Both the position numbers and the translations under genes were made by a program. From positions 242,987 to 306,986 of the forward strand of contig JAHEIH010000026.1 of the NCBI GenBank assembly GCA_024639455.1: DNA of 64,000 nucleotides, given 5' to 3'. Each line of letters opens with the position of its first letter. Position 1 is the stretch's first letter. This DNA is from Cellvibrionales bacterium (GTDB taxonomy: Bacteria > Pseudomonadota > Gammaproteobacteria > Pseudomonadales > JAHEIH01). Below the pieces are notes generated by a model. The model saw only the letters and a list, made by a program, of their open reading frames with translations, was not told the origin of the DNA and did no database searches. Shown piece by piece: positions 1-64,000 of the stretch.

Positions 1-638
1 CGCGCGTTAACGCTGACTACGTTGAGCGTTTCACCAACGGTGAAGTGAAAGGTAAAACCGGTTCATTGACAGCTCTGCCTGTGATTGAAACTCAAGCGGG
101 TGACGTATCAGCTTTCGTACCGACCAACGTAATTTCTATTACTGACGGTCAGATCTTCTTGGAAGCCAGCATGTTCAACGCCGGTATTCGTCCTGCGATG
201 AACGCGGGTATCTCGGTTTCACGTGTAGGTGGTTCTGCACAAACCAAGATCATGAAGAAATTGTCTGGTGGTATTCGTACCGCACTGGCTCAGTACCGTG
301 AATTGGCAGCGTTCTCTCAGTTCGCTTCTGATTTGGACGAAGCCACTAAGGCACAGCTTAACCACGGTGAGCGTGTAACCGAGTTGATGAAACAAACTCA
401 GTATGCGCCACAAAACGTGGCACAAATGGGCTTGATGGTATTCTGCGCAAACGAAGGTCACTTGAACGATGTTGAAGTGAACAAGATCCAAGCGTTTGAA
501 TCTGCCCTGTTGGCTTTTGCTAAAGCTGAGTACAGCGACGTGATGGACGCCATCGCTCAAAGCGGTGACTGGAACGACGAGTACCAGGCTAAATTCAAAG
601 AAATGGTTGAGAAGTTTAAGGCAACTCAAACTTACTAA
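1..638 (+). CDS. atpA: ATP synthase F1 subunit alpha, C-terminal part (5' end outside window)
   Basis: The catalytic-hexamer alpha subunit of F1Fo ATP synthase, on the cytoplasmic face of the membrane. Only the last 211 codons are present; the frame is open from base 3 and ends in TAA. The visible part holds the end of the nucleotide-binding domain ([14 protein letters not shown], then a run with the conserved [12 protein letters not shown]) followed by the helical C-terminal domain. It is followed after 55 bases by atpG, the usual operon order. The identification is certain; only the start is missing. Confidence 0.97.
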
Positions 639-693
639 ACCCGGGTGTGGGGCTTTGGCCCCACTCATTGAACCAAGAATTTAGGTAAAGAGC

Positions 694-1560
694 ATGGCAA
701 GCGGAAAAGAAATTCGTTCACAAATCTCCAGTATTCAAAGTACTCAGAAAATTACGAGTGCGATGGAGATGGTGGCTGCCAGTAAAATGCGTAAAGCTCA
801 GGACCGTATGCAATTGGGTAAACCTTACTCAAAAAGCATTCGTGCCGTTGTTGCCCACTTAGCGGGCGCAAACTCTGAGTACAAGCACGTTTACATGCAA
901 GAACGCAGTGAAGTGAAGCGCGTTGGCTTTATCGTGGTATCAACCGACCGTGGTTTGTGTGGCGGTTTGAACATTAACGTGTTCAAAGCGGCATTACGCG
1001 CCATGGCGGCCGAGAAAGAACTCGGCCACGAGATTGATATCTGCACCGTCGGTGCTAAAGCTGTCAGCTTCTTCAACAGCGTGGGTGGCAACGTTGTCGC
1101 TTCAGTTCGTGACCTGGGTGAAGCACCCGAGTTAGAGCAGCTGATCGGTAGTGTTAAAACCATGTTGGATGCGTTTGAAGACGGCACCATCGACAAGCTG
1201 TACTTGATGAGCAATGAGTTCATCAACACCATGACGCAAAAACCTGAGCAGTTGCAATTGTTGCCACTGTCGACGGGTGAAGATGAAGAGCAACACCACT
1301 TGTGGGACTTCATCTACGAGCCAAGTGCAGAAGAACTGCTAGATGGCCTTTTGCAGCGCTACATTGAGTCGCAAGTCTACCAAGCAGTGGTAGAAAACAT
1401 CGCCTGTGAGCAAGCCTCACGTATGTTGGCAATGAAGAATGCGACCGATAACGCGGGTGAGTTAATTGGCGAACTGCAGTTGATATACAACAAAGCGCGT
1501 CAAGCAGCTATTACTCAGGAATTGTCAGAGATTGTGGGTGGTGCGGCAGCGGTTTCATAA
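694..1560 (+). CDS. atpG: ATP synthase F1 subunit gamma
   Basis: The central rotor shaft of F1. The 288-residue length is normal for the family. The N-terminal helix starts [20 protein letters not shown] with the typical T[15 protein letters not shown] segment. The centre has the Rossmann-like part ([11 protein letters not shown]), and the C-terminal helix ([20 protein letters not shown], then QAAITQEL) is the part that turns inside the alpha/beta ring. It lies between atpA and atpD in the standard operon. The ATG at 694 gives the family's usual N-terminus. Confidence 0.97.
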
Positions 1561-1593
1561 TCGCCCGATACCCACATTCTGAGAGAAGTTTGA

Positions 1594-3021
<1,428 letters not shown>

Positions 3022-3118
3022 GAGGTGCGTAAGCACCTCCCTAACTCAAGGATGAGTTAGGGATTCTAAGGACAGAGAGCGTGGTTTAACCACATCAATG
3101 ATTAAAGAGAGTAGTAGC

Positions 3119-3541
3119 ATGGCTATGACCTTACATTGCGATATCGTCAGTGCGGAAGAATCAATCTTCGCCGGCTTGGTGGAAATGTTAGTTGCCACGG
3201 GTAGCTTGGGTGATTTGGGCATTGCCTATGGTCACGCGCCTCTGCTGACGGGCCTGGAACCCGGTCCTGTTCGCGTTGTTAAACAAGACGGTAGCGAAGA
3301 AATTTTCTACGTGTCTGGCGGCTACCTGGTCGTCAAAAGCAACATTGTGACTGTTTTGGCTGATACCGCATTGCGCGCCGATGATATCGACGAAGCTAAA
3401 GCGGCCGAATCTCAGAAACAAGCACTGAGCGACATCACCAACCACAACGCCGATGTCGATTACTCGATGGCGGCGACCCGTCTGGCCGAAACCGCAGCTC
3501 AGCTGCGTACTTTGGCGCAGATTCGCAACAAGCGTGGCTAA
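3119..3541 (+). CDS. atpC: ATP synthase F1 subunit epsilon
   Basis: The small rotor subunit that couples gamma to the c-ring and can inhibit ATP hydrolysis. From ATG 3119 ([19 protein letters not shown]) it is 140 residues, the usual length. The N-terminal beta-sandwich includes [19 protein letters not shown]; the C-terminal part is two charged helices ending in [12 protein letters not shown]. An upstream in-frame ATG at 3098 would add seven residues not usual in the family. It is the last gene of the operon and is followed by a strong terminator. Confidence 0.95.
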
Positions 3542-3562
3542 TATCGGATTCACATCCGAATA

Positions 3563-3589
3563 AAAGGCAGCCTAGGCTGCCTTTTTTTT
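3563..3589 (+). terminator. Rho-independent terminator of the atp operon
   Basis: A perfect inverted repeat built on AAGGCAGCCTAGGCTGCCTT is followed directly by a run of T, 22 bases after the atpC stop. A smaller hairpin (TCGGATTCACATCCGA, 3544-3559) precedes it. It separates the atp operon from glmU. Confidence 0.9.
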
Positions 3590-3627
3590 GCTATATTGGT
3601 ACAACTTAGAAACATTTAGGGAAGAAT

Positions 3628-4992
3628 ATGCAGGTTGATATCGTTGTTCTCGCCGCTGGCAAAGGTACGCGTATGCGATCACAACTGCCCAAGGTACTTC
3701 ACCCCATAGCCGGCACACCGATGCTGCAGCATATCGTCAACACGGTAGCTGAATTGTCGCCTTTGGCTACGCATGTCGTGATTGGCCACGGCGCTGAAAA
3801 AGTACGTGAATCCGTGCTGGGCGAACACCTGTCATGGGTAGTTCAAGCAGAACAGCTAGGTACAGGCCACGCAGTGATGCAAGCATTACCGAATCTTCGT
3901 GGTGATATTGCCCTTGTGGTACTTGGCGATACCCCCCTCTTAAAAGCCAGTAGTTTAAAAGCGCTGCTAGATAGCGTTAATACCCAAAGCTATGGTCTTT
4001 TAACTGTTGAATCCGCTGACCCGACAGGGCTTGGACGGATCGTGCGTGATGCTAATGGTAATGTGCAGAAAATTGTCGAGCACAAAGATGCCACACCAGA
4101 GCAATTAGCGATAACTGAGACCAATACCGGTATCATGGCAATACCGCGTCAGCTGTTAGAAAAATGCTTGCCGATGTTGAGCTCGAATAATGCTCAAGGC
4201 GAATACTATTTAACGGACTTGATTGAATTGGCCATTGCTGAAGGCTTACAGATTGTGTCTGCCAAGGCAGGTAGTGAGATGGAAGTTCAAGGTGTAAACA
4301 ATCGAGTACAGTTAGCGACACTAGAGCGTGAATACCAGCGTCAACAAGCAGAAGCTGCGATGACAGCCGGCGCCAGTTTAGCAGATCCACAGCGATTCGA
4401 TGTACGCGGCTCATTATCTGTAGGTAACGATGTTTTTATCGATATCAATGCCGTGTTTCATGGCGAGTGTGTGTTGGGTGACAATGTCAGCATTGGTCCC
4501 AACTGTACCTTTTATAATGTTGTGATTGGCGATGGGGCAGAAATTTTAGCGAATACTGTAGTGGAAGATGCCCGTATCGATGCCCGTGCCACGGTAGGTC
4601 CTTTCGCACGTATACGCCCCGGAACCCATCTGGGTGAAGGTAGTAAAGTAGGTAATTTTGTCGAAACTAAGAAAACTTTGCTAGGAAAAGGCAGTAAGAT
4701 TAATCACCTTTCTTACGTGGGTGATGCCGAGGTCGGTGACGGTGTGAACATCGGTGCGGGCACAATTACGTGTAACTATGACGGTGTTAACAAACACAAA
4801 ACAGTGATGGGCGGCGGTGTTTTTATCGGTTCAAATTCAACGCTAGTGGCACCCATAGATATCGCCGCTGGGGCTTTTGTCGCGGCCGGTTCAACCGTGA
4901 CGAACAACGTTTCAGACAATCAGTTGGCGGTTGGACGCGCCAGACAACGCAATATTGACGGTTGGAACAAACCCACCAAGAAGGACAAATAA
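3628..4992 (+). CDS. glmU: Bifunctional GlmU: N-acetylglucosamine-1-phosphate uridyltransferase / glucosamine-1-phosphate acetyltransferase
   Basis: Makes UDP-GlcNAc, the precursor of peptidoglycan and LPS, from glucosamine-1-phosphate, acetyl-CoA and UTP in the cytoplasm. At 454 residues it has the full two-domain length. The N-terminal nucleotidyltransferase loop is [18 protein letters not shown] (about residues 8-25); from about residue 250 the left-handed beta-helix of hexapeptide repeats carries the acetyltransferase site ([30 protein letters not shown]). It is followed one base later by glmS, which makes its substrate precursor. Confidence 0.97.
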
Positions 4993-4993
4993 T

Positions 4994-6826
4994 ATGTGTG
5001 GCATTGTAGGTGCAATTGCAGAACGTAACGTCGTAGAAATCCTGCTAGAGGGTTTACGCCGCTTGGAATATCGTGGTTATGACTCTGCCGGCGTGGCATT
5101 GTTGAATAACGATGGGGCTTACAACCGCGTCCGTCGAACGGGTAAGGTACAAGAGTTGGCCAGCGCCATTAACGACCAAAATGGTGTGGGTAATGTGGGT
5201 ATTGCCCATACGCGTTGGGCTACCCATGGCGGCGTTACTGAAAACAACGCCCACCCGCACGTCTCCAAAGATCGTATCAGCGTCGTTCATAACGGTATTA
5301 TCGAAAATTACCAAGATTTGCGCACTGAATTAAAAGCACAGGGCTATTCGATCGATACCGATACCGATACTGAAACCATTGCTCATACCGTACACAGCCT
5401 GTTACCAAGCACTGGCAGTTTATTGGCTGCGGTGCAAGGCTCCGTTAAGAAATTTCATGGCGCCTACGGTACGGTGGTGATGGATCGGGAAGATCCCTCA
5501 CGCTTAATCGTAGCGCGTTCAGGCAGCCCTCTTGTCATTGGTCTAGGTATCGGCGAAAACTTCATCGCTTCTGACCAAATGGCGTTGTTGCCGGTGACAC
5601 GCCGCTTCATCTATCTAGAAGAAGGTGATGTTGCTGAGATCACCCGCCGTAGCGTAACCATCTACAACGCTGCTGGCGAACAAGTAGAGCGTGATGTTGT
5701 CGAGTCTACCGTGTCACACGATGCGGGAGATAAAGGTGGCTACCGCCACTACATGCTAAAAGAAATCTACGAACAACCCACCGTTGTGCGCAACGCTTTG
5801 CAAGGTAGATTGGCAGATAACGGCGTTGTCGCCGGTATCTTCGGTGAAGGCGCTGAAGCATTGTTAGCGAATGTACAACACGTACAAATCATCGCCTGTG
5901 GTACGTCCTACCACGCGGGTATGACAGCTCGCTACTGGCTGGAACAATACGCCAATGTCAGCTGCAACGTGGAAATTGCCTCGGAATTCCGCTACCGCAA
6001 GTCAGTGGTCCACCCCAACAGCTTGTTAGTGACCATCTCACAATCGGGTGAAACGGCCGATACCTTGGCAGCTTTGCGCTTGGCCAAAGAACTTGGTTAC
6101 ATGTCTAGCCTAACGGTGTGCAACGTAGAAAGTTCTTCGCTGGTCCGCGAATCCGATATGGCTTTCATGACCCGTGCGGGCGCTGAAATCGGTGTGGCCT
6201 CCACTAAGGCGTTCACCACCCAGCTCACCGCATTTTTGATGCTGACACTGGCACTGGGCGAACACAACGGTATGACCGGCGAAGACAAACAGACCATCAT
6301 CGACGGGCTACACACCCTGCCAAGCAAGATCGAAGAAACGCTCAGTCTGGCAAAATCGATCGAAGATTTGGCTGAAGAGTTTAGCGACAAACATCACAGC
6401 TTATTTTTAGGCCGTGGTGAGCAATACCCCATCGCCATGGAGGGGGCACTGAAGCTGAAGGAAATTTCCTACATCCATGCCGAAGCCTATGCCTCGGGTG
6501 AGTTGAAGCACGGCCCCTTGGCATTGATCGACGACGAAATGCCGGTGATTGTGGTGGCACCAAACAACGAACTGTTGGAAAAACTCAAATCCAATGTCGA
6601 AGAAGTTCGCGCACGTGGCGGTATCATGTACGTGTTCGCCGATAGTAACGCTCAGTTCAGCAGCGATGAAACGATGCGCGTGGTGGCGGTGCCTCATTGT
6701 AACGACGCGATTGCGCCGATCGTGTACACCCTACCCTTGCAGTTATTGAGTTACTTCGTTGCGCTGATAAAAGGTACCGACGTTGATCAGCCTAGGAACT
6801 TGGCCAAGTCAGTAACGGTCGAATAA
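4994..6826 (+). CDS. glmS: Glutamine--fructose-6-phosphate aminotransferase (isomerizing)
   Basis: Forms glucosamine-6-phosphate from fructose-6-phosphate and glutamine, the entry step to UDP-GlcNAc. From ATG 4994 it is 610 residues with the nucleophilic Cys at position 2 after Met removal (MCGIVGAI), which fixes the start: an upstream frame extension overlapping glmU would bury this cysteine. The N-terminal glutaminase domain has RGYDSAGVA and [10 protein letters not shown]; two SIS sugar-isomerase domains follow ([20 protein letters not shown]), and the C-terminus [13 protein letters not shown] is the conserved GlmS tail. The gap to glmU is one base, so the two are translationally linked. 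Confidence 0.97.
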
Positions 6827-6837
6827 ATTAAGTCGCG

Positions 6838-6861
6838 AACGGGGTAAATAATTACCCCGTT
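6838..6861 (+). terminator. Hairpin downstream of glmS (possible terminator)
   Basis: A perfect 10-bp stem (AACGGGGTAA pairing with TTACCCCGTT) with a four-base ATAA loop starts 11 bases after the glmS stop. No T-run follows, so it could be a terminator of a weak kind or an mRNA 3'-end stabiliser. Confidence 0.5.
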
Positions 6862-6926
6862 ACACTTGCGTAACATGGATGTTGAACTAGTCTTTCTAGG
6901 CTAGAAAAATGTGACGAGGATGTCCT

Positions 6927-7226
6927 ATGAGCCCAGTATCTCAAATTGAAGTCGACGACTTTTTACTTCGCCACCCTGGTTGGCGTATGGAAAATAAAGC
7001 GCTTCGCAGCGAATTTACTTTTATCGATTTCAAGCAAGCTAACGCGTTCATCGATGTAATGGCAGAAGAAGCGGTGTCGATGGATCACCATCCAGAGTGG
7101 CGCAATCGTAAAAACAAGGTCGATGTCGCATTGATCACGCCCAACCTGCAAACTGTCTCTACTCTCGATTTGGCGATGGCTAAGAGTATGGAATACAACT
7201 ACGAGCTCATTCGAGATTTATCTTAG
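6927..7226 (+). CDS. phhB: 4a-hydroxytetrahydrobiopterin dehydratase (pterin-4-alpha-carbinolamine dehydratase)
   Basis: Dehydrates the carbinolamine formed by phenylalanine hydroxylase so the pterin cofactor can be recycled. The 99-residue length fits. The active-site signature is MDHHPEWRN in the middle of the protein, after the helix FIDVMAEEAV. No phenylalanine hydroxylase is next to it. Its last 20 bases overlap the end of the convergent gene on the other strand. Confidence 0.88.
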   Translation: MSPVSQIEVDDFLLRHPGWRMENKALRSEFTFIDFKQANAFIDVMAEEAVSMDHHPEWRNRKNKVDVALITPNLQTVSTLDLAMAKSMEYNYELIRDLS

Positions 7227-7695
7227 CCTCTTTACGGTGAGCTTGAAAATATACCGTTTTGAGTTCACCTAAGCCTTCAATGTTCACCATGTTCTCTTGG
7301 CCAGGCCAAATATCAAGCAGCGCTTGATGGCGAAGTATCATCTGCTCCCCGCTAGGCGGCGCTCCCTCTTGGTAAACCCAAATAAAATTGCGTTCGATTT
7401 CCACGCCAACATAGCGTAAAGGTAGGTTTTTACCGCTGCTTTGTTGAATTGCAAACCGAGCTATCACATAGTCGGCAAAGCGCTGCTGGGTGGTAGGGTC
7501 GGCGATGATGTCGGCCTTGCTGTCAAACAATTGTTGCACCGCGTGCTCGGCGTCGTGTAGCCAAAAACGGTGCGCCACCTCGAGCATACCTGTACGGGGA
7601 TTCAATAGTATCTGGCTAAAGGCCGCTTTTTGTTGGTGGGCAAAAAGTGGCGCTGCAAAGATCAGCGCCAAGAGGGGAATAAGTAAACGGCGCAA
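7207..7695 (-). CDS. DUF6702-like exported protein
   Basis: A 162-residue protein with a Sec signal (MRRLLIPLLALIFAAPLFAH). The mature part (FSQILLNPRTGMLEVAHRFWLHDAEHAV, written in two blocks: FSQILLNPRTGMLEVAHRF, WLHDAEHAV) has the style of the DUF6702 family, small periplasmic proteins of unknown function. It starts three bases after the stop of the upstream M1-type peptidase gene, so the two form an operon and may work on the same substrate. The 3' end overlaps phhB on the opposite strand. I recognise the family only by resemblance. Confidence 0.65.
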   Translation of the reverse strand: MRRLLIPLLALIFAAPLFAHQQKAAFSQILLNPRTGMLEVAHRFWLHDAEHAVQQLFDSKADIIADPTTQQRFADYVIARFAIQQSSGKNLPLRYVGVEIERNFIWVYQEGAPPSGEQMILRHQALLDIWPGQENMVNIEGLGELKTVYFQAHRKEAKINLE

Positions 7696-7698
7696 GGA

Positions 7699-10116
7699 TT
7701 ATTCCTCGTCGGTTTTCAGTTCGGTCTTGCTGTCCTGCATAATGTCGCGCCACACTTTAGTACTGCGTGAAGGGCGCTTGTACTTAAAGGCTTCTAAGCG
7801 CGAAGGTTGAATCACACGTGGGAAGTGGTTGTTATCCACATTGATGTCGGCGGTTTCCCAGTGGGGGTCAATTTCCAGTGATACCAACGCTTTCTCCGTT
7901 ACCCACATTTTTTTCACCGCTTTGGGGCTACGACGCCATATTTCAGCGGGGATGTTGACGTCTTCAACACTACCGTCGGCATAGGTTAAGCGAAGCAAAA
8001 TGGGCATCACCAAGCCGCCGTGGTTGCTGAATTCAAATACGTAGTAATGCTGGTCTTCTTTAACGGCGCGCTCTAGCGCTTCGCGCTCCCAAAGTTTGAG
8101 CCCTTCCAGCATTTCACGGTAAGCGTTGCGTTCTTTATTGGTCACGGTAAAGCGGTCGTTGTCGTCGTAGAAATCGCGCACGTCTTGGTTCTCATTCACC
8201 CATGTGTCGCGTTTTTCGGCGCGGTTGTTGAGGTAGAACTTGGGCGTTGGCTTGTCATTCTCAAATTCGCGCTCACGAGCGAAGTCGATATCGGGATCAA
8301 GGGTGTCTAAACGTAACTGGGTGACGTTATCGATGCTGATATCGACGTGGTCGGTGGTGTAAAACCAGCCGCGCCAGAACCAATCCAAATCTACCCCCGA
8401 GGCCTCTTCCATGGTGCGGAAAAAGTCAGCCGGCGTAGGGCGTTTAAACTTCCAGCGCTGGGCAAATTCTTTGAAGGCAAAGTCGAACAACTCACGGCCG
8501 AGGATAACTTCTCGCAGTATATTCAGCGCTACGGTGGGCTTGCTGTAGGCGTTGGGCCCGAGATTAAGCACGCTATCAGACTGGGTCATGATAGGCACCT
8601 GGTTGGTTGACTTCATGTAGCCAACGATATCGCGAGCTTCAACACCCCAGGGCATATCCTCATCCCACTCGCGACAAGCCACAGCGTCTAAAAAGCTATT
8701 TAAGCCTTCATCCATCCATGTCCACTGACGCTCATCAGAGTTAACGATCATGGGGAAGTAGATGTGGCCGATCTCATGGATAACCACGCCAATCAGGAAG
8801 CGTTTTTCCCCCTGGGTATAAGTACGTGTACCATCATCACGCAACTCGGTGCGTGGACCATTGAAGGTAATCATAGGGTACTCCATACCGCCGACAGGGC
8901 CGTTGACGGATTGAGCGACCGGGTAGGGATAGTCAAACGAAAAGCGCGAGTAAACTTCCATGGTATGAATAACAGCTTCGGTGGAATATTTTTTCCACAA
9001 GTCACCGCCTTCTTTAGGGTAGAAGCTCATTGCCATAATGGTATCGTCGCCTTGCTTATAGCCTTTGGCATCCCACATGAACTTGCGCGAGGAAGCCCAG
9101 GCAAAATCGCGGACATTGTCGGCTTTAAAGCGCCAGGTCTTCCGCTTGTTAGTACCTTCTTTCTCGTTTTCTAGCGCTTCTTCCTCGGTTACCACAAACA
9201 ACGGGCGCGTGGCGCTGCGCGCTTGTTCTAGTCGCTGGCGCTGGGTTTTACTCAGGATTTTCTCTGCATTTTGAAGAACGCCGGTAGATGACACGATATG
9301 GTCAGCGGGCACATCGAGTGACACGTCGTAATTACCGAACTCCAAGGTGAACTCGCCGCGACCTAAAAACTCTTTGTTGGTCCAGGCTTCATAGTCTGTG
9401 TAGGCGTGTAGGCGCGGAAACCACTGCGCCAATAGGAAAATGTCGTTACCGCCTTCACGCGCGTCATTGGGGAAGTGCTCATAGCCACTGCGCGCCCATA
9501 CAGCATCTTCTTCCACGATATTGTAGGCGTATGACAGCGTAAATTCGGTTTTCTGACCGGGTTTTAATGGCGCAGCGAGATCGATGCGCATATTGGTGCC
9601 AACAATGATGTGACGCAGTGTTTTACCGCGGCTATCGGTGACTTTGCCGATATTGTAGCCAAGTTCGTTATCGGTCATAAATTGCTGACGGCGCAGCTCT
9701 TCAAAGCTTAACTTAGCAGGCTCGTTGCCTTTGGCTTCGCGCGTTACCGGGCCGCGGCGACCAATGCCAGCAAAACTATTGGTGAGCTCAGACATCGAAT
9801 CATTTTTAAAAATGTTTTGATCTAATTGCAGCCACAAATATTTAAGCGTATCGGGTGAATTGTTGTGGTAAGTCACGCGTTGTTCAGCGGTGAGGCGGCG
9901 TTTGTCTTCGTCTAACCGGGCTTCAATGACGTAATCGACCTGTTGCTGCCAATACTGGTAGCCAGGTTCGCCGGCGGCATTACGGTAAACGTTGGGCGTT
10001 GGTAGAACTTCATCAAGCTGACGGAATTTGTCGACAAAATCACCCTTGCTCTGCACCACTTGTGCCTGCGCGGTGGTGGTTAAAAACAATCCTAGTACAA
10101 CAGCTAACATTCTCAC
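7699..10116 (-). CDS. Secreted M1-family zinc metallopeptidase
   Basis: A gluzincin peptidase, exported by a short signal (MLAVVLGLFLTTTAQAQ). With the GTG start at 10116 it is 805 residues. The zinc motif is HEIGH at 447-451, followed after exactly 18 residues by E470 in WMDEGLNSF, the M1 signature; an exopeptidase-type GGMEYP segment lies before it. The GTG start is chosen because a GGAGGG ribosome site lies six bases upstream; the alternative ATG at 10110 is two codons inside, and starting further upstream would put a basic stretch before the signal peptide. It is likely co-transcribed with the small DUF6702-like gene. Substrate unknown. Confidence 0.88.
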   Translation of the reverse strand: MRMLAVVLGLFLTTTAQAQVVQSKGDFVDKFRQLDEVLPTPNVYRNAAGEPGYQYWQQQVDYVIEARLDEDKRRLTAEQRVTYHNNSPDTLKYLWLQLDQNIFKNDSMSELTNSFAGIGRRGPVTREAKGNEPAKLSFEELRRQQFMTDNELGYNIGKVTDSRGKTLRHIIVGTNMRIDLAAPLKPGQKTEFTLSYAYNIVEEDAVWARSGYEHFPNDAREGGNDIFLLAQWFPRLHAYTDYEAWTNKEFLGRGEFTLEFGNYDVSLDVPADHIVSSTGVLQNAEKILSKTQRQRLEQARSATRPLFVVTEEEALENEKEGTNKRKTWRFKADNVRDFAWASSRKFMWDAKGYKQGDDTIMAMSFYPKEGGDLWKKYSTEAVIHTMEVYSRFSFDYPYPVAQSVNGPVGGMEYPMITFNGPRTELRDDGTRTYTQGEKRFLIGVVIHEIGHIYFPMIVNSDERQWTWMDEGLNSFLDAVACREWDEDMPWGVEARDIVGYMKSTNQVPIMTQSDSVLNLGPNAYSKPTVALNILREVILGRELFDFAFKEFAQRWKFKRPTPADFFRTMEEASGVDLDWFWRGWFYTTDHVDISIDNVTQLRLDTLDPDIDFAREREFENDKPTPKFYLNNRAEKRDTWVNENQDVRDFYDDNDRFTVTNKERNAYREMLEGLKLWEREALERAVKEDQHYYVFEFSNHGGLVMPILLRLTYADGSVEDVNIPAEIWRRSPKAVKKMWVTEKALVSLEIDPHWETADINVDNNHFPRVIQPSRLEAFKYKRPSRSTKVWRDIMQDSKTELKTDEE

Positions 10117-10258
10117 GGCGAACCCTCCAAAGTAAGTGCGAAATTTTATCAGACTGAAGCGCTTTGCCGAGGTTGTACGACGCCAATACATCGACCAAAG
10201 GCTTAAGGACTTCTTAATGATAAGCCGTTAAAATATGGCCTTTATTGAAGGACTAGTC

Positions 10259-11842
10259 ATGACCACAACACGCATTATATTTTTGGCATCGCTGTTTTTA
10301 ATGCTGGCGGGTAATGCTGGTTTATACCATGCGGTCACTGACGTTTACCCCATCAATAAGAGTAATCTTCCTTTTTTAATATCCTTGTTTGTGGTGTTTT
10401 GGGCAGTCAATGTGTTGTTGCTCAGTTTGGTGTGTTTCCGTGCTACCTTGAAATGGCTGTTGCCAATCATCTTTGTCTGCAGCTCGCAGGCCGCCTACTT
10501 CATGGATACTTACAACGTGGTGATCGACGACACCATGTTGGAAAACGCCATGGCCACCGATACCGCTGAAACACTGGACCTATTGAGTCTGCAGCAGTTG
10601 CTGTATTTCTTGTTTATTGGTGCGCTGCCCTCTTGGCTCATTTACAAACTGCCATTGGCGGATGTGAGTTGGCGCCGTGCGGCTTTGCAAAGGGTGGGTT
10701 TGTTGGTTGGCGCGATTGCGGTAATAGCGCTGTGTGTGGTCAGTTTAAGCAGTTACTACGCGTCGTTTTTGCGTGAACACAAACAGCTACGCTTTTACGC
10801 CAACCCAAGCTACTACATCTATTCCGTGGGTCGCTTAGTTAAAAATAAGGTCGATGTCACCGACCGAACCCTAAAACCGCGCGGCGAAGACGCCACTGTG
10901 GTTAGCCATTCAAAACGTCGGTTAATGGTGGTTATCGTCGGTGAGACACTGCGCAGCGATCACTTTGGACTGAACGGTTATGAGCGCCAAACCACTCCCC
11001 TGCTGGCAACTCGAGATGATATCTACAGCTTTAAAGACGTATGGGCATGCGGCACGTCAACCGCCTTTGCGTTACCTTGTATGTTCGCCATAGAAGGCAT
11101 GGAGGAGTACGATCGCGAAGAAGCGCGCTACATTGAAAATGTGTTGGATATCGCCCACCGCGCGGGTGTTAAGGTGGTGTGGATCGATAATAACTCTGAC
11201 TCTAAAGGCGTCGCTGACCGAGTAGATTTTATCGATTACAAAAATCCCACCAATAATCCCTGGTGTGAGGATGAGTGCCGCGATGAAGGCATGTGGCAGG
11301 GCCTGCGCGATGTGGTAGATCAAACGACAAGAGGTGATGTTTTGGTGGTGTTACACCAGATGGGTAATCACGGCCCCGCTTACTATCGCCGCTACCCCGA
11401 ACGCTTTGGGGTATACAGCCCGGTGTGCGAAACCAACCAGTTAGAGCAGTGCCCTCGAGAGAACATTGTTAACGCCTACGACAACATCGTGCATTACACC
11501 GACTACTTTATCGATGGGGTGATCAATGTGTTGGATGAATACTCGGCCCAATTCGACAGCGCCTTATTATACGTAAGTGACCACGGCGAATCGCTGGGTG
11601 AGAACAACTTGTATTTGCATGGCCTGCCCTACGCTTTTGCGCCCGATGAGCAGAAAAAAGTCCCTATGCTCATGTGGTTGAATGAAGGCTTAACACAGCG
11701 TGTGAATACCCAGGCGTTGCAGCAACGCATGGACGCGCGCCTCAGCCATGATGTCATTTCCCACACGCTCATGAGCTTACTAGCTATCGAGACATCGGTT
11801 TATCGCGCTGAGTGGGACTTAATGAGTGCCCAGGGTGAATAG
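10259..11842 (+). CDS. eptA: Lipid A phosphoethanolamine transferase (EptA-like)
   Basis: Transfers phosphoethanolamine from phosphatidylethanolamine to lipid A on the periplasmic face of the inner membrane, lowering surface charge. 527 residues from ATG 10259, which follows a GAAGGA ribosome site. About five membrane helices fill the first 180 residues; the periplasmic sulfatase-like domain carries VGETLRSDHFGLNGY with the metal-binding Glu, the Thr-rich nucleophile region CGTSTAFALPCMF, HQMGNHGPAYYRRYP, and the metal pair in SDHGESLGENNLYLHG. The family gives polymyxin tolerance in some bacteria, but many carry it as a core gene. The next gene is a PAP2 phosphatase. Confidence 0.92.
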   Translation: MTTTRIIFLASLFLMLAGNAGLYHAVTDVYPINKSNLPFLISLFVVFWAVNVLLLSLVCFRATLKWLLPIIFVCSSQAAYFMDTYNVVIDDTMLENAMATDTAETLDLLSLQQLLYFLFIGALPSWLIYKLPLADVSWRRAALQRVGLLVGAIAVIALCVVSLSSYYASFLREHKQLRFYANPSYYIYSVGRLVKNKVDVTDRTLKPRGEDATVVSHSKRRLMVVIVGETLRSDHFGLNGYERQTTPLLATRDDIYSFKDVWACGTSTAFALPCMFAIEGMEEYDREEARYIENVLDIAHRAGVKVVWIDNNSDSKGVADRVDFIDYKNPTNNPWCEDECRDEGMWQGLRDVVDQTTRGDVLVVLHQMGNHGPAYYRRYPERFGVYSPVCETNQLEQCPRENIVNAYDNIVHYTDYFIDGVINVLDEYSAQFDSALLYVSDHGESLGENNLYLHGLPYAFAPDEQKKVPMLMWLNEGLTQRVNTQALQQRMDARLSHDVISHTLMSLLAIETSVYRAEWDLMSAQGE

Positions 11843-11852
11843 TTTGCCGGCC

Positions 11853-12575
11853 ATGATCAACCGCCAACTTGTCATTTTGTTGGGTGTCGTGGTGTTTTTT
11901 GAAATTAGCAATGTCGACATGCTATTGCAACAATGGTTTTTTGACAGCGGTATCGGCAGTTGGTTAATTGAGCGCAACGAACAACCGTGGCGATTTATCT
12001 TCTATGACGGTATCAAGAAGGTCTTCGCGTTAATCGCGCTGGGTCTTTTTTTAGTCGTTACCTTGGGTCATCGCTATATAGCATTCATTGCCGATCGACG
12101 CCGCGAGTTGTCTATCGTGCTGCTGACCATGATTATCGTGCCTTTGGTGGTGAATTTTTTGAAGTGGTACACCGACATCCCTTGCCCGCGTGATATACGT
12201 GCCTTTGGTGGCGATGCACCCTACGTCACGCTGTTTGAACACTATCCCTCTTGGTTTTTACACGATACCAGTTTGCGCTGTTATCCCGCCGGCCACGCCA
12301 GCGGGGGTTTTGCGTTGATGTCGCTATTCTTTCTCTTCAAGCAGCGTCGCCATCAGCTGCAAGGCTTGGCTGTCGGTGCGGGTCTGGGCTGGATAACCGG
12401 GTTATATAAAATGGCTATTGGTGACCACTTTTTCAGCCACACTCTGGTGAGCATGTTGCTGGCCTGGATGATTGCCTGCGTGTTGGCCTTCACGCTACTG
12501 CGTGACAAACGGCTCGATGCAGCGACAGACACCGAGGGTGAGCAGGATCTACAGCTAACGTCGATCAACGACTAA
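11853..12575 (+). CDS. PAP2-family membrane phosphatase
   Basis: A lipid-phosphate phosphatase type membrane protein, about 240 residues from ATG 11853. The three PAP2 motifs are visible in order: KWYTDIPCPRD, the core YPAGHASGG, and YKMAIGDHFFSHTLVSM. Five to six hydrophobic segments surround them. It follows eptA by ten bases, so it could remove phosphate from lipid A or recycle a lipid by-product; this is inference. Other starts are possible: GTG at 11826 or 11835 would overlap eptA. The stop overlaps the convergent regulator gene by four bases. Confidence 0.82.
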   Translation: MINRQLVILLGVVVFFEISNVDMLLQQWFFDSGIGSWLIERNEQPWRFIFYDGIKKVFALIALGLFLVVTLGHRYIAFIADRRRELSIVLLTMIIVPLVVNFLKWYTDIPCPRDIRAFGGDAPYVTLFEHYPSWFLHDTSLRCYPAGHASGGFALMSLFFLFKQRRHQLQGLAVGAGLGWITGLYKMAIGDHFFSHTLVSMLLAWMIACVLAFTLLRDKRLDAATDTEGEQDLQLTSIND

Positions 12576-13420
12576 TTGTGGCGCAGGCTTTGTAGCCCCT
12601 TTGATAGTTTGCGCAGGTGGTCGTCGACCGACGGGCCCTTCAGCTTGGAAACTCCCACAGCAAGCACATCGACAACGGCCATGTGCACAATACGCGATGG
12701 CAGCGGTGTGTAGTGGTTTTCGTCCGCCTGTTGTACATCGATATGAATCGGCACATCGGCCTGCTGTGTCACGTTGGTATTGCGCGGCGCCAGGGTAATA
12801 ATCGTGGCGCCGGAAATCTTGGCCATGCGTAGCGCATCTACTAAGTTTTGCGTACGGCCCGATTGTGAAATAGCCACCACCACGTCTTCTGCCCCGAGCG
12901 ACATTGCCGACATGGCCTGAATGTGCGGGTCTGAGTAGGCGGCGGAGGCAATCTGCAAACGGAAGAATTTGTGCTGGGCGTCCATCGCCACCGAGGCTGA
13001 TGCGCCGAAGCCATAGAATTCTACTCGCCGTGCGTTAGTTAAACACTTTACCGCTTTTTCAATGGCGCCGTAGTCGAGGGCTTTCCGCACTGCCGTCAGG
13101 GTGTTGGTCGTCGTTTCAAAAACGGTTTCGCAGTAGTCGGCGGTGGTGGCGTTTACCGGAACATTGAAGCGGTTAAACGACGGTTTGGCAGCGAGTAATT
13201 GTGCTAGCTGTAATTTGAAGGCTTGGAAGGAATCGCATTGGATGGCGCGGCAAAAACGCACAACAGTGGGTTCGCTGACGTGGGCTTCAGTGGCCAAATC
13301 AACAATCCGCATATGGATAACTTCTTCGGGATACTTCAAGACAAAATTGGCGACACTGCGCTCAGATCGGCGCATATTGTCTAGATTGCGGTTGATTGTG
13401 TCGATGATATCGTCGCTCAC
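12572..13420 (-). CDS. RpiR/HexR-family transcriptional regulator
   Basis: A 282-residue DNA-binding regulator. The N-terminal winged helix-turn-helix (RIVDLATEAHVSEPTVVRFC) is characteristic of RpiR proteins; the C-terminal SIS domain (FYGFGASASVAMDAQHKF, then VVVAISQSGRTQNLVDAL) binds a phosphosugar. The sequence style is closest to HexR, the regulator of central sugar metabolism that responds to KDPG, but the usual zwf/edd neighbours are absent here. It is divergent from uvrD. Confidence 0.82.
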   Translation of the reverse strand: MSDDIIDTINRNLDNMRRSERSVANFVLKYPEEVIHMRIVDLATEAHVSEPTVVRFCRAIQCDSFQAFKLQLAQLLAAKPSFNRFNVPVNATTADYCETVFETTTNTLTAVRKALDYGAIEKAVKCLTNARRVEFYGFGASASVAMDAQHKFFRLQIASAAYSDPHIQAMSAMSLGAEDVVVAISQSGRTQNLVDALRMAKISGATIITLAPRNTNVTQQADVPIHIDVQQADENHYTPLPSRIVHMAVVDVLAVGVSKLKGPSVDDHLRKLSKGLQSLRHN

Positions 13421-13522
13421 CGTTGGCTCCTTGTTATTATTCCTTCACTATAAACCAAGAGCGAGCAAAGTAAACTCATCTTTAGTCTGCCGGTGGCGCA
13501 CTTTACTTGTTAGAATGCGCCA

Positions 13523-15706
13523 ATGGACGTATCTAATATTCTCAATAACCTTAACGACGCCCAACGCGACGCTGTGACTGGCGCGCTGGATAACATGCTC
13601 GTACTCGCTGGTGCCGGCTCGGGTAAAACCCGTGTGCTGGTGCACCGTATCGCCTGGTTGATTCAAGCTGAAGGGCTGTCGCCCCATCAGATATTGGCGG
13701 TGACCTTTACCAACAAAGCTGCGCGCGAAATGCGCGGCCGCATCGAAGAGTTGTTGGGCTTTACCAATCGTAGCATGTGGGTCGGTACCTTCCACGGGCT
13801 CGCGCACCGCTTACTGAAAATGCACTGGCGCGAAGCCAAGTTGAATGAAAATTTTCAAATTCTCGACGCCGACGACCAACTGCGCTTAGTGAAGCGCATC
13901 GCCAAGCAATTAGATTTGGATGAAAGCCACTGGCCCGCTCGCCAAATCGTCGGCTTTATCAATGCCCAAAAAGACGAGGGTCGCCGCGCGGCCCATATCG
14001 ACCCAGGACAGGGTGACATGTACCAGCGCACCATGGTGCGGGTGTATACCGCCTACGAAGAGGCCTGCGAACGCAGCGGTATGGTCGACTTTGCCGAGTT
14101 GTTGTTACGTGCTCACGAATTGTGGCTCTACCACCCCGAATTGTTGCAACTTTACCGCCAGCGCTTTGGCCACATACTGGTCGACGAGTTCCAAGACACT
14201 AACACCATCCAATACGCCTGGTTGCGCGTGTTAGCGGGTGATGCGGTGAGCATTACCGCGGTGGGCGATGACGATCAATCTATTTACGGTTGGCGCGGTG
14301 CCAAGATTGAAAACATCCAGCAGTTCAGCCGCGACTTCAGCGATCCAAAAATCGTCCGCTTGGAGCAGAACTACCGCTCCACTTCTAACATTCTCAACGC
14401 CGCCAACGCAGTGATTGCGAACAACGCTGGCCGGCTCGGTAAAGAGCTGTGGACCGAGGGTATGGAAGGCGAGAAAATCGATTTCTACGCCGGGTTTAAC
14501 GAACAAGATGAAGCACGCTTCGTGGTTGACCAAATTCTGCGCGCGGTTGATGACGGTATGGCGCGTAGCGATATCGCCATCTTGTATCGTTCTAACGCCC
14601 AGTCGCGGGTCATGGAGGAGGCGCTTATTCGTTCCAACGTGCCCTATCGCATCTATGGGGGTCAACGCTTCTACGACCGTTTGGAAATTAAAAACGCGCT
14701 CGCCTACATGCGCTTACTGGTGAATCGCCACGACGATGCGGCGATCGAGCGTGTTATTAACACCCCGGTGCGAGGCATTGGTAGCAAGACGATTGATACC
14801 ATGCGCGAATACGCGCGCGACCACGGTTGTTCGCTGTGGCACGCCGGCAGTGCTATGGTGGTTAACAAGTTGCTACCCAACCGTGCTAACTCGGCCTTGG
14901 AAGCCTTCTACGACTTGATCGAGCGTCTAGATGGCGATACTAAAGAACTCGAGCTAGCCGAATTGGCTGACCACGTGATAACCGTAAGCGGCTTGATCGA
15001 ACACCACCGCAAAGAAAAGGGCGAAAAGGGTCAGGCGCGCATCGAAAACTTGGAGGAGTTAGTGTCGGCCTGTAAGGTTTACGAGCCTTCAAACGATGAG
15101 GAAGAGCGCTCTGTGTTGGCCGATTTTCTCGACAACGCCGCGCTCGATGCGGGCGAAGCGCAAGCAGATGAATTTGAAGACAGTGTGCAATTGATGACGC
15201 TGCACTCGGCGAAGGGTCTCGAATTCGATACAGTATTTATGGTGGGTGTAGAAGAAGGTCTCTTTCCGCATAAGATGTCGGTGTCAGAGCCGGGCCGCTT
15301 AGAGGAAGAGCGACGCCTATGCTATGTGGGTATCACCCGCGCCATGCGTAAACTCTACATCACCATGGCAGAATCGCGCCGTATGCACGGTAGCGAAACC
15401 TACAACACCCCATCGCGCTTCATCAAAGAAATACCCACTGAATACCTGACTGAAATCCGCATGCAGGCCAAGGTATCACGGCCAGTTAGCTTTTCACGCC
15501 CCTCCTCGCCGAGCGCCGGATTTGACGATTACGATATCCCCGATACCGGTATTTCGCTCGGGCAACGCGTCTATCACTCGATTTTTGGTGAAGGCGTGGT
15601 GATTAATTTCGAAGGCCAAGGCAAAAGCGCTAGGGTTCAAGTTAATTTTGATAGCGAGGGCAGCAAGTGGTTAGTGCTTGCCTACGCTAAATTGCAGGCA
15701 ATCTAA
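13523..15706 (+). CDS. uvrD: DNA helicase II (UvrD)
   Basis: A superfamily 1A 3'-5' helicase acting in nucleotide excision and mismatch repair. 727 residues, the normal length. Walker A GAGSGKT is at residues 30-36; motif II is VDEFQDTN; motif III has GDDDQSIYGWRGA; motif V/VI shows LMTLHSAKGLEFDTVF and LCYVGITRAMRKLY. The C-terminal Tudor-like tail (GQRVYHSIFGEGVVINFEG) is present. I see no LexA box upstream. The likely -10 TAGAAT (13511-13516) lies only six bases from the ATG and no ribosome site is visible. The stop TAA overlaps the ATG of the next gene. Confidence 0.96.
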   Translation: MDVSNILNNLNDAQRDAVTGALDNMLVLAGAGSGKTRVLVHRIAWLIQAEGLSPHQILAVTFTNKAAREMRGRIEELLGFTNRSMWVGTFHGLAHRLLKMHWREAKLNENFQILDADDQLRLVKRIAKQLDLDESHWPARQIVGFINAQKDEGRRAAHIDPGQGDMYQRTMVRVYTAYEEACERSGMVDFAELLLRAHELWLYHPELLQLYRQRFGHILVDEFQDTNTIQYAWLRVLAGDAVSITAVGDDDQSIYGWRGAKIENIQQFSRDFSDPKIVRLEQNYRSTSNILNAANAVIANNAGRLGKELWTEGMEGEKIDFYAGFNEQDEARFVVDQILRAVDDGMARSDIAILYRSNAQSRVMEEALIRSNVPYRIYGGQRFYDRLEIKNALAYMRLLVNRHDDAAIERVINTPVRGIGSKTIDTMREYARDHGCSLWHAGSAMVVNKLLPNRANSALEAFYDLIERLDGDTKELELAELADHVITVSGLIEHHRKEKGEKGQARIENLEELVSACKVYEPSNDEEERSVLADFLDNAALDAGEAQADEFEDSVQLMTLHSAKGLEFDTVFMVGVEEGLFPHKMSVSEPGRLEEERRLCYVGITRAMRKLYITMAESRRMHGSETYNTPSRFIKEIPTEYLTEIRMQAKVSRPVSFSRPSSPSAGFDDYDIPDTGISLGQRVYHSIFGEGVVINFEGQGKSARVQVNFDSEGSKWLVLAYAKLQAI

Positions 15707-16848
15707 TGACTCAACGTTTACATCACTACCCCGCCCTTGTTGTTCTGTTGTTAGCGGTAGTTGTTGGTTTGTGCATGGCGCTGGTGTTAGACCGTGCTAG
15801 CGACTACCGCAGTGCCGATACACAACAGGTGGGTGAGCAGCAGGTTTACCACTGGCGCATGGTCACCATGTGGCCGAAAAACTTCCCTGGCCTTGGTTCC
15901 TCGCCAGAGCGCTTTGCTGAAAATGTTGCCAAAATGAGCGGTGGTCGACTCATGATTAAAGTGCACGGTGCGGGCGAAATTGTACCGGCGCTGGGTGTGT
16001 TTGACGCGGTGTCGCTGGGCAATGTAGAAATGGGTCACAGCTCACCCTACTACTGGGGTGGAAAAATGACTGGGGCGGCATTTTTTACCACCGTGCCCTT
16101 TGGGCTGACGGCGCAGGAACAAAACGGTTGGCTGTACTACGGCGGTGGTATCGAGTTGTGGCGTGAAGCTTACGCGCCCTTCAATTTGGTGCCTCTGGCG
16201 GGGGGTAACTCGGGCATACAAATGGCCGGTTGGTTCAACCGCGAGATTAATAGAGTTGCGGATTTAGAGGGCTTGAAGATGCGCATGCCGGGCATTGCGG
16301 GCACCGTGCTAAGTCGCTTGGGCGGTACGCCTGTGACCCTGCCTGGTGGTGAAATTTACACCGCCATGCAGACCGGTGTGATCGATGCTACCGAGTGGGT
16401 GGGCCCATACAATGATCAGACCTCGGGCCTCTACGAGGCGGCCAAGTATTACTATTATCCCGGTTGGCACGAACCAGGTTCCACGTTGGAAATTATCGTC
16501 AATAAACCCGCCTTAGAATCGCTCCCCGCGGATTTACAAGCCATCGTTGAGGTGGCGGCACGCGCCGCTAACCAGGATATGCTGGACGAGTACACCGCGC
16601 GCAACGCCGTTGCGCTGCAAAGTTTGATAGACAACCACGGCGTTCAGCTGAAAAAGCTCCCCGACGATGTGTTGATCGCTATGCGACAAGCTTCTGAAGA
16701 CGTGTTGGCTGAACTGGTGCAAGGAAACGATTTGGCGGAACGTGTGTACCGGTCTTGGATGGACTTCCGTGACAAAAGTATCGTTTATCAGCGTATTGCT
16801 GAGCAGGCCTTTGTGGAAGCGCGCGACCTGCCCTACGAAGAGAACTAA
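15706..16848 (+). CDS. dctP: TRAP transporter substrate-binding protein (DctP/TakP type)
   Basis: The periplasmic solute receptor of a tripartite ATP-independent transporter. 380 residues, with a membrane anchor or signal at about residues 8-30. The mature protein begins HWRMVTMWPKNFPG; the region GLKMRMPGIAGTVLSRLGG contains the arginine that in this family binds the substrate carboxylate, and ATEWVGPYNDQTSG is close to the TakP subgroup that takes 2-oxo acids. It starts inside the uvrD stop (TAATG), so it is translated with a DNA helicase, while its likely permease genes dctQM lie on the opposite strand 450 bases further on. Confidence 0.9.
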   Translation: MTQRLHHYPALVVLLLAVVVGLCMALVLDRASDYRSADTQQVGEQQVYHWRMVTMWPKNFPGLGSSPERFAENVAKMSGGRLMIKVHGAGEIVPALGVFDAVSLGNVEMGHSSPYYWGGKMTGAAFFTTVPFGLTAQEQNGWLYYGGGIELWREAYAPFNLVPLAGGNSGIQMAGWFNREINRVADLEGLKMRMPGIAGTVLSRLGGTPVTLPGGEIYTAMQTGVIDATEWVGPYNDQTSGLYEAAKYYYYPGWHEPGSTLEIIVNKPALESLPADLQAIVEVAARAANQDMLDEYTARNAVALQSLIDNHGVQLKKLPDDVLIAMRQASEDVLAELVQGNDLAERVYRSWMDFRDKSIVYQRIAEQAFVEARDLPYEEN

Positions 16849-17240
16849 GCGCTAGGCAAGCTGCGTGTTCGGCCTTTGCCGTCGATGGCGACAAACACAA
16901 ATACGCCGTCGGTGACTTTTTGCAGTTCCAAGGTTTCGTGGTTCGATGACCATACCTCAATGGCGATGGTGATCGAACTTCGGCCTACATTGACAATCTC
17001 GGTGTATACGCTGACGACATCCCCCACCTTTACGGGCACCATAAAACTCATTTGGTCGACAGATACCGTCGCCACACGACCACGTGCTTTGTTGCCCGCG
17101 GTAATGCCACCCGCTAAGTCCATTTGCGAGAGCAACCAGCCACCAAAGATATCCCCGTGAGGATTGGTATCTTTCGGCATGGCGATGGTTTGCAACGTCA
17201 GTTCGCCAATCGGGCCCGGTGTATCGTCGATGTCTGCCAT
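16845..17240 (-). CDS. yciA: Acyl-CoA thioesterase, YciA-like hotdog fold
   Basis: Hydrolyses acyl-CoA to free acid and CoA in the cytoplasm. 131 residues. The hotdog-family features are NPHGDIFGGWLLSQMD, with the conserved Asp near its end, and VSVDQMSFMVPVKVGDVV. It lies between the TRAP receptor and permease genes, on the permease strand. Its stop overlaps the dctP stop on the other strand. Confidence 0.85.
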   Translation of the reverse strand: MADIDDTPGPIGELTLQTIAMPKDTNPHGDIFGGWLLSQMDLAGGITAGNKARGRVATVSVDQMSFMVPVKVGDVVSVYTEIVNVGRSSITIAIEVWSSNHETLELQKVTDGVFVFVAIDGKGRTRSLPSA

Positions 17241-17293
17241 GGGGTGTCTCCGTAATAAAGTGGCCAGTCTAGCGAGTTAATGTAGCGCTGGCA

Positions 17294-18658
17294 TCAGTTT
17301 TTTAATGCCGCGGGCAACCCAGTGGCTAATTCTGGCCATAGAATCAATAAACCCATCATCAACCACTGGATAGCGATAAAGGGAATAACGCCTCGGTAGA
17401 TATCGCTGGTGGCCATCGACCGTGGCGCCACGCCGCGCAGATAAAATAATGCAAAGCCAAACGGCGGCGTTAAAAACGAGGTTTGTAAGTTGATGGCGAT
17501 TAAGATCCCCAGCCATACCGGATCAAAGCCCATGAGCATGAGAATGGGGCCGACTATGGGCACCACCACAAAGGTGATTTCGATGAAATCCAACACGAAG
17601 CCCAGCAAGAACATGAATAGCATGACCACCAACAGCGCCGCATAGCGACCTCCGGGAAGGCCATCGAAAAAGGACTTTACCATTTCTTCACCGCCAAATC
17701 CGCGGAAAACGAGTGAAAACAGCGTTGCACCAATCAAGATCATAAACACCATGGCGCTGACTTCAAGCGTGGTGCGGCTAATATCGCGGGTGACGTTGAG
17801 GTCGAGTTTGCCTTTGTTGGCTGCCAACAACAGTGCGCCAAGCGCGCCCATCCCTGCCGCCTCGGTAGGCGTAGCGATACCCATCAGGATAGAACCGAGT
17901 ACCACAACGATTAGCGCCATAGGGGCAATCAATTCACGCAGTAAGTGCAGCACCGGCACCTTGGGAAGATTGGCCGCTGGCGCATCGTCTGGACGCCAGC
18001 GCGCCACGAAAACAACATATAAACAGTAAGCGATAACCAATAGTAAGCCAGGTACGAGCGCAGCGATAAACAGGTCCCTCACCGATACGGCTTCGCTGTT
18101 GAAATTGCCGAGAGACAATTGCGCTTGTTGGTAGGCGTTTGACAGGGTGTCGCCGAGCAAAATAAGTGCAATGGAAGGAGGAATAATTTGCCCCAGCGTG
18201 CCGGTGGCACAGATGGTGCCTGCGGCGAGACGCGGCGCATAGCCTGCGTTAAGCATGGTCGGTAGCGACAACAAACCCATGGTGACAACGGTGGCACCTA
18301 CAATACCGGTGCTGGCCGCCAGCAGCGCGCCCACTAAAATTACTGCCAGTCCCAAACCGCCCGGGCGATTACCAAACAGCGATGACATCGAATTTAATAA
18401 GCCTTCGGCGATGCGCGTGCGTTCGAGAGTGACACCCATAAAGACAAATAACGGCACCGCCGTAAGGGTGGCGTTGGTCATGGCGCCATATATGCGGCTT
18501 GGCAGGGCACCCAGTAGTGCAGGGCCAAAGTGATGGCTGAGAATGCCCCCCGCTGCAAATAACAGCGCAGTACCGGCCAAGCTAAAGGCGACCGGGTAAC
18601 CCAGCATCAACACCACGCATAGCGCGATAAACATCCACAGCGGTAGTAATTCGATCAC
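17294..18658 (-). CDS. dctM: TRAP transporter large permease (DctM)
   Basis: The transport channel subunit, 454 residues with about twelve hydrophobic segments. Family marks include the start WMFIALCVVLMLGYPVAFSL, GALLAASTGIVGATVV, ATGTLGQIIPPSIALILLG, and ATPTEAAGMGALGALLL. Its first codons overlap the dctQ stop (ATGA). The periplasmic partner is most likely the dctP at 15706-16848 on the other strand. Confidence 0.93.
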   Translation of the reverse strand: MIELLPLWMFIALCVVLMLGYPVAFSLAGTALLFAAGGILSHHFGPALLGALPSRIYGAMTNATLTAVPLFVFMGVTLERTRIAEGLLNSMSSLFGNRPGGLGLAVILVGALLAASTGIVGATVVTMGLLSLPTMLNAGYAPRLAAGTICATGTLGQIIPPSIALILLGDTLSNAYQQAQLSLGNFNSEAVSVRDLFIAALVPGLLLVIAYCLYVVFVARWRPDDAPAANLPKVPVLHLLRELIAPMALIVVVLGSILMGIATPTEAAGMGALGALLLAANKGKLDLNVTRDISRTTLEVSAMVFMILIGATLFSLVFRGFGGEEMVKSFFDGLPGGRYAALLVVMLFMFLLGFVLDFIEITFVVVPIVGPILMLMGFDPVWLGILIAINLQTSFLTPPFGFALFYLRGVAPRSMATSDIYRGVIPFIAIQWLMMGLLILWPELATGLPAALKN

Positions 18659-19212
18659 AGCACGACCTCATCTGCATGGGTTGGCTCAGGATCAATAACA
18701 CCCACTAATACCAAGGTGTTTTTAATGACATTTGACAGTCCCTGTAAAAACAATAACCCCCCGCACACTGGGATCATGGTTTTTAGTAAGTAGACAAAAG
18801 GTAGGCCATCAGATTCCATGGATCCTTCCCGATTAGTCCAGGCTTGCGCCACGAAGTCCCAACTCAACAGCACCATACACAAGGCGGTGGGAATCAATAA
18901 AAACAGTCCGCCCAAGATATCGATCCACGCGCGCTGTTGGGTGTTGAAATGGCGGTAGAACACGTCGACGCGCACGTGACCGTCGCGCGACAAGGTGTAA
19001 CCTGCCCCCAACATGAACAGTGCGGCGTACATATACAGGGCCGATTCTTGCAGTGCAGTGGCGCCAACGCCGAAGCCATAGCGCAGTAATACCACCACGC
19101 AGGTAGCGAGCACCAAACTGACGCTTAGCCAGGCGGTGAGGCGTCCAATGGCCGCTACGATGCGTTCAATGGCTTCCCCCACGGCGCGTAATATGTGATA
19201 GAGTTTCGTCAT
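18655..19212 (-). CDS. dctQ: TRAP transporter small permease (DctQ)
   Basis: The four-helix membrane subunit of a TRAP transporter, 185 residues. Typical features are LLRYGFGVGATALQESALYM in the second helix region and GHVRVDVFYRHF in the loop. It is the first gene of the dctQM pair, with a four-base overlap into dctM. Confidence 0.88.
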   Translation of the reverse strand: MTKLYHILRAVGEAIERIVAAIGRLTAWLSVSLVLATCVVVLLRYGFGVGATALQESALYMYAALFMLGAGYTLSRDGHVRVDVFYRHFNTQQRAWIDILGGLFLLIPTALCMVLLSWDFVAQAWTNREGSMESDGLPFVYLLKTMIPVCGGLLFLQGLSNVIKNTLVLVGVIDPEPTHADEVVL

Positions 19213-19291
19213 GTCGCGTTATTATTCTAAATTTAAGGCGTGCATAATAACAAACTCTGCTGCCTATCGCAGAGATATCAAAAGGATTTAC

Positions 19292-19528
19292 ATGGTAGTT
19301 ATAAAAGCTCCAATCAAATTGATCAGCGCTGTTGCGCTGTGCTGCATTTTTTTGGCCGGCTGCGACACGAACAGCGAGCTTAGTAAACTCAGCGACCGTG
19401 AGATGCGAGCGAAAGTCAAAGAGTGTAAAACCATGAAATCCCCTGCGCCGGCAATGATTTTTGCCTGCGAAAACTACCAACGAGAATGTGAGAAAAGGGC
19501 CGATAAAGCCGGCCATTTTGTTTGTTAG
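19292..19528 (+). CDS. Small lipoprotein of unknown function
   Basis: A 78-residue protein with a lipoprotein signal: a basic start, then LISAVALCCIFLAGC, with LAGC as lipobox. The mature part is short, charged and has four more cysteines, so disulfides are likely. The ATG at 19292 is chosen because AAAGGA lies six bases upstream; a longer frame open from 19211 would put 27 residues before the signal. It is followed three bases later by the DUF4265-like gene. Confidence 0.72.
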   Translation: MVVIKAPIKLISAVALCCIFLAGCDTNSELSKLSDREMRAKVKECKTMKSPAPAMIFACENYQRECEKRADKAGHFVC

Positions 19529-19531
19529 ATT

Positions 19532-20014
19532 ATGCGTATAACTCTTCCTTTGATGGCCGGTGTTCGACCCGACGGCCAGGCGGTGATTGAAAACGTTGCC
19601 GCAAAAAAACTCAACGAACAACACTGGTATGAACTTGAGAGTACGCCTGCGTTCGTGAAAGATGTGGCGCGCGGCGACGTCATTACCGTCGACCCCCAGC
19701 AGCCAGGTGAATTCACTCTGCAAACTCGCGGTGGCAATTTAGCGATAAGGGTGCTGGCTAAATCGTCTCTCAGCGCCATTCGCGATGCCCTCACCGGAGA
19801 GTTGGAAAAGCTCGGTGGGCAACTGGACATCGAAAGTGAACGTATATTGGTGTATAGCATTCATGTATCGTGCGGTTTCCAAGCGATTGAAGATATTCTC
19901 AATAAATTCATGACCGGCCGTGATGACTGTATGTGGTTGTACGGCAACGTTTACGATCCCAGCGACGGTGAAACTCCGCTCAACTGGTGGACTGATATTT
20001 TAAAACCGATTTAA
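19532..20014 (+). CDS. DUF4265-like protein
   Basis: A 160-residue cytoplasmic protein with no signal or membrane segment. The order of elements ([20 protein letters not shown] followed by a beta-rich stretch and [19 protein letters not shown]) resembles DUF4265 proteins, whose function is not known. It sits between a lipoprotein gene and yaaA with gaps of three and seven bases, suggesting one transcript. Family call is by resemblance only. Confidence 0.6.
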
Positions 20015-20021
20015 TAGGCCT

Positions 20022-20807
20022 ATGTTACTCGTTATTTCCCCTGCCAAGACCCTCGATTTTGAGACCCCCGCGGTCACTGACCAATTCAGCCGCGCCGATT
20101 TTCTTGACCGGTCGGCCGCGTTGATCGATGAATTGCGCGAGCTCAGCCCAAATGACATTTCTTCACTGATGAAAATCAGCGATAAATTGGGTAGCCTAAA
20201 CTACGGTCGTTTTCAGGACTGGCAGCCACCTATTGGTCCAGAGCTAGGCAAACAAGCCGTTTTGGCCTTTAAAGGTGACGTTTACACCGGGCTCGACGCC
20301 GATAACATGAGCGATGACGATCTCGTCTTTGCCCAGCGCCATCTTCGCATTTTGTCGGGGTTATACGGTTTGCTTCGTCCACTGGATATCATGCAGCCCT
20401 ATCGCTTAGAGATGGGCACACCCTTTGCCAATTCGGGCGGTAAAAACCTCTACGCATTTTGGGGCGACACCCTAACCGACGCCCTCAATGCTTGTGCAGC
20501 TGAAAACGGTGACGAAGTGTTGATTAACCTCGCCTCGAACGAGTATTTCAAAGCCGTCAAACCCAAGCAGCTCAAGCTGCCTATCATCACCCCAGTGTTC
20601 AAAGACCTGAAAGGCGATAAATACAAAATTATCAGTTTTTATGCAAAAAAAGCGCGTGGTATGATGGCGGCATATATCATCAACCACCGCCTTACTGACG
20701 TAGAAGCCATCAAACAATTTGATGTCGAAGGTTACCGCTACAGCGACAGTATGAGCGACGGCAACGAGTGGGTATTTATTCGCGATTCACAGGGCGAAGC
20801 GAAATAA
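20022..20807 (+). CDS. yaaA: YaaA peroxide-stress protein
   Basis: A DUF328/UPF0246 protein, 261 residues, known in E. coli to limit free intracellular iron during hydrogen peroxide stress. The family start [16 protein letters not shown] is clear, as are [29 protein letters not shown], and [12 protein letters not shown]. The C-terminal part contains [19 protein letters not shown]. Confidence 0.93.
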
Positions 20808-20818
20808 TTTGAACTAGG

Positions 20819-20841
20819 CTTACATCTAGGAGAGGTGTAAG
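20819..20841 (+). promoter_or_regulatory. Hairpin with the Shine-Dalgarno in its loop, before the response-regulator gene
   Basis: CTTACATCT (20819-20827) pairs with AGGTGTAAG (20833-20841) over nine base pairs with one G-U. The five-base loop is AGGAG, the ribosome site of the gene that starts at 20843. A GGA in a hairpin loop over the ribosome site is the known shape of a CsrA/RsmA target; a temperature-dependent hairpin is the other option. The structure is seen; the regulator is inferred. Confidence 0.55.
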
Positions 20842-20842
20842 T

Positions 20843-21712
20843 ATGGCGGCCATAAAATTCCTTGTTATTGACGATGCGGCGTTTATCCGCGATCTCATCA
20901 AAAAAGCACTGCGGGATAACTTCCCCGGATCAACGGTACACGACAGCAACAGTGCTAAACGAGCGATGGCAATGACCAGGTCGCTGCGTTACGACATCAT
21001 TTTAAGTGATTGGGAAATGCCCGAAATGAGTGGCGAAGAGTTTCTCGTGTGGTTGCGACAGCAGGAACACTACGCCACTACACCGTTTATTATGGTCTCA
21101 AGCCGCAGTGAAAAAGAATACATTGTTAAAGCAATTCAAGCGGGTGTGAGTGACTACATCGGCAAGCCGTTCACCGCTGAAGAATTGGTCGCGAAAATTA
21201 ATAAACAATTGAAGAAAATTGGTCACACTGGCCGCAGTGTGGATCGCACTGAAACCACAAGCCTCGGCGCTCTTACTGGCGGGGGAGCCTCAAAACCGGC
21301 CGAAAAAACCGCCCCACCGCCACCCTCTCCTGTTTCTGATAGCGTCAGCGCGCTAACCGGTGCTAGCACCCCTACTCCCACGCCTGTTCCCAAACCTGCC
21401 CCAAAGAAAACCGAACAGGCGCAATTACAGTTTAGTGGTGGACAGCTGCTATGTTTGGTTCAAGAAATGAGCCTGCAAGCCATGGGGGGGTTGATTAAAC
21501 GCGACAGTAATATGCCGACGATCATGGAGCAGTGTGTGGTGTCGATTGTGGGTAGTGACCAGGAACAGGTGGCGCGACTTAATGCCTATGTCTATGCAAT
21601 GCGCGCCGCGGATCAGCGGCCAGAGTGTACGGCGATCAAGATAACGCTGCGGTTTGTCGACGACGATCCACAAAAGCTCGATATCCTGTCGCGCTATATT
21701 TCTAAGCGTTAG
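20843..21712 (+). CDS. Response regulator with C-terminal PilZ-like domain
   Basis: A CheY-type receiver (residues 1-125) with the phosphate-accepting Asp at 56 (LSDWEMPEMSG) and the conserved Lys at 108 (GKPF). Then comes a 60-residue linker rich in Pro, Thr and Ser, and a C-terminal domain of about 95 residues. That domain contains EMSLQAMGGL and ends in LRFVDDDPQKLDILSRYI, like the last strand and helix of PilZ domains, but the RxxxR motif for c-di-GMP is absent. It may be a PilZ fold that has lost c-di-GMP binding. No kinase gene is adjacent. The stop region overlaps the next gene on the opposite strand by 11 bases. Confidence 0.78.
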   Translation: MAAIKFLVIDDAAFIRDLIKKALRDNFPGSTVHDSNSAKRAMAMTRSLRYDIILSDWEMPEMSGEEFLVWLRQQEHYATTPFIMVSSRSEKEYIVKAIQAGVSDYIGKPFTAEELVAKINKQLKKIGHTGRSVDRTETTSLGALTGGGASKPAEKTAPPPPSPVSDSVSALTGASTPTPTPVPKPAPKKTEQAQLQFSGGQLLCLVQEMSLQAMGGLIKRDSNMPTIMEQCVVSIVGSDQEQVARLNAYVYAMRAADQRPECTAIKITLRFVDDDPQKLDILSRYISKR

Positions 21713-22838
21713 TTTTAAACGGCAGTAATTCTTTGGCTGCTTCGAGATAATCCTCGTTGTGAGTAGCTTCGCGTAGGCAAAAATCCGCTACGGCGCGATG
21801 AAATTCTGTGTCGCTTAAACGGTGTAACGACCAGGTGTGAATCGGCTCAAACCCCCGTTGAATTTTATGTTCACCTTGTGCGCCGGGGTCAAAATGGCGC
21901 AGTTTGTGCTCGATGCAGTATTCAATGCCGCGGTAGTAACACAGCTCGAAGTGCAGTTGATCGAAATCCATCAAGCAGCCCCAATAGCGACCATATAGAT
22001 TGTTATCGTCTGCAAAGCAAAGTGCACAAGCAATGATGTCCCCATCGTGACGCGCACACACTAGAACTATCTGTTCGCCCATGGTGTCGGCGATGCGCTG
22101 GAAAAAGGATTTAGTGAGATAACCACCGTGGCCGCTGCGCTTAAGATAGGTCATTTGGTAGCACTCGTAAAAACGCTGCCATTGTTCAGGGCTGGCCTGG
22201 TCGCCGCGCACGGTCTCGCATTGTAGCTGCTGTTCTTCTATGCGCCGCCGTTCTCGTTTGAGGGTTTTGCGCTTACGCGAAGTAAATCCGGCCAAAAAGT
22301 CATCGAAATCGCGGTAGTCGTGGTTGTACCAGTGAAACTGCACACCGCGTCGCGCCACCCAACCGTTGTCTAACCAGGGTGCCAAGCTATCAGAGGGTGG
22401 GAACAGTAAGTGGTGACCTGACAGTTGACGCTCGTCAAGCAGGGCCCCGAGGTAGGACTGTAATGGCTCGAAGTAGTCCTTGCTGAGGCAGCCAATGCGT
22501 GGCCCAGAGGACGGGGTAAACGGAATGCCAGTGATGTACTTGGGATAGTATTCCAGGCCGTGTCGCTGGTAGGCGTCAGCCCATGACCAGTCAAATACGT
22601 ACTCGCCGTAGGAGTGGTATTTCACGTAACCTGGCATGGCGAGCACCAAGCTGTCACCCTGGTAGGCGACGATGTGCAGTGGCCGCCAACCTGTTTTCCC
22701 GCCAACGCTGGCGCTGGCTTCTAAGGCGTGTAAAAACGCGTGGCGAGTAAATGGGTAGTCGTTAAAGAGGCTATCCCACGCCGCCGCGTCGATGACGGAG
22801 ATATCTTCGATGGTTGCAAAGCGCCACGCTGTGCTCAA
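21702..22838 (-). CDS. GNAT-fold acyltransferase of the COG3146/DUF482 family
   Basis: A 378-residue cytoplasmic protein of the FemAB/GNAT-like family annotated in many Proteobacteria as peptidogalycan biosynthesis or DUF482. Visible signatures are YVKYHSYGEYVFDWSWADA, YYPKYITGIPFTPSSGPR, and FTSRKRKTLKRERRRI. The substrate is unknown. It lies one base after the ubiA stop, in the same direction, so they are probably co-transcribed. Confidence 0.83.
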   Translation of the reverse strand: MSTAWRFATIEDISVIDAAAWDSLFNDYPFTRHAFLHALEASASVGGKTGWRPLHIVAYQGDSLVLAMPGYVKYHSYGEYVFDWSWADAYQRHGLEYYPKYITGIPFTPSSGPRIGCLSKDYFEPLQSYLGALLDERQLSGHHLLFPPSDSLAPWLDNGWVARRGVQFHWYNHDYRDFDDFLAGFTSRKRKTLKRERRRIEEQQLQCETVRGDQASPEQWQRFYECYQMTYLKRSGHGGYLTKSFFQRIADTMGEQIVLVCARHDGDIIACALCFADDNNLYGRYWGCLMDFDQLHFELCYYRGIEYCIEHKLRHFDPGAQGEHKIQRGFEPIHTWSLHRLSDTEFHRAVADFCLREATHNEDYLEAAKELLPFKTNA

Positions 22839-22839
22839 T

Positions 22840-23694
22840 TTAACTCCCTAGGGCAATGCCTAAAAAAATCACCATACCAATGTAGTGGTTGTCTAAAAAC
22901 GCTTTAAAGCAATGCGCTCTGTCGAGGTCGCGGGTGGCGTACCACTGCTGCGCGAAAAGTACCACCGCCACCAATAGTGATACGTGAAAGGGCCAACTAA
23001 GGTTGGCACGAGTACCGATGTAATATAAAAGTGCCAGTGAACATATTTGTAGGGCAACGATAATGCGTCGGTCGTAGCGGCCGAATAATATTGCCGTGGA
23101 GCGAATGCCTATTGTTAAATCGTCGTCACGGTCCACCATGGCATAGTAAGTGTCATAGGCGACCACCCATAGCAGGTTGGCAGCATAAAGTAGCCACATC
23201 TCCATGGGGAGTGACTCGGTTTCGGCGGCGAAGGCCATTGGAATCGACCAGGAAAATGCAGCCCCTAATACCACTTGTGGAAAGTGTGTATAGCGCTTCA
23301 TGAAGGGGTAGGCACTGGCAATGAGCAGCGCACCGGGTGCCAATAACCATGTCAGGGGATTGGTGAATAACACCAACACAACAGCCATCGCCACCAACAC
23401 GGCAAACAGCTGTAGGGTTTCGCGCTCGGTCACTTGTCCGCTGGTCAACGGGCGCGATTCGGTGCGTTTAACGTGTTTATCAAAATCACGGTCGGCGTAG
23501 TCGTTGATCACACAGCCAGCTGAGCGCATGACGAAGGTGCCCAAACAAAACACCGCTAAATTGGTGAAGCTAGGCCAACCTTCAGCGGCTAACCACAACG
23601 CCCAAAGCGTTGGCCACAATAGCAGAAAGGTGCCGATCGGTTTATCGGCCCGCATCAACTGAATGTAAAAAGGAATATGGGCTTTCGTTAACAT
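22840..23694 (-). CDS. ubiA: 4-hydroxybenzoate octaprenyltransferase
   Basis: Attaches the polyprenyl tail to 4-hydroxybenzoate in ubiquinone synthesis, in the inner membrane. 284 residues with about eight membrane helices. The two Asp-rich motifs are present: [15 protein letters not shown] with RPLTSG, and [18 protein letters not shown]. No ubiC is seen in the neighbourhood. Confidence 0.94.
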
Positions 23695-23863
23695 GGATCG
23701 CGCGTTTGGCTAGTGTCATGGTAAAGCCGTACCATAGCCCTTCGCGCTGAGTGAGACAACTGTTTGGGTTGTTAAGGGCACTTATTAGACTAAAGTAGCC
23801 TTGTGCTGAAAGCGCAGTTATTACACTTTATTGAGGCTACATTTTCAATAACGAGGAATAACA

Positions 23864-24136
23864 ATGAATAAATCGGAATTAGTTGCCGCCGTGGCCGCCA
23901 GCGCAGGCATCTCTCAATCAAAAGCAGCCCAAGCGGTCTCTGCCGTCACGGATCAGATCACCAATGCGATGGCCCGCGGTGACAGTGTCAGTTTGATAGG
24001 CTTTGGCACCTTTTCACCCCGTGAACGTTCAGCGCGTACCGGCAAAAATCCACAAACGGGAGCCACTATTCAAATTGCAGCCTCAAAATCTGTTGGCTTT
24101 AAGCCAGGTAAAGCTCTTAAGGATGCTGTGAACTAA
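23864..24136 (+). CDS. hupB: HU-family DNA-binding protein
   Basis: A 90-residue histone-like protein that bends DNA as a dimer. MNKSELVAAVAASAGISQSKA and the arm region FGTFSPRERSARTGKNPQTG with the intercalating Pro (NPQTG) are diagnostic, and the tail GFKPGKALKDAVN fits. A GAGGA ribosome site precedes the ATG. It is near recG, as in pseudomonads. Confidence 0.95.
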   Translation: MNKSELVAAVAASAGISQSKAAQAVSAVTDQITNAMARGDSVSLIGFGTFSPRERSARTGKNPQTGATIQIAASKSVGFKPGKALKDAVN

Positions 24137-24149
24137 CAAGTCAAAAATG

Positions 24150-24166
24150 GGGGGTGTCATGCCCCC
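24150..24166 (+). terminator. Possible terminator of hupB
   Basis: Five G and five C form a stem around a seven-base loop (GGGGG TGTCATG CCCCC), 14 bases past the hupB stop, followed by a pyrimidine-rich stretch with few T. Short but GC-only stem. Confidence 0.4.
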
Positions 24167-24210
24167 TTCCCTTCCAATAAATCGCTCCTTTATTTTTTAT
24201 CAATTAATAC

Positions 24211-24231
24211 TTATCCACAGGTTGTGGATAA
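24211..24231. promoter_or_regulatory. Two perfect DnaA boxes, inverted, in an AT-rich gap
   Basis: TTATCCACA at 24211-24219 and its reverse complement TGTGGATAA at 24223-24231 are separated by three bases. Both match the strict DnaA consensus. The surrounding sequence is AT-rich and lies in the 227-bp gap between the convergent hupB and clpP-like genes. This could titrate DnaA or be a regulatory target; with only two boxes it is not a full oriC. Confidence 0.65.
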
Positions 24232-24238
24232 ATAAAAT

Positions 24239-24252
24239 TTGATCAAGATCAA
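24239..24252. promoter_or_regulatory. Perfect FNR/Anr-type box in the same gap
   Basis: TTGATCAAGATCAA fits the FNR/Anr consensus TTGAT-N4-ATCAA exactly. Downstream on the plus strand an extended -10-like TGCTAGAAA (24270-24278) lies at about the distance expected for a class II FNR promoter. No protein gene starts downstream: the nearest genes end here from both sides. The site also contains two GATC sequences. Confidence 0.55.
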
Positions 24253-24323
24253 ATAAAAAATTCTTTCATTGCTAGAAAAAATGGTCAAAAGCTCAGCAAA
24301 AAGAAAAAATAACCTTTGTTATA

Positions 24324-24354
24324 CAATGGGCGTTGTCAAATTTAACGCCCATTG
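24324..24354. terminator. Strong hairpin between the convergent genes
   Basis: CAATGGGCGTT (24324-24334) and AACGCCCATTG (24344-24354) form a perfect 11-bp stem with a nine-base loop, ten bases from the clpP-like stop. No T-run follows on either strand, but the location fits a bidirectional transcript end. Confidence 0.55.
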
Positions 24355-24363
24355 CGTCACGCT

Positions 24364-24954
24364 TTAAAGTTCTTCAATACGCGTTACGACTCGGCTGACT
24401 AAGCCGTATTTGATGGCTTCGTCGGTGGTCATCCATTTATCTCGTTCAATATCTTCACGCACTTGCTCAATGGGTGTGCCTGTTGCCGTCGAAATGGTTT
24501 GGGCAAGACGTTCGCGAATCTTGATAATCTGCTCAGCTTGAATCGCGATATCTGTTGCTTGACCACCCGCACCGCCCGATGGTTGGTGGATTAGGAATCG
24601 AGTGTTTGGTAGGCATACGCGGTCTTCTTTATTCGCCGCGAGATAAATGTGAGTGCCAGCGCTGGCGACATAGCCCGTACCAATGATGATGACTCGGGGC
24701 TTAATGAAACGAATGATGTCGTGAATACTGTCACCCGCTTCTACATGACCGCCTTGGCTATTGATGAAAAGGTGAATATCGTCGTCAGATTTTTCTGCTA
24801 AAGCGAGTAATTGCCCGATAACATTCTTCGCCATTTTTTGGTTTATCTCTTCACATATGAGGACCTTGCGCGCAGAAAATAATTGATCGGTGACGCTTGA
24901 TGTTTTTTCATCAGATTTTTCATCGTTTTTTTGATTATGGGTAATCATTGTCAT
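24364..24954 (-). CDS. ClpP2-like serine protease subunit
   Basis: A 196-residue ClpP-fold peptidase. The catalytic triad is complete: Ser98 in GYVASAGTH, His123 in RFLIHQPSGG, and Asp172 in ERDKWMTTDEA. It differs from the housekeeping ClpP in its Ser motif and looks like the second ClpP of some pseudomonads. A hydrophilic 20-residue N-terminus (NQKNDEKSDEKTSS) comes before the fold. No ClpX/ClpA or trigger factor gene is near, so it is an orphan here. Base composition is lower in GC than recG beyond. Confidence 0.85.
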   Translation of the reverse strand: MTMITHNQKNDEKSDEKTSSVTDQLFSARKVLICEEINQKMAKNVIGQLLALAEKSDDDIHLFINSQGGHVEAGDSIHDIIRFIKPRVIIIGTGYVASAGTHIYLAANKEDRVCLPNTRFLIHQPSGGAGGQATDIAIQAEQIIKIRERLAQTISTATGTPIEQVREDIERDKWMTTDEAIKYGLVSRVVTRIEEL

Positions 24955-24978
24955 TCCTTAGTTAGATTATCTATTGAA

Positions 24979-25356
24979 TTAATGCATTGGGTAACCAAAC
25001 CTTTTTAGAAAAGGCGCTACTTTTTCAGAGAAAACTTCAATTTCTTCATCGGATAGTTCTTGCCAAAATCGGCCAGCTATGCCGGACTGAATATGTCTAT
25101 CGTTGATAAATGTTTTTGCATCTTCTTTTAACGTTCTAGCAGAATTTCTCAAGGTTTTAACGGTGCGCTTAGTACTCGCGACATCATGCATAATTTGAGA
25201 TGCATTTTCTTTAGACGTTTCCGACACGATAGTAGAGACAGTTGATAAGTCAACCGGTACCTGCAGATGGCCTGCAATAGTAGAAACTAAGGCTTCAGGT
25301 GCATTGTTGTAAACTTCGTAGGGGAGAACAAAACGCTGCCTATGAAACATCATCAT
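24979..25356 (-). CDS. Sulfotransferase, C-terminal part in a separate frame
   Basis: 125 residues continuing the sulfotransferase started in the upstream frame. RFVLPYEVYNNAPEALVS resembles the family's YEDL segment and GIAGRFWQELSDEE with FLKRFGYP the usual end of the domain. Its ATG overlaps the TGA of the upstream part in an ATGATGATG run (about 25350-25358). The frame change corresponds to one missing base (or two extra). This is either a frameshift mutation, a sequencing error, or two coupled pieces of one enzyme. Confidence 0.6.
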   Translation of the reverse strand: MMMFHRQRFVLPYEVYNNAPEALVSTIAGHLQVPVDLSTVSTIVSETSKENASQIMHDVASTKRTVKTLRNSARTLKEDAKTFINDRHIQSGIAGRFWQELSDEEIEVFSEKVAPFLKRFGYPMH

Positions 25357-25712
25357 ACCGTCTGAATATGCTTAACCACTAACTTGGAAGCATCGTCGTA
25401 GGATAGGTCATGGAGTTTCATCAGTGAAACTAGAATATCCCTCGGGTCACGATAATTCCAAAAGATCTTGGTATTACCCAATGATAGTGCCTCGTTAAAT
25501 TCACCATCAGCCCAAGAATGAGTATGTAAGACAATGTTTTTATAATTCGCTATGCCAGAATGAACGGCACGTTTTACAAATTTAGCGACTCTGTTTACAG
25601 AGTCCAGATTAATATTTTCGACCTGACAGCTGTAATGCCTTAGTACCTCGGAAATGATACGTCCGGTTAATACGGTACCAGACCGAGGTAATCCACCATT
25701 TATGATTAACAT
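25353..25712 (-). CDS. Sulfotransferase, N-terminal part
   Basis: 119 residues holding the PAPS-binding half of a sulfotransferase: the 5'-phosphosulfate loop GLPRSGTVLTGRI begins near residue 7, and the 3'-phosphate-binding YRDPRDILVSLMKLH near residue 90. Sulfotransferases of this type modify carbohydrates or small molecules; the acceptor is unknown. The protein stops where the rest of the domain continues in another frame. It is relatively AT-rich compared with recG next to it. Confidence 0.65.
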   Translation of the reverse strand: MLIINGGLPRSGTVLTGRIISEVLRHYSCQVENINLDSVNRVAKFVKRAVHSGIANYKNIVLHTHSWADGEFNEALSLGNTKIFWNYRDPRDILVSLMKLHDLSYDDASKLVVKHIQTV

Positions 25713-25748
25713 GACTGCTTCCTATTTTTATTTGTGTAGAAAAAAGTA

Positions 25749-27824
25749 CTAAGCATCCGCATAGCGATCGGCACCCGCCAGCCAACGTTCCACCAAGGCA
25801 TGGGCGGCGGCCGGTTGTTGGCTAATCACCTGTTCGGCGAGGCATCGCGCTTCTTCGAATAGGTGGCCATCGCGCATTAAGTCGGCCACTCTAAATTGCG
25901 CTACGCCCGTTTGTCGCGTACCCATGACTTCCCCAGGCCCGCGCAACTTCAAATCCTCTTCCGCAATAACAAAGCCATTGTTAGTCTCGCGCATAATTTT
26001 GAGGCGGTGCTTGCCATTCTGGGACAAGGGATCTTGGTACATCAGTACACAGTGGCTGGCTTCGCTGCCACGGCCCACGCGGCCGCGCAGTTGGTGCAGT
26101 TGCGCCAAGCCAAGGCGCTCGGGGTTTTCGATTATCATCAGACTGGCATTGGGCACGTTGACGCCCACTTCAATCACCGTGGTGGCGATCAGTAAATCGA
26201 TCTCGCCGCGTTTGAAGGCATCCATCACCATCGATTTTTCGTCGGGTTTCATACGCCCGTGAACGAGGCCAATGCGTGTGTTTGGTAGTTGTTCCTGCAA
26301 CTCGCTGGCACAATCTTCGGCCGCTTGGCACTGCAGGACCTCAGACTCTTCGATCAGGGTGCACACCCAATAGGCCTGCTTGCCTTCCGCACAGGCATTG
26401 GCGACGCGTTCGATGACCTGATCGCGGCGACGGTTGTCTACCAGCACGGTATTAATGGGTATGCGGCCGGCGGGCAACTCGTCGATGATCGATACATCGA
26501 GATCTGCATAAGAGCTCATCGCTAGGGTGCGCGGAATGGGGGTGGCGGTCATGATTAACTGATGGGGTTGGATGTCCTTGCCCTTTTCACGTAGCGCTAG
26601 CCGCTGGTGAACGCCAAAGCGGTGCTGTTCGTCGATAATCACTAAACCCAATTGGGCGAAGTCTACGCCATCTTGGAATAACGCATGGGTACCTATCAGT
26701 AATTGAATAGTGTTATCCGCTAAGCCTGCCAGCACTTCACGGCGCTGCTTGGCGCGGCTACTGCCCGTGAGCCAACCGATCTGAATACCGAGTGGCTCGA
26801 GCCAATCGCTGAAGGCGGCGAGATGCTGCTCAGCAAGAATTTCGGTAGGCGCCATCAATGCCACTTGGTAGCCGTTGGCAATGGCGTATAGAGCGCTTAG
26901 GGCGGCGACAATGGTCTTGCCGGAACCGACGTCGCCCTGGATGAGTCGGTGCATCGGCTGATGGCGAGCAAGATCGCGCTCAATGTCTTGCAACACACGC
27001 TGTTGTGCACCGGTCAAGGCAAAGGGAAGACTCGCCAGTAGTTGATCGCCGAGTCCGCCGTGATCGCCCATGGGCGCGCCGGGTTGCTGTTTGTACTGCA
27101 GTTTACGTTGCAGCATGGAGATCTGGTGAGCGGTCAGCTCCTCTAGCGCCAGGCGCTGTTGAGCGGGGTGAACGCCGTCACGCAACGCCTGTACGTCGGC
27201 GTCAAAGGGCGCTTCGTGCAGGTAGCGAACGGCTGCGTTAAGGGTAATGTTGGGCACCTGTCGGCTTGTCGGCAACAAGTCCAGTACATCGGTTTTATCC
27301 AGTAGGTTCAGTGCTTGGCGGCATAGTTTGCGCCAACTGGCCTGGTGAAGCCCTTCCGTGGTGGGGTAAACCGGCGTTAGAGTGGGCCGCAGTGGTTGTA
27401 AGGGCTGGCCGACGTGCCCCACTTCGCACTCCGGGTGTACCATTTCATAGCCCTGAGGGCCGCGACGAATTTCACCGAATACGCGTAATCGACTGCCATT
27501 TTCATAGCTGGCTTTTTGAGCGGCGCTAAAGTGGAAGAAGCGAAGGTTGATCACGCCGGTGTCGTCCTGCAGACGTACCATGAGCGAGCGGCGCTTGCCA
27601 AAGGTGATGTCGCAGCGGGTCACTTCGCCTTCCAAGACAATCTCTTGCCCAAGCATGCTGGCGCCTATCGGTGTAACACGAGATCGGTCTTGGTAGCGTA
27701 GCGGGAAGTGGAATATGAGGTCTTGGGCACTATTAATATTGAGCTTGGCGAGCTTGTCACGCAGCGCTGGCCCTACCCCGTTGAGTTTATCGGTTGGGGT
27801 GTTGGCCAGTTGGTTTTGTAGCAT
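25749..27824 (-). CDS. recG: ATP-dependent DNA helicase RecG
   Basis: Remodels stalled replication forks and branched DNA. 691 residues. The N-terminal wedge/OB domain (TPLNGVGP-like PTDKLNGVGPALRDKLAKL) is followed by the helicase core: Walker A GDVGSGKT at about residue 296, DEQHRFG for motif II, ATPIPRTLAM for motif III, and QLRGRVGRG for motif VI. It is the last gene of gmk-rpoZ-spoT-ridA-recG. Confidence 0.96.
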   Translation of the reverse strand: MLQNQLANTPTDKLNGVGPALRDKLAKLNINSAQDLIFHFPLRYQDRSRVTPIGASMLGQEIVLEGEVTRCDITFGKRRSLMVRLQDDTGVINLRFFHFSAAQKASYENGSRLRVFGEIRRGPQGYEMVHPECEVGHVGQPLQPLRPTLTPVYPTTEGLHQASWRKLCRQALNLLDKTDVLDLLPTSRQVPNITLNAAVRYLHEAPFDADVQALRDGVHPAQQRLALEELTAHQISMLQRKLQYKQQPGAPMGDHGGLGDQLLASLPFALTGAQQRVLQDIERDLARHQPMHRLIQGDVGSGKTIVAALSALYAIANGYQVALMAPTEILAEQHLAAFSDWLEPLGIQIGWLTGSSRAKQRREVLAGLADNTIQLLIGTHALFQDGVDFAQLGLVIIDEQHRFGVHQRLALREKGKDIQPHQLIMTATPIPRTLAMSSYADLDVSIIDELPAGRIPINTVLVDNRRRDQVIERVANACAEGKQAYWVCTLIEESEVLQCQAAEDCASELQEQLPNTRIGLVHGRMKPDEKSMVMDAFKRGEIDLLIATTVIEVGVNVPNASLMIIENPERLGLAQLHQLRGRVGRGSEASHCVLMYQDPLSQNGKHRLKIMRETNNGFVIAEEDLKLRGPGEVMGTRQTGVAQFRVADLMRDGHLFEEARCLAEQVISQQPAAAHALVERWLAGADRYADA

Positions 27825-27853
27825 GCGGGTATAAAGGAGGCGCTAGGCAACCC

Positions 27854-28237
27854 TTAGATCACCATGATGGCTTCGATTTCGATGTCGGTGCCCTTTGGCA
27901 AAGACGCTACGCCGACGCAGGCGCGCGCGGGGAAGGGTTCTTTAAAATACGTCGTCATCACTTCGTTGACCGCCGCGAAATTACCCAGATCGGTCAATGA
28001 GATGTTCACTTTCACAACGTTGTCCAACGAGCCACCGGCGGCTTCCGCCACGGCGCTTAGATTGTCAAATACACGGCGCGCACGGGCGCTAATGTCGTCA
28101 CCAACCAACGCCATTGTCTCGGGATCGAGGGGAATTTGGCCCGATAGGTAAACAGTATTGTCGACTTTAATGGCCTGCGAATAGGGGCCAATCGCGGCGG
28201 GGGCGTTAGAGGTGTGGATGGCCGCTTTGTTGCTCAT
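27854..28237 (-). CDS. ridA: RidA family enamine/imine deaminase
   Basis: Hydrolyses reactive enamines such as 2-aminoacrylate released by pyridoxal-phosphate enzymes. 127 residues, normal. Signatures: NAPAAIGPYSQAIKVDNTVY at the start, SGQIPLDPET in the middle, and FPARACVGVASLPKGTDIEI with the catalytic Arg. It lies ten bases after spoT, as in pseudomonads. Confidence 0.94.
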   Translation of the reverse strand: MSNKAAIHTSNAPAAIGPYSQAIKVDNTVYLSGQIPLDPETMALVGDDISARARRVFDNLSAVAEAAGGSLDNVVKVNISLTDLGNFAAVNEVMTTYFKEPFPARACVGVASLPKGTDIEIEAIMVI

Positions 28238-28246
28238 GAGAACTCC

Positions 28247-30370
28247 TTAGTAGTGTTTAACGCGAGTGACTTTAAGTACCGCGTCGAGTTTGCGCAGAGT
28301 TTTAACAATACGCGCAAGGTGGATACGACTTTTCACCGAAATGAGAAGGTAGATGGCGCCGAAGGTCGCATCGACCTCTTCGGTACGAATTTTTTCAATA
28401 TTGATGCCGGAATCATTCAATCGGGCTGCGATTTTTGCCAACAGGCCGCGTTCGTTTTGATAGTCGATACGTAATTCTGAATGGAAATCCCCTTTGACAT
28501 TGTCAGCCCATGTCAGATGCACGCATTTATCAGGATTGTTAAGGTGTTCCGCCACATTGGCACAGGATTCGAGGTGCACCACCATGCCGCGTCCTGAGCT
28601 GATATAGCCGACCACTGGGTCGCCTGGCAGGGGATGGCAGCAGTTGCCATAGTTCAACACTAAGCCTTCGGCACCTGTAATCGCCAGCGCGGAATTCTGT
28701 TTAGCAGGGGTTTTGTCATCGCCATGGTTGATTAAGCGGCGGGCCGTAAGATAGGCCACTCGCTTGCCGATACCGATTTCATATAGCAGGGTGTTTTCAT
28801 CGAGCTTAATCTCCCCAAGCAACTCTGCCATGGCGTTGCTAGGTAGCTCGTTTAAATCGCTGCCAAGGCTATTTAGAGCTTTGGCCAACAGGCGTTTGCC
28901 CAGAGCCACTGCTTCATTGCCTTCGCGACTCTTTAAGAAATGTCGAATGGCTGTGCGCGCCTTGGCGGTGTTGACAAAATCTAGCCAATTAGGATTGGGC
29001 TGCGCGCCTGGTGCGGTAATGATATCCACGGTTTGGCCGCTTTGCAGTGGCGTACTAACGGGAGCCAGTTGACGATCGATACGACAACCGACACAGGCGT
29101 TGCCGACGTCGGTGTGTACAGCATAGGCAAAATCGATCGCATTGGCACCCGCGGGCAATTCGAAAATCTTACCTTTGGGGCTAAAGACATAGATATCGTC
29201 TGGGAATAGATCGATTTTTACGTTTTCGATAAATTCAATTGAGTCGCTCGCCTTGGCCTGCATGTCGAGTAGACCTTTAATCCACTGTTGTGCCTTGGCT
29301 TGGCCACTCATGTGAGCGGCCTGTTTATCAGACTTATACAGCCAGTGTGCGGCAATACCGTTGTTGGCGATCACGTCCATTTCGTGGGTGCGAATTTGGA
29401 TTTCGATAGGTACCCCGTACATACCAAACAACACCGTGTGGAGTGATTGGTAACCATTGGATTTGGGGATGGCGATGTAGTCCTTAAACATCCCCGCCAC
29501 CGGTTTGTAGAGGCCGTGTACAATACCTAGTGCGCGGTAGCAAGAATCTACGTTATTGGTGACAACGCGGAAGGCGAACACGTCCATGATGTCTTTGAAG
29601 GGCTTTTTTGACATCTTGCGGTAGATGCTAAACAAGTGTTTTTCTCGACCGGTCACCATGGCCACCAGTCCTTCCTTGCGAAGGCGGTCTTCAATGGCGA
29701 AGCGAATATTTTCTAACAGTGCGTGGCGGTTGCCGCGCACGGTCTTAACCGCGGATTCAATGCGTGCAGCTCGCATGGGGTGCATGGCGCGGAAACCGAG
29801 ATCTTCAAATTCTATACGTAGATTGTGCATCCCGAGTTTGGCTGCTATAGGCGCATAGATATCCAATGTTTCACGGGCGATGCGGCGACGCTTGTCGGGG
29901 CGCAATACCCCGAGGGTCCGCATGTTGTGCAGGCGGTCGGACAGTTTAACGAGGATCACACGAATGTCCTCTGCCATGGCAAGCACCATTTTTTGGAAGT
30001 TTTCGGCCTGCGCTTCGGCTTTTGATGCAAACTCAATTTGGGTGAGTTTACTGACGCCGTCCACCAGTTCAGCAACAGCCTCGCCAAACTGCGCGGTAAT
30101 GGCGTCTTTTTCGACGTCGGTATCTTCGATAACGTCGTGTAACATCGCGGCCATCAAACTCTGGGCGTCCATGTGCATTTCTGACAGGATGCCGGCGACA
30201 GCTAGGGGGTGGGTAACATACGGTTCGCCGCTGCGTCGTTTTTGCCCGTCGTGGGCTTGTTCTGCATACAGATAGGCACGACGCACTTGATTAATGGACG
30301 CTTGATCCATGTAATTCTTCAGGCGGTCGCCCAATTCGTCGATGGTTTTTACTTCTGAAATGGCACCCAT
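28247..30370 (-). CDS. spoT: Bifunctional (p)ppGpp synthetase/hydrolase SpoT
   Basis: Makes and degrades the alarmone (p)ppGpp. 707 residues. The N-terminal HD hydrolase is intact (YVTHPLAVAGIL, HDVIEDTD), which separates it from RelA. The synthetase domain (RVVTNNVDSCYRALG, YIAIPKSNGYQSLHT) follows, then the TGS domain (VFSPKGKIFELPAGA) and the C-terminal ACT domain (ERGLLAKIAARLNDSGINIE). Upstream of it is rpoZ, as usual. Confidence 0.96.
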   Translation of the reverse strand: MGAISEVKTIDELGDRLKNYMDQASINQVRRAYLYAEQAHDGQKRRSGEPYVTHPLAVAGILSEMHMDAQSLMAAMLHDVIEDTDVEKDAITAQFGEAVAELVDGVSKLTQIEFASKAEAQAENFQKMVLAMAEDIRVILVKLSDRLHNMRTLGVLRPDKRRRIARETLDIYAPIAAKLGMHNLRIEFEDLGFRAMHPMRAARIESAVKTVRGNRHALLENIRFAIEDRLRKEGLVAMVTGREKHLFSIYRKMSKKPFKDIMDVFAFRVVTNNVDSCYRALGIVHGLYKPVAGMFKDYIAIPKSNGYQSLHTVLFGMYGVPIEIQIRTHEMDVIANNGIAAHWLYKSDKQAAHMSGQAKAQQWIKGLLDMQAKASDSIEFIENVKIDLFPDDIYVFSPKGKIFELPAGANAIDFAYAVHTDVGNACVGCRIDRQLAPVSTPLQSGQTVDIITAPGAQPNPNWLDFVNTAKARTAIRHFLKSREGNEAVALGKRLLAKALNSLGSDLNELPSNAMAELLGEIKLDENTLLYEIGIGKRVAYLTARRLINHGDDKTPAKQNSALAITGAEGLVLNYGNCCHPLPGDPVVGYISSGRGMVVHLESCANVAEHLNNPDKCVHLTWADNVKGDFHSELRIDYQNERGLLAKIAARLNDSGINIEKIRTEEVDATFGAIYLLISVKSRIHLARIVKTLRKLDAVLKVTRVKHY

Positions 30371-30471
30371 GCTCGCAACAATATCCTTGTTTTGATTTCG
30401 GGCGCGGGGTAATGAACCTTAGAACGCCCTATTACGCTCTAAGATACACTAGATTGCGGGTGGCAAAAAGC

Positions 30472-30747
30472 CTAGAAATCGTCGTCTGATAGAGGAACAG
30501 CGCTTGGCTCTAACGACAAGTTGTCGAAGCGCACTTCTTGCTCTGGCTCTTCGTCCAAAATACTTGCGTCGATCAGGTTGTCAGCGATTTCGCGAAGGGC
30601 GATAACGGTAGGCTTGTCTGAATCTTCTTCAACCAGGGGCTCTTGGCCTTGGATGGCAATTTGACGGGCGCGTTTGCTTGCTACCATCACCAACTCAAAA
30701 CGGTTAGCAACCTTGTCCAAACAATCTTCAACTGTGACTCGTGCCAT
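30472..30747 (-). CDS. rpoZ: RNA polymerase omega subunit
   Basis: A small subunit that helps assemble RNA polymerase and, in E. coli, forms part of a ppGpp site. 91 residues. [20 protein letters not shown] and [15 protein letters not shown] are the family signature; the tail is acidic. It is between gmk and spoT. Confidence 0.96.
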
Positions 30748-30797
30748 GGAAGGATTCCTATATGTGTCAAGAAAAGAGCGAGATTATAAACCGATAT

Positions 30798-31436
<639 letters not shown>

Positions 31437-31502
31437 TTAATAATTTTGTAAAGAATAACAGGCTTTAGGCAAGGGCAACATGTAAATACTTGTCAAGATT
31501 AA

Positions 31503-31531
31503 TGCAACCGGTTCCAAAAGTGGGTTATGAT
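31503..31531 (+). promoter_or_regulatory. LacI-type operator overlapping a promoter, upstream of the MFS gene
   Basis: TGCAACCGGTTCCA (31503-31516) is a near-perfect palindrome around AACCGGTT, the core form bound by many LacI-family sugar regulators. A -10-like TATGAT follows at 31526-31531, so the operator would cover the -35 position and block transcription. No LacI-family gene is in the window. Confidence 0.5.
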
Positions 31532-31579
31532 GCTTTCAGACCATAATAATAGCCACTTAAAAGGCAGGGTCCAATACGA

Positions 31580-31645
31580 ATGACTGCACCACAAATAGCA
31601 GCGACCAGTATGCAAACACTATTGCAGTGGAGAACAAAAATATGA
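31580..31645 (+). CDS. Possible 21-codon leader ORF overlapping the MFS start
   Basis: A short frame starting MTAPQIAATSMQ ends in a TGA that overlaps the ATG of the transporter gene (ATGA, 31642-31645). A weak purine-rich site (AGGCAGGG) lies about ten bases upstream of its ATG. It could couple translation to the transporter or be chance; no family is recognised. Confidence 0.3.
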   Translation: MTAPQIAATSMQTLLQWRTKI

Positions 31646-33012
31646 GTAATCAGCAACGCCCATCTTTGTCTTTCTGGCAAATTTGGAATATGAGCTTCGG
31701 CTTCTTAGGCATCCAATACGGCTTTGGTCTTCAGCAAGCCAACCTCAGCCCTATCTTTCGCTATTTAGGCGCCAACGAACACGAATTACCCATCCTTTGG
31801 TTGGCGGGCCCTGTTACCGGTCTATTGATCCAACCTCTGATCGGTGCGATCAGCGACCGTACCTGGACGCGCTTCGGACGACGCAAGCCCTTCTTCTTGT
31901 TGGGTGCGCTTATTGGCAGTATCGCCGTGATGTTCATGCCCTACGTGCCCTACTTGTGGATGGCGGTCGGCCTGTTCTGGATTCTGGATGCGGCGATGAA
32001 CACAGCCATGGAGCCCTACCGTGCACTGGTAGGCGACAAACTAAACACCGAGCAGCGCACAATTGGCTTCTCGGTACAAACGTTCATGATCGCCGGCGGC
32101 CAGATTTTAGCGGGCTTAATGCCATTGGTGATGTTGGCCATGGGCGTGTCAGACAATACCGATGGCAACAGCGTGCCCGATATTGTTAAGTACTCCTTTT
32201 TGATTGGTGTGGTGGCGATGCTGGTGTCGGTCGCGTGGACCGCCTATACCACGGATGAATATCCGCCCGAAAATATCGAGGAATTCAAAAAAGAGCACAG
32301 TGGCGAAAACGTCTTTGTCGCCGCGGTTAAAGAAATTTGGGTCATTAGCCGTGACCTACCTACGCCCATTGCTAGCCTTTGGTGGGTGAAGTTCTTTAGC
32401 TGGTTCGGTTTGCCCTTAATGTGGCAATATCTGTCTCTGTCGATTGCTCGCCACTGCTTTAACGCCCCGACCCCAGATTCACCTGGGTTCGCAGAGGGTG
32501 CAGCGAACGTTGGCTTAGCACTGACAGTGATGAATGTGACCACAGTTATAATGTCGTTCTTGATTCCTAGCGTGATTCGCAAAATTGGTGCTCGCCATAC
32601 TTACGCCCTGTTCCTGTTACTTGGTGGTATTGGTTTCATGTCTCAACAACTGACCAATGAATTAACCATGGTACTGGCGAGCATGGTATTGGTGGGTATT
32701 GCTTGGTCAGCGATTATCACCGTACCCTTCATCATTACTGCTGCTGCAGTACCGGCAGCCAAAATTGGTGTTTATGTGGGTTTATTGAACGCCTTTATTT
32801 GCTTGCCGCAGATTATCGAGATGTTCTCGATTGGGTTCTTCTACGACTCACTGCTGGCTGGCGACCCGCGTAATGCTATCTTCTTAGCGGGCGTTATGTT
32901 GACTCTGGCGGCTGCTTTTGTGTACCGCATACCTAAGAGTGTGGAAGTGACTCCCAGCGTGGATGACGTCATGGAAGCAGAAGCTGAAGCGCGCAGCCAT
33001 ACAGAGGCGTAA
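31642..33012 (+). CDS. MFS sugar transporter (GPH / SLC45-like)
   Basis: A 12-helix permease of 456 residues. The start FWQIWNMSFGFLGIQYGFGL with QQANLSPIFRYLGA, and WLAGPVTGLLIQPLIGAISD with RTWTRFGRRKPFF, are typical of the bacterial sucrose/maltose type transporters related to SLC45, which are proton symporters. The ATG at 31642 follows a GGAG site 8-13 bases upstream; a GTG at 31627 is less likely. The LacI-type operator upstream supports a sugar substrate. A terminator follows directly, so it is a single-gene unit. Confidence 0.82.
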   Translation: MSNQQRPSLSFWQIWNMSFGFLGIQYGFGLQQANLSPIFRYLGANEHELPILWLAGPVTGLLIQPLIGAISDRTWTRFGRRKPFFLLGALIGSIAVMFMPYVPYLWMAVGLFWILDAAMNTAMEPYRALVGDKLNTEQRTIGFSVQTFMIAGGQILAGLMPLVMLAMGVSDNTDGNSVPDIVKYSFLIGVVAMLVSVAWTAYTTDEYPPENIEEFKKEHSGENVFVAAVKEIWVISRDLPTPIASLWWVKFFSWFGLPLMWQYLSLSIARHCFNAPTPDSPGFAEGAANVGLALTVMNVTTVIMSFLIPSVIRKIGARHTYALFLLLGGIGFMSQQLTNELTMVLASMVLVGIAWSAIITVPFIITAAAVPAAKIGVYVGLLNAFICLPQIIEMFSIGFFYDSLLAGDPRNAIFLAGVMLTLAAAFVYRIPKSVEVTPSVDDVMEAEAEARSHTEA

Positions 33013-33030
33013 TCGCGCTAATGAAACTAA

Positions 33031-33055
33031 AACCAGCCCGCGGGCTGGTTTTTTT
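33031..33055 (+). terminator. Rho-independent terminator of the MFS gene
   Basis: AACCAGCCCG and CGGGCTGGTT form a perfect 20-base palindrome followed by a run of T, 18 bases after the stop codon. Confidence 0.9.
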
Positions 33056-33059
33056 GTGC

Positions 33060-33674
33060 CTATAAAAAATTCACTAATAAACTTATCGCAATGCTCCACA
33101 TGATTAGCGCGATGACGATATCGAAAATTTGCCATGCCCTTGGTTTGGCGAAGATGGGTGCTAACCGCTTGGCGCCAAAACCTAGTGAAAAAAACCACAC
33201 GGCGCTTGCCAAGCAGGCGCCGACAATGAATCCGTATTGGTCTGGTACACTGTGTTGAGCGCCAATGGACCCGATGAGTAGGACGGTGTCGAGATAAACG
33301 TGGGGATTGAGCAGCGTAAACGCCGCCGCTTGTAACAGCACGTGTGTTTTAGATTGCCGAACGGCCTGTGTCGTTGTGCTAAGAGAATCTTGTTGTCGGG
33401 CGCGTTGTAATGCATGCCACCCATAGACACTTAAAAATACCGCGCCTACTAACGATAAGCCTTTGGTTAAAAGGGCATTTTCGCCAAGCAAGGTAGCCAT
33501 GCCTAGCACCCCAGCACTGATTAACAACGCATCCATCGCCGCGCAAAAAATCACCACTAAGCCGACATATTCGCGGCGTAGCCCTTGTCGCAATACGTAA
33601 GCGTTTTGTGCGCCAATAGCAACGATTAATCCCAAGCTTAAGGCAAAGCCTTGGCTAGCGATGGCGAACGACAT
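33060..33674 (-). CDS. LysE/ArgO family amino-acid exporter
   Basis: An inner-membrane exporter of basic amino acids, 204 residues with five to six helices. GFALSLGLIVAIGAQNAYVLRQG (read as GFALSLGLIVAIGAQ and NAYVLRQGLRREY) and FTLLNPHVYLDTVLLIGS are the family signature. The closest known type is ArgO/LysE. The start lies only 20 bases from a terminator-like hairpin that ends the fadL transcript. Confidence 0.86.
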   Translation of the reverse strand: MSFAIASQGFALSLGLIVAIGAQNAYVLRQGLRREYVGLVVIFCAAMDALLISAGVLGMATLLGENALLTKGLSLVGAVFLSVYGWHALQRARQQDSLSTTTQAVRQSKTHVLLQAAAFTLLNPHVYLDTVLLIGSIGAQHSVPDQYGFIVGACLASAVWFFSLGFGAKRLAPIFAKPRAWQIFDIVIALIMWSIAISLLVNFL

Positions 33675-33693
33675 GACATTTCTTCAACATGGG

Positions 33694-33730
33694 TAAAAAA
33701 AAGCGGCATCATGAATGATACCGCTTTTTA
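33694..33730 (-). terminator. Terminator of the fadL-type gene
   Basis: Fifteen bases (33698-33712, AAAAAGCGGCATCAT) pair with 33715-33729, with one U-G in the minus-strand RNA. The stem is flanked by A and T runs, so it works as a terminator on the minus strand after the porin gene. Confidence 0.7.
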
Positions 33731-33743
33731 GCAAGGGTAACGT

Positions 33744-35243
33744 TTACCAGCTATAAGAGAACTCAGCGCTCCACTGGCTCATCTTGATCTCGATATTTTG
33801 CGTAGGATCTAGTGGGCTAGTGCCAGAAGTGCTCGATTCAGGCGCATACATGATACTCATGGTGTATTCTGCGCCATCAGCTAATTTGCGTGTGAAGCCT
33901 GCGGTGTAGTGGTTTTCAATCACGCCTGGAGCCAAAATGTTGAACATCACTTCGCTGCTAGCGATGGGGTTTTCGCCAAACGAGGCACCAACGCGGTAGC
34001 GCACGTCGGGGCTACCCGCCATGCTCCACTCGTAACCTACTTTGTGAACCTGCACGTCGCTCCATCCGAAGCCGGCACCGTTGCTACCGCCTAAACAGCC
34101 CGATGAATCAGAAGACATTTGGCCAGTTTGTGACATTACTGCAATGGGGCAGGTGAACAGATTAGCCATTGGGTTAGAGATCGACGCGACATCGGTGTAG
34201 TTGATTTGCTCAAAATCATAGTGGAAGGCGCCGCCATTTTCGCCTTTGATGCTCATGCCAACACCAAAGCTAGAGGGAATATCAAACGCGCCGCCTTCAG
34301 CGAATAAGTCGCTGTACTTGTCAAATTCAGACATGCTGATTTTGCTCTTGTACTGTGCAGATAAATTCACTTTATCGCCAGTCCAGATGACACCCAAGCC
34401 AAAACCCGCACCAGTACTGATATCTGATCCACGGTTAGTCAGGTTGTACTCTTCACCCATGGCAGCCATAGCGGCGGCGCCCATCGCTTCTTGCTGTGTC
34501 ATGTCGCCAGACATCACTGAAGGCATGTAGCCTTGGAAAGCCGCACCAAAAGCGTTGTTAAAGGTGGTGGTATAAGGGGTGAAATTGCCAAGTCCTGTCG
34601 CTTCAAACGACTGAGCTACCATCACGAGTGATGCACCGTAAGCCAGTTCACCTGAGCGGCCAGAGTAGCTTAAATCAACATAGAGTTGCATGAGGTCGAC
34701 GCCCGCATCTCCACCGCCAAAAGTACCAGGCTTGCTGCTGGGCATCATTTCGCCACCTAGGGCATTCATGAAATAGGCTGAGCCCCCACTGTAATCAGTA
34801 TTCATGCCACCTTTACCATAGATGGCAACACCCGCCGCGCTGTCTTCACCGTAGGCCCAGGTTGTCGCAAAGTGGGGAATTGGGAAATAGTTGCTGCCAC
34901 TTTCTACATTGCCAGCGTCCAGAGTAAACGCGCCCATGCCGTAGCCTTGCATAGCTTCGGGCGATCCCATCTGGGCACCCATTTGCAACTGACTTTGGCT
35001 GACGTTGTAGCTGCGATTGGGAGAGAAGATAGCGACACCGGCTTCTTTTCGATCGCCGACAAGAACGGCCGATGCAGGGTTTGTCGCGGTGGCCATCGCC
35101 TCTTGTGGCGATGCGGTACCCGCGCCAGCCATGCCTTGGCTTTTAGTGCCAAGGCCGTGGGTGAAATATCCGTTGGTGGCCAAGGCTTGGCCGCTCATAA
35201 CTGCCGCGCCTAATGCTACAGCAACTGCTAATTGTTTTTTCAT
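33744..35243 (-). CDS. FadL/OmpP1/TodX-family outer-membrane transport protein
   Basis: A beta-barrel channel for hydrophobic compounds such as long-chain fatty acids. 499 residues from ATG 35243, which starts a clear signal (MKKQLAVAVALGAAVMSGQA). The mature N-terminus NGYFTHGLGTKSQGMAGAG is the FadL hatch region, followed by TASPQEAMATATNPAS. The C-terminus ends in a beta-strand with a terminal Trp (WSAEFSYSW), suited to Bam recognition. An upstream in-frame ATG at 35288 would add 15 residues before the signal. Met-rich central insertion (QQEAMGAAAMAAMG). Confidence 0.88.
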   Translation of the reverse strand: MKKQLAVAVALGAAVMSGQALATNGYFTHGLGTKSQGMAGAGTASPQEAMATATNPASAVLVGDRKEAGVAIFSPNRSYNVSQSQLQMGAQMGSPEAMQGYGMGAFTLDAGNVESGSNYFPIPHFATTWAYGEDSAAGVAIYGKGGMNTDYSGGSAYFMNALGGEMMPSSKPGTFGGGDAGVDLMQLYVDLSYSGRSGELAYGASLVMVAQSFEATGLGNFTPYTTTFNNAFGAAFQGYMPSVMSGDMTQQEAMGAAAMAAMGEEYNLTNRGSDISTGAGFGLGVIWTGDKVNLSAQYKSKISMSEFDKYSDLFAEGGAFDIPSSFGVGMSIKGENGGAFHYDFEQINYTDVASISNPMANLFTCPIAVMSQTGQMSSDSSGCLGGSNGAGFGWSDVQVHKVGYEWSMAGSPDVRYRVGASFGENPIASSEVMFNILAPGVIENHYTAGFTRKLADGAEYTMSIMYAPESSTSGTSPLDPTQNIEIKMSQWSAEFSYSW

Positions 35244-35440
35244 GTATATTCTCACTCTTGCATGGTCATTTATAGTTATACAGTACACAAGATATTCTTA
35301 AATTAGTAAAAGTGCAACTACTGCAAAAGCGTTGCTTAAATGACATTCCTCTTCTATGCTCGAAGTTGATTTTTAATAGCTTTTTGTTACATAAGATGCG
35401 TGGTGTAAACGCCCAATGAATTTTTCTGTTTAGCGACGAT

Positions 35441-38400
35441 ATGAGCGATTTTCCGGTAGCGGCAAAAAATAAAATATTGCCTGCGGCAATGCTGCTTGCT
35501 GTGGTGATGGTGCTTATTTTGGGCTACCTATATCCTTTGCGCCAATGGGTGATCGATGATATTAGGGACGATCTTTCGATACTGCATCAGAATGTTGCTA
35601 ATGCCTTGCAAAAATCACAGCCCGCCATTATTGATGGATTGAATCAGCGATTGAATAATATCGAGATTCTGAAAGCGCTTAAAGCTAATGATAGTCGACC
35701 TCTCGAGGCAGAGATTAGCGCGGTAAAATTGCTAGAGCCTAGACTGATTAGTGCGTATTGGCTGGGTGTAGATGGCGATAACAAACGCTCGCTAATGGGT
35801 GATAACAAGCCCATCCAGAAAAAAATGCCCAATTATTTAACCGGTCTCCTTTTGCGTGCTTATCAGATGCCAAAGGGCCACGGCTTAGTGGAATTTGCCA
35901 TAACTGAAAACCAGACAGTGTCGCTTTTTTTGTTACACAATCTGAGCAATATTGGCGAAACCGACATGGGTATTGTGCTTTTCGAATTTAATATCGCTAG
36001 CACTTTGCTCAACTTAAAGGCCTTGTTACCGGAAAATTCCCCCTTCGCATTTGTATTACTCGACCGCTATTCAAATGTTATTGCCCGTATTGGTAATCGC
36101 AGTTTGGATGAGGTGACACGAGAAGAATTCTTACAATACCTAAACCAATTTGAATTTAATAATGACTTCCTTATAGACGGGGCTGGTTGGTATAAAAATT
36201 CGCTCGTGGCGTTTCGAAGTGAAAATAGTGATATCTTTGAAAAGATCGACTGGAAGATTCTTATCCGGCTATCAGAGAATGAAATCAGCCAGTATTTCTA
36301 TCGTGTCTTTACTTGGCCCCTTATTAGTATCATTTCTTCGGCGTTGGTTTTGTTCTGGTTTGTGTGGAATGGGTATTTACTAGGTTTTCGCCGGCATCAT
36401 CAAAGTGGTTCAACTGGCGTTAGTACTCGTGTATTACTTCCAGAAAAAGTTTACGAGTGGAGCTTTGAAGGACCTGATGCACAGCTTATCCACGCGCCGA
36501 CCTTTTTTATGGGTATCGGCTATGATTTTGCCAGTGTCGATGTGCTGGATGGAAAGCTTATTAATGGCTTGGTGAGCGAGGAAGATGTTGATCGATTAAG
36601 CTTGATTGTGAAGGATCTTCAAAACGGCAGTGAAGAACAATTCGATATCGATCTTCGTTTGCGTCACAAATTAGGTTATTGGGTTTGGTTTAACGTGCGC
36701 GGCAGGGTAGAGCAACGCGACAAGCACGGGCATATTACCTTGATGCGTGGTTTAAGCATCGATATCACGAAGCGTAAACAAGATGAAAAAATGATCCAGG
36801 TAGCGTTGCAGGAGGCTGATCACTCAAATCAGTTGAAGAGCGAATTTATTGCCCACATTAGCCATGACGTGCGCACACCTATCAACGCCATTTTGGGTTA
36901 TCTGCAATTGATGCCGGTAACGGAAAAGAACGAAGATTTTATTAAAAAGTCGCGCGATGCGATAAATCTCTTGTTGGCGCGCATTAATCAGATTGTGGTT
37001 TATTCACAGCTTGAACATGGCGGCCTTGAGTTAGATATGCAACCGGTCAAGATGATTAACGTAATTGATGCAATCATTGCTGAGGTGAGCGAGCAAATTC
37101 TGGAGGGTAGATGTGATTTTAATGCCTCGGTGGATAGTACCTTGGCAGACTGGTATTTAATGGATTCCGATTCATTAGGGCTTTTGATCAATCTTCTTGT
37201 CAGAACCATGTCCGCACTTGGAGAGTTAGATCGCTTGAGTATTGTGGTGGTAAATAATGGCCGTACCAAGCGTGCCCATACGGTACAGTTCGAATTACGA
37301 GCCATTTGTGATACGCGCCTAGTAAATCGTCTTAATGAGGTTTTTGTTAATAACTATCAATTCGTAAGTCAAATTGAGTTTGGCGGTTCAAACATCGATT
37401 TGGTACTGGCGAAAAAGCTCGTTCAGCGCCTCAATTCAGATTTAAAACTAGAAAACTTTGCCAATGGGACGTCGTTTGTTTTTTCCGCCGATCTAAGTAT
37501 CCCCGACGTGTATCTCCGCAAGCAAATGGATAATGCATTGGTTGTTGAGAAAAGTATCACGGCTAGCGCTAAGAAAGATATTGCCGGGTGTCGTATCTTG
37601 ATTGTGGAGGATAACGCCACTAATCGAGAGGTGATCGTGCAAATACTAGGCAGGCTAGAAGTTGTCGTCGAGGCCGCGGAGAATGGTGCTGTTGCCGTCG
37701 AAAAGCTACGTCAAAACAGTAATTATCAAATGATCTTTATGGATCTGCAGATGCCTGTGATGGATGGTCTAGAGGCCACTCGTATCATCCGAAATGAGCT
37801 GGGAATGTTAGAAATCCCCATCGTGGCTGTTACGGCCAATCACTTCACTCTCGATCGCGAAAAGGCCATCGAAGCCGGCATGGATGATTTCTTAGCTAAG
37901 CCAGTGAGTTCTGACCAATTACGCAATTCGATTACAAAATGGGTCGGTGGTAATAGACTACACGCAGATCTAAGATTGGAAAAAAATGCGTCGGCTATTC
38001 CGACGGAAACGATAGTTAACCCTGATATTATGCCTGTAATAGGCAATGAATCACCGTTAAATACTGAGGCGACGCTGCAGCGTATGGCGTGCGATCAGGA
38101 TATGCTGCTACGCATTTATAAACGCTTTTTATCTGATTTTACCCAGTGGAACGCCCAACTAATAATGCTGGTTAATGAGCAGCGTTGGGTCGAAGCTACA
38201 ATGCATGCTCATACTTTAAAAGGGGCTGCCGGTAACATTGATGCTCTTGTTCTTACTGAATTGGCCGCAGAGTTGGAACAACTTCTGAAAAATTCACCCG
38301 ACGATAAACACGAGAGAGTTCGCTTACAAGGTTTGTTGCACAAAGAGTATGTTCGCGTCGAACAGGCATTGACAGAATTCCTCGCGGAAAATGTTCAATC

Positions 38401-38647
38401 AACCCAAGTGGATATGTTAAACGACGATGAAATTACCGAGTCATTGGTCTTATTTGAGGATTTACTGCAGCGCAAGAAGCGTCTACCGCTAGATAAAGTA
38501 GAAGCGGTAAAAGCCTATTTGGCAGATACTCCCCTCGCGGCAACGTTTGCCGATTTTATCGATGCCTGTAATGGTTTCGATTTTGATCGTGCGCTGTCAG
38601 AATTAGAAAAGATTACCAAATCCGTTTCGCTAGCAGAATACAAGTGA
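35441..38647 (+). CDS. Hybrid sensor histidine kinase (sensor-PAS-HisKA-REC-Hpt) with degenerate ATP-binding domain
   Basis: A 1,068-residue membrane sensor. Helices at about 12-31 and 289-311 frame a periplasmic sensor domain of some 255 residues; a PAS domain follows at about 340-445. The dimerisation helix has the phospho-His at 475 (AHISHDVRTPINAILGYL). The receiver carries Asp768 (MDLQMPVMDG), and the Hpt domain His924 (HAHTLKGAAGN). The HATPase region (about 570-690) lacks the second Asn of the N box (INLLVRTMSAL) and the DxGxG loop, so ATP binding is doubtful. Next gene is a REC-GGDEF protein eight bases on, its probable partner. Confidence 0.88.
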   Translation: MSDFPVAAKNKILPAAMLLAVVMVLILGYLYPLRQWVIDDIRDDLSILHQNVANALQKSQPAIIDGLNQRLNNIEILKALKANDSRPLEAEISAVKLLEPRLISAYWLGVDGDNKRSLMGDNKPIQKKMPNYLTGLLLRAYQMPKGHGLVEFAITENQTVSLFLLHNLSNIGETDMGIVLFEFNIASTLLNLKALLPENSPFAFVLLDRYSNVIARIGNRSLDEVTREEFLQYLNQFEFNNDFLIDGAGWYKNSLVAFRSENSDIFEKIDWKILIRLSENEISQYFYRVFTWPLISIISSALVLFWFVWNGYLLGFRRHHQSGSTGVSTRVLLPEKVYEWSFEGPDAQLIHAPTFFMGIGYDFASVDVLDGKLINGLVSEEDVDRLSLIVKDLQNGSEEQFDIDLRLRHKLGYWVWFNVRGRVEQRDKHGHITLMRGLSIDITKRKQDEKMIQVALQEADHSNQLKSEFIAHISHDVRTPINAILGYLQLMPVTEKNEDFIKKSRDAINLLLARINQIVVYSQLEHGGLELDMQPVKMINVIDAIIAEVSEQILEGRCDFNASVDSTLADWYLMDSDSLGLLINLLVRTMSALGELDRLSIVVVNNGRTKRAHTVQFELRAICDTRLVNRLNEVFVNNYQFVSQIEFGGSNIDLVLAKKLVQRLNSDLKLENFANGTSFVFSADLSIPDVYLRKQMDNALVVEKSITASAKKDIAGCRILIVEDNATNREVIVQILGRLEVVVEAAENGAVAVEKLRQNSNYQMIFMDLQMPVMDGLEATRIIRNELGMLEIPIVAVTANHFTLDREKAIEAGMDDFLAKPVSSDQLRNSITKWVGGNRLHADLRLEKNASAIPTETIVNPDIMPVIGNESPLNTEATLQRMACDQDMLLRIYKRFLSDFTQWNAQLIMLVNEQRWVEATMHAHTLKGAAGNIDALVLTELAAELEQLLKNSPDDKHERVRLQGLLHKEYVRVEQALTEFLAENVQSTQVDMLNDDEITESLVLFEDLLQRKKRLPLDKVEAVKAYLADTPLAATFADFIDACNGFDFDRALSELEKITKSVSLAEYK

Positions 38648-38654
38648 GAAACGC

Positions 38655-39548
38655 ATGATGACTGAAAACAAGGGCAAGATTTTGGTGGTCGATGACGATC
38701 CCACTAGCTTACACCTGATTGCCGACATACTTGAGCCTGTTGGATACGACTTGTCCTTTGGTACTCGCGGGGGCGACGCCATCTCACGCTGTGAGCCCGA
38801 TACTGATTTGATTCTACTCGATTACCATCTGCCTGATGCTAATGGTATCGAGGTATGTCAAATGCTCAAGCAGCATCCGACGTTCAGTGATATCCCTGTG
38901 ATATTTATCACTGCCAATCAAGACCACGATCTTGAAGCAAATGGTTTATCCGCTGGGGCAGTGGATTTCATTACCAAGCCCTATTCTACAGCTGTCATGA
39001 TGGCGCGTGTGAAAACGCACATCGCCTTGAAGCGTCAGACTGATCTACTAATGCGGATGACACGGGTAGACGATTTAACAGGTGTATACAATCGGCGCCA
39101 TGTGTTTGACGTGGGAAATAGAGAGTTTAGCCGTGCCAAGCGCCTCAAAAACGACATGTGCGCCATGGTGCTGGATATCGATTTTTTTAAAAAGATCAAC
39201 GATTCCTATGGCCACGATGTAGGGGACAAGGCGCTGATCGTGTTTGCGCAGTCGATAAACAATCGAGTTCGTACGACCGATATATTTGGCCGAGTGGGTG
39301 GTGAAGAATTCATTATTTTACTGCCCGACACTAATTTGGAAGAGGCTCTCTCATTGGGCGATGCCTTGCTTGATTTGGTGCGCACAATTGAAGTGCCCCT
39401 AGACGGCCAAGCGCCGCTGCACTATACAGTGTCGATTGGTCTATCTAATATCGAGCCGGAAGATCATGAGCTCACAGATTTGGTGAAGCGTGCAGACGAA
39501 CACCTTTACCATGCCAAGCAAAGCGGCCGCGATCAAATTTACAGTTAA
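38655..39548 (+). CDS. REC-GGDEF diguanylate cyclase
   Basis: A response regulator that makes c-di-GMP. 297 residues. The receiver has Asp56 (LILLDYHLPDANG) and Lys108 (ITKPYS). The GGDEF domain has the active-site variant GGEEF at 215-219, and an RTTD inhibitory site at 206-209, five residues before it, so product feedback is expected. It lies eight bases after the hybrid kinase, which has the phospho-transfer domains to drive it. No EAL or HD-GYP domain is nearby. Confidence 0.93.
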   Translation: MMTENKGKILVVDDDPTSLHLIADILEPVGYDLSFGTRGGDAISRCEPDTDLILLDYHLPDANGIEVCQMLKQHPTFSDIPVIFITANQDHDLEANGLSAGAVDFITKPYSTAVMMARVKTHIALKRQTDLLMRMTRVDDLTGVYNRRHVFDVGNREFSRAKRLKNDMCAMVLDIDFFKKINDSYGHDVGDKALIVFAQSINNRVRTTDIFGRVGGEEFIILLPDTNLEEALSLGDALLDLVRTIEVPLDGQAPLHYTVSIGLSNIEPEDHELTDLVKRADEHLYHAKQSGRDQIYS

Positions 39549-39634
39549 CTTTTTGCTTGTCCTGTCTTTTAACTAGGCATATAGTTAACTCGCATATAAG
39601 GCCGAACTAATATAATGATAATGGAGTTAACAGC

Positions 39635-40075
39635 ATGCGTAGTAAACTTATTTTGATTGCCACAATGGCCCTCACCCTTCCGCTGACTTCTCTGGCTGCA
39701 GATGTCACGGGTGTTTGGCAGACCGAGCCATACAAGGGCATTACCGGTGGCGGCGGTAAGGGTAAATACGACCACGTCCGCATCCACGCCTGTGAAGACA
39801 ATGCCGAAAACATCTGCGGCACCATCGTGAAATCTTTCCTGAAAGATGGCAGTGAAAATGCCGAAGATGATTTTTTGGGTAAGCCTATGTTGGTAGACCT
39901 TAAGCCTAAGCCAAAAAAAGAGCACAATTTCAGCAAAGGCAAAATTTGGCATCCACACATGGATAAATACTTTAAATCTAGCATCGAGCTAGACGATAAA
40001 GACCCTAACGTTCTTCACCTTGACGGTTGTTTGGCGTTCTTTTGTATGGGCCAAGACTGGCAGCGTGTGGAGTAA
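39635..40075 (+). CDS. DUF2147 exported protein
   Basis: A 146-residue protein with a Sec signal (MRSKLILIATMALTLPLTSLAA, cut after the second Ala run). The mature part begins DVTGVWQTEPYKG and carries HACEDNAENICGTIV and FCMGQDWQRV near the end, the arrangement of the DUF2147 lipocalin-like fold. Four cysteines suggest disulfides. Function unknown. The next gene follows after six bases. Confidence 0.8.
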   Translation: MRSKLILIATMALTLPLTSLAADVTGVWQTEPYKGITGGGGKGKYDHVRIHACEDNAENICGTIVKSFLKDGSENAEDDFLGKPMLVDLKPKPKKEHNFSKGKIWHPHMDKYFKSSIELDDKDPNVLHLDGCLAFFCMGQDWQRVE

Positions 40076-40081
40076 TCCAAC

Positions 40082-40762
40082 GTGAGACTGTTTCGGTTCG
40101 CCACGCTTTGGGCAAGTGTGTTGCTAAGTGTGTCTACTGCAGCTGCGCCACCAAGTAATGTATTGCCATCCATGGATGGTAATACAATATCCCCCTTCCA
40201 ATGGTTAAATCCTCCTCCTCAAGCGCGCTTTGAAGAGGGGACGCTCACGATTGTTGCTTCACCCGACACCGACTTTTTTATTGACCCAGAAAATGGCAAT
40301 AGCAATGCCACAGCGCCATTGCTGTGGCGCGATGTCGAAGGTGATTTTGTCGCCACCGCGCTTGTCGAACCAGATCTATCAGACACCTGGCATGCCGTGG
40401 CATTGATGGTGTTAATCGACGATACGAATTGGATTAAGTTCGCTTTTGAAAATTCTGATGCCACTGGGCCGAGTATTGTTAGTGTTGTGACACGTGGCGT
40501 CTCGGACGATGCTAACGGCGCGGTGTTAAGCAACACGCAGAAAGTGTGGTTGAAGCTGACTCGTAAAGACGATGTTTACGCCATGCATTGGTCGTTGGAT
40601 GGTGAAAACTATCGCATGAGCCGTGTGGCCAAGATGTCTCATGCGTCTTCGGTCAAAGTCGGCGTGGAAGCGCAGAGTCCCTTGCAAGCTGGCGCGACAC
40701 ATCGCATCCACCATTTGTCGATCGAATCTAAGACGGTAGAAAACCTACGAACCGGATTTTGA
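40082..40762 (+). CDS. DUF1349 (concanavalin-like) exported protein
   Basis: 226 residues with a GTG start and a signal (MRLFRFATLWASVLLSVS). The mature part has the pattern of DUF1349: FEEGTLTIVASPDTDFFIDP, WRDVEGDFVATALVEPDL, WHAVALMVLIDDTNWIKFA, and MHWSLDGENYRM. This beta-sandwich family is of unknown function, thought to bind sugars. It forms a likely operon with the DUF2147 gene six bases upstream. Confidence 0.75.
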   Translation: MRLFRFATLWASVLLSVSTAAAPPSNVLPSMDGNTISPFQWLNPPPQARFEEGTLTIVASPDTDFFIDPENGNSNATAPLLWRDVEGDFVATALVEPDLSDTWHAVALMVLIDDTNWIKFAFENSDATGPSIVSVVTRGVSDDANGAVLSNTQKVWLKLTRKDDVYAMHWSLDGENYRMSRVAKMSHASSVKVGVEAQSPLQAGATHRIHHLSIESKTVENLRTGF

Positions 40763-40807
40763 TTTACTCGAGATTGTTAAGCCCCTATAAAAACAACAGC
40801 AGACCGA

Positions 40808-42055
40808 CTAAAGCCAAGTTTCTTCCCAAGGAAAGCTAGCAAGAGGCTGACACCCTTGGGCAGTCACTAATACTTGTTGCTCGAGTTTAATACCCTCTTT
40901 ACCTCCTTCTGCGCCAATATAGCTCTCTAGAGAAATCACCATATTTTCTTCAAAAATACCGTCGTAACCAGACGTTTGCCAATCATTACCCCAATGTGCC
41001 ACCGCCGGATATTCATCGGCAAGCCCTACACCATGCGAGATACAGCAATAACGGTTGTGATAAAACTCCGCGGGTATTTGCCACGCCCTTTCAGAGAATT
41101 CACGATAGCTCATGCCCGCTTTTAAGATATCGAGATTATGATGTATTTGGGCATACGCATGCGCGTATAGACGACGTTGTTCATCACTAGGTTTGACATG
41201 GCCAACTGTCCAAGCGCGTGAAAGATCGGCACAATATCCATAAGGTCCAATAAGGTCTGTATCAAAGGCGATAATCTCCCCTTCATTCATGACCCTGTTG
41301 CTTGATTCTTGCATCCAAGGATTGGTCCGTGGCCCAGAAGACAGAAGCCTAGTTTCAATCCATTCACCGCCGTGACGAATATTTTCAAAATGTAACCAAG
41401 CCCATAACTCATTCTCAGTCATGCCGGCACGTTGTTCATCATGCATCCTCTGTATGCCTCGCTCACATACAGCAATCGTCCAACGAATCATGGCAAGCTC
41501 GTCGTCCGATTTTACCTTGCGAGCTTCCTCCATCAGGCTGTGTCCTTCGAGCACAGTGATTCCGAGGTTTTGCAGCAGTTGCAGCCCTTCTAGATCCGCT
41601 TTATCAACCGCTAGACGACGTTCGTTGCCCGCAAATTTTTTAAACGTAGTCGCAATATCATTAGCCCAATCGAGCGCTTTTTCAGATATACGGCTGCCCG
41701 CGCCAAAATAGCTATAGTTAATGGCATCACGAATTTCATCAATTTGCTGATTGCCTTCGTGCAGATGCTCACAATTGTGGAATTCCCATAAAATAACAGG
41801 ACCTTCAGCAAAAACCATTAGATATCGTGCGTGGTTATGCATCGTCCAAACCTGCATATTTGAACTATCTGATGCATAGCGAATATTGACAGGGTCATAG
41901 AGCAGAACAGCGGCACAGTTATTTTTTATCAACTGTTGGCGTACTCGCATCAGACGATATTGACAGCCTCTTTGGTGCACTTCAGGAGAAATTGGGTTCT
42001 TTAGTGGCGTATCTTTCGCCGTACTGTTCAAATATGTTTTTTTGTCTGACAGCAT
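40808..42055 (-). CDS. dddP: DddP-like M24-fold protein (candidate DMSP lyase)
   Basis: A 415-residue protein of the M24 (creatinase/aminopeptidase P) superfamily. Several blocks match DddP, the iron-dependent dimethylsulfoniopropionate lyase: LLYDPVNIRYASDSSNMQVW, HFENIRHGGEWIETRLLSSG, RTNPWMQE, and AFDTDLIGPYGYCADLSRAW. The metal ligands expected of DddP are all in place (Asp265, Asp267, Asp277, His341, Glu377, Glu392), as is the proposed catalytic Asp347 in HGVGLADEYP. The product would be dimethyl sulfide and acrylate. It could also be a related M24 enzyme with another substrate. The 5' part and upstream DNA are duplicated near 49 kb. Confidence 0.78.
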   Translation of the reverse strand: MLSDKKTYLNSTAKDTPLKNPISPEVHQRGCQYRLMRVRQQLIKNNCAAVLLYDPVNIRYASDSSNMQVWTMHNHARYLMVFAEGPVILWEFHNCEHLHEGNQQIDEIRDAINYSYFGAGSRISEKALDWANDIATTFKKFAGNERRLAVDKADLEGLQLLQNLGITVLEGHSLMEEARKVKSDDELAMIRWTIAVCERGIQRMHDEQRAGMTENELWAWLHFENIRHGGEWIETRLLSSGPRTNPWMQESSNRVMNEGEIIAFDTDLIGPYGYCADLSRAWTVGHVKPSDEQRRLYAHAYAQIHHNLDILKAGMSYREFSERAWQIPAEFYHNRYCCISHGVGLADEYPAVAHWGNDWQTSGYDGIFEENMVISLESYIGAEGGKEGIKLEQQVLVTAQGCQPLASFPWEETWL

Positions 42056-42141
42056 GACTCAGCTCTAAGCTTTTTATTGTATCGGGCTAGTGTAATGCAG
42101 AATGAATTTTTCAATCAATAGCATTACAGGCTTATCGTGGA

Positions 42142-42159
42142 GCCATCGCATGCGATGGC
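42142..42159. other. 18-base perfect palindrome upstream of the dddP-like gene
   Basis: GCCATCGCATGCGATGGC is a perfect palindrome, repeated at 49099-49116 in the second copy. It could be an operator for a regulator of the gene; there is no T-run to make it a terminator. Confidence 0.5.
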
Positions 42160-42288
42160 AAGAATTGTGTTGACATGCACAGGAAGCGTACTGCCAACGT
42201 TGTTATGCCCTGCGGGTGTAGATACCTTTTGCTTAAATTCGTCTGAGTAGCAGAATGATTTACCTCTTATGGTCCTAATAATATCTGT

Positions 42289-42321
42289 ACCATAAAAAGT
42301 GTCTATCAATCTCAGGCCTTA
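42289..42321 (-). repeat. 33-base end motif, copy a
   Basis: Reading leftwards from 42321 it begins TAAGGCCTGAGATT. It matches the inverted copy at 48217-48249 at 28 of 33 positions and lies three bases inside the right edge of the direct repeat. Confidence 0.75.
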
Positions 42322-42427
42322 CCATATAAAGTGTGAGAATTTAACACTATATTCTGAATTTAATAATAGAGTAGTAATAATATATAAATTATTTGTTTTT
42401 ATTACACAATTACACACCGCCAAGTTA

Positions 42428-42940
42428 TCATTTTGAAGCAAGATAAGTCTCTAGCTTAACGAAACAATTTATATTTGATGCTAAGTTTTTTTCATTTAGG
42501 CCTAAAACAATTGATGATTTGTTTTTAGCAACAATATAGCAGTCATCACTACTTAAATTGGAGGATACACGTGGGTATTTATATGAAGAATTTTTTCTAT
42601 TGTATGAGGATAAATCGGAAGATTTTTTTATTGTTAATGAAAATTTATTATTAGATGTCTCTTTAAATGCACCCATAGGGTTTGATGTGCAAGAATTAAT
42701 ATTAGATTTCTTAGCACATGTAAAACCGTAAAAACCTTGAGTGAACGAAATCATTCCGAATGATTCAGAATCTCCAAAATACTGATTAACGACATATGAA
42801 ATATCACCAAACGAGTTGGTGCATGTTAAAAAAAATTCATCTTCACGATCGCCAATAGATTTCTTTGACAATTCATAGCAACTGGCATTACTTATCGATG
42901 GTATCAAACAAAATGCCAAAAAAAATAAATATCGTTTCAT
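42428..42940 (-). CDS. Exported protein of unknown function (cassette gene 6)
   Basis: 170 residues, signal MKRYLFFLAFCLIPSISNAS. The mature part starts CYELSKKSIGDREDEFFLTC and has six cysteines, three near the start and middle (TCTNSF, FTCAKK, INSCTSN), so disulfides in the periplasm are likely. No family recognised. Its ATG overlaps the TAA of the upstream gene by one base, so it belongs to the operon. It is Asn- and Lys-rich, following the low GC of the cassette. Confidence 0.7.
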   Translation of the reverse strand: MKRYLFFLAFCLIPSISNASCYELSKKSIGDREDEFFLTCTNSFGDISYVVNQYFGDSESFGMISFTQGFYGFTCAKKSNINSCTSNPMGAFKETSNNKFSLTIKKSSDLSSYNRKNSSYKYPRVSSNLSSDDCYIVAKNKSSIVLGLNEKNLASNINCFVKLETYLASK

Positions 42941-43572
42941 TAGAAATCGTCAGCTAAGCTACTTTTTTTTCGATAACCTTTAGATTCTTTAACCTTTGAA
43001 GTTGACTGAGTAGATTCTGAGGAGTTTGAGGTGGCGCTATCACCTCTAGCGATATCATTATTCATCGTGACTTTGGCGTCAGCTGCAGCAGCCGATGTTG
43101 CTGGTTTCCAGCCAAGTTGAACTAAAACATATTTGCCTTCAGTATCAACGCACTCATCTAATTTAACCAAGCCCGATAACGTTTCATTTGACCGTTGTCT
43201 CAAAGTATCAAGAGTAGAGCTTAATTCTTCTGCAGTGCCTGATGTGTTGCCATCTTGATCTGTCATCTGTTTAGTATTGACCATGTTCGCAGCGACCGTA
43301 TCCGACTCAAAACCACTCTTCAAAAACTCCGCATAGGCTCTCCGTGCTTTTAACTCTGCATTTCGGCGAGCATCATTAATCAATGAACGCTTAGCGACAA
43401 GAAAAGTTCCCTCACCATACATCAATAATGCACGGACTTTACCATTGTCATCAAATTTTGGAACTAGCCCTTCAAATGCTTCGGCTTCGGCTTCAAATTC
43501 TTTACAATCGCCTGCAAAAACTAAAGATGTCATTGATAATAAAGAAATCGCAATTAGTTTTTTACCAGTCAT
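42940..43572 (-). CDS. Exported protein with the cassette N-terminal domain (cassette gene 5)
   Basis: 210 residues. After the signal (MTGKKLIAISLLSMTSLVFA) comes a domain of about 150 residues: DCKEFEAEAEAFEGLVPKFD, ALLMYGEGTFLVAKRSLIND, AYAEFLKSGF, LDECVDTEGKYVLVQLGWK. This is about two-thirds identical to the first domain of the next upstream gene. The C-terminal 35 residues are a Ser-rich linker ending KKSSLADDF. The start overlaps the upstream gene by 11 bases. I know no named family for the domain. Confidence 0.72.
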   Translation of the reverse strand: MTGKKLIAISLLSMTSLVFAGDCKEFEAEAEAFEGLVPKFDDNGKVRALLMYGEGTFLVAKRSLINDARRNAELKARRAYAEFLKSGFESDTVAANMVNTKQMTDQDGNTSGTAEELSSTLDTLRQRSNETLSGLVKLDECVDTEGKYVLVQLGWKPATSAAAADAKVTMNNDIARGDSATSNSSESTQSTSKVKESKGYRKKSSLADDF

Positions 43573-45136
43573 TTTCTACATCCTTTTTTAAATTCTCGTA
43601 CTGTTTGTCTGCATCTGTTTTTACATGTTTATAATTATTTGATGGTTTGCTTTCAAATGCATTATTATTTTCTGATTGACCGCCCATCTTTCTAATCAGA
43701 TAACTAGATAACTTTGTAGCAAAGAAGTTACCTATTTCTTCACCTGGAGTATCAGATTTTATTTTTTTATTTTTTAAAGGAAATTTTTTGTTATCAATTA
43801 AATTAGATGTTGAAACTTCAATCATTCTTGATGTGAGACTTACATTGAAAACTGTCCGTTCGATTATTGAATCGCCAATTTTTCTTGTCTCTATTTCGTG
43901 CTTAAACTTTTCTATTACTGGAATCAACAAAATATCAGCGCCAACTTTATTACCAAGCCTTGCAAGTTCAGACATATTCCCTGAGTTTGCTACTGAAGCT
44001 AGCTCAGAATTGATTTGCTTAGCGAACTTTCTATCTATTACCGTCATGGTAGTTGATTGATTAATTTGTTGTTCTAGCTCACTAACCAAGATAGCTGTAA
44101 AGATATTGTATAGCTCATCTTGGACTACTTGGTTTCCAGAAATTTGCGGGACAGCTATAACAACTGTTGATTTATTTGAATCAATTGATGAATTGTATTT
44201 AGGCATAGAGACCATGACCAACACATGATAACCATCATTATTCTTCTGTTTATTGATATAGCTCCAAGAGCTAATAATTCCTGATGTACTAGAATTTACA
44301 GAATTTGTAGTTTGGCTTGTCTCAATAGCGGCACCTATTGATTTGCCAGAGGACCCAGTTATAGACAATGAGTTTATTGAATCAATTACATTAGTTTGTG
44401 ATGCGAATTTCTCGCCAAATACTTGGGATATTGCACGAGTTAGTGCGTCGTTTGTTGCTCTATTTAGGTCTGTACCAAAACCTTCGGCCTCTACAGATAC
44501 AATACCTATTCCAGATACTTTATTGGATTTGATTTGATCATTATTTTGAGAAGAGGAAGCTGATGTTTCTTTTTGGTTAGAGTCATCATGAGGCTTTACA
44601 GTTTGATTTAAGTTATTACCTTTTGTGTTATTCATAGTGATTTTGGCATCAGCAGCTGCTTTTGAAGTTGCTGGCTTCCATCCCATAGCCACCAATACAT
44701 ATTTACCATCGCTATTAACGCATTCGTCTAACTTAACAATACCTGAAAGAACTGAGTTTGATGAAGATTTCATCTGATTTAATGTAGATGATAATTCATT
44801 GGCATATCCATCTGTTTCACCATTTTCATCTGTGATTTGAGCTGTTTCAACTAGATTTGCAGATAAAGTTTCACTGTCAAAATCACTCTTTAAAAATTCT
44901 GCATAAGCTCGTTTTGCGTTTAGTTCGGCCTTTCTTCGAGCATCATTGATTAGACTTCTTTTAGCTGTTAGAAATGTACTTTCACCATACATTAATAACG
45001 CTCTTAACTTACCATTAGCATCGAATTTTGGAATTACTCCTTCATATGCTTCTGCTTCCGCCTCGAATTCTGCACAGTCATTTGCATAACTATGAGAGGT
45101 TAGGATTATTAAAATTAAAAGCGTTATTAATCTCAT
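43562..45136 (-). CDS. Exported multidomain protein: shared N-domain, LPP20-like and CsgG-like parts (cassette gene 4)
   Basis: 524 residues. Signal MRLITLLILIILTSHSYAND, then the shared domain (about 20-175). After a Gln/Ser/Asn-rich linker, GIGIVSVEAEGFGTDLNRAT followed by ALTRAISQVFGEKF resembles the LPP20/FlgT N-domain. The last half, TVVIAVPQISGNQ, VIDRKFAKQINSELASVA, and LARLGNKVGADILLIPVIEK, is like the CsgG/FlgT-M fold of curli and flagellar assembly proteins. It has no lipobox, so unlike CsgG it is not lipid-anchored. The tail ends VENDW. An AAGGAG ribosome site precedes the ATG. Confidence 0.75.
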   Translation of the reverse strand: MRLITLLILIILTSHSYANDCAEFEAEAEAYEGVIPKFDANGKLRALLMYGESTFLTAKRSLINDARRKAELNAKRAYAEFLKSDFDSETLSANLVETAQITDENGETDGYANELSSTLNQMKSSSNSVLSGIVKLDECVNSDGKYVLVAMGWKPATSKAAADAKITMNNTKGNNLNQTVKPHDDSNQKETSASSSQNNDQIKSNKVSGIGIVSVEAEGFGTDLNRATNDALTRAISQVFGEKFASQTNVIDSINSLSITGSSGKSIGAAIETSQTTNSVNSSTSGIISSWSYINKQKNNDGYHVLVMVSMPKYNSSIDSNKSTVVIAVPQISGNQVVQDELYNIFTAILVSELEQQINQSTTMTVIDRKFAKQINSELASVANSGNMSELARLGNKVGADILLIPVIEKFKHEIETRKIGDSIIERTVFNVSLTSRMIEVSTSNLIDNKKFPLKNKKIKSDTPGEEIGNFFATKLSSYLIRKMGGQSENNNAFESKPSNNYKHVKTDADKQYENLKKDVENDW

Positions 45137-45151
45137 AAAGACTCCTTAAAG

Positions 45152-45844
45152 CTATACGAAACCAGCAAAGTCTGACTCATCAATATCAGGGGTAGCAACG
45201 CCTTTTGAGTTCATGGTAGTAAGCAAATCTTTTCCTGTTGTAACAGAATTTACAAGAAAATTAACCATGGCAGGTGCCAGTGTTGGAATATCTTTAGCAG
45301 CAGAAACGGCAGCCATACCATCACTGAATCCTGGGGTGCCTAAGCTTGTGGCATTGGTAATGATATCTTTCAAAGCTTTGCCAGTTAAAACACCTCTAAC
45401 GAGAGACGGCACATATTTAGCCGCAGCTGCGCCAAGAGCGGCTTTCTGTCCATCCGATAGTGCATCTGCAGATGCGAGCTTTTCAGAAATTAACTTTTGA
45501 GTAGATTCAGATTTTTCGCTTACAGCACCGATATCACCAGAGCCTAAGGAGTCACCTTCTTTTTCTACTTTATTGGCTTCAGTTCGCATGGCTTCAGCTT
45601 CTGATTGAAGGTCTAATGCCTCTGCAATATCTGCAGAGATGTTAGTTTGGACAACTAATTCACTAACAAAATTTGTCTTCGCTTCAGCAAAGGCTTTTGC
45701 GACTGATTTCCAACTACCACCTCCAGTATTTTCGGAACCACCAGTGACTGATTTAACTAAACTTCCAAATTGGGCTTGGCTTGAACTGACATAACCAGCA
45801 GCCGATAACATTGCCATCGCTTTTAATAATTTACGTCTTTCCAT
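45152..45844 (-). CDS. Exported Ala/Ser-rich protein with Tat-like signal (cassette gene 3)
   Basis: 230 residues from ATG 45844; this start sits seven bases from AAGAGGA, while an ATG at 45850 is too close. The N-terminus MERRKLLKAMAMLSAAGYVS has a twin-arginine (RRKLL) and hydrophobic core, suggesting Tat export. The rest is mostly helical and rich in Ala, Ser and Lys (EALDLQSEAEAMRTEANKVE), ending DIDESDFAGFV. No family recognised. Tat export of a protein with no visible cofactor motif would point to folding, or a complex, before export. Confidence 0.65.
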   Translation of the reverse strand: MERRKLLKAMAMLSAAGYVSSSQAQFGSLVKSVTGGSENTGGGSWKSVAKAFAEAKTNFVSELVVQTNISADIAEALDLQSEAEAMRTEANKVEKEGDSLGSGDIGAVSEKSESTQKLISEKLASADALSDGQKAALGAAAAKYVPSLVRGVLTGKALKDIITNATSLGTPGFSDGMAAVSAAKDIPTLAPAMVNFLVNSVTTGKDLLTTMNSKGVATPDIDESDFAGFV

Positions 45845-45862
45845 TATCATTTCCTCTTAGTT

Positions 45863-46951
45863 TTAACGTAGTCCTTTTTGCTGTAGTTGAGCTACAACGG
45901 TTTCCATCGCAAACTTTACCGCTTCATTGTAAGCGTTAGTTTCTGCTACTGATGAATTTCCTCTATCCTGTCCATATACAACTTGAGGCCTAACTGATGC
46001 TACTGATCTAGCGCGCCCATCATCCAACATCCATACTCTAAATGATACTGTTGCGGGTACTCTAACGGTGCCTCTAGCGGCATCGTTTTGTGGTACACCT
46101 ATGTCAATTGTGCCCATACCTAAAAATGTCCAGCCTGCTTCCACAGCAGCATTTTGATAGGCTTTTTGTATTCTTGTAGGCATTCGTCCAGAGCTTCTCA
46201 TTTGATCGACTATTTCATCTAAAAACGGTACGCCATCTAATTGATCAATGCCCATTGGTTCAAAACCAGAGTTGATTAAATGCTCTTCTACTGCATATGC
46301 AACTTCTTCACTTATTTCTATAGAAGGTTCATATTCGACATCATCTCTTTTTGAAACATTACTTCCGCCGGATTTTTTAACACTAAGCCCTTTCTCATTA
46401 ACCGACTCAAGATTTCTTTCCCCATCAGAAGAGCTAATTTCTTCAATAGACGCCGATTTTTGTTCTTCACTAATTTCAGTGCGTTTTACATCAAAAGATT
46501 TTCTAGAAGATTCAACTCGTGCAATGAACATCGCACCAAAATCACTAGCATCTCCAACAGATTGTGTTCCTGACTCAGAATTATTTAGCAATAAAATATC
46601 AAATGCTGAAGGATTAATTTTTGCAGAAATAGCTATTTTATATTGACTAGAACTTTTATCTTGTTTTTCTTGTTGAATAACAGCTTCAGTAACATAAGTA
46701 TCAATATTTTTCTCAATATCATTAATTAAGTTGCCGATCATTCTTTGTTTAGCTAATGGCATACTTGATACATATTTTTTTAAAGCAACCAGCTTTGCTT
46801 CTTTTAGTGCAGCGTCTCTTGCGCTATTTTTTTTGAAAAATGAGTACTTATGACTTCCTACAGCAGTTACAGAAACTAATTCTTGAGCTAAAACTGTCAC
46901 AGGGGCTAAAAGTATGAATAAGATAAAACTAAATGTTGACAAATATTTCAT
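45863..46951 (-). CDS. Exported LPP20/FlgT-like protein (cassette gene 2)
   Basis: 362 residues from ATG 46951, chosen because it starts the signal (MKYLSTFSFILFILLAPVTV) and AAAGGA lies six bases before it. The next 110 residues (AVGSHKYSFFKKNSARDAAL, then EAKLVALKKYV) look like the LPP20/FlgT N-domain. A charged Ser/Glu linker leads to a C-terminal domain (SGFEPMGIDQLD, WTFLGMGTIDIGVP, ATVSFRVWMLDDGRARSVAS) that resembles the middle domain of FlgT/CsgG. The lack of other flagellar genes argues against a flagellar role. Confidence 0.7.
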   Translation of the reverse strand: MKYLSTFSFILFILLAPVTVLAQELVSVTAVGSHKYSFFKKNSARDAALKEAKLVALKKYVSSMPLAKQRMIGNLINDIEKNIDTYVTEAVIQQEKQDKSSSQYKIAISAKINPSAFDILLLNNSESGTQSVGDASDFGAMFIARVESSRKSFDVKRTEISEEQKSASIEEISSSDGERNLESVNEKGLSVKKSGGSNVSKRDDVEYEPSIEISEEVAYAVEEHLINSGFEPMGIDQLDGVPFLDEIVDQMRSSGRMPTRIQKAYQNAAVEAGWTFLGMGTIDIGVPQNDAARGTVRVPATVSFRVWMLDDGRARSVASVRPQVVYGQDRGNSSVAETNAYNEAVKFAMETVVAQLQQKGLR

Positions 46952-46961
46952 GATAAATCCT

Positions 46962-48125
46962 TTAAAAATCACTGCTAAATACTTCTGCATAGGCTTCTTT
47001 GAGCATTTCCTTATTATTTTTAAGCTTCTTGCCACTCGATCGCTTCAAGAAATCTTTGTCAGGGTTTTCATTAATATTCTGAGAGATCTCGTTTAATAAT
47101 GAATAAATTGATTGTGTTAGGTAATAATCATGATCGATTTTTTTATCGGCAGATATAACGCCACAACTTTCCTTTGTTCGTACAAATGTTCCTTCAAATA
47201 CTTTATCCATTAACCCATCAGCGAATATCTTTAAAGATACAGCGTGACAAACAGTTTGCTGTTTCCTGTTTACTTTCACTATGGGTTTGAGGTTATTAAT
47301 TTCGATACCAATGTTAAATGCTACTTCAGATGGAAGTTTTATCGTCCGAGCTGCATTAGCAAAGGTAGCTGAAAATTCTTGGGTGGCTGAATCATTATTT
47401 AGACTTGGGACAAATGGGCCCTCAGTATTTTTTACAAGATAGGCTTCGGCTTGTTTTTTTATACTTTCTTTCCAGGCTTTCAAGTTTATGTTTTTAAGGC
47501 CATCACTAGCCGCTGACGACACATCAATTGTAGCCATTCGGATTAATTTATTTGAAAATGTGAAAGGAGTAACATTCTCAGACGCTTTAAACATTTGGCT
47601 GAACAAATTAGAACTTTCTAGGCTGCCATCTAGTAACTTTTTAAACGTTAAAAGAACGCTCTTCTCGTCTGCAGGTTCATTTAAGGTATCTGTGTATTGA
47701 ACTACAACAGGTCTTGAAGCAATAAATCGACCCGTTGAAAACTCAAAAAACATCATGGACGCGAAAACCCTGTATACATGTATGTAGCTTTCTTTATTCC
47801 CGGTCACATCTTTAACAATATTTAAAGACTCTCCTGAAATCATTGGTGTCATGATGACACCTTCAACAGCATTTCCAGAAATGAGATCTATGCTTACATC
47901 GAAGTTTTCACTTTTGAATGACTCTAGATAGTTTCGCGCCCAAATATCAATGTTACCGTTTTCGCAAATAGCGTTTTCGCCCTTGCAAAGAAATTTCGAT
48001 ATATTTGGATAAGCTGATTCTTTTTGATCCCATGAAGAAAACGATACCCCACCGTAATAAACTTTCGAAGCAAAGACGTTTTGTGTAACAAATATTAAAA
48101 TTATAAATGCAAAATATTTCATCAT
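46962..48125 (-). CDS. Exported protein of unknown function (cassette gene 1)
   Basis: 387 residues. Signal MMKYFAFIILIFVTQNVFAS, then KVYYGGVSFSSWDQKESAYP with a pair of cysteines (FLCKGENAICENG). The C-terminal half includes VCHAVSLKIFADGLMDKVFE and ESCGVISADKK, and the protein ends AYAEVFSSDF. No family recognised; the general beta/alpha pattern could be a distant CsgG/FlgT relative, but I cannot show it. It is the first gene of the operon; the next starts ten bases after its stop. Confidence 0.68.
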   Translation of the reverse strand: MMKYFAFIILIFVTQNVFASKVYYGGVSFSSWDQKESAYPNISKFLCKGENAICENGNIDIWARNYLESFKSENFDVSIDLISGNAVEGVIMTPMISGESLNIVKDVTGNKESYIHVYRVFASMMFFEFSTGRFIASRPVVVQYTDTLNEPADEKSVLLTFKKLLDGSLESSNLFSQMFKASENVTPFTFSNKLIRMATIDVSSAASDGLKNINLKAWKESIKKQAEAYLVKNTEGPFVPSLNNDSATQEFSATFANAARTIKLPSEVAFNIGIEINNLKPIVKVNRKQQTVCHAVSLKIFADGLMDKVFEGTFVRTKESCGVISADKKIDHDYYLTQSIYSLLNEISQNINENPDKDFLKRSSGKKLKNNKEMLKEAYAEVFSSDF

Positions 48126-48160
48126 TCTTATTTTTTTTGTTAAGTTTTGATAATCAAATT

Positions 48161-48166
48161 ATTATA
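48161..48166 (-). promoter_or_regulatory. Possible -10 of the cassette operon
   Basis: On the minus strand TATAAT lies 35 bases before the first gene's ATG in very AT-rich DNA. No good -35 is seen 17 bases upstream. Weak support, but it is the only upstream gap in the operon. Confidence 0.3.
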
Positions 48167-48216
48167 ATTCCAAGGGTTTTACGATAGTTCTTTAGTATTA
48201 GTTCCGTTGGATTTAC

Positions 48217-48249
48217 TAAGGCCTGAGATTTATAGACCCTTCGTATAGT
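48217..48249 (+). repeat. 33-base end motif, inverted copy b
   Basis: Begins TAAGGCCTGAGATT reading rightwards. It ends four bases before the second direct repeat starts at 48254. Together with copy a it forms an inverted pair around the cassette. Confidence 0.75.
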
Positions 48250-49012
48250 GAAAGTTGCTTGATTCTTGCATCCAAGGATTGGTCCGTGGCCCAGAAGACA
48301 GAAGCCTAGTTTCAATCCATTCACCGCCGTGACGAATATTTTCAAAATGTAACCAAGCCCATAACTCATTCTCAGTCATGCCGGCACGTTGTTCATCATG
48401 CATCCTCTGTATGCCTCGCTCACATACAGCAATCGTCCAACGAATCATGGCAAGCTCGTCGTCCGATTTTACCTTGCGAGCTTCCTCCATCAGGCTGTGT
48501 CCTTCGAGCACAGTGATTCCGAGGTTTTGCAGCAGTTGCAGCCCTTCTAGATCCGCTTTATCAACCGCTAGACGACGTTCGTTGCCCGCAAATTTTTTAA
48601 ACGTAGTCGCAATATCATTAGCCCAATCGAGCGCTTTTTCAGATATACGGCTGCCCGCGCCAAAATAGCTATAGTTAATGGCATCACGAATTTCATCAAT
48701 TTGCTGATTGCCTTCGTGCAGATGCTCACAATTGTGGAATTCCCATAAAATAACAGGACCTTCAGCAAAAACCATTAGATATCGTGCGTGGTTATGCATC
48801 GTCCAAACCTGCATATTTGAACTATCTGATGCATAGCGAATATTGACAGGGTCATAGAGCAGAACAGCGGCACAGTTATTTTTTATCAACTGTTGGCGTA
48901 CTCGCATCAGACGATATTGACAGCCTCTTTGGTGCACTTCAGGAGAAATTGGGTTCTTTAGTGGCGTATCTTTCGCCGTACTGTTCAAATATGTTTTTTT
49001 GTCTGACAGCAT
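48230..49012 (-). pseudogene. Truncated dddP-like copy
   Basis: The first 253 codons match the complete gene at 40808-42055, then the frame runs into unrelated DNA at 48254 and stops after seven further codons (FHYTKGL). All metal-binding residues and the catalytic Asp of the C-terminal catalytic domain are missing, so it should be inactive. Identity wherever compared suggests a recent event or an assembly artefact. Confidence 0.9.
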
Positions 49013-49281
49013 GACTCAGCTCTAAGCTTTTTATTGTATCGGGCTAGTGTAATGCAGAATGAATTTTTCAATCAATAGCATTACAGGCTTATCGTGGAGC
49101 CATCGCATGCGATGGCAAGAATTGTGTTGACATGCACAGGAAGCGTACTGCCAACGTTGTTATGCCCTGCGGGTGTAGATACCTTTTGCTTAAATTCGTC
49201 TGAGTAGCAGAATGATTTACCTCTTATGGTCCTAATAATATCTGTACCATAAAAAGTGTCTATCAATCTCAGGCCTTACCA
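48254..49281. repeat. 1,028-bp direct repeat, copy 2
   Basis: Copy of 41297-42324 in the same direction. The gap 49013-49577 right of the truncated gene holds, in order, the rest of this repeat, an IS3 remnant, about 80 bases with a small hairpin (ACCCACC/GGTGGGT type, about 49475-49494) and a pair of 14-base repeats. I see no gene in it. Confidence 0.95.
49246..49278 (-). repeat. 33-base end motif, copy c
   Basis: The same motif as at 42289-42321, carried in the second direct repeat. It lies next to the cut edge of the IS3 remnant. Confidence 0.75.
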
Positions 49282-49420
49282 GAGACACCTTGTTCATTTT
49301 GTTTCAATATAGCCATGATTTGGCTATCGCTGTAGCTTGACTTTCTCATAGAAAACTCCTTTCGTTCATTTTAGTGGAATTTTCTACTCAAAACCTCTCC
49401 GAATATTCGGGGGGATTACA
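49281..49420 (-). mobile_element. IS3-family remnant: start of transposase OrfA and one end
   Basis: Reading leftwards from 49349 the frame gives MRKSSYSDSQIMAILKQNEQ and GVS, the start of an IS3-family OrfA, with AAAGGAG before it. It breaks off after 23 codons, exactly where the 1,028-bp repeat begins. The outer end is probably at 49420, where the minus strand starts TGTAATCC, with the TG expected of IS3 ends. The rest of the element is missing. Confidence 0.82.
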
Positions 49421-49500
49421 CCGCCACTTTGAATATTTCAACAAGTATTTCACTCACCATTATACCCACCATTTGGTGGTGGGTGATACAGGATTGTTGT

Positions 49501-49566
49501 GGACGTTACTGGACGGTAATTTTTAAATTTCCTTTATTTATAAAGTATTAAAGGACGTTATTGGAC
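49501..49566 (+). repeat. Two 14-base direct repeats beside the yicC 3' end
   Basis: GGACGTTACTGGAC (49501-49514) and GGACGTTATTGGAC (49553-49566) differ at one base and are 52 bases apart, start to start. The second ends 11 bases from the yicC stop. They could be arms of an integration site; no second site or integrase is in the window. Confidence 0.5.
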
Positions 49567-49577
49567 TTTTATGGAGA

Positions 49578-50444
49578 TTACTCAATATTCTGGATCTGCT
49601 CGCGCATCTGCTCAATCAAGACTTTTAACTCAACCGCATTGCTGGTCGTGCTGGCCGCCTGTGATTTAGAGGAAAGCGTATTGGCTTCGCGGTTGAGTTC
49701 CTGCATCAAAAAATCTAAGCGGCGGCCGCAGTGGCCACCCTTTTTCAGTACCCGACGCACTTCGCTAACATGAGTGCGCAGGCGATCGAGTTCTTCATCG
49801 ACATCGGCACGCTGCAATAGGATCACCATTTCTTGCTCTACTCGCTCGCTGTCGAATTGTTCGCTCAACTCAGCAAGGCGGCTTTCTAGGCGTTGGCGTT
49901 GGTGGGTCATGATGTCGGGTAGAATCGTTTCTACATCGTCACAAATATCACTAATGGCGGCGAGGCGTTGCTCGATAAAACCAGCGAGTACTTCGCCTTC
50001 GCGGGCGCGTGCTGCTTTTAAGTCGGCAATGGCGTCGGCGGCGGCGGTTAGTGCGGTGGTTTGCAGAGCCTCTTCATCGGGTTTGGCCTCTTGGATCACC
50101 CCGGGCCAGCGTAGGATGTCGAGTGGATCGATGCTGCCGACAGCATCGTTGCCACGACTTAAGGTACTGGCGCTTTCAAGCAGTTGTTGAGCAAGGGTTT
50201 GATTGACGCTAATACCTTCCGACTGTTGTAGATTGGCTTGATAGCGCAGGGCAATTTCTACCTTGCCTCGACCGAGCTGTTGGCGAAGTTTTTCACGCAG
50301 AGGGCCTTCAATGGCGCGCAGTGCTTCTGACAATTTGAAATGCGGTTCCAAATAGCGACTGTTTACCGAGCGAATTTCACAGGTCACGCTGCCTTGGGGT
50401 GAATCGCTAGTTGCGCGTGCGAATGCCGTCATTGAAAAAATCAT
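49578..50444 (-). CDS. yicC: YicC family endoribonuclease-type protein
   Basis: 288 residues, the normal length. The start MIFSMTAFARATSDSPQG and EIRSVNSRYLEPHFKL, with the C-terminal GRRLDFLMQELNREANTLSS-type block (first part GRRLDFLMQELNREAN), define the family, recently linked to RNA cleavage in E. coli. In related genomes gmk follows yicC directly; here the accessory region begins after its stop. Confidence 0.94.
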   Translation of the reverse strand: MIFSMTAFARATSDSPQGSVTCEIRSVNSRYLEPHFKLSEALRAIEGPLREKLRQQLGRGKVEIALRYQANLQQSEGISVNQTLAQQLLESASTLSRGNDAVGSIDPLDILRWPGVIQEAKPDEEALQTTALTAAADAIADLKAARAREGEVLAGFIEQRLAAISDICDDVETILPDIMTHQRQRLESRLAELSEQFDSERVEQEMVILLQRADVDEELDRLRTHVSEVRRVLKKGGHCGRRLDFLMQELNREANTLSSKSQAASTTSNAVELKVLIEQMREQIQNIE

Positions 50445-50554
50445 GAGAGTGCCTTTGCCAATAAATGAGGGAAGGTTAGTTTAACTCAGGGAACTTGCGC
50501 TGAACACAAGCCTCGGTCGGTGGCATCGGGTATAATGGCGTAAATTTTGGAGAA

Positions 50555-51280
50555 ATGACTATGCAACGACCCAGTGGCCGACAGCCAGAGCAAAAACGCG
50601 ACATCCGCATTACCCGTCAATTTACTAAGCACGCCGAAGGTGCTGTGTTGGTGGAGTTTGGCGACACCAAGGTCATATGTACTGCGTCTGTATCCCCCGG
50701 GGTGCCCCGCTTTCTCAGGGGTAAGGGGCAGGGCTGGGTCACTGCCGAATACGGCATGTTGCCTCGTTCAACCGGTAGCCGTATGGATCGTGAAGCGGCG
50801 CGCGGTAAACAGGGTGGCCGCACGGTCGAAATTCAGCGTCTCATCGGTCGTTCGCTGCGAGCAGCAATTGATATGAATGCCTTGGGTGAAAACACCATCA
50901 ACCTCGACTGTGACGTGATTCAGGCCGATGGCGGTACGCGCACGGCGTCGATCACTGGTGCGTGCGTGGCGTTGGCAGATGCGATCAATTATATGCGCGA
51001 GCGTGGTATGGTGTCGGGTAACCCGTTAAAGGGTATGGTGGCAGCCATTTCAGTGGGTATTTACCAAGGCGTTGCGGTAAGCGATTTAGACTACGCCGAG
51101 GACTCTAAAGCCGAAACCGACATGAACGTGATCATGACCGAGGCCGGTGGCTTCATTGAGGTGCAAGGTACCGCCGAAGGCGAGCCCTACAGCGAAGCTG
51201 AGTTGAACGCGATGCTATCATTGGCTAAGCAGAGCATTGCTGAAATCGTCGAAATACAAAAAGCGGCCCTAGCAAACTAG
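50555..51280 (+). CDS. rph: Ribonuclease PH
   Basis: A phosphorolytic 3'-5' exoribonuclease that trims tRNA ends. 241 residues. [20 protein letters not shown] at the start, [20 protein letters not shown], and [20 protein letters not shown] are diagnostic. The ATG at 50555 is two codons before another ATG at 50561; either could serve. Its last codons hold a terminator for the opposite gene. It is divergent from yicC, as in pseudomonads. Confidence 0.95.
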
Positions 51281-51286
51281 GGCCGC
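51258..51286 (-). terminator. Terminator of the crc-like gene, inside the end of rph
   Basis: GCGGCCCTAG and CTAGGGCCGC form a perfect 10-bp stem with a four-base loop. Only on the minus strand is it followed by T's (opposite 51258-51262), so it ends transcription of the crc-like gene just after its stop, and it overlaps the last codons and the stop of rph. Confidence 0.82.
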
Positions 51287-51290
51287 CCGA

Positions 51291-52064
51291 TTAAAGTTCG
51301 ACGTCGTAATCGATAATCACCGGCGCGTGGCGTGAGAACACGCGGTCGGTGTAGATGCTGACGCGGGTAATCTTATCGCGTAAATCCGCTGACACGATTT
51401 GCGTATCAATACGCCAACCGTTGTTGTCTCGGCTGTCATCATCGGGCCAGAACGTGAACTGGTCGGGGTCGTAATTTAACTCACGGAAAGAGTCTAAATA
51501 CTCGCCTCCGCCCATGATTTCATCCAACCAGTCGCGCTCGTGGTTTAAGAACCCTGGGGTGGTATTTTCATGGCGGCTGGGGTGCTGCACGTCGATATCG
51601 GCGTGAGCTACATTGAAATTGCCACAGAAAATATAGTTGCGACGCTTTTTGCTGATCTTGTCTAGGTGGGGCAGCAAGTAGCGATAAAACTGGTTTTTCT
51701 TTGAAATACCGGCGTCGTCGTCATCGCTCGCGTAGGGAGCGAGCAAGCTGCCGATGCTGATGTTGTCAAAGTCAGCCTGCACATAGCGGCCTTCCATATC
51801 CATATCACCCATGGCCATGCCGGTCATGATGGCTTTAGGTAATTGGCGGGTATAAATAGCGACGCCGTTACTTTTCTTTTCGACCGCGTCGAAAAAGTAG
51901 GCGTTGTATTCGGACGGAAAGTAGACGTTGTCGTGCAAGTCGTACTCTTGTGCGCGCAAATCTTGAATCGCGATAATGTCAGCGTCCTGCTGCAAAACCC
52001 ATTCGAAAAAGCCAGCTGCTGCAGCTTGTTCGATTCCCTCGGCGCAAAAATTTATGACTCGCAT
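51291..52064 (-). CDS. crc: Crc-like protein (ExoIII fold, nuclease residues replaced)
   Basis: 257 residues with the exonuclease III fold and close in length and sequence to Crc, the Pseudomonas cofactor of Hfq in carbon catabolite repression. Nuclease positions are altered: the catalytic Glu is Asp35 (AIQDLRA), GDFN is GNFN at 148-151, and SDH is SRH at 244-246. Crc also lacks these. Gene context between rph and pyrE is that of crc. A weak nuclease cannot be ruled out. Confidence 0.85.
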   Translation of the reverse strand: MRVINFCAEGIEQAAAAGFFEWVLQQDADIIAIQDLRAQEYDLHDNVYFPSEYNAYFFDAVEKKSNGVAIYTRQLPKAIMTGMAMGDMDMEGRYVQADFDNISIGSLLAPYASDDDDAGISKKNQFYRYLLPHLDKISKKRRNYIFCGNFNVAHADIDVQHPSRHENTTPGFLNHERDWLDEIMGGGEYLDSFRELNYDPDQFTFWPDDDSRDNNGWRIDTQIVSADLRDKITRVSIYTDRVFSRHAPVIIDYDVEL

Positions 52065-52245
52065 CTGGTTTACTCTAGTTAACTCGTTAATATGATAACG
52101 AATTTCATCGGGATTTAGTTCACATAATTCGATAAAATTGGGTTTATTAATAGAAATTAAAGCCCCATCCGTTAAAAAAACCTCAATATAGAGGAAAAAT
52201 AGCGGCTAGCGTTTACACTTTAGTACTGAAATCAAGGGAAGCACT

Positions 52246-52887
52246 GTGCAAGATTACAAAAAAGCGTTTATTCAATTGGCCTTAGACAACGGCGTTCTGA
52301 ATTTTGGGGAATTCACCCTTAAATCAGGTCGTGTTAGCCCTTACTTTTTTAATGCTGGGCGTTTCCGCAGTGGTGCAGCGTTGGCAGCGCTGGGTCGTTG
52401 CTATGCGGCGGCGATTGAAAATGCCAATCTAAAGTACGATGTGATCTTTGGTCCAGCCTACAAAGGTATTCCCTTGGCGGCGACAACCAGCGTCGCCTTG
52501 GCTAATGATTACCAGCGTGACATGCCCTTTGCGTTTAACCGCAAAGAAGTCAAAACCCACGGTGAAGGCGGTACCATTGTGGGTGCCGAGTTAGAGGGGC
52601 GAATTCTCATCATCGATGATGTGATCACCGCGGGTACCGCCGTGCGTGAAGTGATGGACATCATCAATGCTGCCGGCGCGGCGCCTGCGGCGGTGGTCAT
52701 TGGCCTCAATCGTCTGGAGCGAGGTACCGGCGACGAGTCTGCCATCCAGCAAGTAGAGCGCGACTATGGTATCCCTGTGGTGAGTATCATCGATCTACAT
52801 GACATTATTAGCTTTATCGCCGAGCGCGATGATTTGCAGCAGTACATTCCTGCAATCAACGCGTATCGGGAGCAATACGGAGTGTAA
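52246..52887 (+). CDS. pyrE: Orotate phosphoribosyltransferase
   Basis: Converts orotate and PRPP to orotidine monophosphate in pyrimidine synthesis. 213 residues with a GTG start after [35 protein letters not shown], and the PRPP loop [18 protein letters not shown] are all present. The 180 bases upstream hold no visible gene. Confidence 0.96.
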
Positions 52888-52890
52888 GCT

Positions 52891-53511
52891 ATGCGCTCAG
52901 TAACACAACGATTCGTGCTGCTACTGGGCTTGCTTAGTGCGATGTCGGTGTTGGCCGACAATAGCAAATTTTATCGTTACTACGACGCCAACGGACGAGT
53001 GGTGATCGACGATAATATTCCCCCCCACATGGTCGAGCGGGGCTACGAAATTCTTGATGTATATGGCCGGGTTATCGAGGTTGTTACCGGATTGGGAACC
53101 CCTGACCAACAGCGACTTCGCCGCGAACAAGTGGAGCAAGAAAATTACGACCGTGCGCTGCTGCGTCGATACTCTTCGGCGTTCGATGTCGAAGCAGCCC
53201 GCGACCGCTATCTGCGAGAATTATCCATCCGTATCGATACCCTAGACGCGAGTCTTAGTGGAGCCCGCGAACAGTTATCCGAGACGGATTCCACGCTGCA
53301 GAAACTGTCTCCGCAAGACGAGCAGCGACCACTCTATGAAAAAAATGAGCAATTGCTCAGAGTTGAAATCAAAGAAGTTGAGCAGCAGTTGGTGGAGCGT
53401 AAGCAAGAGCTTGCAGCGAGCCAAGTGCGCTTTGCCAAAGAGCTGGCGCGTCTCAAAGAATTGAAGGCTGCCGAGACAGCCCGCCGCGGCCTAGGCGAAG
53501 ACCGCCGCTGA
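52891..53511 (+). CDS. DUF4124-like exported protein with coiled coil
   Basis: 206 residues. A signal (FVLLLGLLSAMSVLADN) is followed by a short DUF4124-like motif (YRYYDANGRVVIDDNIPPHM) and then a long charged helical part (residues about 90-200, rich in Glu, Gln, Arg and Leu) likely to form a coiled coil. It starts three bases after pyrE. Function unknown. Its 3' end overlaps slmA on the other strand by 21 bases. Confidence 0.78.
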   Translation: MRSVTQRFVLLLGLLSAMSVLADNSKFYRYYDANGRVVIDDNIPPHMVERGYEILDVYGRVIEVVTGLGTPDQQRLRREQVEQENYDRALLRRYSSAFDVEAARDRYLRELSIRIDTLDASLSGAREQLSETDSTLQKLSPQDEQRPLYEKNEQLLRVEIKEVEQQLVERKQELAASQVRFAKELARLKELKAAETARRGLGEDRR

Positions 53512-54081
53512 AATCATGGCCCACTGTTGGGCCCAGTTTTCGGTGGGGCTTCGCTTGAATTCGCTACGTGAAAACTGGCAAATACGGCCAGTCGCGTGCA
53601 CCACCATAAAGTTGGCTGCGATACTCGTCGGCACGCTCGTCCGCAAACCTTCACTCACTTCTGCTTCGCGCAACAACTGCTTGATTTGAGTTTCAATCCG
53701 CTCATGAAATTGCAAGATACGACCACTCAAGCGCTCGGTATCACCGATCAGCGCTTCGCCACCGATAATGCGCGATAAGCCAGGGTTGCGTTCGGCAAAG
53801 GCCAATACCAATGCGATAATTTTTTCACAGCGAGCGGCAGCGCTCTCCTCGCTTTTTACGATGGTGTTAATGCGGGTGAAGATGGCGTGCTCGATAAATT
53901 CGATCAGCCCTTCAAACATTTTAGTCTTGCTGGGGAAGTGGCGGTAAAGCGCAGCTTCAGAAACACCGACTGTTTTGGCCAAATTGGCGGTGGTAATTTT
54001 GCTGGCCTGGCCGGTCTCAAGCATGTGCGCGAGTGCTTGCAAGATTTGGTCGCGACGAGAAATTTTGGTCTCTTGAGTCAT
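53491..54081 (-). CDS. slmA: Nucleoid occlusion factor SlmA
   Basis: A TetR-type protein that blocks FtsZ ring assembly over the chromosome. 196 residues. The helix-turn-helix is ITTANLAKTVGVSEAALYRHF followed by PSKTKMFEGLIEFIE; the ligand-type domain is all-helical. Position next to argB and coaBC is what is found in Vibrio and pseudomonads. Confidence 0.92.
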   Translation of the reverse strand: MTQETKISRRDQILQALAHMLETGQASKITTANLAKTVGVSEAALYRHFPSKTKMFEGLIEFIEHAIFTRINTIVKSEESAAARCEKIIALVLAFAERNPGLSRIIGGEALIGDTERLSGRILQFHERIETQIKQLLREAEVSEGLRTSVPTSIAANFMVVHATGRICQFSRSEFKRSPTENWAQQWAMISAAVFA

Positions 54082-54093
54082 GGTCTTCTCTTA

Positions 54094-56198
<2,105 letters not shown>

Positions 56199-56275
56199 AA
56201 GTACTCACTATCGATAAGCGCACATTATTACAGGTATCCAATGAACTTCACAGTCTCATTGTAAGGAGTCTGACA

Positions 56276-56950
56276 ATGGCGATTAAAACATGGCCCAGTG
56301 GCGAGCGGCCGAGAGAAAAACTTCTCAGTCAGGGCGCCGCGTCCCTGTCAGATGCTGAATTGCTGGCGCTCTTCATCGGGTGTGGGCCGAGAGGTAAGTC
56401 GGCGCTAGATGTGGCGCGCGAGGCCTTGGGGCATTTTAGCGGACTGCGGGCGATGTTGGGGGCAAGCCGCGAACATTTTTGCCAGCAGCCAGGTTTGGGC
56501 GAGGTGAAGTATTGCCTATTACAGGCGGCGTTAGAAATTTCTAGGCGCTATCTGCAGGAAACTCTGCAGCGAGATACCGTGTTTGATAGCCCGCGGGCGA
56601 CGCGCGATTTTCTCGTCATGCGGCTGCGGCATCAGCCCCGCGAGGTCTTCGTTGGTTTATTTCTCACCGCGCAGCACGCACTGATTAGGTATGAAGAGCT
56701 TTTCTACGGCAGCATTAGCATGGCTTCGGTATACCCACGTGAAGTGGTGCGCCGAGCGCTAGAGCTGGGGGCGGCGGCGATAATTGTGGCGCATAACCAC
56801 CCGTCGGGGGTGGCCGAACCCAGCCGGGCCGACGAACGCATCACCCAGCAGCTTAGAGAAGCGCTCGATTTAATGGATATACGGCTACTTGATCACTGTG
56901 TGGTGGGCGACGCAGAAGTAGTGTCATTGGCGGAGCGCGGCTTGCTTTAA
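56276..56950 (+). CDS. radC: RadC / JAB-domain protein
   Basis: 224 residues. The N-terminal helix-hairpin-helix (WPSGERPREKLLSQGAASL, LSDAELLALFIGCG) and the C-terminal JAB metal motif (VAHNHPSGVAEPSRAD) are complete. The family was once linked to DNA repair but its role is uncertain. It lies between coaBC and rpmB, the conserved position. Confidence 0.92.
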   Translation: MAIKTWPSGERPREKLLSQGAASLSDAELLALFIGCGPRGKSALDVAREALGHFSGLRAMLGASREHFCQQPGLGEVKYCLLQAALEISRRYLQETLQRDTVFDSPRATRDFLVMRLRHQPREVFVGLFLTAQHALIRYEELFYGSISMASVYPREVVRRALELGAAAIIVAHNHPSGVAEPSRADERITQQLREALDLMDIRLLDHCVVGDAEVVSLAERGLL

Positions 56951-56996
56951 TCGCGGCACGGCCAAGGAGATTATTTGTATTTTTATGCGAATAAAG

Positions 56997-57025
56997 TTGA
57001 GATTGCCGATAAGTTCTGGTATAAA
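56997..57025 (+). promoter_or_regulatory. Sigma-70 promoter of rpmBG
   Basis: TTGAGA (56997-57002) and TATAAA (57020-57025) are 17 bases apart, leaving a leader of about 100 bases before rpmB. A good match to consensus in the only gap between radC and the ribosomal genes. Confidence 0.65.
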
Positions 57026-57132
57026 GTCGCGCTCTTTTCGTTAGTCTCGTGATTTGTATTGCTTAACACGGGTCTATGCAAGGTTTTTTAGTGTTTTCAG
57101 ATACCCACTGAGTGTGGGAAAGGCGAGTAGTC

Positions 57133-57369
57133 ATGTCTAAAGTATGTCAGGTTACCGGTAAGCGTCCTGTAACCGGGAACAACGTTTCTCACGCGAAGAA
57201 CAGAACCAAGCGTCGTTTTTTGCCCAATCTGCACACTCACCGTTTTTGGGTAGAGGCAGAGAAGCGTTTCGTTAAATTGCGTGTATCTTCTAAAGGTATG
57301 CGTATCATTGATAAAGTCGGTATCGAGCAAGTGTTGTCAGACATGCGCGCTCGCGGCGAAAAATTCTAA
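57133..57369 (+). CDS. rpmB: 50S ribosomal protein L28
   Basis: 78 residues from ATG 57133 ([20 protein letters not shown]). [20 protein letters not shown] is typical. A GTG further upstream would add unneeded residues. L33 follows after 27 bases. Confidence 0.96.
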
Positions 57370-57396
57370 GCTTCGGCTGAATAAGGAGATTGTGTC

Positions 57397-57552
57397 ATGC
57401 GCGATAAGATCCGTTTGAACTCATCAGCTGGTACTGGTCACTTCTACACCACTACCAAAAACAAGCGTAATATGCCCGAAAAAATGGAGATCAAAAAATT
57501 TGATCCCGTGGTTCGTCAGCACGTTATCTACAAAGAAGGCAAAATCAAGTAA
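57397..57552 (+). CDS. rpmG: 50S ribosomal protein L33
   Basis: 51 residues: [20 protein letters not shown], then [20 protein letters not shown] and [11 protein letters not shown]. An AAGGAG site lies 10 bases upstream. It lacks the four zinc cysteines of the C+ form, so it is the zinc-free type of most gammaproteobacteria. Ends in a terminator. Confidence 0.95.
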
Positions 57553-57572
57553 CCACTTGACGCACCCTTCTA

Positions 57573-57598
57573 AAACCCGGCATTGTCCGGGTTTTTTT
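57573..57598 (+). terminator. Rho-independent terminator of rpmBG
   Basis: AACCCGG (57574-57580) and CCGGGTT (57587-57593) form a seven-base stem preceded by A's and followed by seven T's, 21 bases past rpmG. Confidence 0.9.
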
Positions 57599-57621
57599 AT
57601 GGTCGAAATAAGGTCAAGGAC

Positions 57622-58437
57622 ATGCCAGAGTTACCCGAAGTCGAAACAACCGTGCGCGGTGTTGCCCCCCATGTGAGCGGCCAGCTCGTGGTGGGCTTAG
57701 AGGTGCGCAACCCCAGCCTGCGCTGGCCAGTACCCGATGATTTGGCCGACGTAATCGTGGGTCAAGCAATACGCGCTGTTAGCCGCCGCGCTAAATACTT
57801 ATTGTTTGCCTTTGATGCAGGTCACATGTTGGTCCACCTTGGCATGTCTGGCAGCCTGCGTATGGTGGAGCCCAGCACACCACTAAAAACCCATGACCAC
57901 CTTGTGTTCAGCCTCAGCAATGGTATGCAAATGCGCTATCACGACCCGCGTCGCTTTGGCTGTGTGTTGTGGACCTTTGCTGCTGTGGATGAGCACGACC
58001 TCATCGCCCATCTTGGGCCCGAGCCGTTGAGCGATGACTTCGATGCGGCCTATCTATATAAGCTATCACGCGGGCGTAAATTGGCTAGCAAGTTATTCGT
58101 CATGGATAGCAAGGTAGTGGTCGGGGTGGGGAATATTTACGCTAACGAAGCCTTGTTTGCCGCCGAGATCAATCCCAACAAGCCGGCGGGTAAGCTTACC
58201 AAGCCCGCCTGTGAGCGCGTGGTCGCTGAAATCAAGACAGTATTAGCGGCGGCGATCAAGCAGGGCGGCACAACGTTGCGGGATTTCGTCAATAGCGACG
58301 GCCAGCCTGGCTATTTCAAACAGACGCTGGCGGTATATGGGCGCGGTGGACAACCCTGTGTCTCGTGTGGTGAGGTGTTGAAGGAGATTCGTTTGGGGCA
58401 GCGGTCGACGGTGTTTTGTCGCCACTGCCAGCGCTAG
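57622..58437 (+). CDS. mutM: Formamidopyrimidine-DNA glycosylase
   Basis: Removes oxidised purines such as 8-oxoguanine. 271 residues from ATG 57622, where the catalytic Pro2-Glu3 follow (MPELPEVETTVRGV); an upstream TTG start would destroy the active N-terminus. The zinc finger at the C-terminus is CVSCGEVLKEIRLGQRSTVF with CRHCQ. The helix-two-turn-helix VGNIYANEALFAAEINP is present. Confidence 0.96.
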   Translation: MPELPEVETTVRGVAPHVSGQLVVGLEVRNPSLRWPVPDDLADVIVGQAIRAVSRRAKYLLFAFDAGHMLVHLGMSGSLRMVEPSTPLKTHDHLVFSLSNGMQMRYHDPRRFGCVLWTFAAVDEHDLIAHLGPEPLSDDFDAAYLYKLSRGRKLASKLFVMDSKVVVGVGNIYANEALFAAEINPNKPAGKLTKPACERVVAEIKTVLAAAIKQGGTTLRDFVNSDGQPGYFKQTLAVYGRGGQPCVSCGEVLKEIRLGQRSTVFCRHCQR

Positions 58438-58438
58438 A

Positions 58439-59181
<743 letters not shown>

Positions 59182-59227
59182 TCAGCTCACTTTTGCGGGC
59201 GCATAGTATACATATTGATCAAGGGTC

Positions 59228-59836
59228 TCAACAATCTTCAACTATACGCCGTTCATAGAGTGAATAAATCACCTGTCCCGCGGTCTTTTCACGGTGGAGA
59301 TGCCAGTGCGGCGGGATATTTGGTGTGGGTAAGCGCTTGTCGGCCTCGAGATAAATCCACGCCTGATCGCCCAGCCAGTTGCCCTCTTCTAACAAGGTAG
59401 CACACTGGCCCGCTAATTCTGCAGCGAAGGGGGGGTCGATAAAGACGATGTCGAAGGGCGCTTCGCTGTTGCCTCGCGCTAAGTAGGCGAGGCTGTCGTC
59501 GCTGTATACCTTGAGCTTTTGCGTGCCGAGTGTGGCCGCGTGGTGGCGAATGGTCTGGGCGGCACGTTTATCGAGTTCTAGCGCATACACGCTATCGGCC
59601 CCTCTAGATAAGGCTTCCAGTGACAGTGCGCCGCTGCCGGCAAATAGGTCGAGGCAGCGCGCCTCGGGTAGGTAGCCCATTAACCAATTGAATAGGGTTT
59701 CGCGCACGCGGTCGCCGGTGGGTCGTAAACCCGCAACATCGGGGAAGTGCAGTACGCGGCCCCGCCATTGGCCACCAATAATGCGCAGTCTTCCCATGTC
59801 TGGTTGGGGTGTTTTGGAGGGGCGCTTAGCTCGCAT
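59228..59836 (-). CDS. rsmD: 16S rRNA (guanine(966)-N2)-methyltransferase
   Basis: 202 residues. SAM-binding LDLFAGSGALSLEALSRGA and the catalytic IDPPF motif (DIVFIDPPFA) are clear; RPTGDRVRETLFNWL precedes them. Divergent from ftsY, the usual arrangement. The stop lies about 50 bases after coaD's start, in the same direction. Confidence 0.94.
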   Translation of the reverse strand: MRAKRPSKTPQPDMGRLRIIGGQWRGRVLHFPDVAGLRPTGDRVRETLFNWLMGYLPEARCLDLFAGSGALSLEALSRGADSVYALELDKRAAQTIRHHAATLGTQKLKVYSDDSLAYLARGNSEAPFDIVFIDPPFAAELAGQCATLLEEGNWLGDQAWIYLEADKRLPTPNIPPHWHLHREKTAGQVIYSLYERRIVEDC

Positions 59837-59943
59837 AGCATCCTCAATCTGTTAACGAATGTGGTAGCATACCGCACTTGCGAGCTACACTCATGCGCAA
59901 TCCTCGATCGGATTCGATCGGGCTGCCATTACAGGTTGTTGAG

Positions 59944-61032
59944 ATGATATTTTTTTGGAAGAAAAAGTCGGCCGATGCCGAGCAACGCGAGCGCGAAACT
60001 GAAGTCGAGTTGATGCGCAGCGAAGGCCTGCTCGAAGATGACATAGAAGAGACGTTGCGCGATGAGTCGACGCCCGACCACGAGGCGCGCGAGGCAGAGG
60101 CCGTCGAAAAAATCGACAACAGTTTGATGGGTCGATTAAAGCGCGGTCTCAGTAAAACCAGTGCCCTGTTGGGCGGGGGTATTGGCGATTTGTTGTTGGG
60201 CAAAAAAGCCATCGACGACGATCTCTTGGAAGCGTTGGAAACTCAGTTATTGGTGGCGGATATCGGCATCGATGCGACCCAAAATATCATCCGCCAGTTG
60301 ACCGAGCGGGTGGCCCGCAAGCAGCTGTCTGACAGTGAAGCCCTACTCGAGGCACTTAAAGACATCCTTGCTGAAATGTTATCCGAGGTCGAACAACCGC
60401 TGGAAATCCCCGAGTGCGAAGGTCCTTTCGTGATTTTGATGGTCGGTATTAATGGCGCCGGCAAGACCACCACCATTGGCAAGATGGCGCGACGCTTTCA
60501 GGCCGAAGGCAAGTCAGTCATGTTGGCGGCCGGCGACACCTTCCGCGCTGCGGCGGTTGAGCAATTGCAAGAGTGGGGGCGTCGCAACGATGTACCGGTT
60601 GTTGCTCAGCACACCGGCGCCGATAGCGCCTCGGTACTGTTTGACGCCCTGCAAGCCGCACAGGCGCGTAAGGTCGATGTGCTGATCGCCGACACCGCCG
60701 GTCGTCTTCACAATAAAGACAACCTAATGGAAGAATTGAAAAAGTGTGTGCGGGTGATGAAAAAACTCGACGCCGAAGCACCCCATGAAGTGATGTTGGT
60801 ACTCGATTCGGGGACAGGTCAGAACGCGCTCGCCCAGGCGAAGCACTTCCGTGATGCGGTTGGTGTCAGCGGTATTACCTTGACTAAAATGGATGGCACC
60901 GCCAAAGGCGGTATGATCTGTTCGGTATCAAGCCAACTCGGCTTGCCGGTGCGTTTTATCGGGATCGGTGAGAAAGCGGTCGATCTTCGCCCCTTCCACG
61001 CCAAAGATTTCGTCGACGCGCTATTCGGGTAA
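59944..61032 (+). CDS. ftsY: Signal recognition particle receptor FtsY
   Basis: Docks the SRP-ribosome complex at the membrane. 362 residues from ATG 59944 (MIFFWKKKSADAEQ); a longer frame open from 59878 adds 22 residues. After an acidic A domain (about 15-65), the NG domain has GINGAGKTTTIGKMA, DTAGRLHNK, and TKMDGTAKGG. It leads ftsE and ftsX. Confidence 0.94.
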   Translation: MIFFWKKKSADAEQRERETEVELMRSEGLLEDDIEETLRDESTPDHEAREAEAVEKIDNSLMGRLKRGLSKTSALLGGGIGDLLLGKKAIDDDLLEALETQLLVADIGIDATQNIIRQLTERVARKQLSDSEALLEALKDILAEMLSEVEQPLEIPECEGPFVILMVGINGAGKTTTIGKMARRFQAEGKSVMLAAGDTFRAAAVEQLQEWGRRNDVPVVAQHTGADSASVLFDALQAAQARKVDVLIADTAGRLHNKDNLMEELKKCVRVMKKLDAEAPHEVMLVLDSGTGQNALAQAKHFRDAVGVSGITLTKMDGTAKGGMICSVSSQLGLPVRFIGIGEKAVDLRPFHAKDFVDALFG

Positions 61033-61035
61033 GCC

Positions 61036-61701
61036 ATGATCCAATTCGACAATGTCAGCAAGCGTTATCCCTGCGGCCACGAAGCCTTAAGTAACGTCAG
61101 CTTCCAGCTCGACGCGCGTGGCATGGCTTTCCTAACCGGTCACTCTGGGGCAGGTAAGTCGACCCTGTTGAAGTTGATCATGTTGATGGAACAGCCAAGT
61201 CAAGGCCATGTGCTGGTGGGGGGTAAGTCACTGCAAAGCATGGGGCGTGCAGGTATTCCCCAGTTGCGCCGACGTATCGGTGTGGTTTTTCAAAACCACC
61301 ATTTGTTGTTTGACCGCACCGTGTTCGACAACGTTGCCCTGCCCCTACAAATCTGTGGTGTTGAGCACCGTGAAATCGGGCGACGTGTGCGCGCCGCACT
61401 CGATAAAGTAGGCCTGCTAGATAAAGAGAAAGCCATGCCGATCACTTTGTCTGGGGGTGAGCAGCAGCGTGTAGGCATCGCGCGTGCGGTAGTTAACAAG
61501 CCCGCTTTGCTGCTCGCCGACGAGCCTACCGGTAACCTCGACCCCGAGTTGTCGGCGGAAATTATGACGCTATTCCGCGAATTTAACCAAGTGGGTGTGA
61601 CCGTGTTGATCGCCTCGCACGATATCGCCTTGATTGAGTCGATGGGTTGTCGACGTCTAGTACTCGACCACGGGCGCTTATTCGATGGTGGCCGCCGATG
61701 A
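61036..61701 (+). CDS. ftsE: Cell division ATP-binding protein FtsE
   Basis: The ATPase of the FtsEX complex that activates cell-wall hydrolases at the septum. 221 residues. Walker A GHSGAGKST, signature LSGGEQQR, Walker B ALLLADEPTGNLD. Starts three bases after ftsY, and its stop overlaps the ftsX ATG. Confidence 0.96.
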   Translation: MIQFDNVSKRYPCGHEALSNVSFQLDARGMAFLTGHSGAGKSTLLKLIMLMEQPSQGHVLVGGKSLQSMGRAGIPQLRRRIGVVFQNHHLLFDRTVFDNVALPLQICGVEHREIGRRVRAALDKVGLLDKEKAMPITLSGGEQQRVGIARAVVNKPALLLADEPTGNLDPELSAEIMTLFREFNQVGVTVLIASHDIALIESMGCRRLVLDHGRLFDGGRR

Positions 61702-62663
61702 ACAGCAATAAAGGCGCGGTGCAGTCGCGCGTGACCTGGCGCCATCGTTGGGCTGCTTATCGGCTGGATCACAAGCGCGTGGCAGCGGAAAGTTGGCGTC
61801 GACTATTTGCGACCCCCTTTGCCACTGTGATGGCGTGGTTGGTGATTGCTATTGCATTGAGCCTGCCCACCGGTATGAGTATCGCCATTAATAATTTGCA
61901 ATCGCTTGGTGAGCACTGGGATGGCGGTGTGTCGGCCTCGTTGTTTTTAGACGCACGGGTGGACGAAAAACGCGCCCGTCAGTTGGCAGAGACGCTGCGC
62001 GATAGAAGCGATGTTAGCGAGGTGGTGTTTATTTCACGCGAGCAAGCGCTGCGCGAATTCGAGCAAGTCTCGGGCCTTGATAACGTGTTGAGTTACCTCG
62101 ATGAAAACCCGCTGCCCTCGGTGCTGGTGGTAACACCGACCGATCTCAGCATGAGCAGTGCTGCCAGCGAGCGTTTTATTGAAACCATGTCCAGTATTCC
62201 CGGCGTAGAAAAGGTGCAATTGGACATGCAGTGGGTTAACCGCCTACAGCAGATCCTCACCTTGTTTGATCGCCTCGCCACCGTATTGGCGTTGCTGTTA
62301 GCTCTCGGCGTGATATTGGTGATAGGCAACACCGTGCGCATGACCATCGAACAGCGGCGCGATGAAATCGTGGTGGCTAAGTTGGTAGGCGCTTCGGACA
62401 GTTTTGTGCAAAGACCCTTTTTATACGCCGGTGCATGGTATGGCTTGGGCGGAGGTATTTTGGCTTGTGTCATCGTCTGGGTGGTTAGTTGGTGGCTGTC
62501 TGGCCCCATTGAGTCTTTGGCCGATGCTTACCAAGCGAGTTTCTATGCTCACAGCCTTGGTGTGTTGCCCGCCCTAGCGGTTTGCACTATCGGCGTGGTC
62601 ATGGGATTGCTGGGAAGTGCCGTGGCGGTATTCAAACATTTGCGAGAAATTGAGCCAACGTAA
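61698..62663 (+). CDS. ftsX: Cell division protein FtsX
   Basis: The membrane partner of FtsE. 321 residues from ATG 61698, which overlaps the ftsE stop (ATGA). Four membrane helices with a periplasmic loop of about 130 residues after the first (LQSLGEHWDGGVSASLFLD) that signals to EnvC/amidases. The C-terminal helices include LALGVILVIGNTVRMTIEQR with RRDEIVVAKLVGAS. Confidence 0.95.
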   Translation: MNSNKGAVQSRVTWRHRWAAYRLDHKRVAAESWRRLFATPFATVMAWLVIAIALSLPTGMSIAINNLQSLGEHWDGGVSASLFLDARVDEKRARQLAETLRDRSDVSEVVFISREQALREFEQVSGLDNVLSYLDENPLPSVLVVTPTDLSMSSAASERFIETMSSIPGVEKVQLDMQWVNRLQQILTLFDRLATVLALLLALGVILVIGNTVRMTIEQRRDEIVVAKLVGASDSFVQRPFLYAGAWYGLGGGILACVIVWVVSWWLSGPIESLADAYQASFYAHSLGVLPALAVCTIGVVMGLLGSAVAVFKHLREIEPT

Positions 62664-62717
62664 ACGTTGCGCTTGAAATGGGAACTTTCTGACCCCATAG
62701 TGTCTTATATAGCGGCA

Positions 62718-62746
62718 TTGGCATATCTATCATGTCTTGCTATTAT
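62718..62746 (+). promoter_or_regulatory. Sigma-70 promoter of rpoH
   Basis: TTGGCA (62718-62723) and TATTAT (62741-62746) with 17 bases between. The leader would be about 45 bases and includes the strong GGAGGAG ribosome site. Confidence 0.6.
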
Positions 62747-62796
62747 TGTGCAGCTATACGTAGATGGTGTAGTAACACTGTCATTTTGGAGGAGTA

Positions 62797-63651
62797 ATGA
62801 GCACTAGCTTACAAACCTACGCAAACTTGTGCCCTGGGGCGAATCTCGCGGCTTACACGCAGACTGTATCTGCGATTCCGCTGCTAACAGCAGAGGAAGA
62901 GTTGGCGCTGGCTGAAGAGCTGTATTATCACGACAATCTTGATTCGGCGCGCCAGCTCGTTATGTCGCACCTACGTTTTGTGGTGCATATTGCAAAAAGT
63001 TACTCGGGTTATGGTCTGGCCGAAGCTGACCTGATCCAAGAGGGCAACGTTGGCCTGATGAAGGCCGTAAAGCGTTTTAACCCCGAAAAAGGCGTTCGTC
63101 TGGTGTCGTTCGCCGTGCACTGGATCAAAGCCGAAATCCATGAATTCGTGTTGCGCAACTGGCGTATCGTCAAAGTGGCGACCACCAAGGCGCAACGTAA
63201 ATTGTTCTTCAACCTTCGTTCAAGCAAGCAGCGTTTAGCCTGGTTGTCACAGGATGAAGCGCAGCGCATCGCCGACGACCTAGGGGTTGAATTACGCGAT
63301 GTGCAGCAAATGGAAAATCGCCTCAGCTCTACCGACGCGGCCTTTGACGGTTATGGCGATGACAGCGACGAGAGCGATTTTGTGGCGCCTGCGAATTATT
63401 TAGAAGACAACAGCCACAACCCTGCCATGCTGTTGGAAAACGCCGACTGGGAAGCCAACACGATGCAGAATTTGCATATGGCGTTGGAGTCACTCGATGA
63501 GCGTAGCCGCGACATCATTGCTAAGCGTTGGTTGAGCGAAGACAAAAGTACCTTGCACGATCTAGCGGCTGAATACGGTGTCTCTGCCGAGCGCATCCGC
63601 CAGTTGGAAAACAATGCTATGAAAAAGGTTCGCGCCGTTTTAGAGGCCTAG
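62797..63651 (+). CDS. rpoH: Heat-shock sigma factor RpoH (sigma-32)
   Basis: 284 residues. Region 2 ([20 protein letters not shown]) is followed by the RpoH box ([14 protein letters not shown]), which in E. coli sigma-32 takes part in heat-shock control and turnover. Region 4 ends in [20 protein letters not shown]. It follows ftsYEX, the conserved order. Confidence 0.96.
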
Positions 63652-63670
63652 TGCCCGCGCGAGCTAATTA

Positions 63671-63699
63671 AACCGCCCCTGCTTGGCAGTGGCGGTTTT
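63671..63699 (+). terminator. Rho-independent terminator of rpoH
   Basis: AACCGCC (63671-63677) and GGCGGTT (63691-63697) form a stem with a 13-base loop, followed by seven T's and preceded by A's. Confidence 0.85.
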
Positions 63700-63715
63700 T
63701 TTATTTGAGATAACA

Positions 63716-64000
63716 ATGGATAAAATTTTCTTATTGTTCGCCGCCTTGTTCGGCACCACCGCGGTGGGCTTGGGCGCTTTCGCTTCGCACGGTCTGCGCG
63801 GTCAGCTCAGCGATCGTTTATTAAATACGTTTCAAACCGGCGTGGAATACCAGATGTACCACGCGATTGCCCTATTGGGTGTGGGTATCTTGGCTCGCCT
63901 TTGGCCGTCGTCAGCCTTCAATGTAGCCGGCGGCTTATTTATTGTTGGTGTATTGCTGTTTTCGTGTAGCCTATACGGCTTGGCGCTGGGTGGTCCACGC
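63716..64000 (+). CDS. DUF423 membrane protein (3' end outside window)
   Basis: The first 95 codons run to the window edge. MDKIFLLFAALFGTTAVGLG with AFASHGLRGQLSDRLLNTFQ, and TGVEYQMYHAIALLGVG, is the start of a DUF423 (YgdD-like) protein, a small four-helix inner-membrane protein of unknown function. A weak ribosome site precedes the ATG. Confidence 0.88.
   Translation, partial: MDKIFLLFAALFGTTAVGLGAFASHGLRGQLSDRLLNTFQTGVEYQMYHAIALLGVGILARLWPSSAFNVAGGLFIVGVLLFSCSLYGLALGGPR

Follow-up and report, generated by a model that had tools for sequence, protein, structure and literature searches.

A conserved six-gene set for putative envelope proteins in a Cellvibrionales bacterium and other bacteria

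A conserved gene order with purifying selection

Six genes on the minus strand (42428-48125) of a 64,000-nucleotide stretch of a Cellvibrionales genome, hereafter the window, form a real, conserved envelope gene set that is undescribed as far as the tools used here show. When the ORFs were re-read from the sequence, the block was found to consist of g6 (46962-48125, 387 aa), g5 (45863-46951, 362 aa), g4 (45152-45844, 230 aa), g3 (43562-45136, 524 aa), g2 (42940-43572, 210 aa), and g1 (42428-42940, 170 aa), with intergenic gaps of 10, 18, 15, -11, and -1 bases. These positions agree with a preliminary description of this DNA, which had reported six leftward genes that overlap or lie at most 18 bases apart. 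The starts of g5 (46951) and g4 (45844) are those favoured by the starts of their homologues.

The preliminary description had proposed an undescribed envelope system and suggested a search for the same gene order elsewhere. Comparison of ORFs revealed the complete order g6-g5-g4-g3-g2-g1 in five other metagenome-assembled genomes (MAGs), the set thus extending to distant marine bacteria: two of Porticoccaceae (L049 and L051), one of UBA4457 (L050), one of Rhodospirillaceae (L053), and one of Pseudomonadales (L054), where g1 reaches the end of the stretch. In a sixth genome (L052) the order is truncated by a contig edge and comprises g5 (cut) through g1; this is apparently the same contig as L038 of genome G207, as length and hits are identical. 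The junctions are similar in the other genomes, with g3 and g2 overlapping by 11 or 20 bases and g2 and g1 by 11 bases, and dN/dS (omega) is 0.06-0.21 for L049 compared with L051 and L050. Since the complete order and the similar junctions recur and the genes evolve under purifying selection, the arrangement goes beyond chance. The set showed no match to a named system, and no description of it was found in the literature searched, which comprised titles and abstract openings and covered few subscription journals. With the same coverage of few subscription journals, no publication was found that treats FlgT, LPP20, and CsgG jointly.

The set is rare and patchy, since the g5 profile has matches in only 3 of 369 genomes of the class, its own genome included; single contigs could be misplaced by the binning of MAGs. 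A g3-only genome scan returned zero matches, and a scan with the alignment of the shared A domain detected six loci. Diverged versions were found as g6-g5-g4 in G021, as g6-g5-?-g3 in G565, and in G610 as an LPP20-type/DUF6844 gene followed by g5-g3-g4-g6, located between trpG and trpD. A rearranged six-gene version (g3-g2-small gene (g1')-g6-g5-g4) lies on a Caballeronia plasmid, and a four-gene core (g6-g5-g4-g3) on the megaplasmid of Cupriavidus metallidurans CH34. At these diverged loci g5 and g3 were assigned by significant scores and g6 directly only in G021 (E 6.5e-4), while the remaining assignments of g6, g4, g2, and the small gene follow position, length, and alignment by eye. Two further features were observed. 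In the diverged version with a DUF6844 protein between trpG and trpD (L059, 3465-10275), the g6 homologue has a twin-arginine signal; DUF6844 itself was not mentioned in the literature searched, with few subscription journals covered. In G207 (L038/L052), an ORF of 245 aa, exported and resembling HNH-type nucleases by eye, lies immediately downstream of g1.

The GC content of the block is 36.0%, compared with 50.5% in the remainder of the window. In the other carriers the operon has 39-61% GC, mostly close to that of its flanks; the AT-richness pointed out previously is thus a trait of this copy, but not of the system.

The direct repeat around the window copy

The block is bracketed by a perfect 1,028-bp direct repeat. 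Its left copy (41297-42324, plus strand) comprises the 5' part of a DddP-like gene, the region upstream of that gene, and a decayed IS3-family end, while in its right copy (48254-49281, plus strand) the gene is shortened to 260 codons. The operon is therefore flanked by two copies of this M24 gene, one complete (415 aa) and the other truncated (260 aa); the best NCBIfam model for the gene is DddP, at 393.9 bits and under the 600-bit cut-off. The IS remnant at 42229-42325 shares 81% identity with C15:713-820, and an inverted IS3-type terminal repeat at 48217-48249 (plus strand) is oriented opposite to those at 42289-42321 and 49246-49278. A second IS3-family element is present with its 5' end (49302-49420, minus strand), which recurs at 97% identity at the ends of two contigs of G000 (C13:244141-244259 and C14:63901-64019), and thus the element was probably active in this genome recently. 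The family was assigned by reading the translation of the transposase at its start rather than from a database.

The identity of the two repeat copies points to a probable recent acquisition or rearrangement of this copy, or else to an assembly artefact. The repeat and the IS ends may have arisen when a circle was inserted by a single crossover, or by an IS-mediated rearrangement. In the sister genome, the contigs stop short of the repeat site. Neither the repeat nor the IS3-family remnants appear in the preliminary description.

Domains, export signals, and C-terminal tails of the six products

None of the six window products passed a curated cut-off in Pfam or NCBIfam, and g1, g2, g4, g5, and g6 had zero matches in Pfam, NCBIfam, and PADLOC. 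Searches against PDB sequences yielded no convincing relative, including for g4, and none of the six was assigned to an enzyme family or to an inner-membrane energy module. The product g3 comprises an A domain (residues 1-190), an LPP20/FlgT-N-like domain (about 212-310), a CsgG/FlgT-M-like domain (about 310-480), and a linker that leads to a C-terminal NDW. The CsgG family (PF03783) scores for g3 in five of seven orthologues (best E 1.4e-5). It exceeds the Pfam cut-off in g3 of G207 and of G659-G662, and reaches 39.9 bits in CH34 against a cut-off of 20.8, while g3 of the window itself is below the cut-off; the match is partial and covers approximately positions 30-155 of the 210 in the profile. 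Residues 212-420 are matched by FlgT-like proteins of other genomes (best E 1.4e-16). LPP20 (PF02169) scores for g3 in three of seven orthologues, below the cut-off (best E 0.029), and not at all for g5. LpoB and TolB_N lie just under or at the cut-off for g3 of Caballeronia and CH34; for CH34, LpoB (PF13036) reaches 22.5 bits against a cut-off of 22.3, and CsgG scores higher.

The protein g2 consists of a lone A domain, a linker, and a near-invariant tail, GYRKKSSLADDF. It resembles residues 1 to ~190 of g3 (63%), and by sequence the two regions are paralogous, a relation absent from the preliminary description. Within a genome, the A domains of g2 and g3 are 92.8% (L052) and 87.9% (L053) identical at the nucleotide level and share long identical tracts, which points to gene conversion between the two genes.

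The most conserved gene is g5 (56-73% identity). Its product probably has an LPP20-like N-domain, a long linker, and an alpha-beta C-domain. The predicted structure has a pLDDT of 56.5 overall and 60-79 in the LPP20-like part, and in Foldseek it retrieves Tip-alpha and Lpp20 at E 0.014-0.05 with a target TM of ~0.5, with actin-capping proteins ranked in between. For g6, whose orthologues in five genomes are 38-47% identical, the model (pLDDT 50.5) probably contains two consecutive TolB-N/CsgG-type alpha-beta domains; its top matches are the LPHT ring, HpaA, and FlgT (E ~7e-4), followed by PelC, CsgG, and GNA1162. We treat the proximity of g5 to Lpp20/Tip-alpha and of g6 to FlgT/PelC/CsgG as leads from low-confidence models. 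Profile-profile comparison among g3, g5, g6, and g2, with very shallow alignments, detected no relation. In g4, a Gly-rich N-terminal part precedes a probably helical remainder and the length varies among orthologues, while g1, the least conserved gene (18-33%), encodes a small, exported protein that contains cysteine. The LPP20/FlgT-N and CsgG/FlgT-M domains proposed previously are hence borne out by sequence in g3, while for g5 and g6 they depend on weak, low-confidence models. The single-structure predictions that had also been proposed were run for these two proteins, and the predicted folds fit (Tip-alpha/Lpp20 for g5, the FlgT/CsgG class for g6) at low confidence.

Judged by eye, all six products begin with an export signal. 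These signals, together with conserved cysteine pairs, suggest that the products are periplasmic. In the window, five signals are of the Sec type and that of g4 is of the Tat type (motif ERRKLLK), as had been described; however, the g4 orthologues in L049-L052 have Sec-type starts (MKKT/MKNT) and those in L053 and L054 carry RR, so that the Tat signal does not characterize the system and the earlier emphasis on it is unsupported. No lipobox was seen in the six window products, again as described, but lipobox-like signals occur in the diverged relatives (g5 and g6 of G021, g3 of CH34). The window products also have no evident membrane anchor.

Three products end in an aromatic residue, namely g6 (SSDF), g3 (ENDW), and g2 (ADDF), and such ends are conserved in the orthologues: the tail of g2 is nearly unchanged, while g3 ends in DW and g6 mostly in SW or DF. 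No beta-barrel is evident in these three proteins despite their ends; the statement that no product has a beta-barrel end nevertheless calls for caution in view of the aromatic termini. An exact F, W, or Y end was found in 22 of 43 ORFs that match the g3 profile, compared with 4 of the 34 long stop-to-stop frames in the window, although the matches are related and some loci are counted twice. As in g2, g3, and g6, the g3-profile matches L010-L037, which otherwise differ from one another, have a low-complexity linker and then a short tail that is acidic or rich in Pro and has W, F, or Y as its last residue.

A candidate periplasmic scaffold

From the domain types and the gene association, the most likely reading, to which we give an even chance, is that the six genes encode one periplasmic, outer-membrane-facing multi-protein scaffold or ring, which would be H-ring-like but not flagellar. 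The Vibrio H-ring unites a number of proteins of this kind, FlgO, FlgP, and FlgT, at the outer membrane (PMC7990780); by analogy, the scaffold would be built of repeated LPP20-type and CsgG/TolB-N-type alpha-beta domains. The hub would be g3, with its A, FlgT-N-like, and FlgT-M/CsgG-like domains, and g2 would supply extra A domains to its layer. Other layers would be formed by g5 and g6, whereas g4 would be a helical spacer or cargo and g1 an accessory. As a guess, g2, g3, and g6 would attach to a partner by their aromatic-ended tails. Complex formation is presumed from the same data, and the ring shape is suggested by the analogy. The structural matches of g6 (FlgT, the LPHT ring, PelC, CsgG, and GNA1162) belong to one outer-membrane-associated fold class, which argues for the scaffold, and the A domains of g2 and g3 are kept alike in L052 and L053, as expected if they are packed together. 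The conserved order and junctions at low dN/dS, the versions in CH34, Caballeronia, and G610, the CsgG-type domain of g3, the Tip-alpha/Lpp20 matches of g5, and the lack of an enzyme family or energy module in the set also speak for it. Counting against it are the poor models (pLDDT 50.5 and 56.5; best Foldseek E 7e-4 for g6 and 0.014 for g5) and the fact that no lipoprotein or evident membrane anchor is present among the window members. A bolder version, which we consider unlikely, is a distinct ring or conduit machine of the outer membrane that spreads laterally, did not derive from flagella or curli, and consists of six soluble exported proteins with their own cargo and a shared aromatic C-terminal docking code.

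The CsgG-type domain of g3 could instead mark a CsgG-like secretion channel, with g4, g1, or both as the exported substrate, and the Gly-rich, length-variable N-terminus of g4 would suit a substrate. However, g3 covers the CsgG profile only in part, the short segment between its central strands leaves, as far as sequence tells, no obvious room for transmembrane hairpins, and no amyloid repeats are visible in g4; a channel is thus rather improbable. We are equally doubtful that the products are regulators of peptidoglycan or envelope synthesis that contact a synthase in the manner of LpoB. The LpoB and TolB_N scores of g3 in Caballeronia and CH34 speak for regulators, as do FlgT-like relatives elsewhere that adjoin LpoB-like and COG3014-like genes (named by eye), but no synthase gene was seen next to any copy read, and six conserved parts exceed the needs of known activators.

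An accessory substitute for the flagellar H-ring or T-ring is very improbable. Flagellin is present in 10 of 10 carriers, FlgT_M (PF16539) had zero matches in G000 and in nine of the 10 carriers (the remaining one has it at a different locus), and g6 and g3 resemble FlgT. Yet flagellin is also found in 30 of 38 relatives of the order, in 200 of 369 genomes of the class, and in 12 of 12 members of the family of G207, only one of which has the system. Because this base rate is so high in relatives, a flagellar link is unsupported, and no flagellar genes lie beside the copies read. A flagellar association of the system was accordingly dropped, and a link to curli is likewise unsupported. Lastly, the patchy distribution, the repeat and IS remnants around the window copy, a resolvase-like ORF near the L053 copy, and integrases near the Caballeronia copy would suit a mobile cassette that serves fitness or defence and plays no structural part, but this is scarcely credible given that PADLOC phage defence models had zero matches to the six-gene set, g5 had none in phages or viral contigs, and all products are exported.

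If the six proteins form one complex, it would be an unnamed envelope machine in cultivated bacteria, with its core in CH34, a strain open to genetics. The use of FlgT-, CsgG-, and LPP20-type domains would then extend beyond flagellar rings and curli pores, and several families absent from Pfam would gain a function.

Among known systems, the CsgG curli channel shares with the set a CsgG-family domain, which passes the Pfam cut-off in several g3 orthologues but not in g3 of the window. Unlike in curli, this domain is partial, g3 has additional A and LPP20-like domains, and csgA, csgB, csgE, and csgF are missing in the window, where the other products (g1, g2, g4, g5, and g6) have no Pfam or NCBIfam match above cut-off. 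Helicobacter pylori Lpp20 and Tip-alpha resemble the predicted fold of the g5 N-domain, but they are single-domain proteins, no sequence similarity to them was found, and there is no hint of toxin activity here. In marine gammaproteobacteria, little-described clusters (L046, L047, and L043) have FlgT-like LPP20+CsgG proteins beside LpoB-like and COG3014-like TPR lipoproteins. In place of g4, g5, and g6, none of which was found, they have TPR lipoprotein-like and LpoB-like genes, but the clusters contain LPP20+CsgG relatives of g3 in which, as in g3, a Pro/Ser-rich linker ends in an aromatic motif. The Vibrio H-ring differs from the set in that the latter has no adjoining flagellar genes, leaves PF16539 unmatched in nine of 10 carriers, does not track flagellin above the base rate, and has g1, g2, and g4 in addition; the two are alike in the FlgT-M-type domain of g3, in FlgT among the fold matches of g6, and in putative LPP20-type domains.
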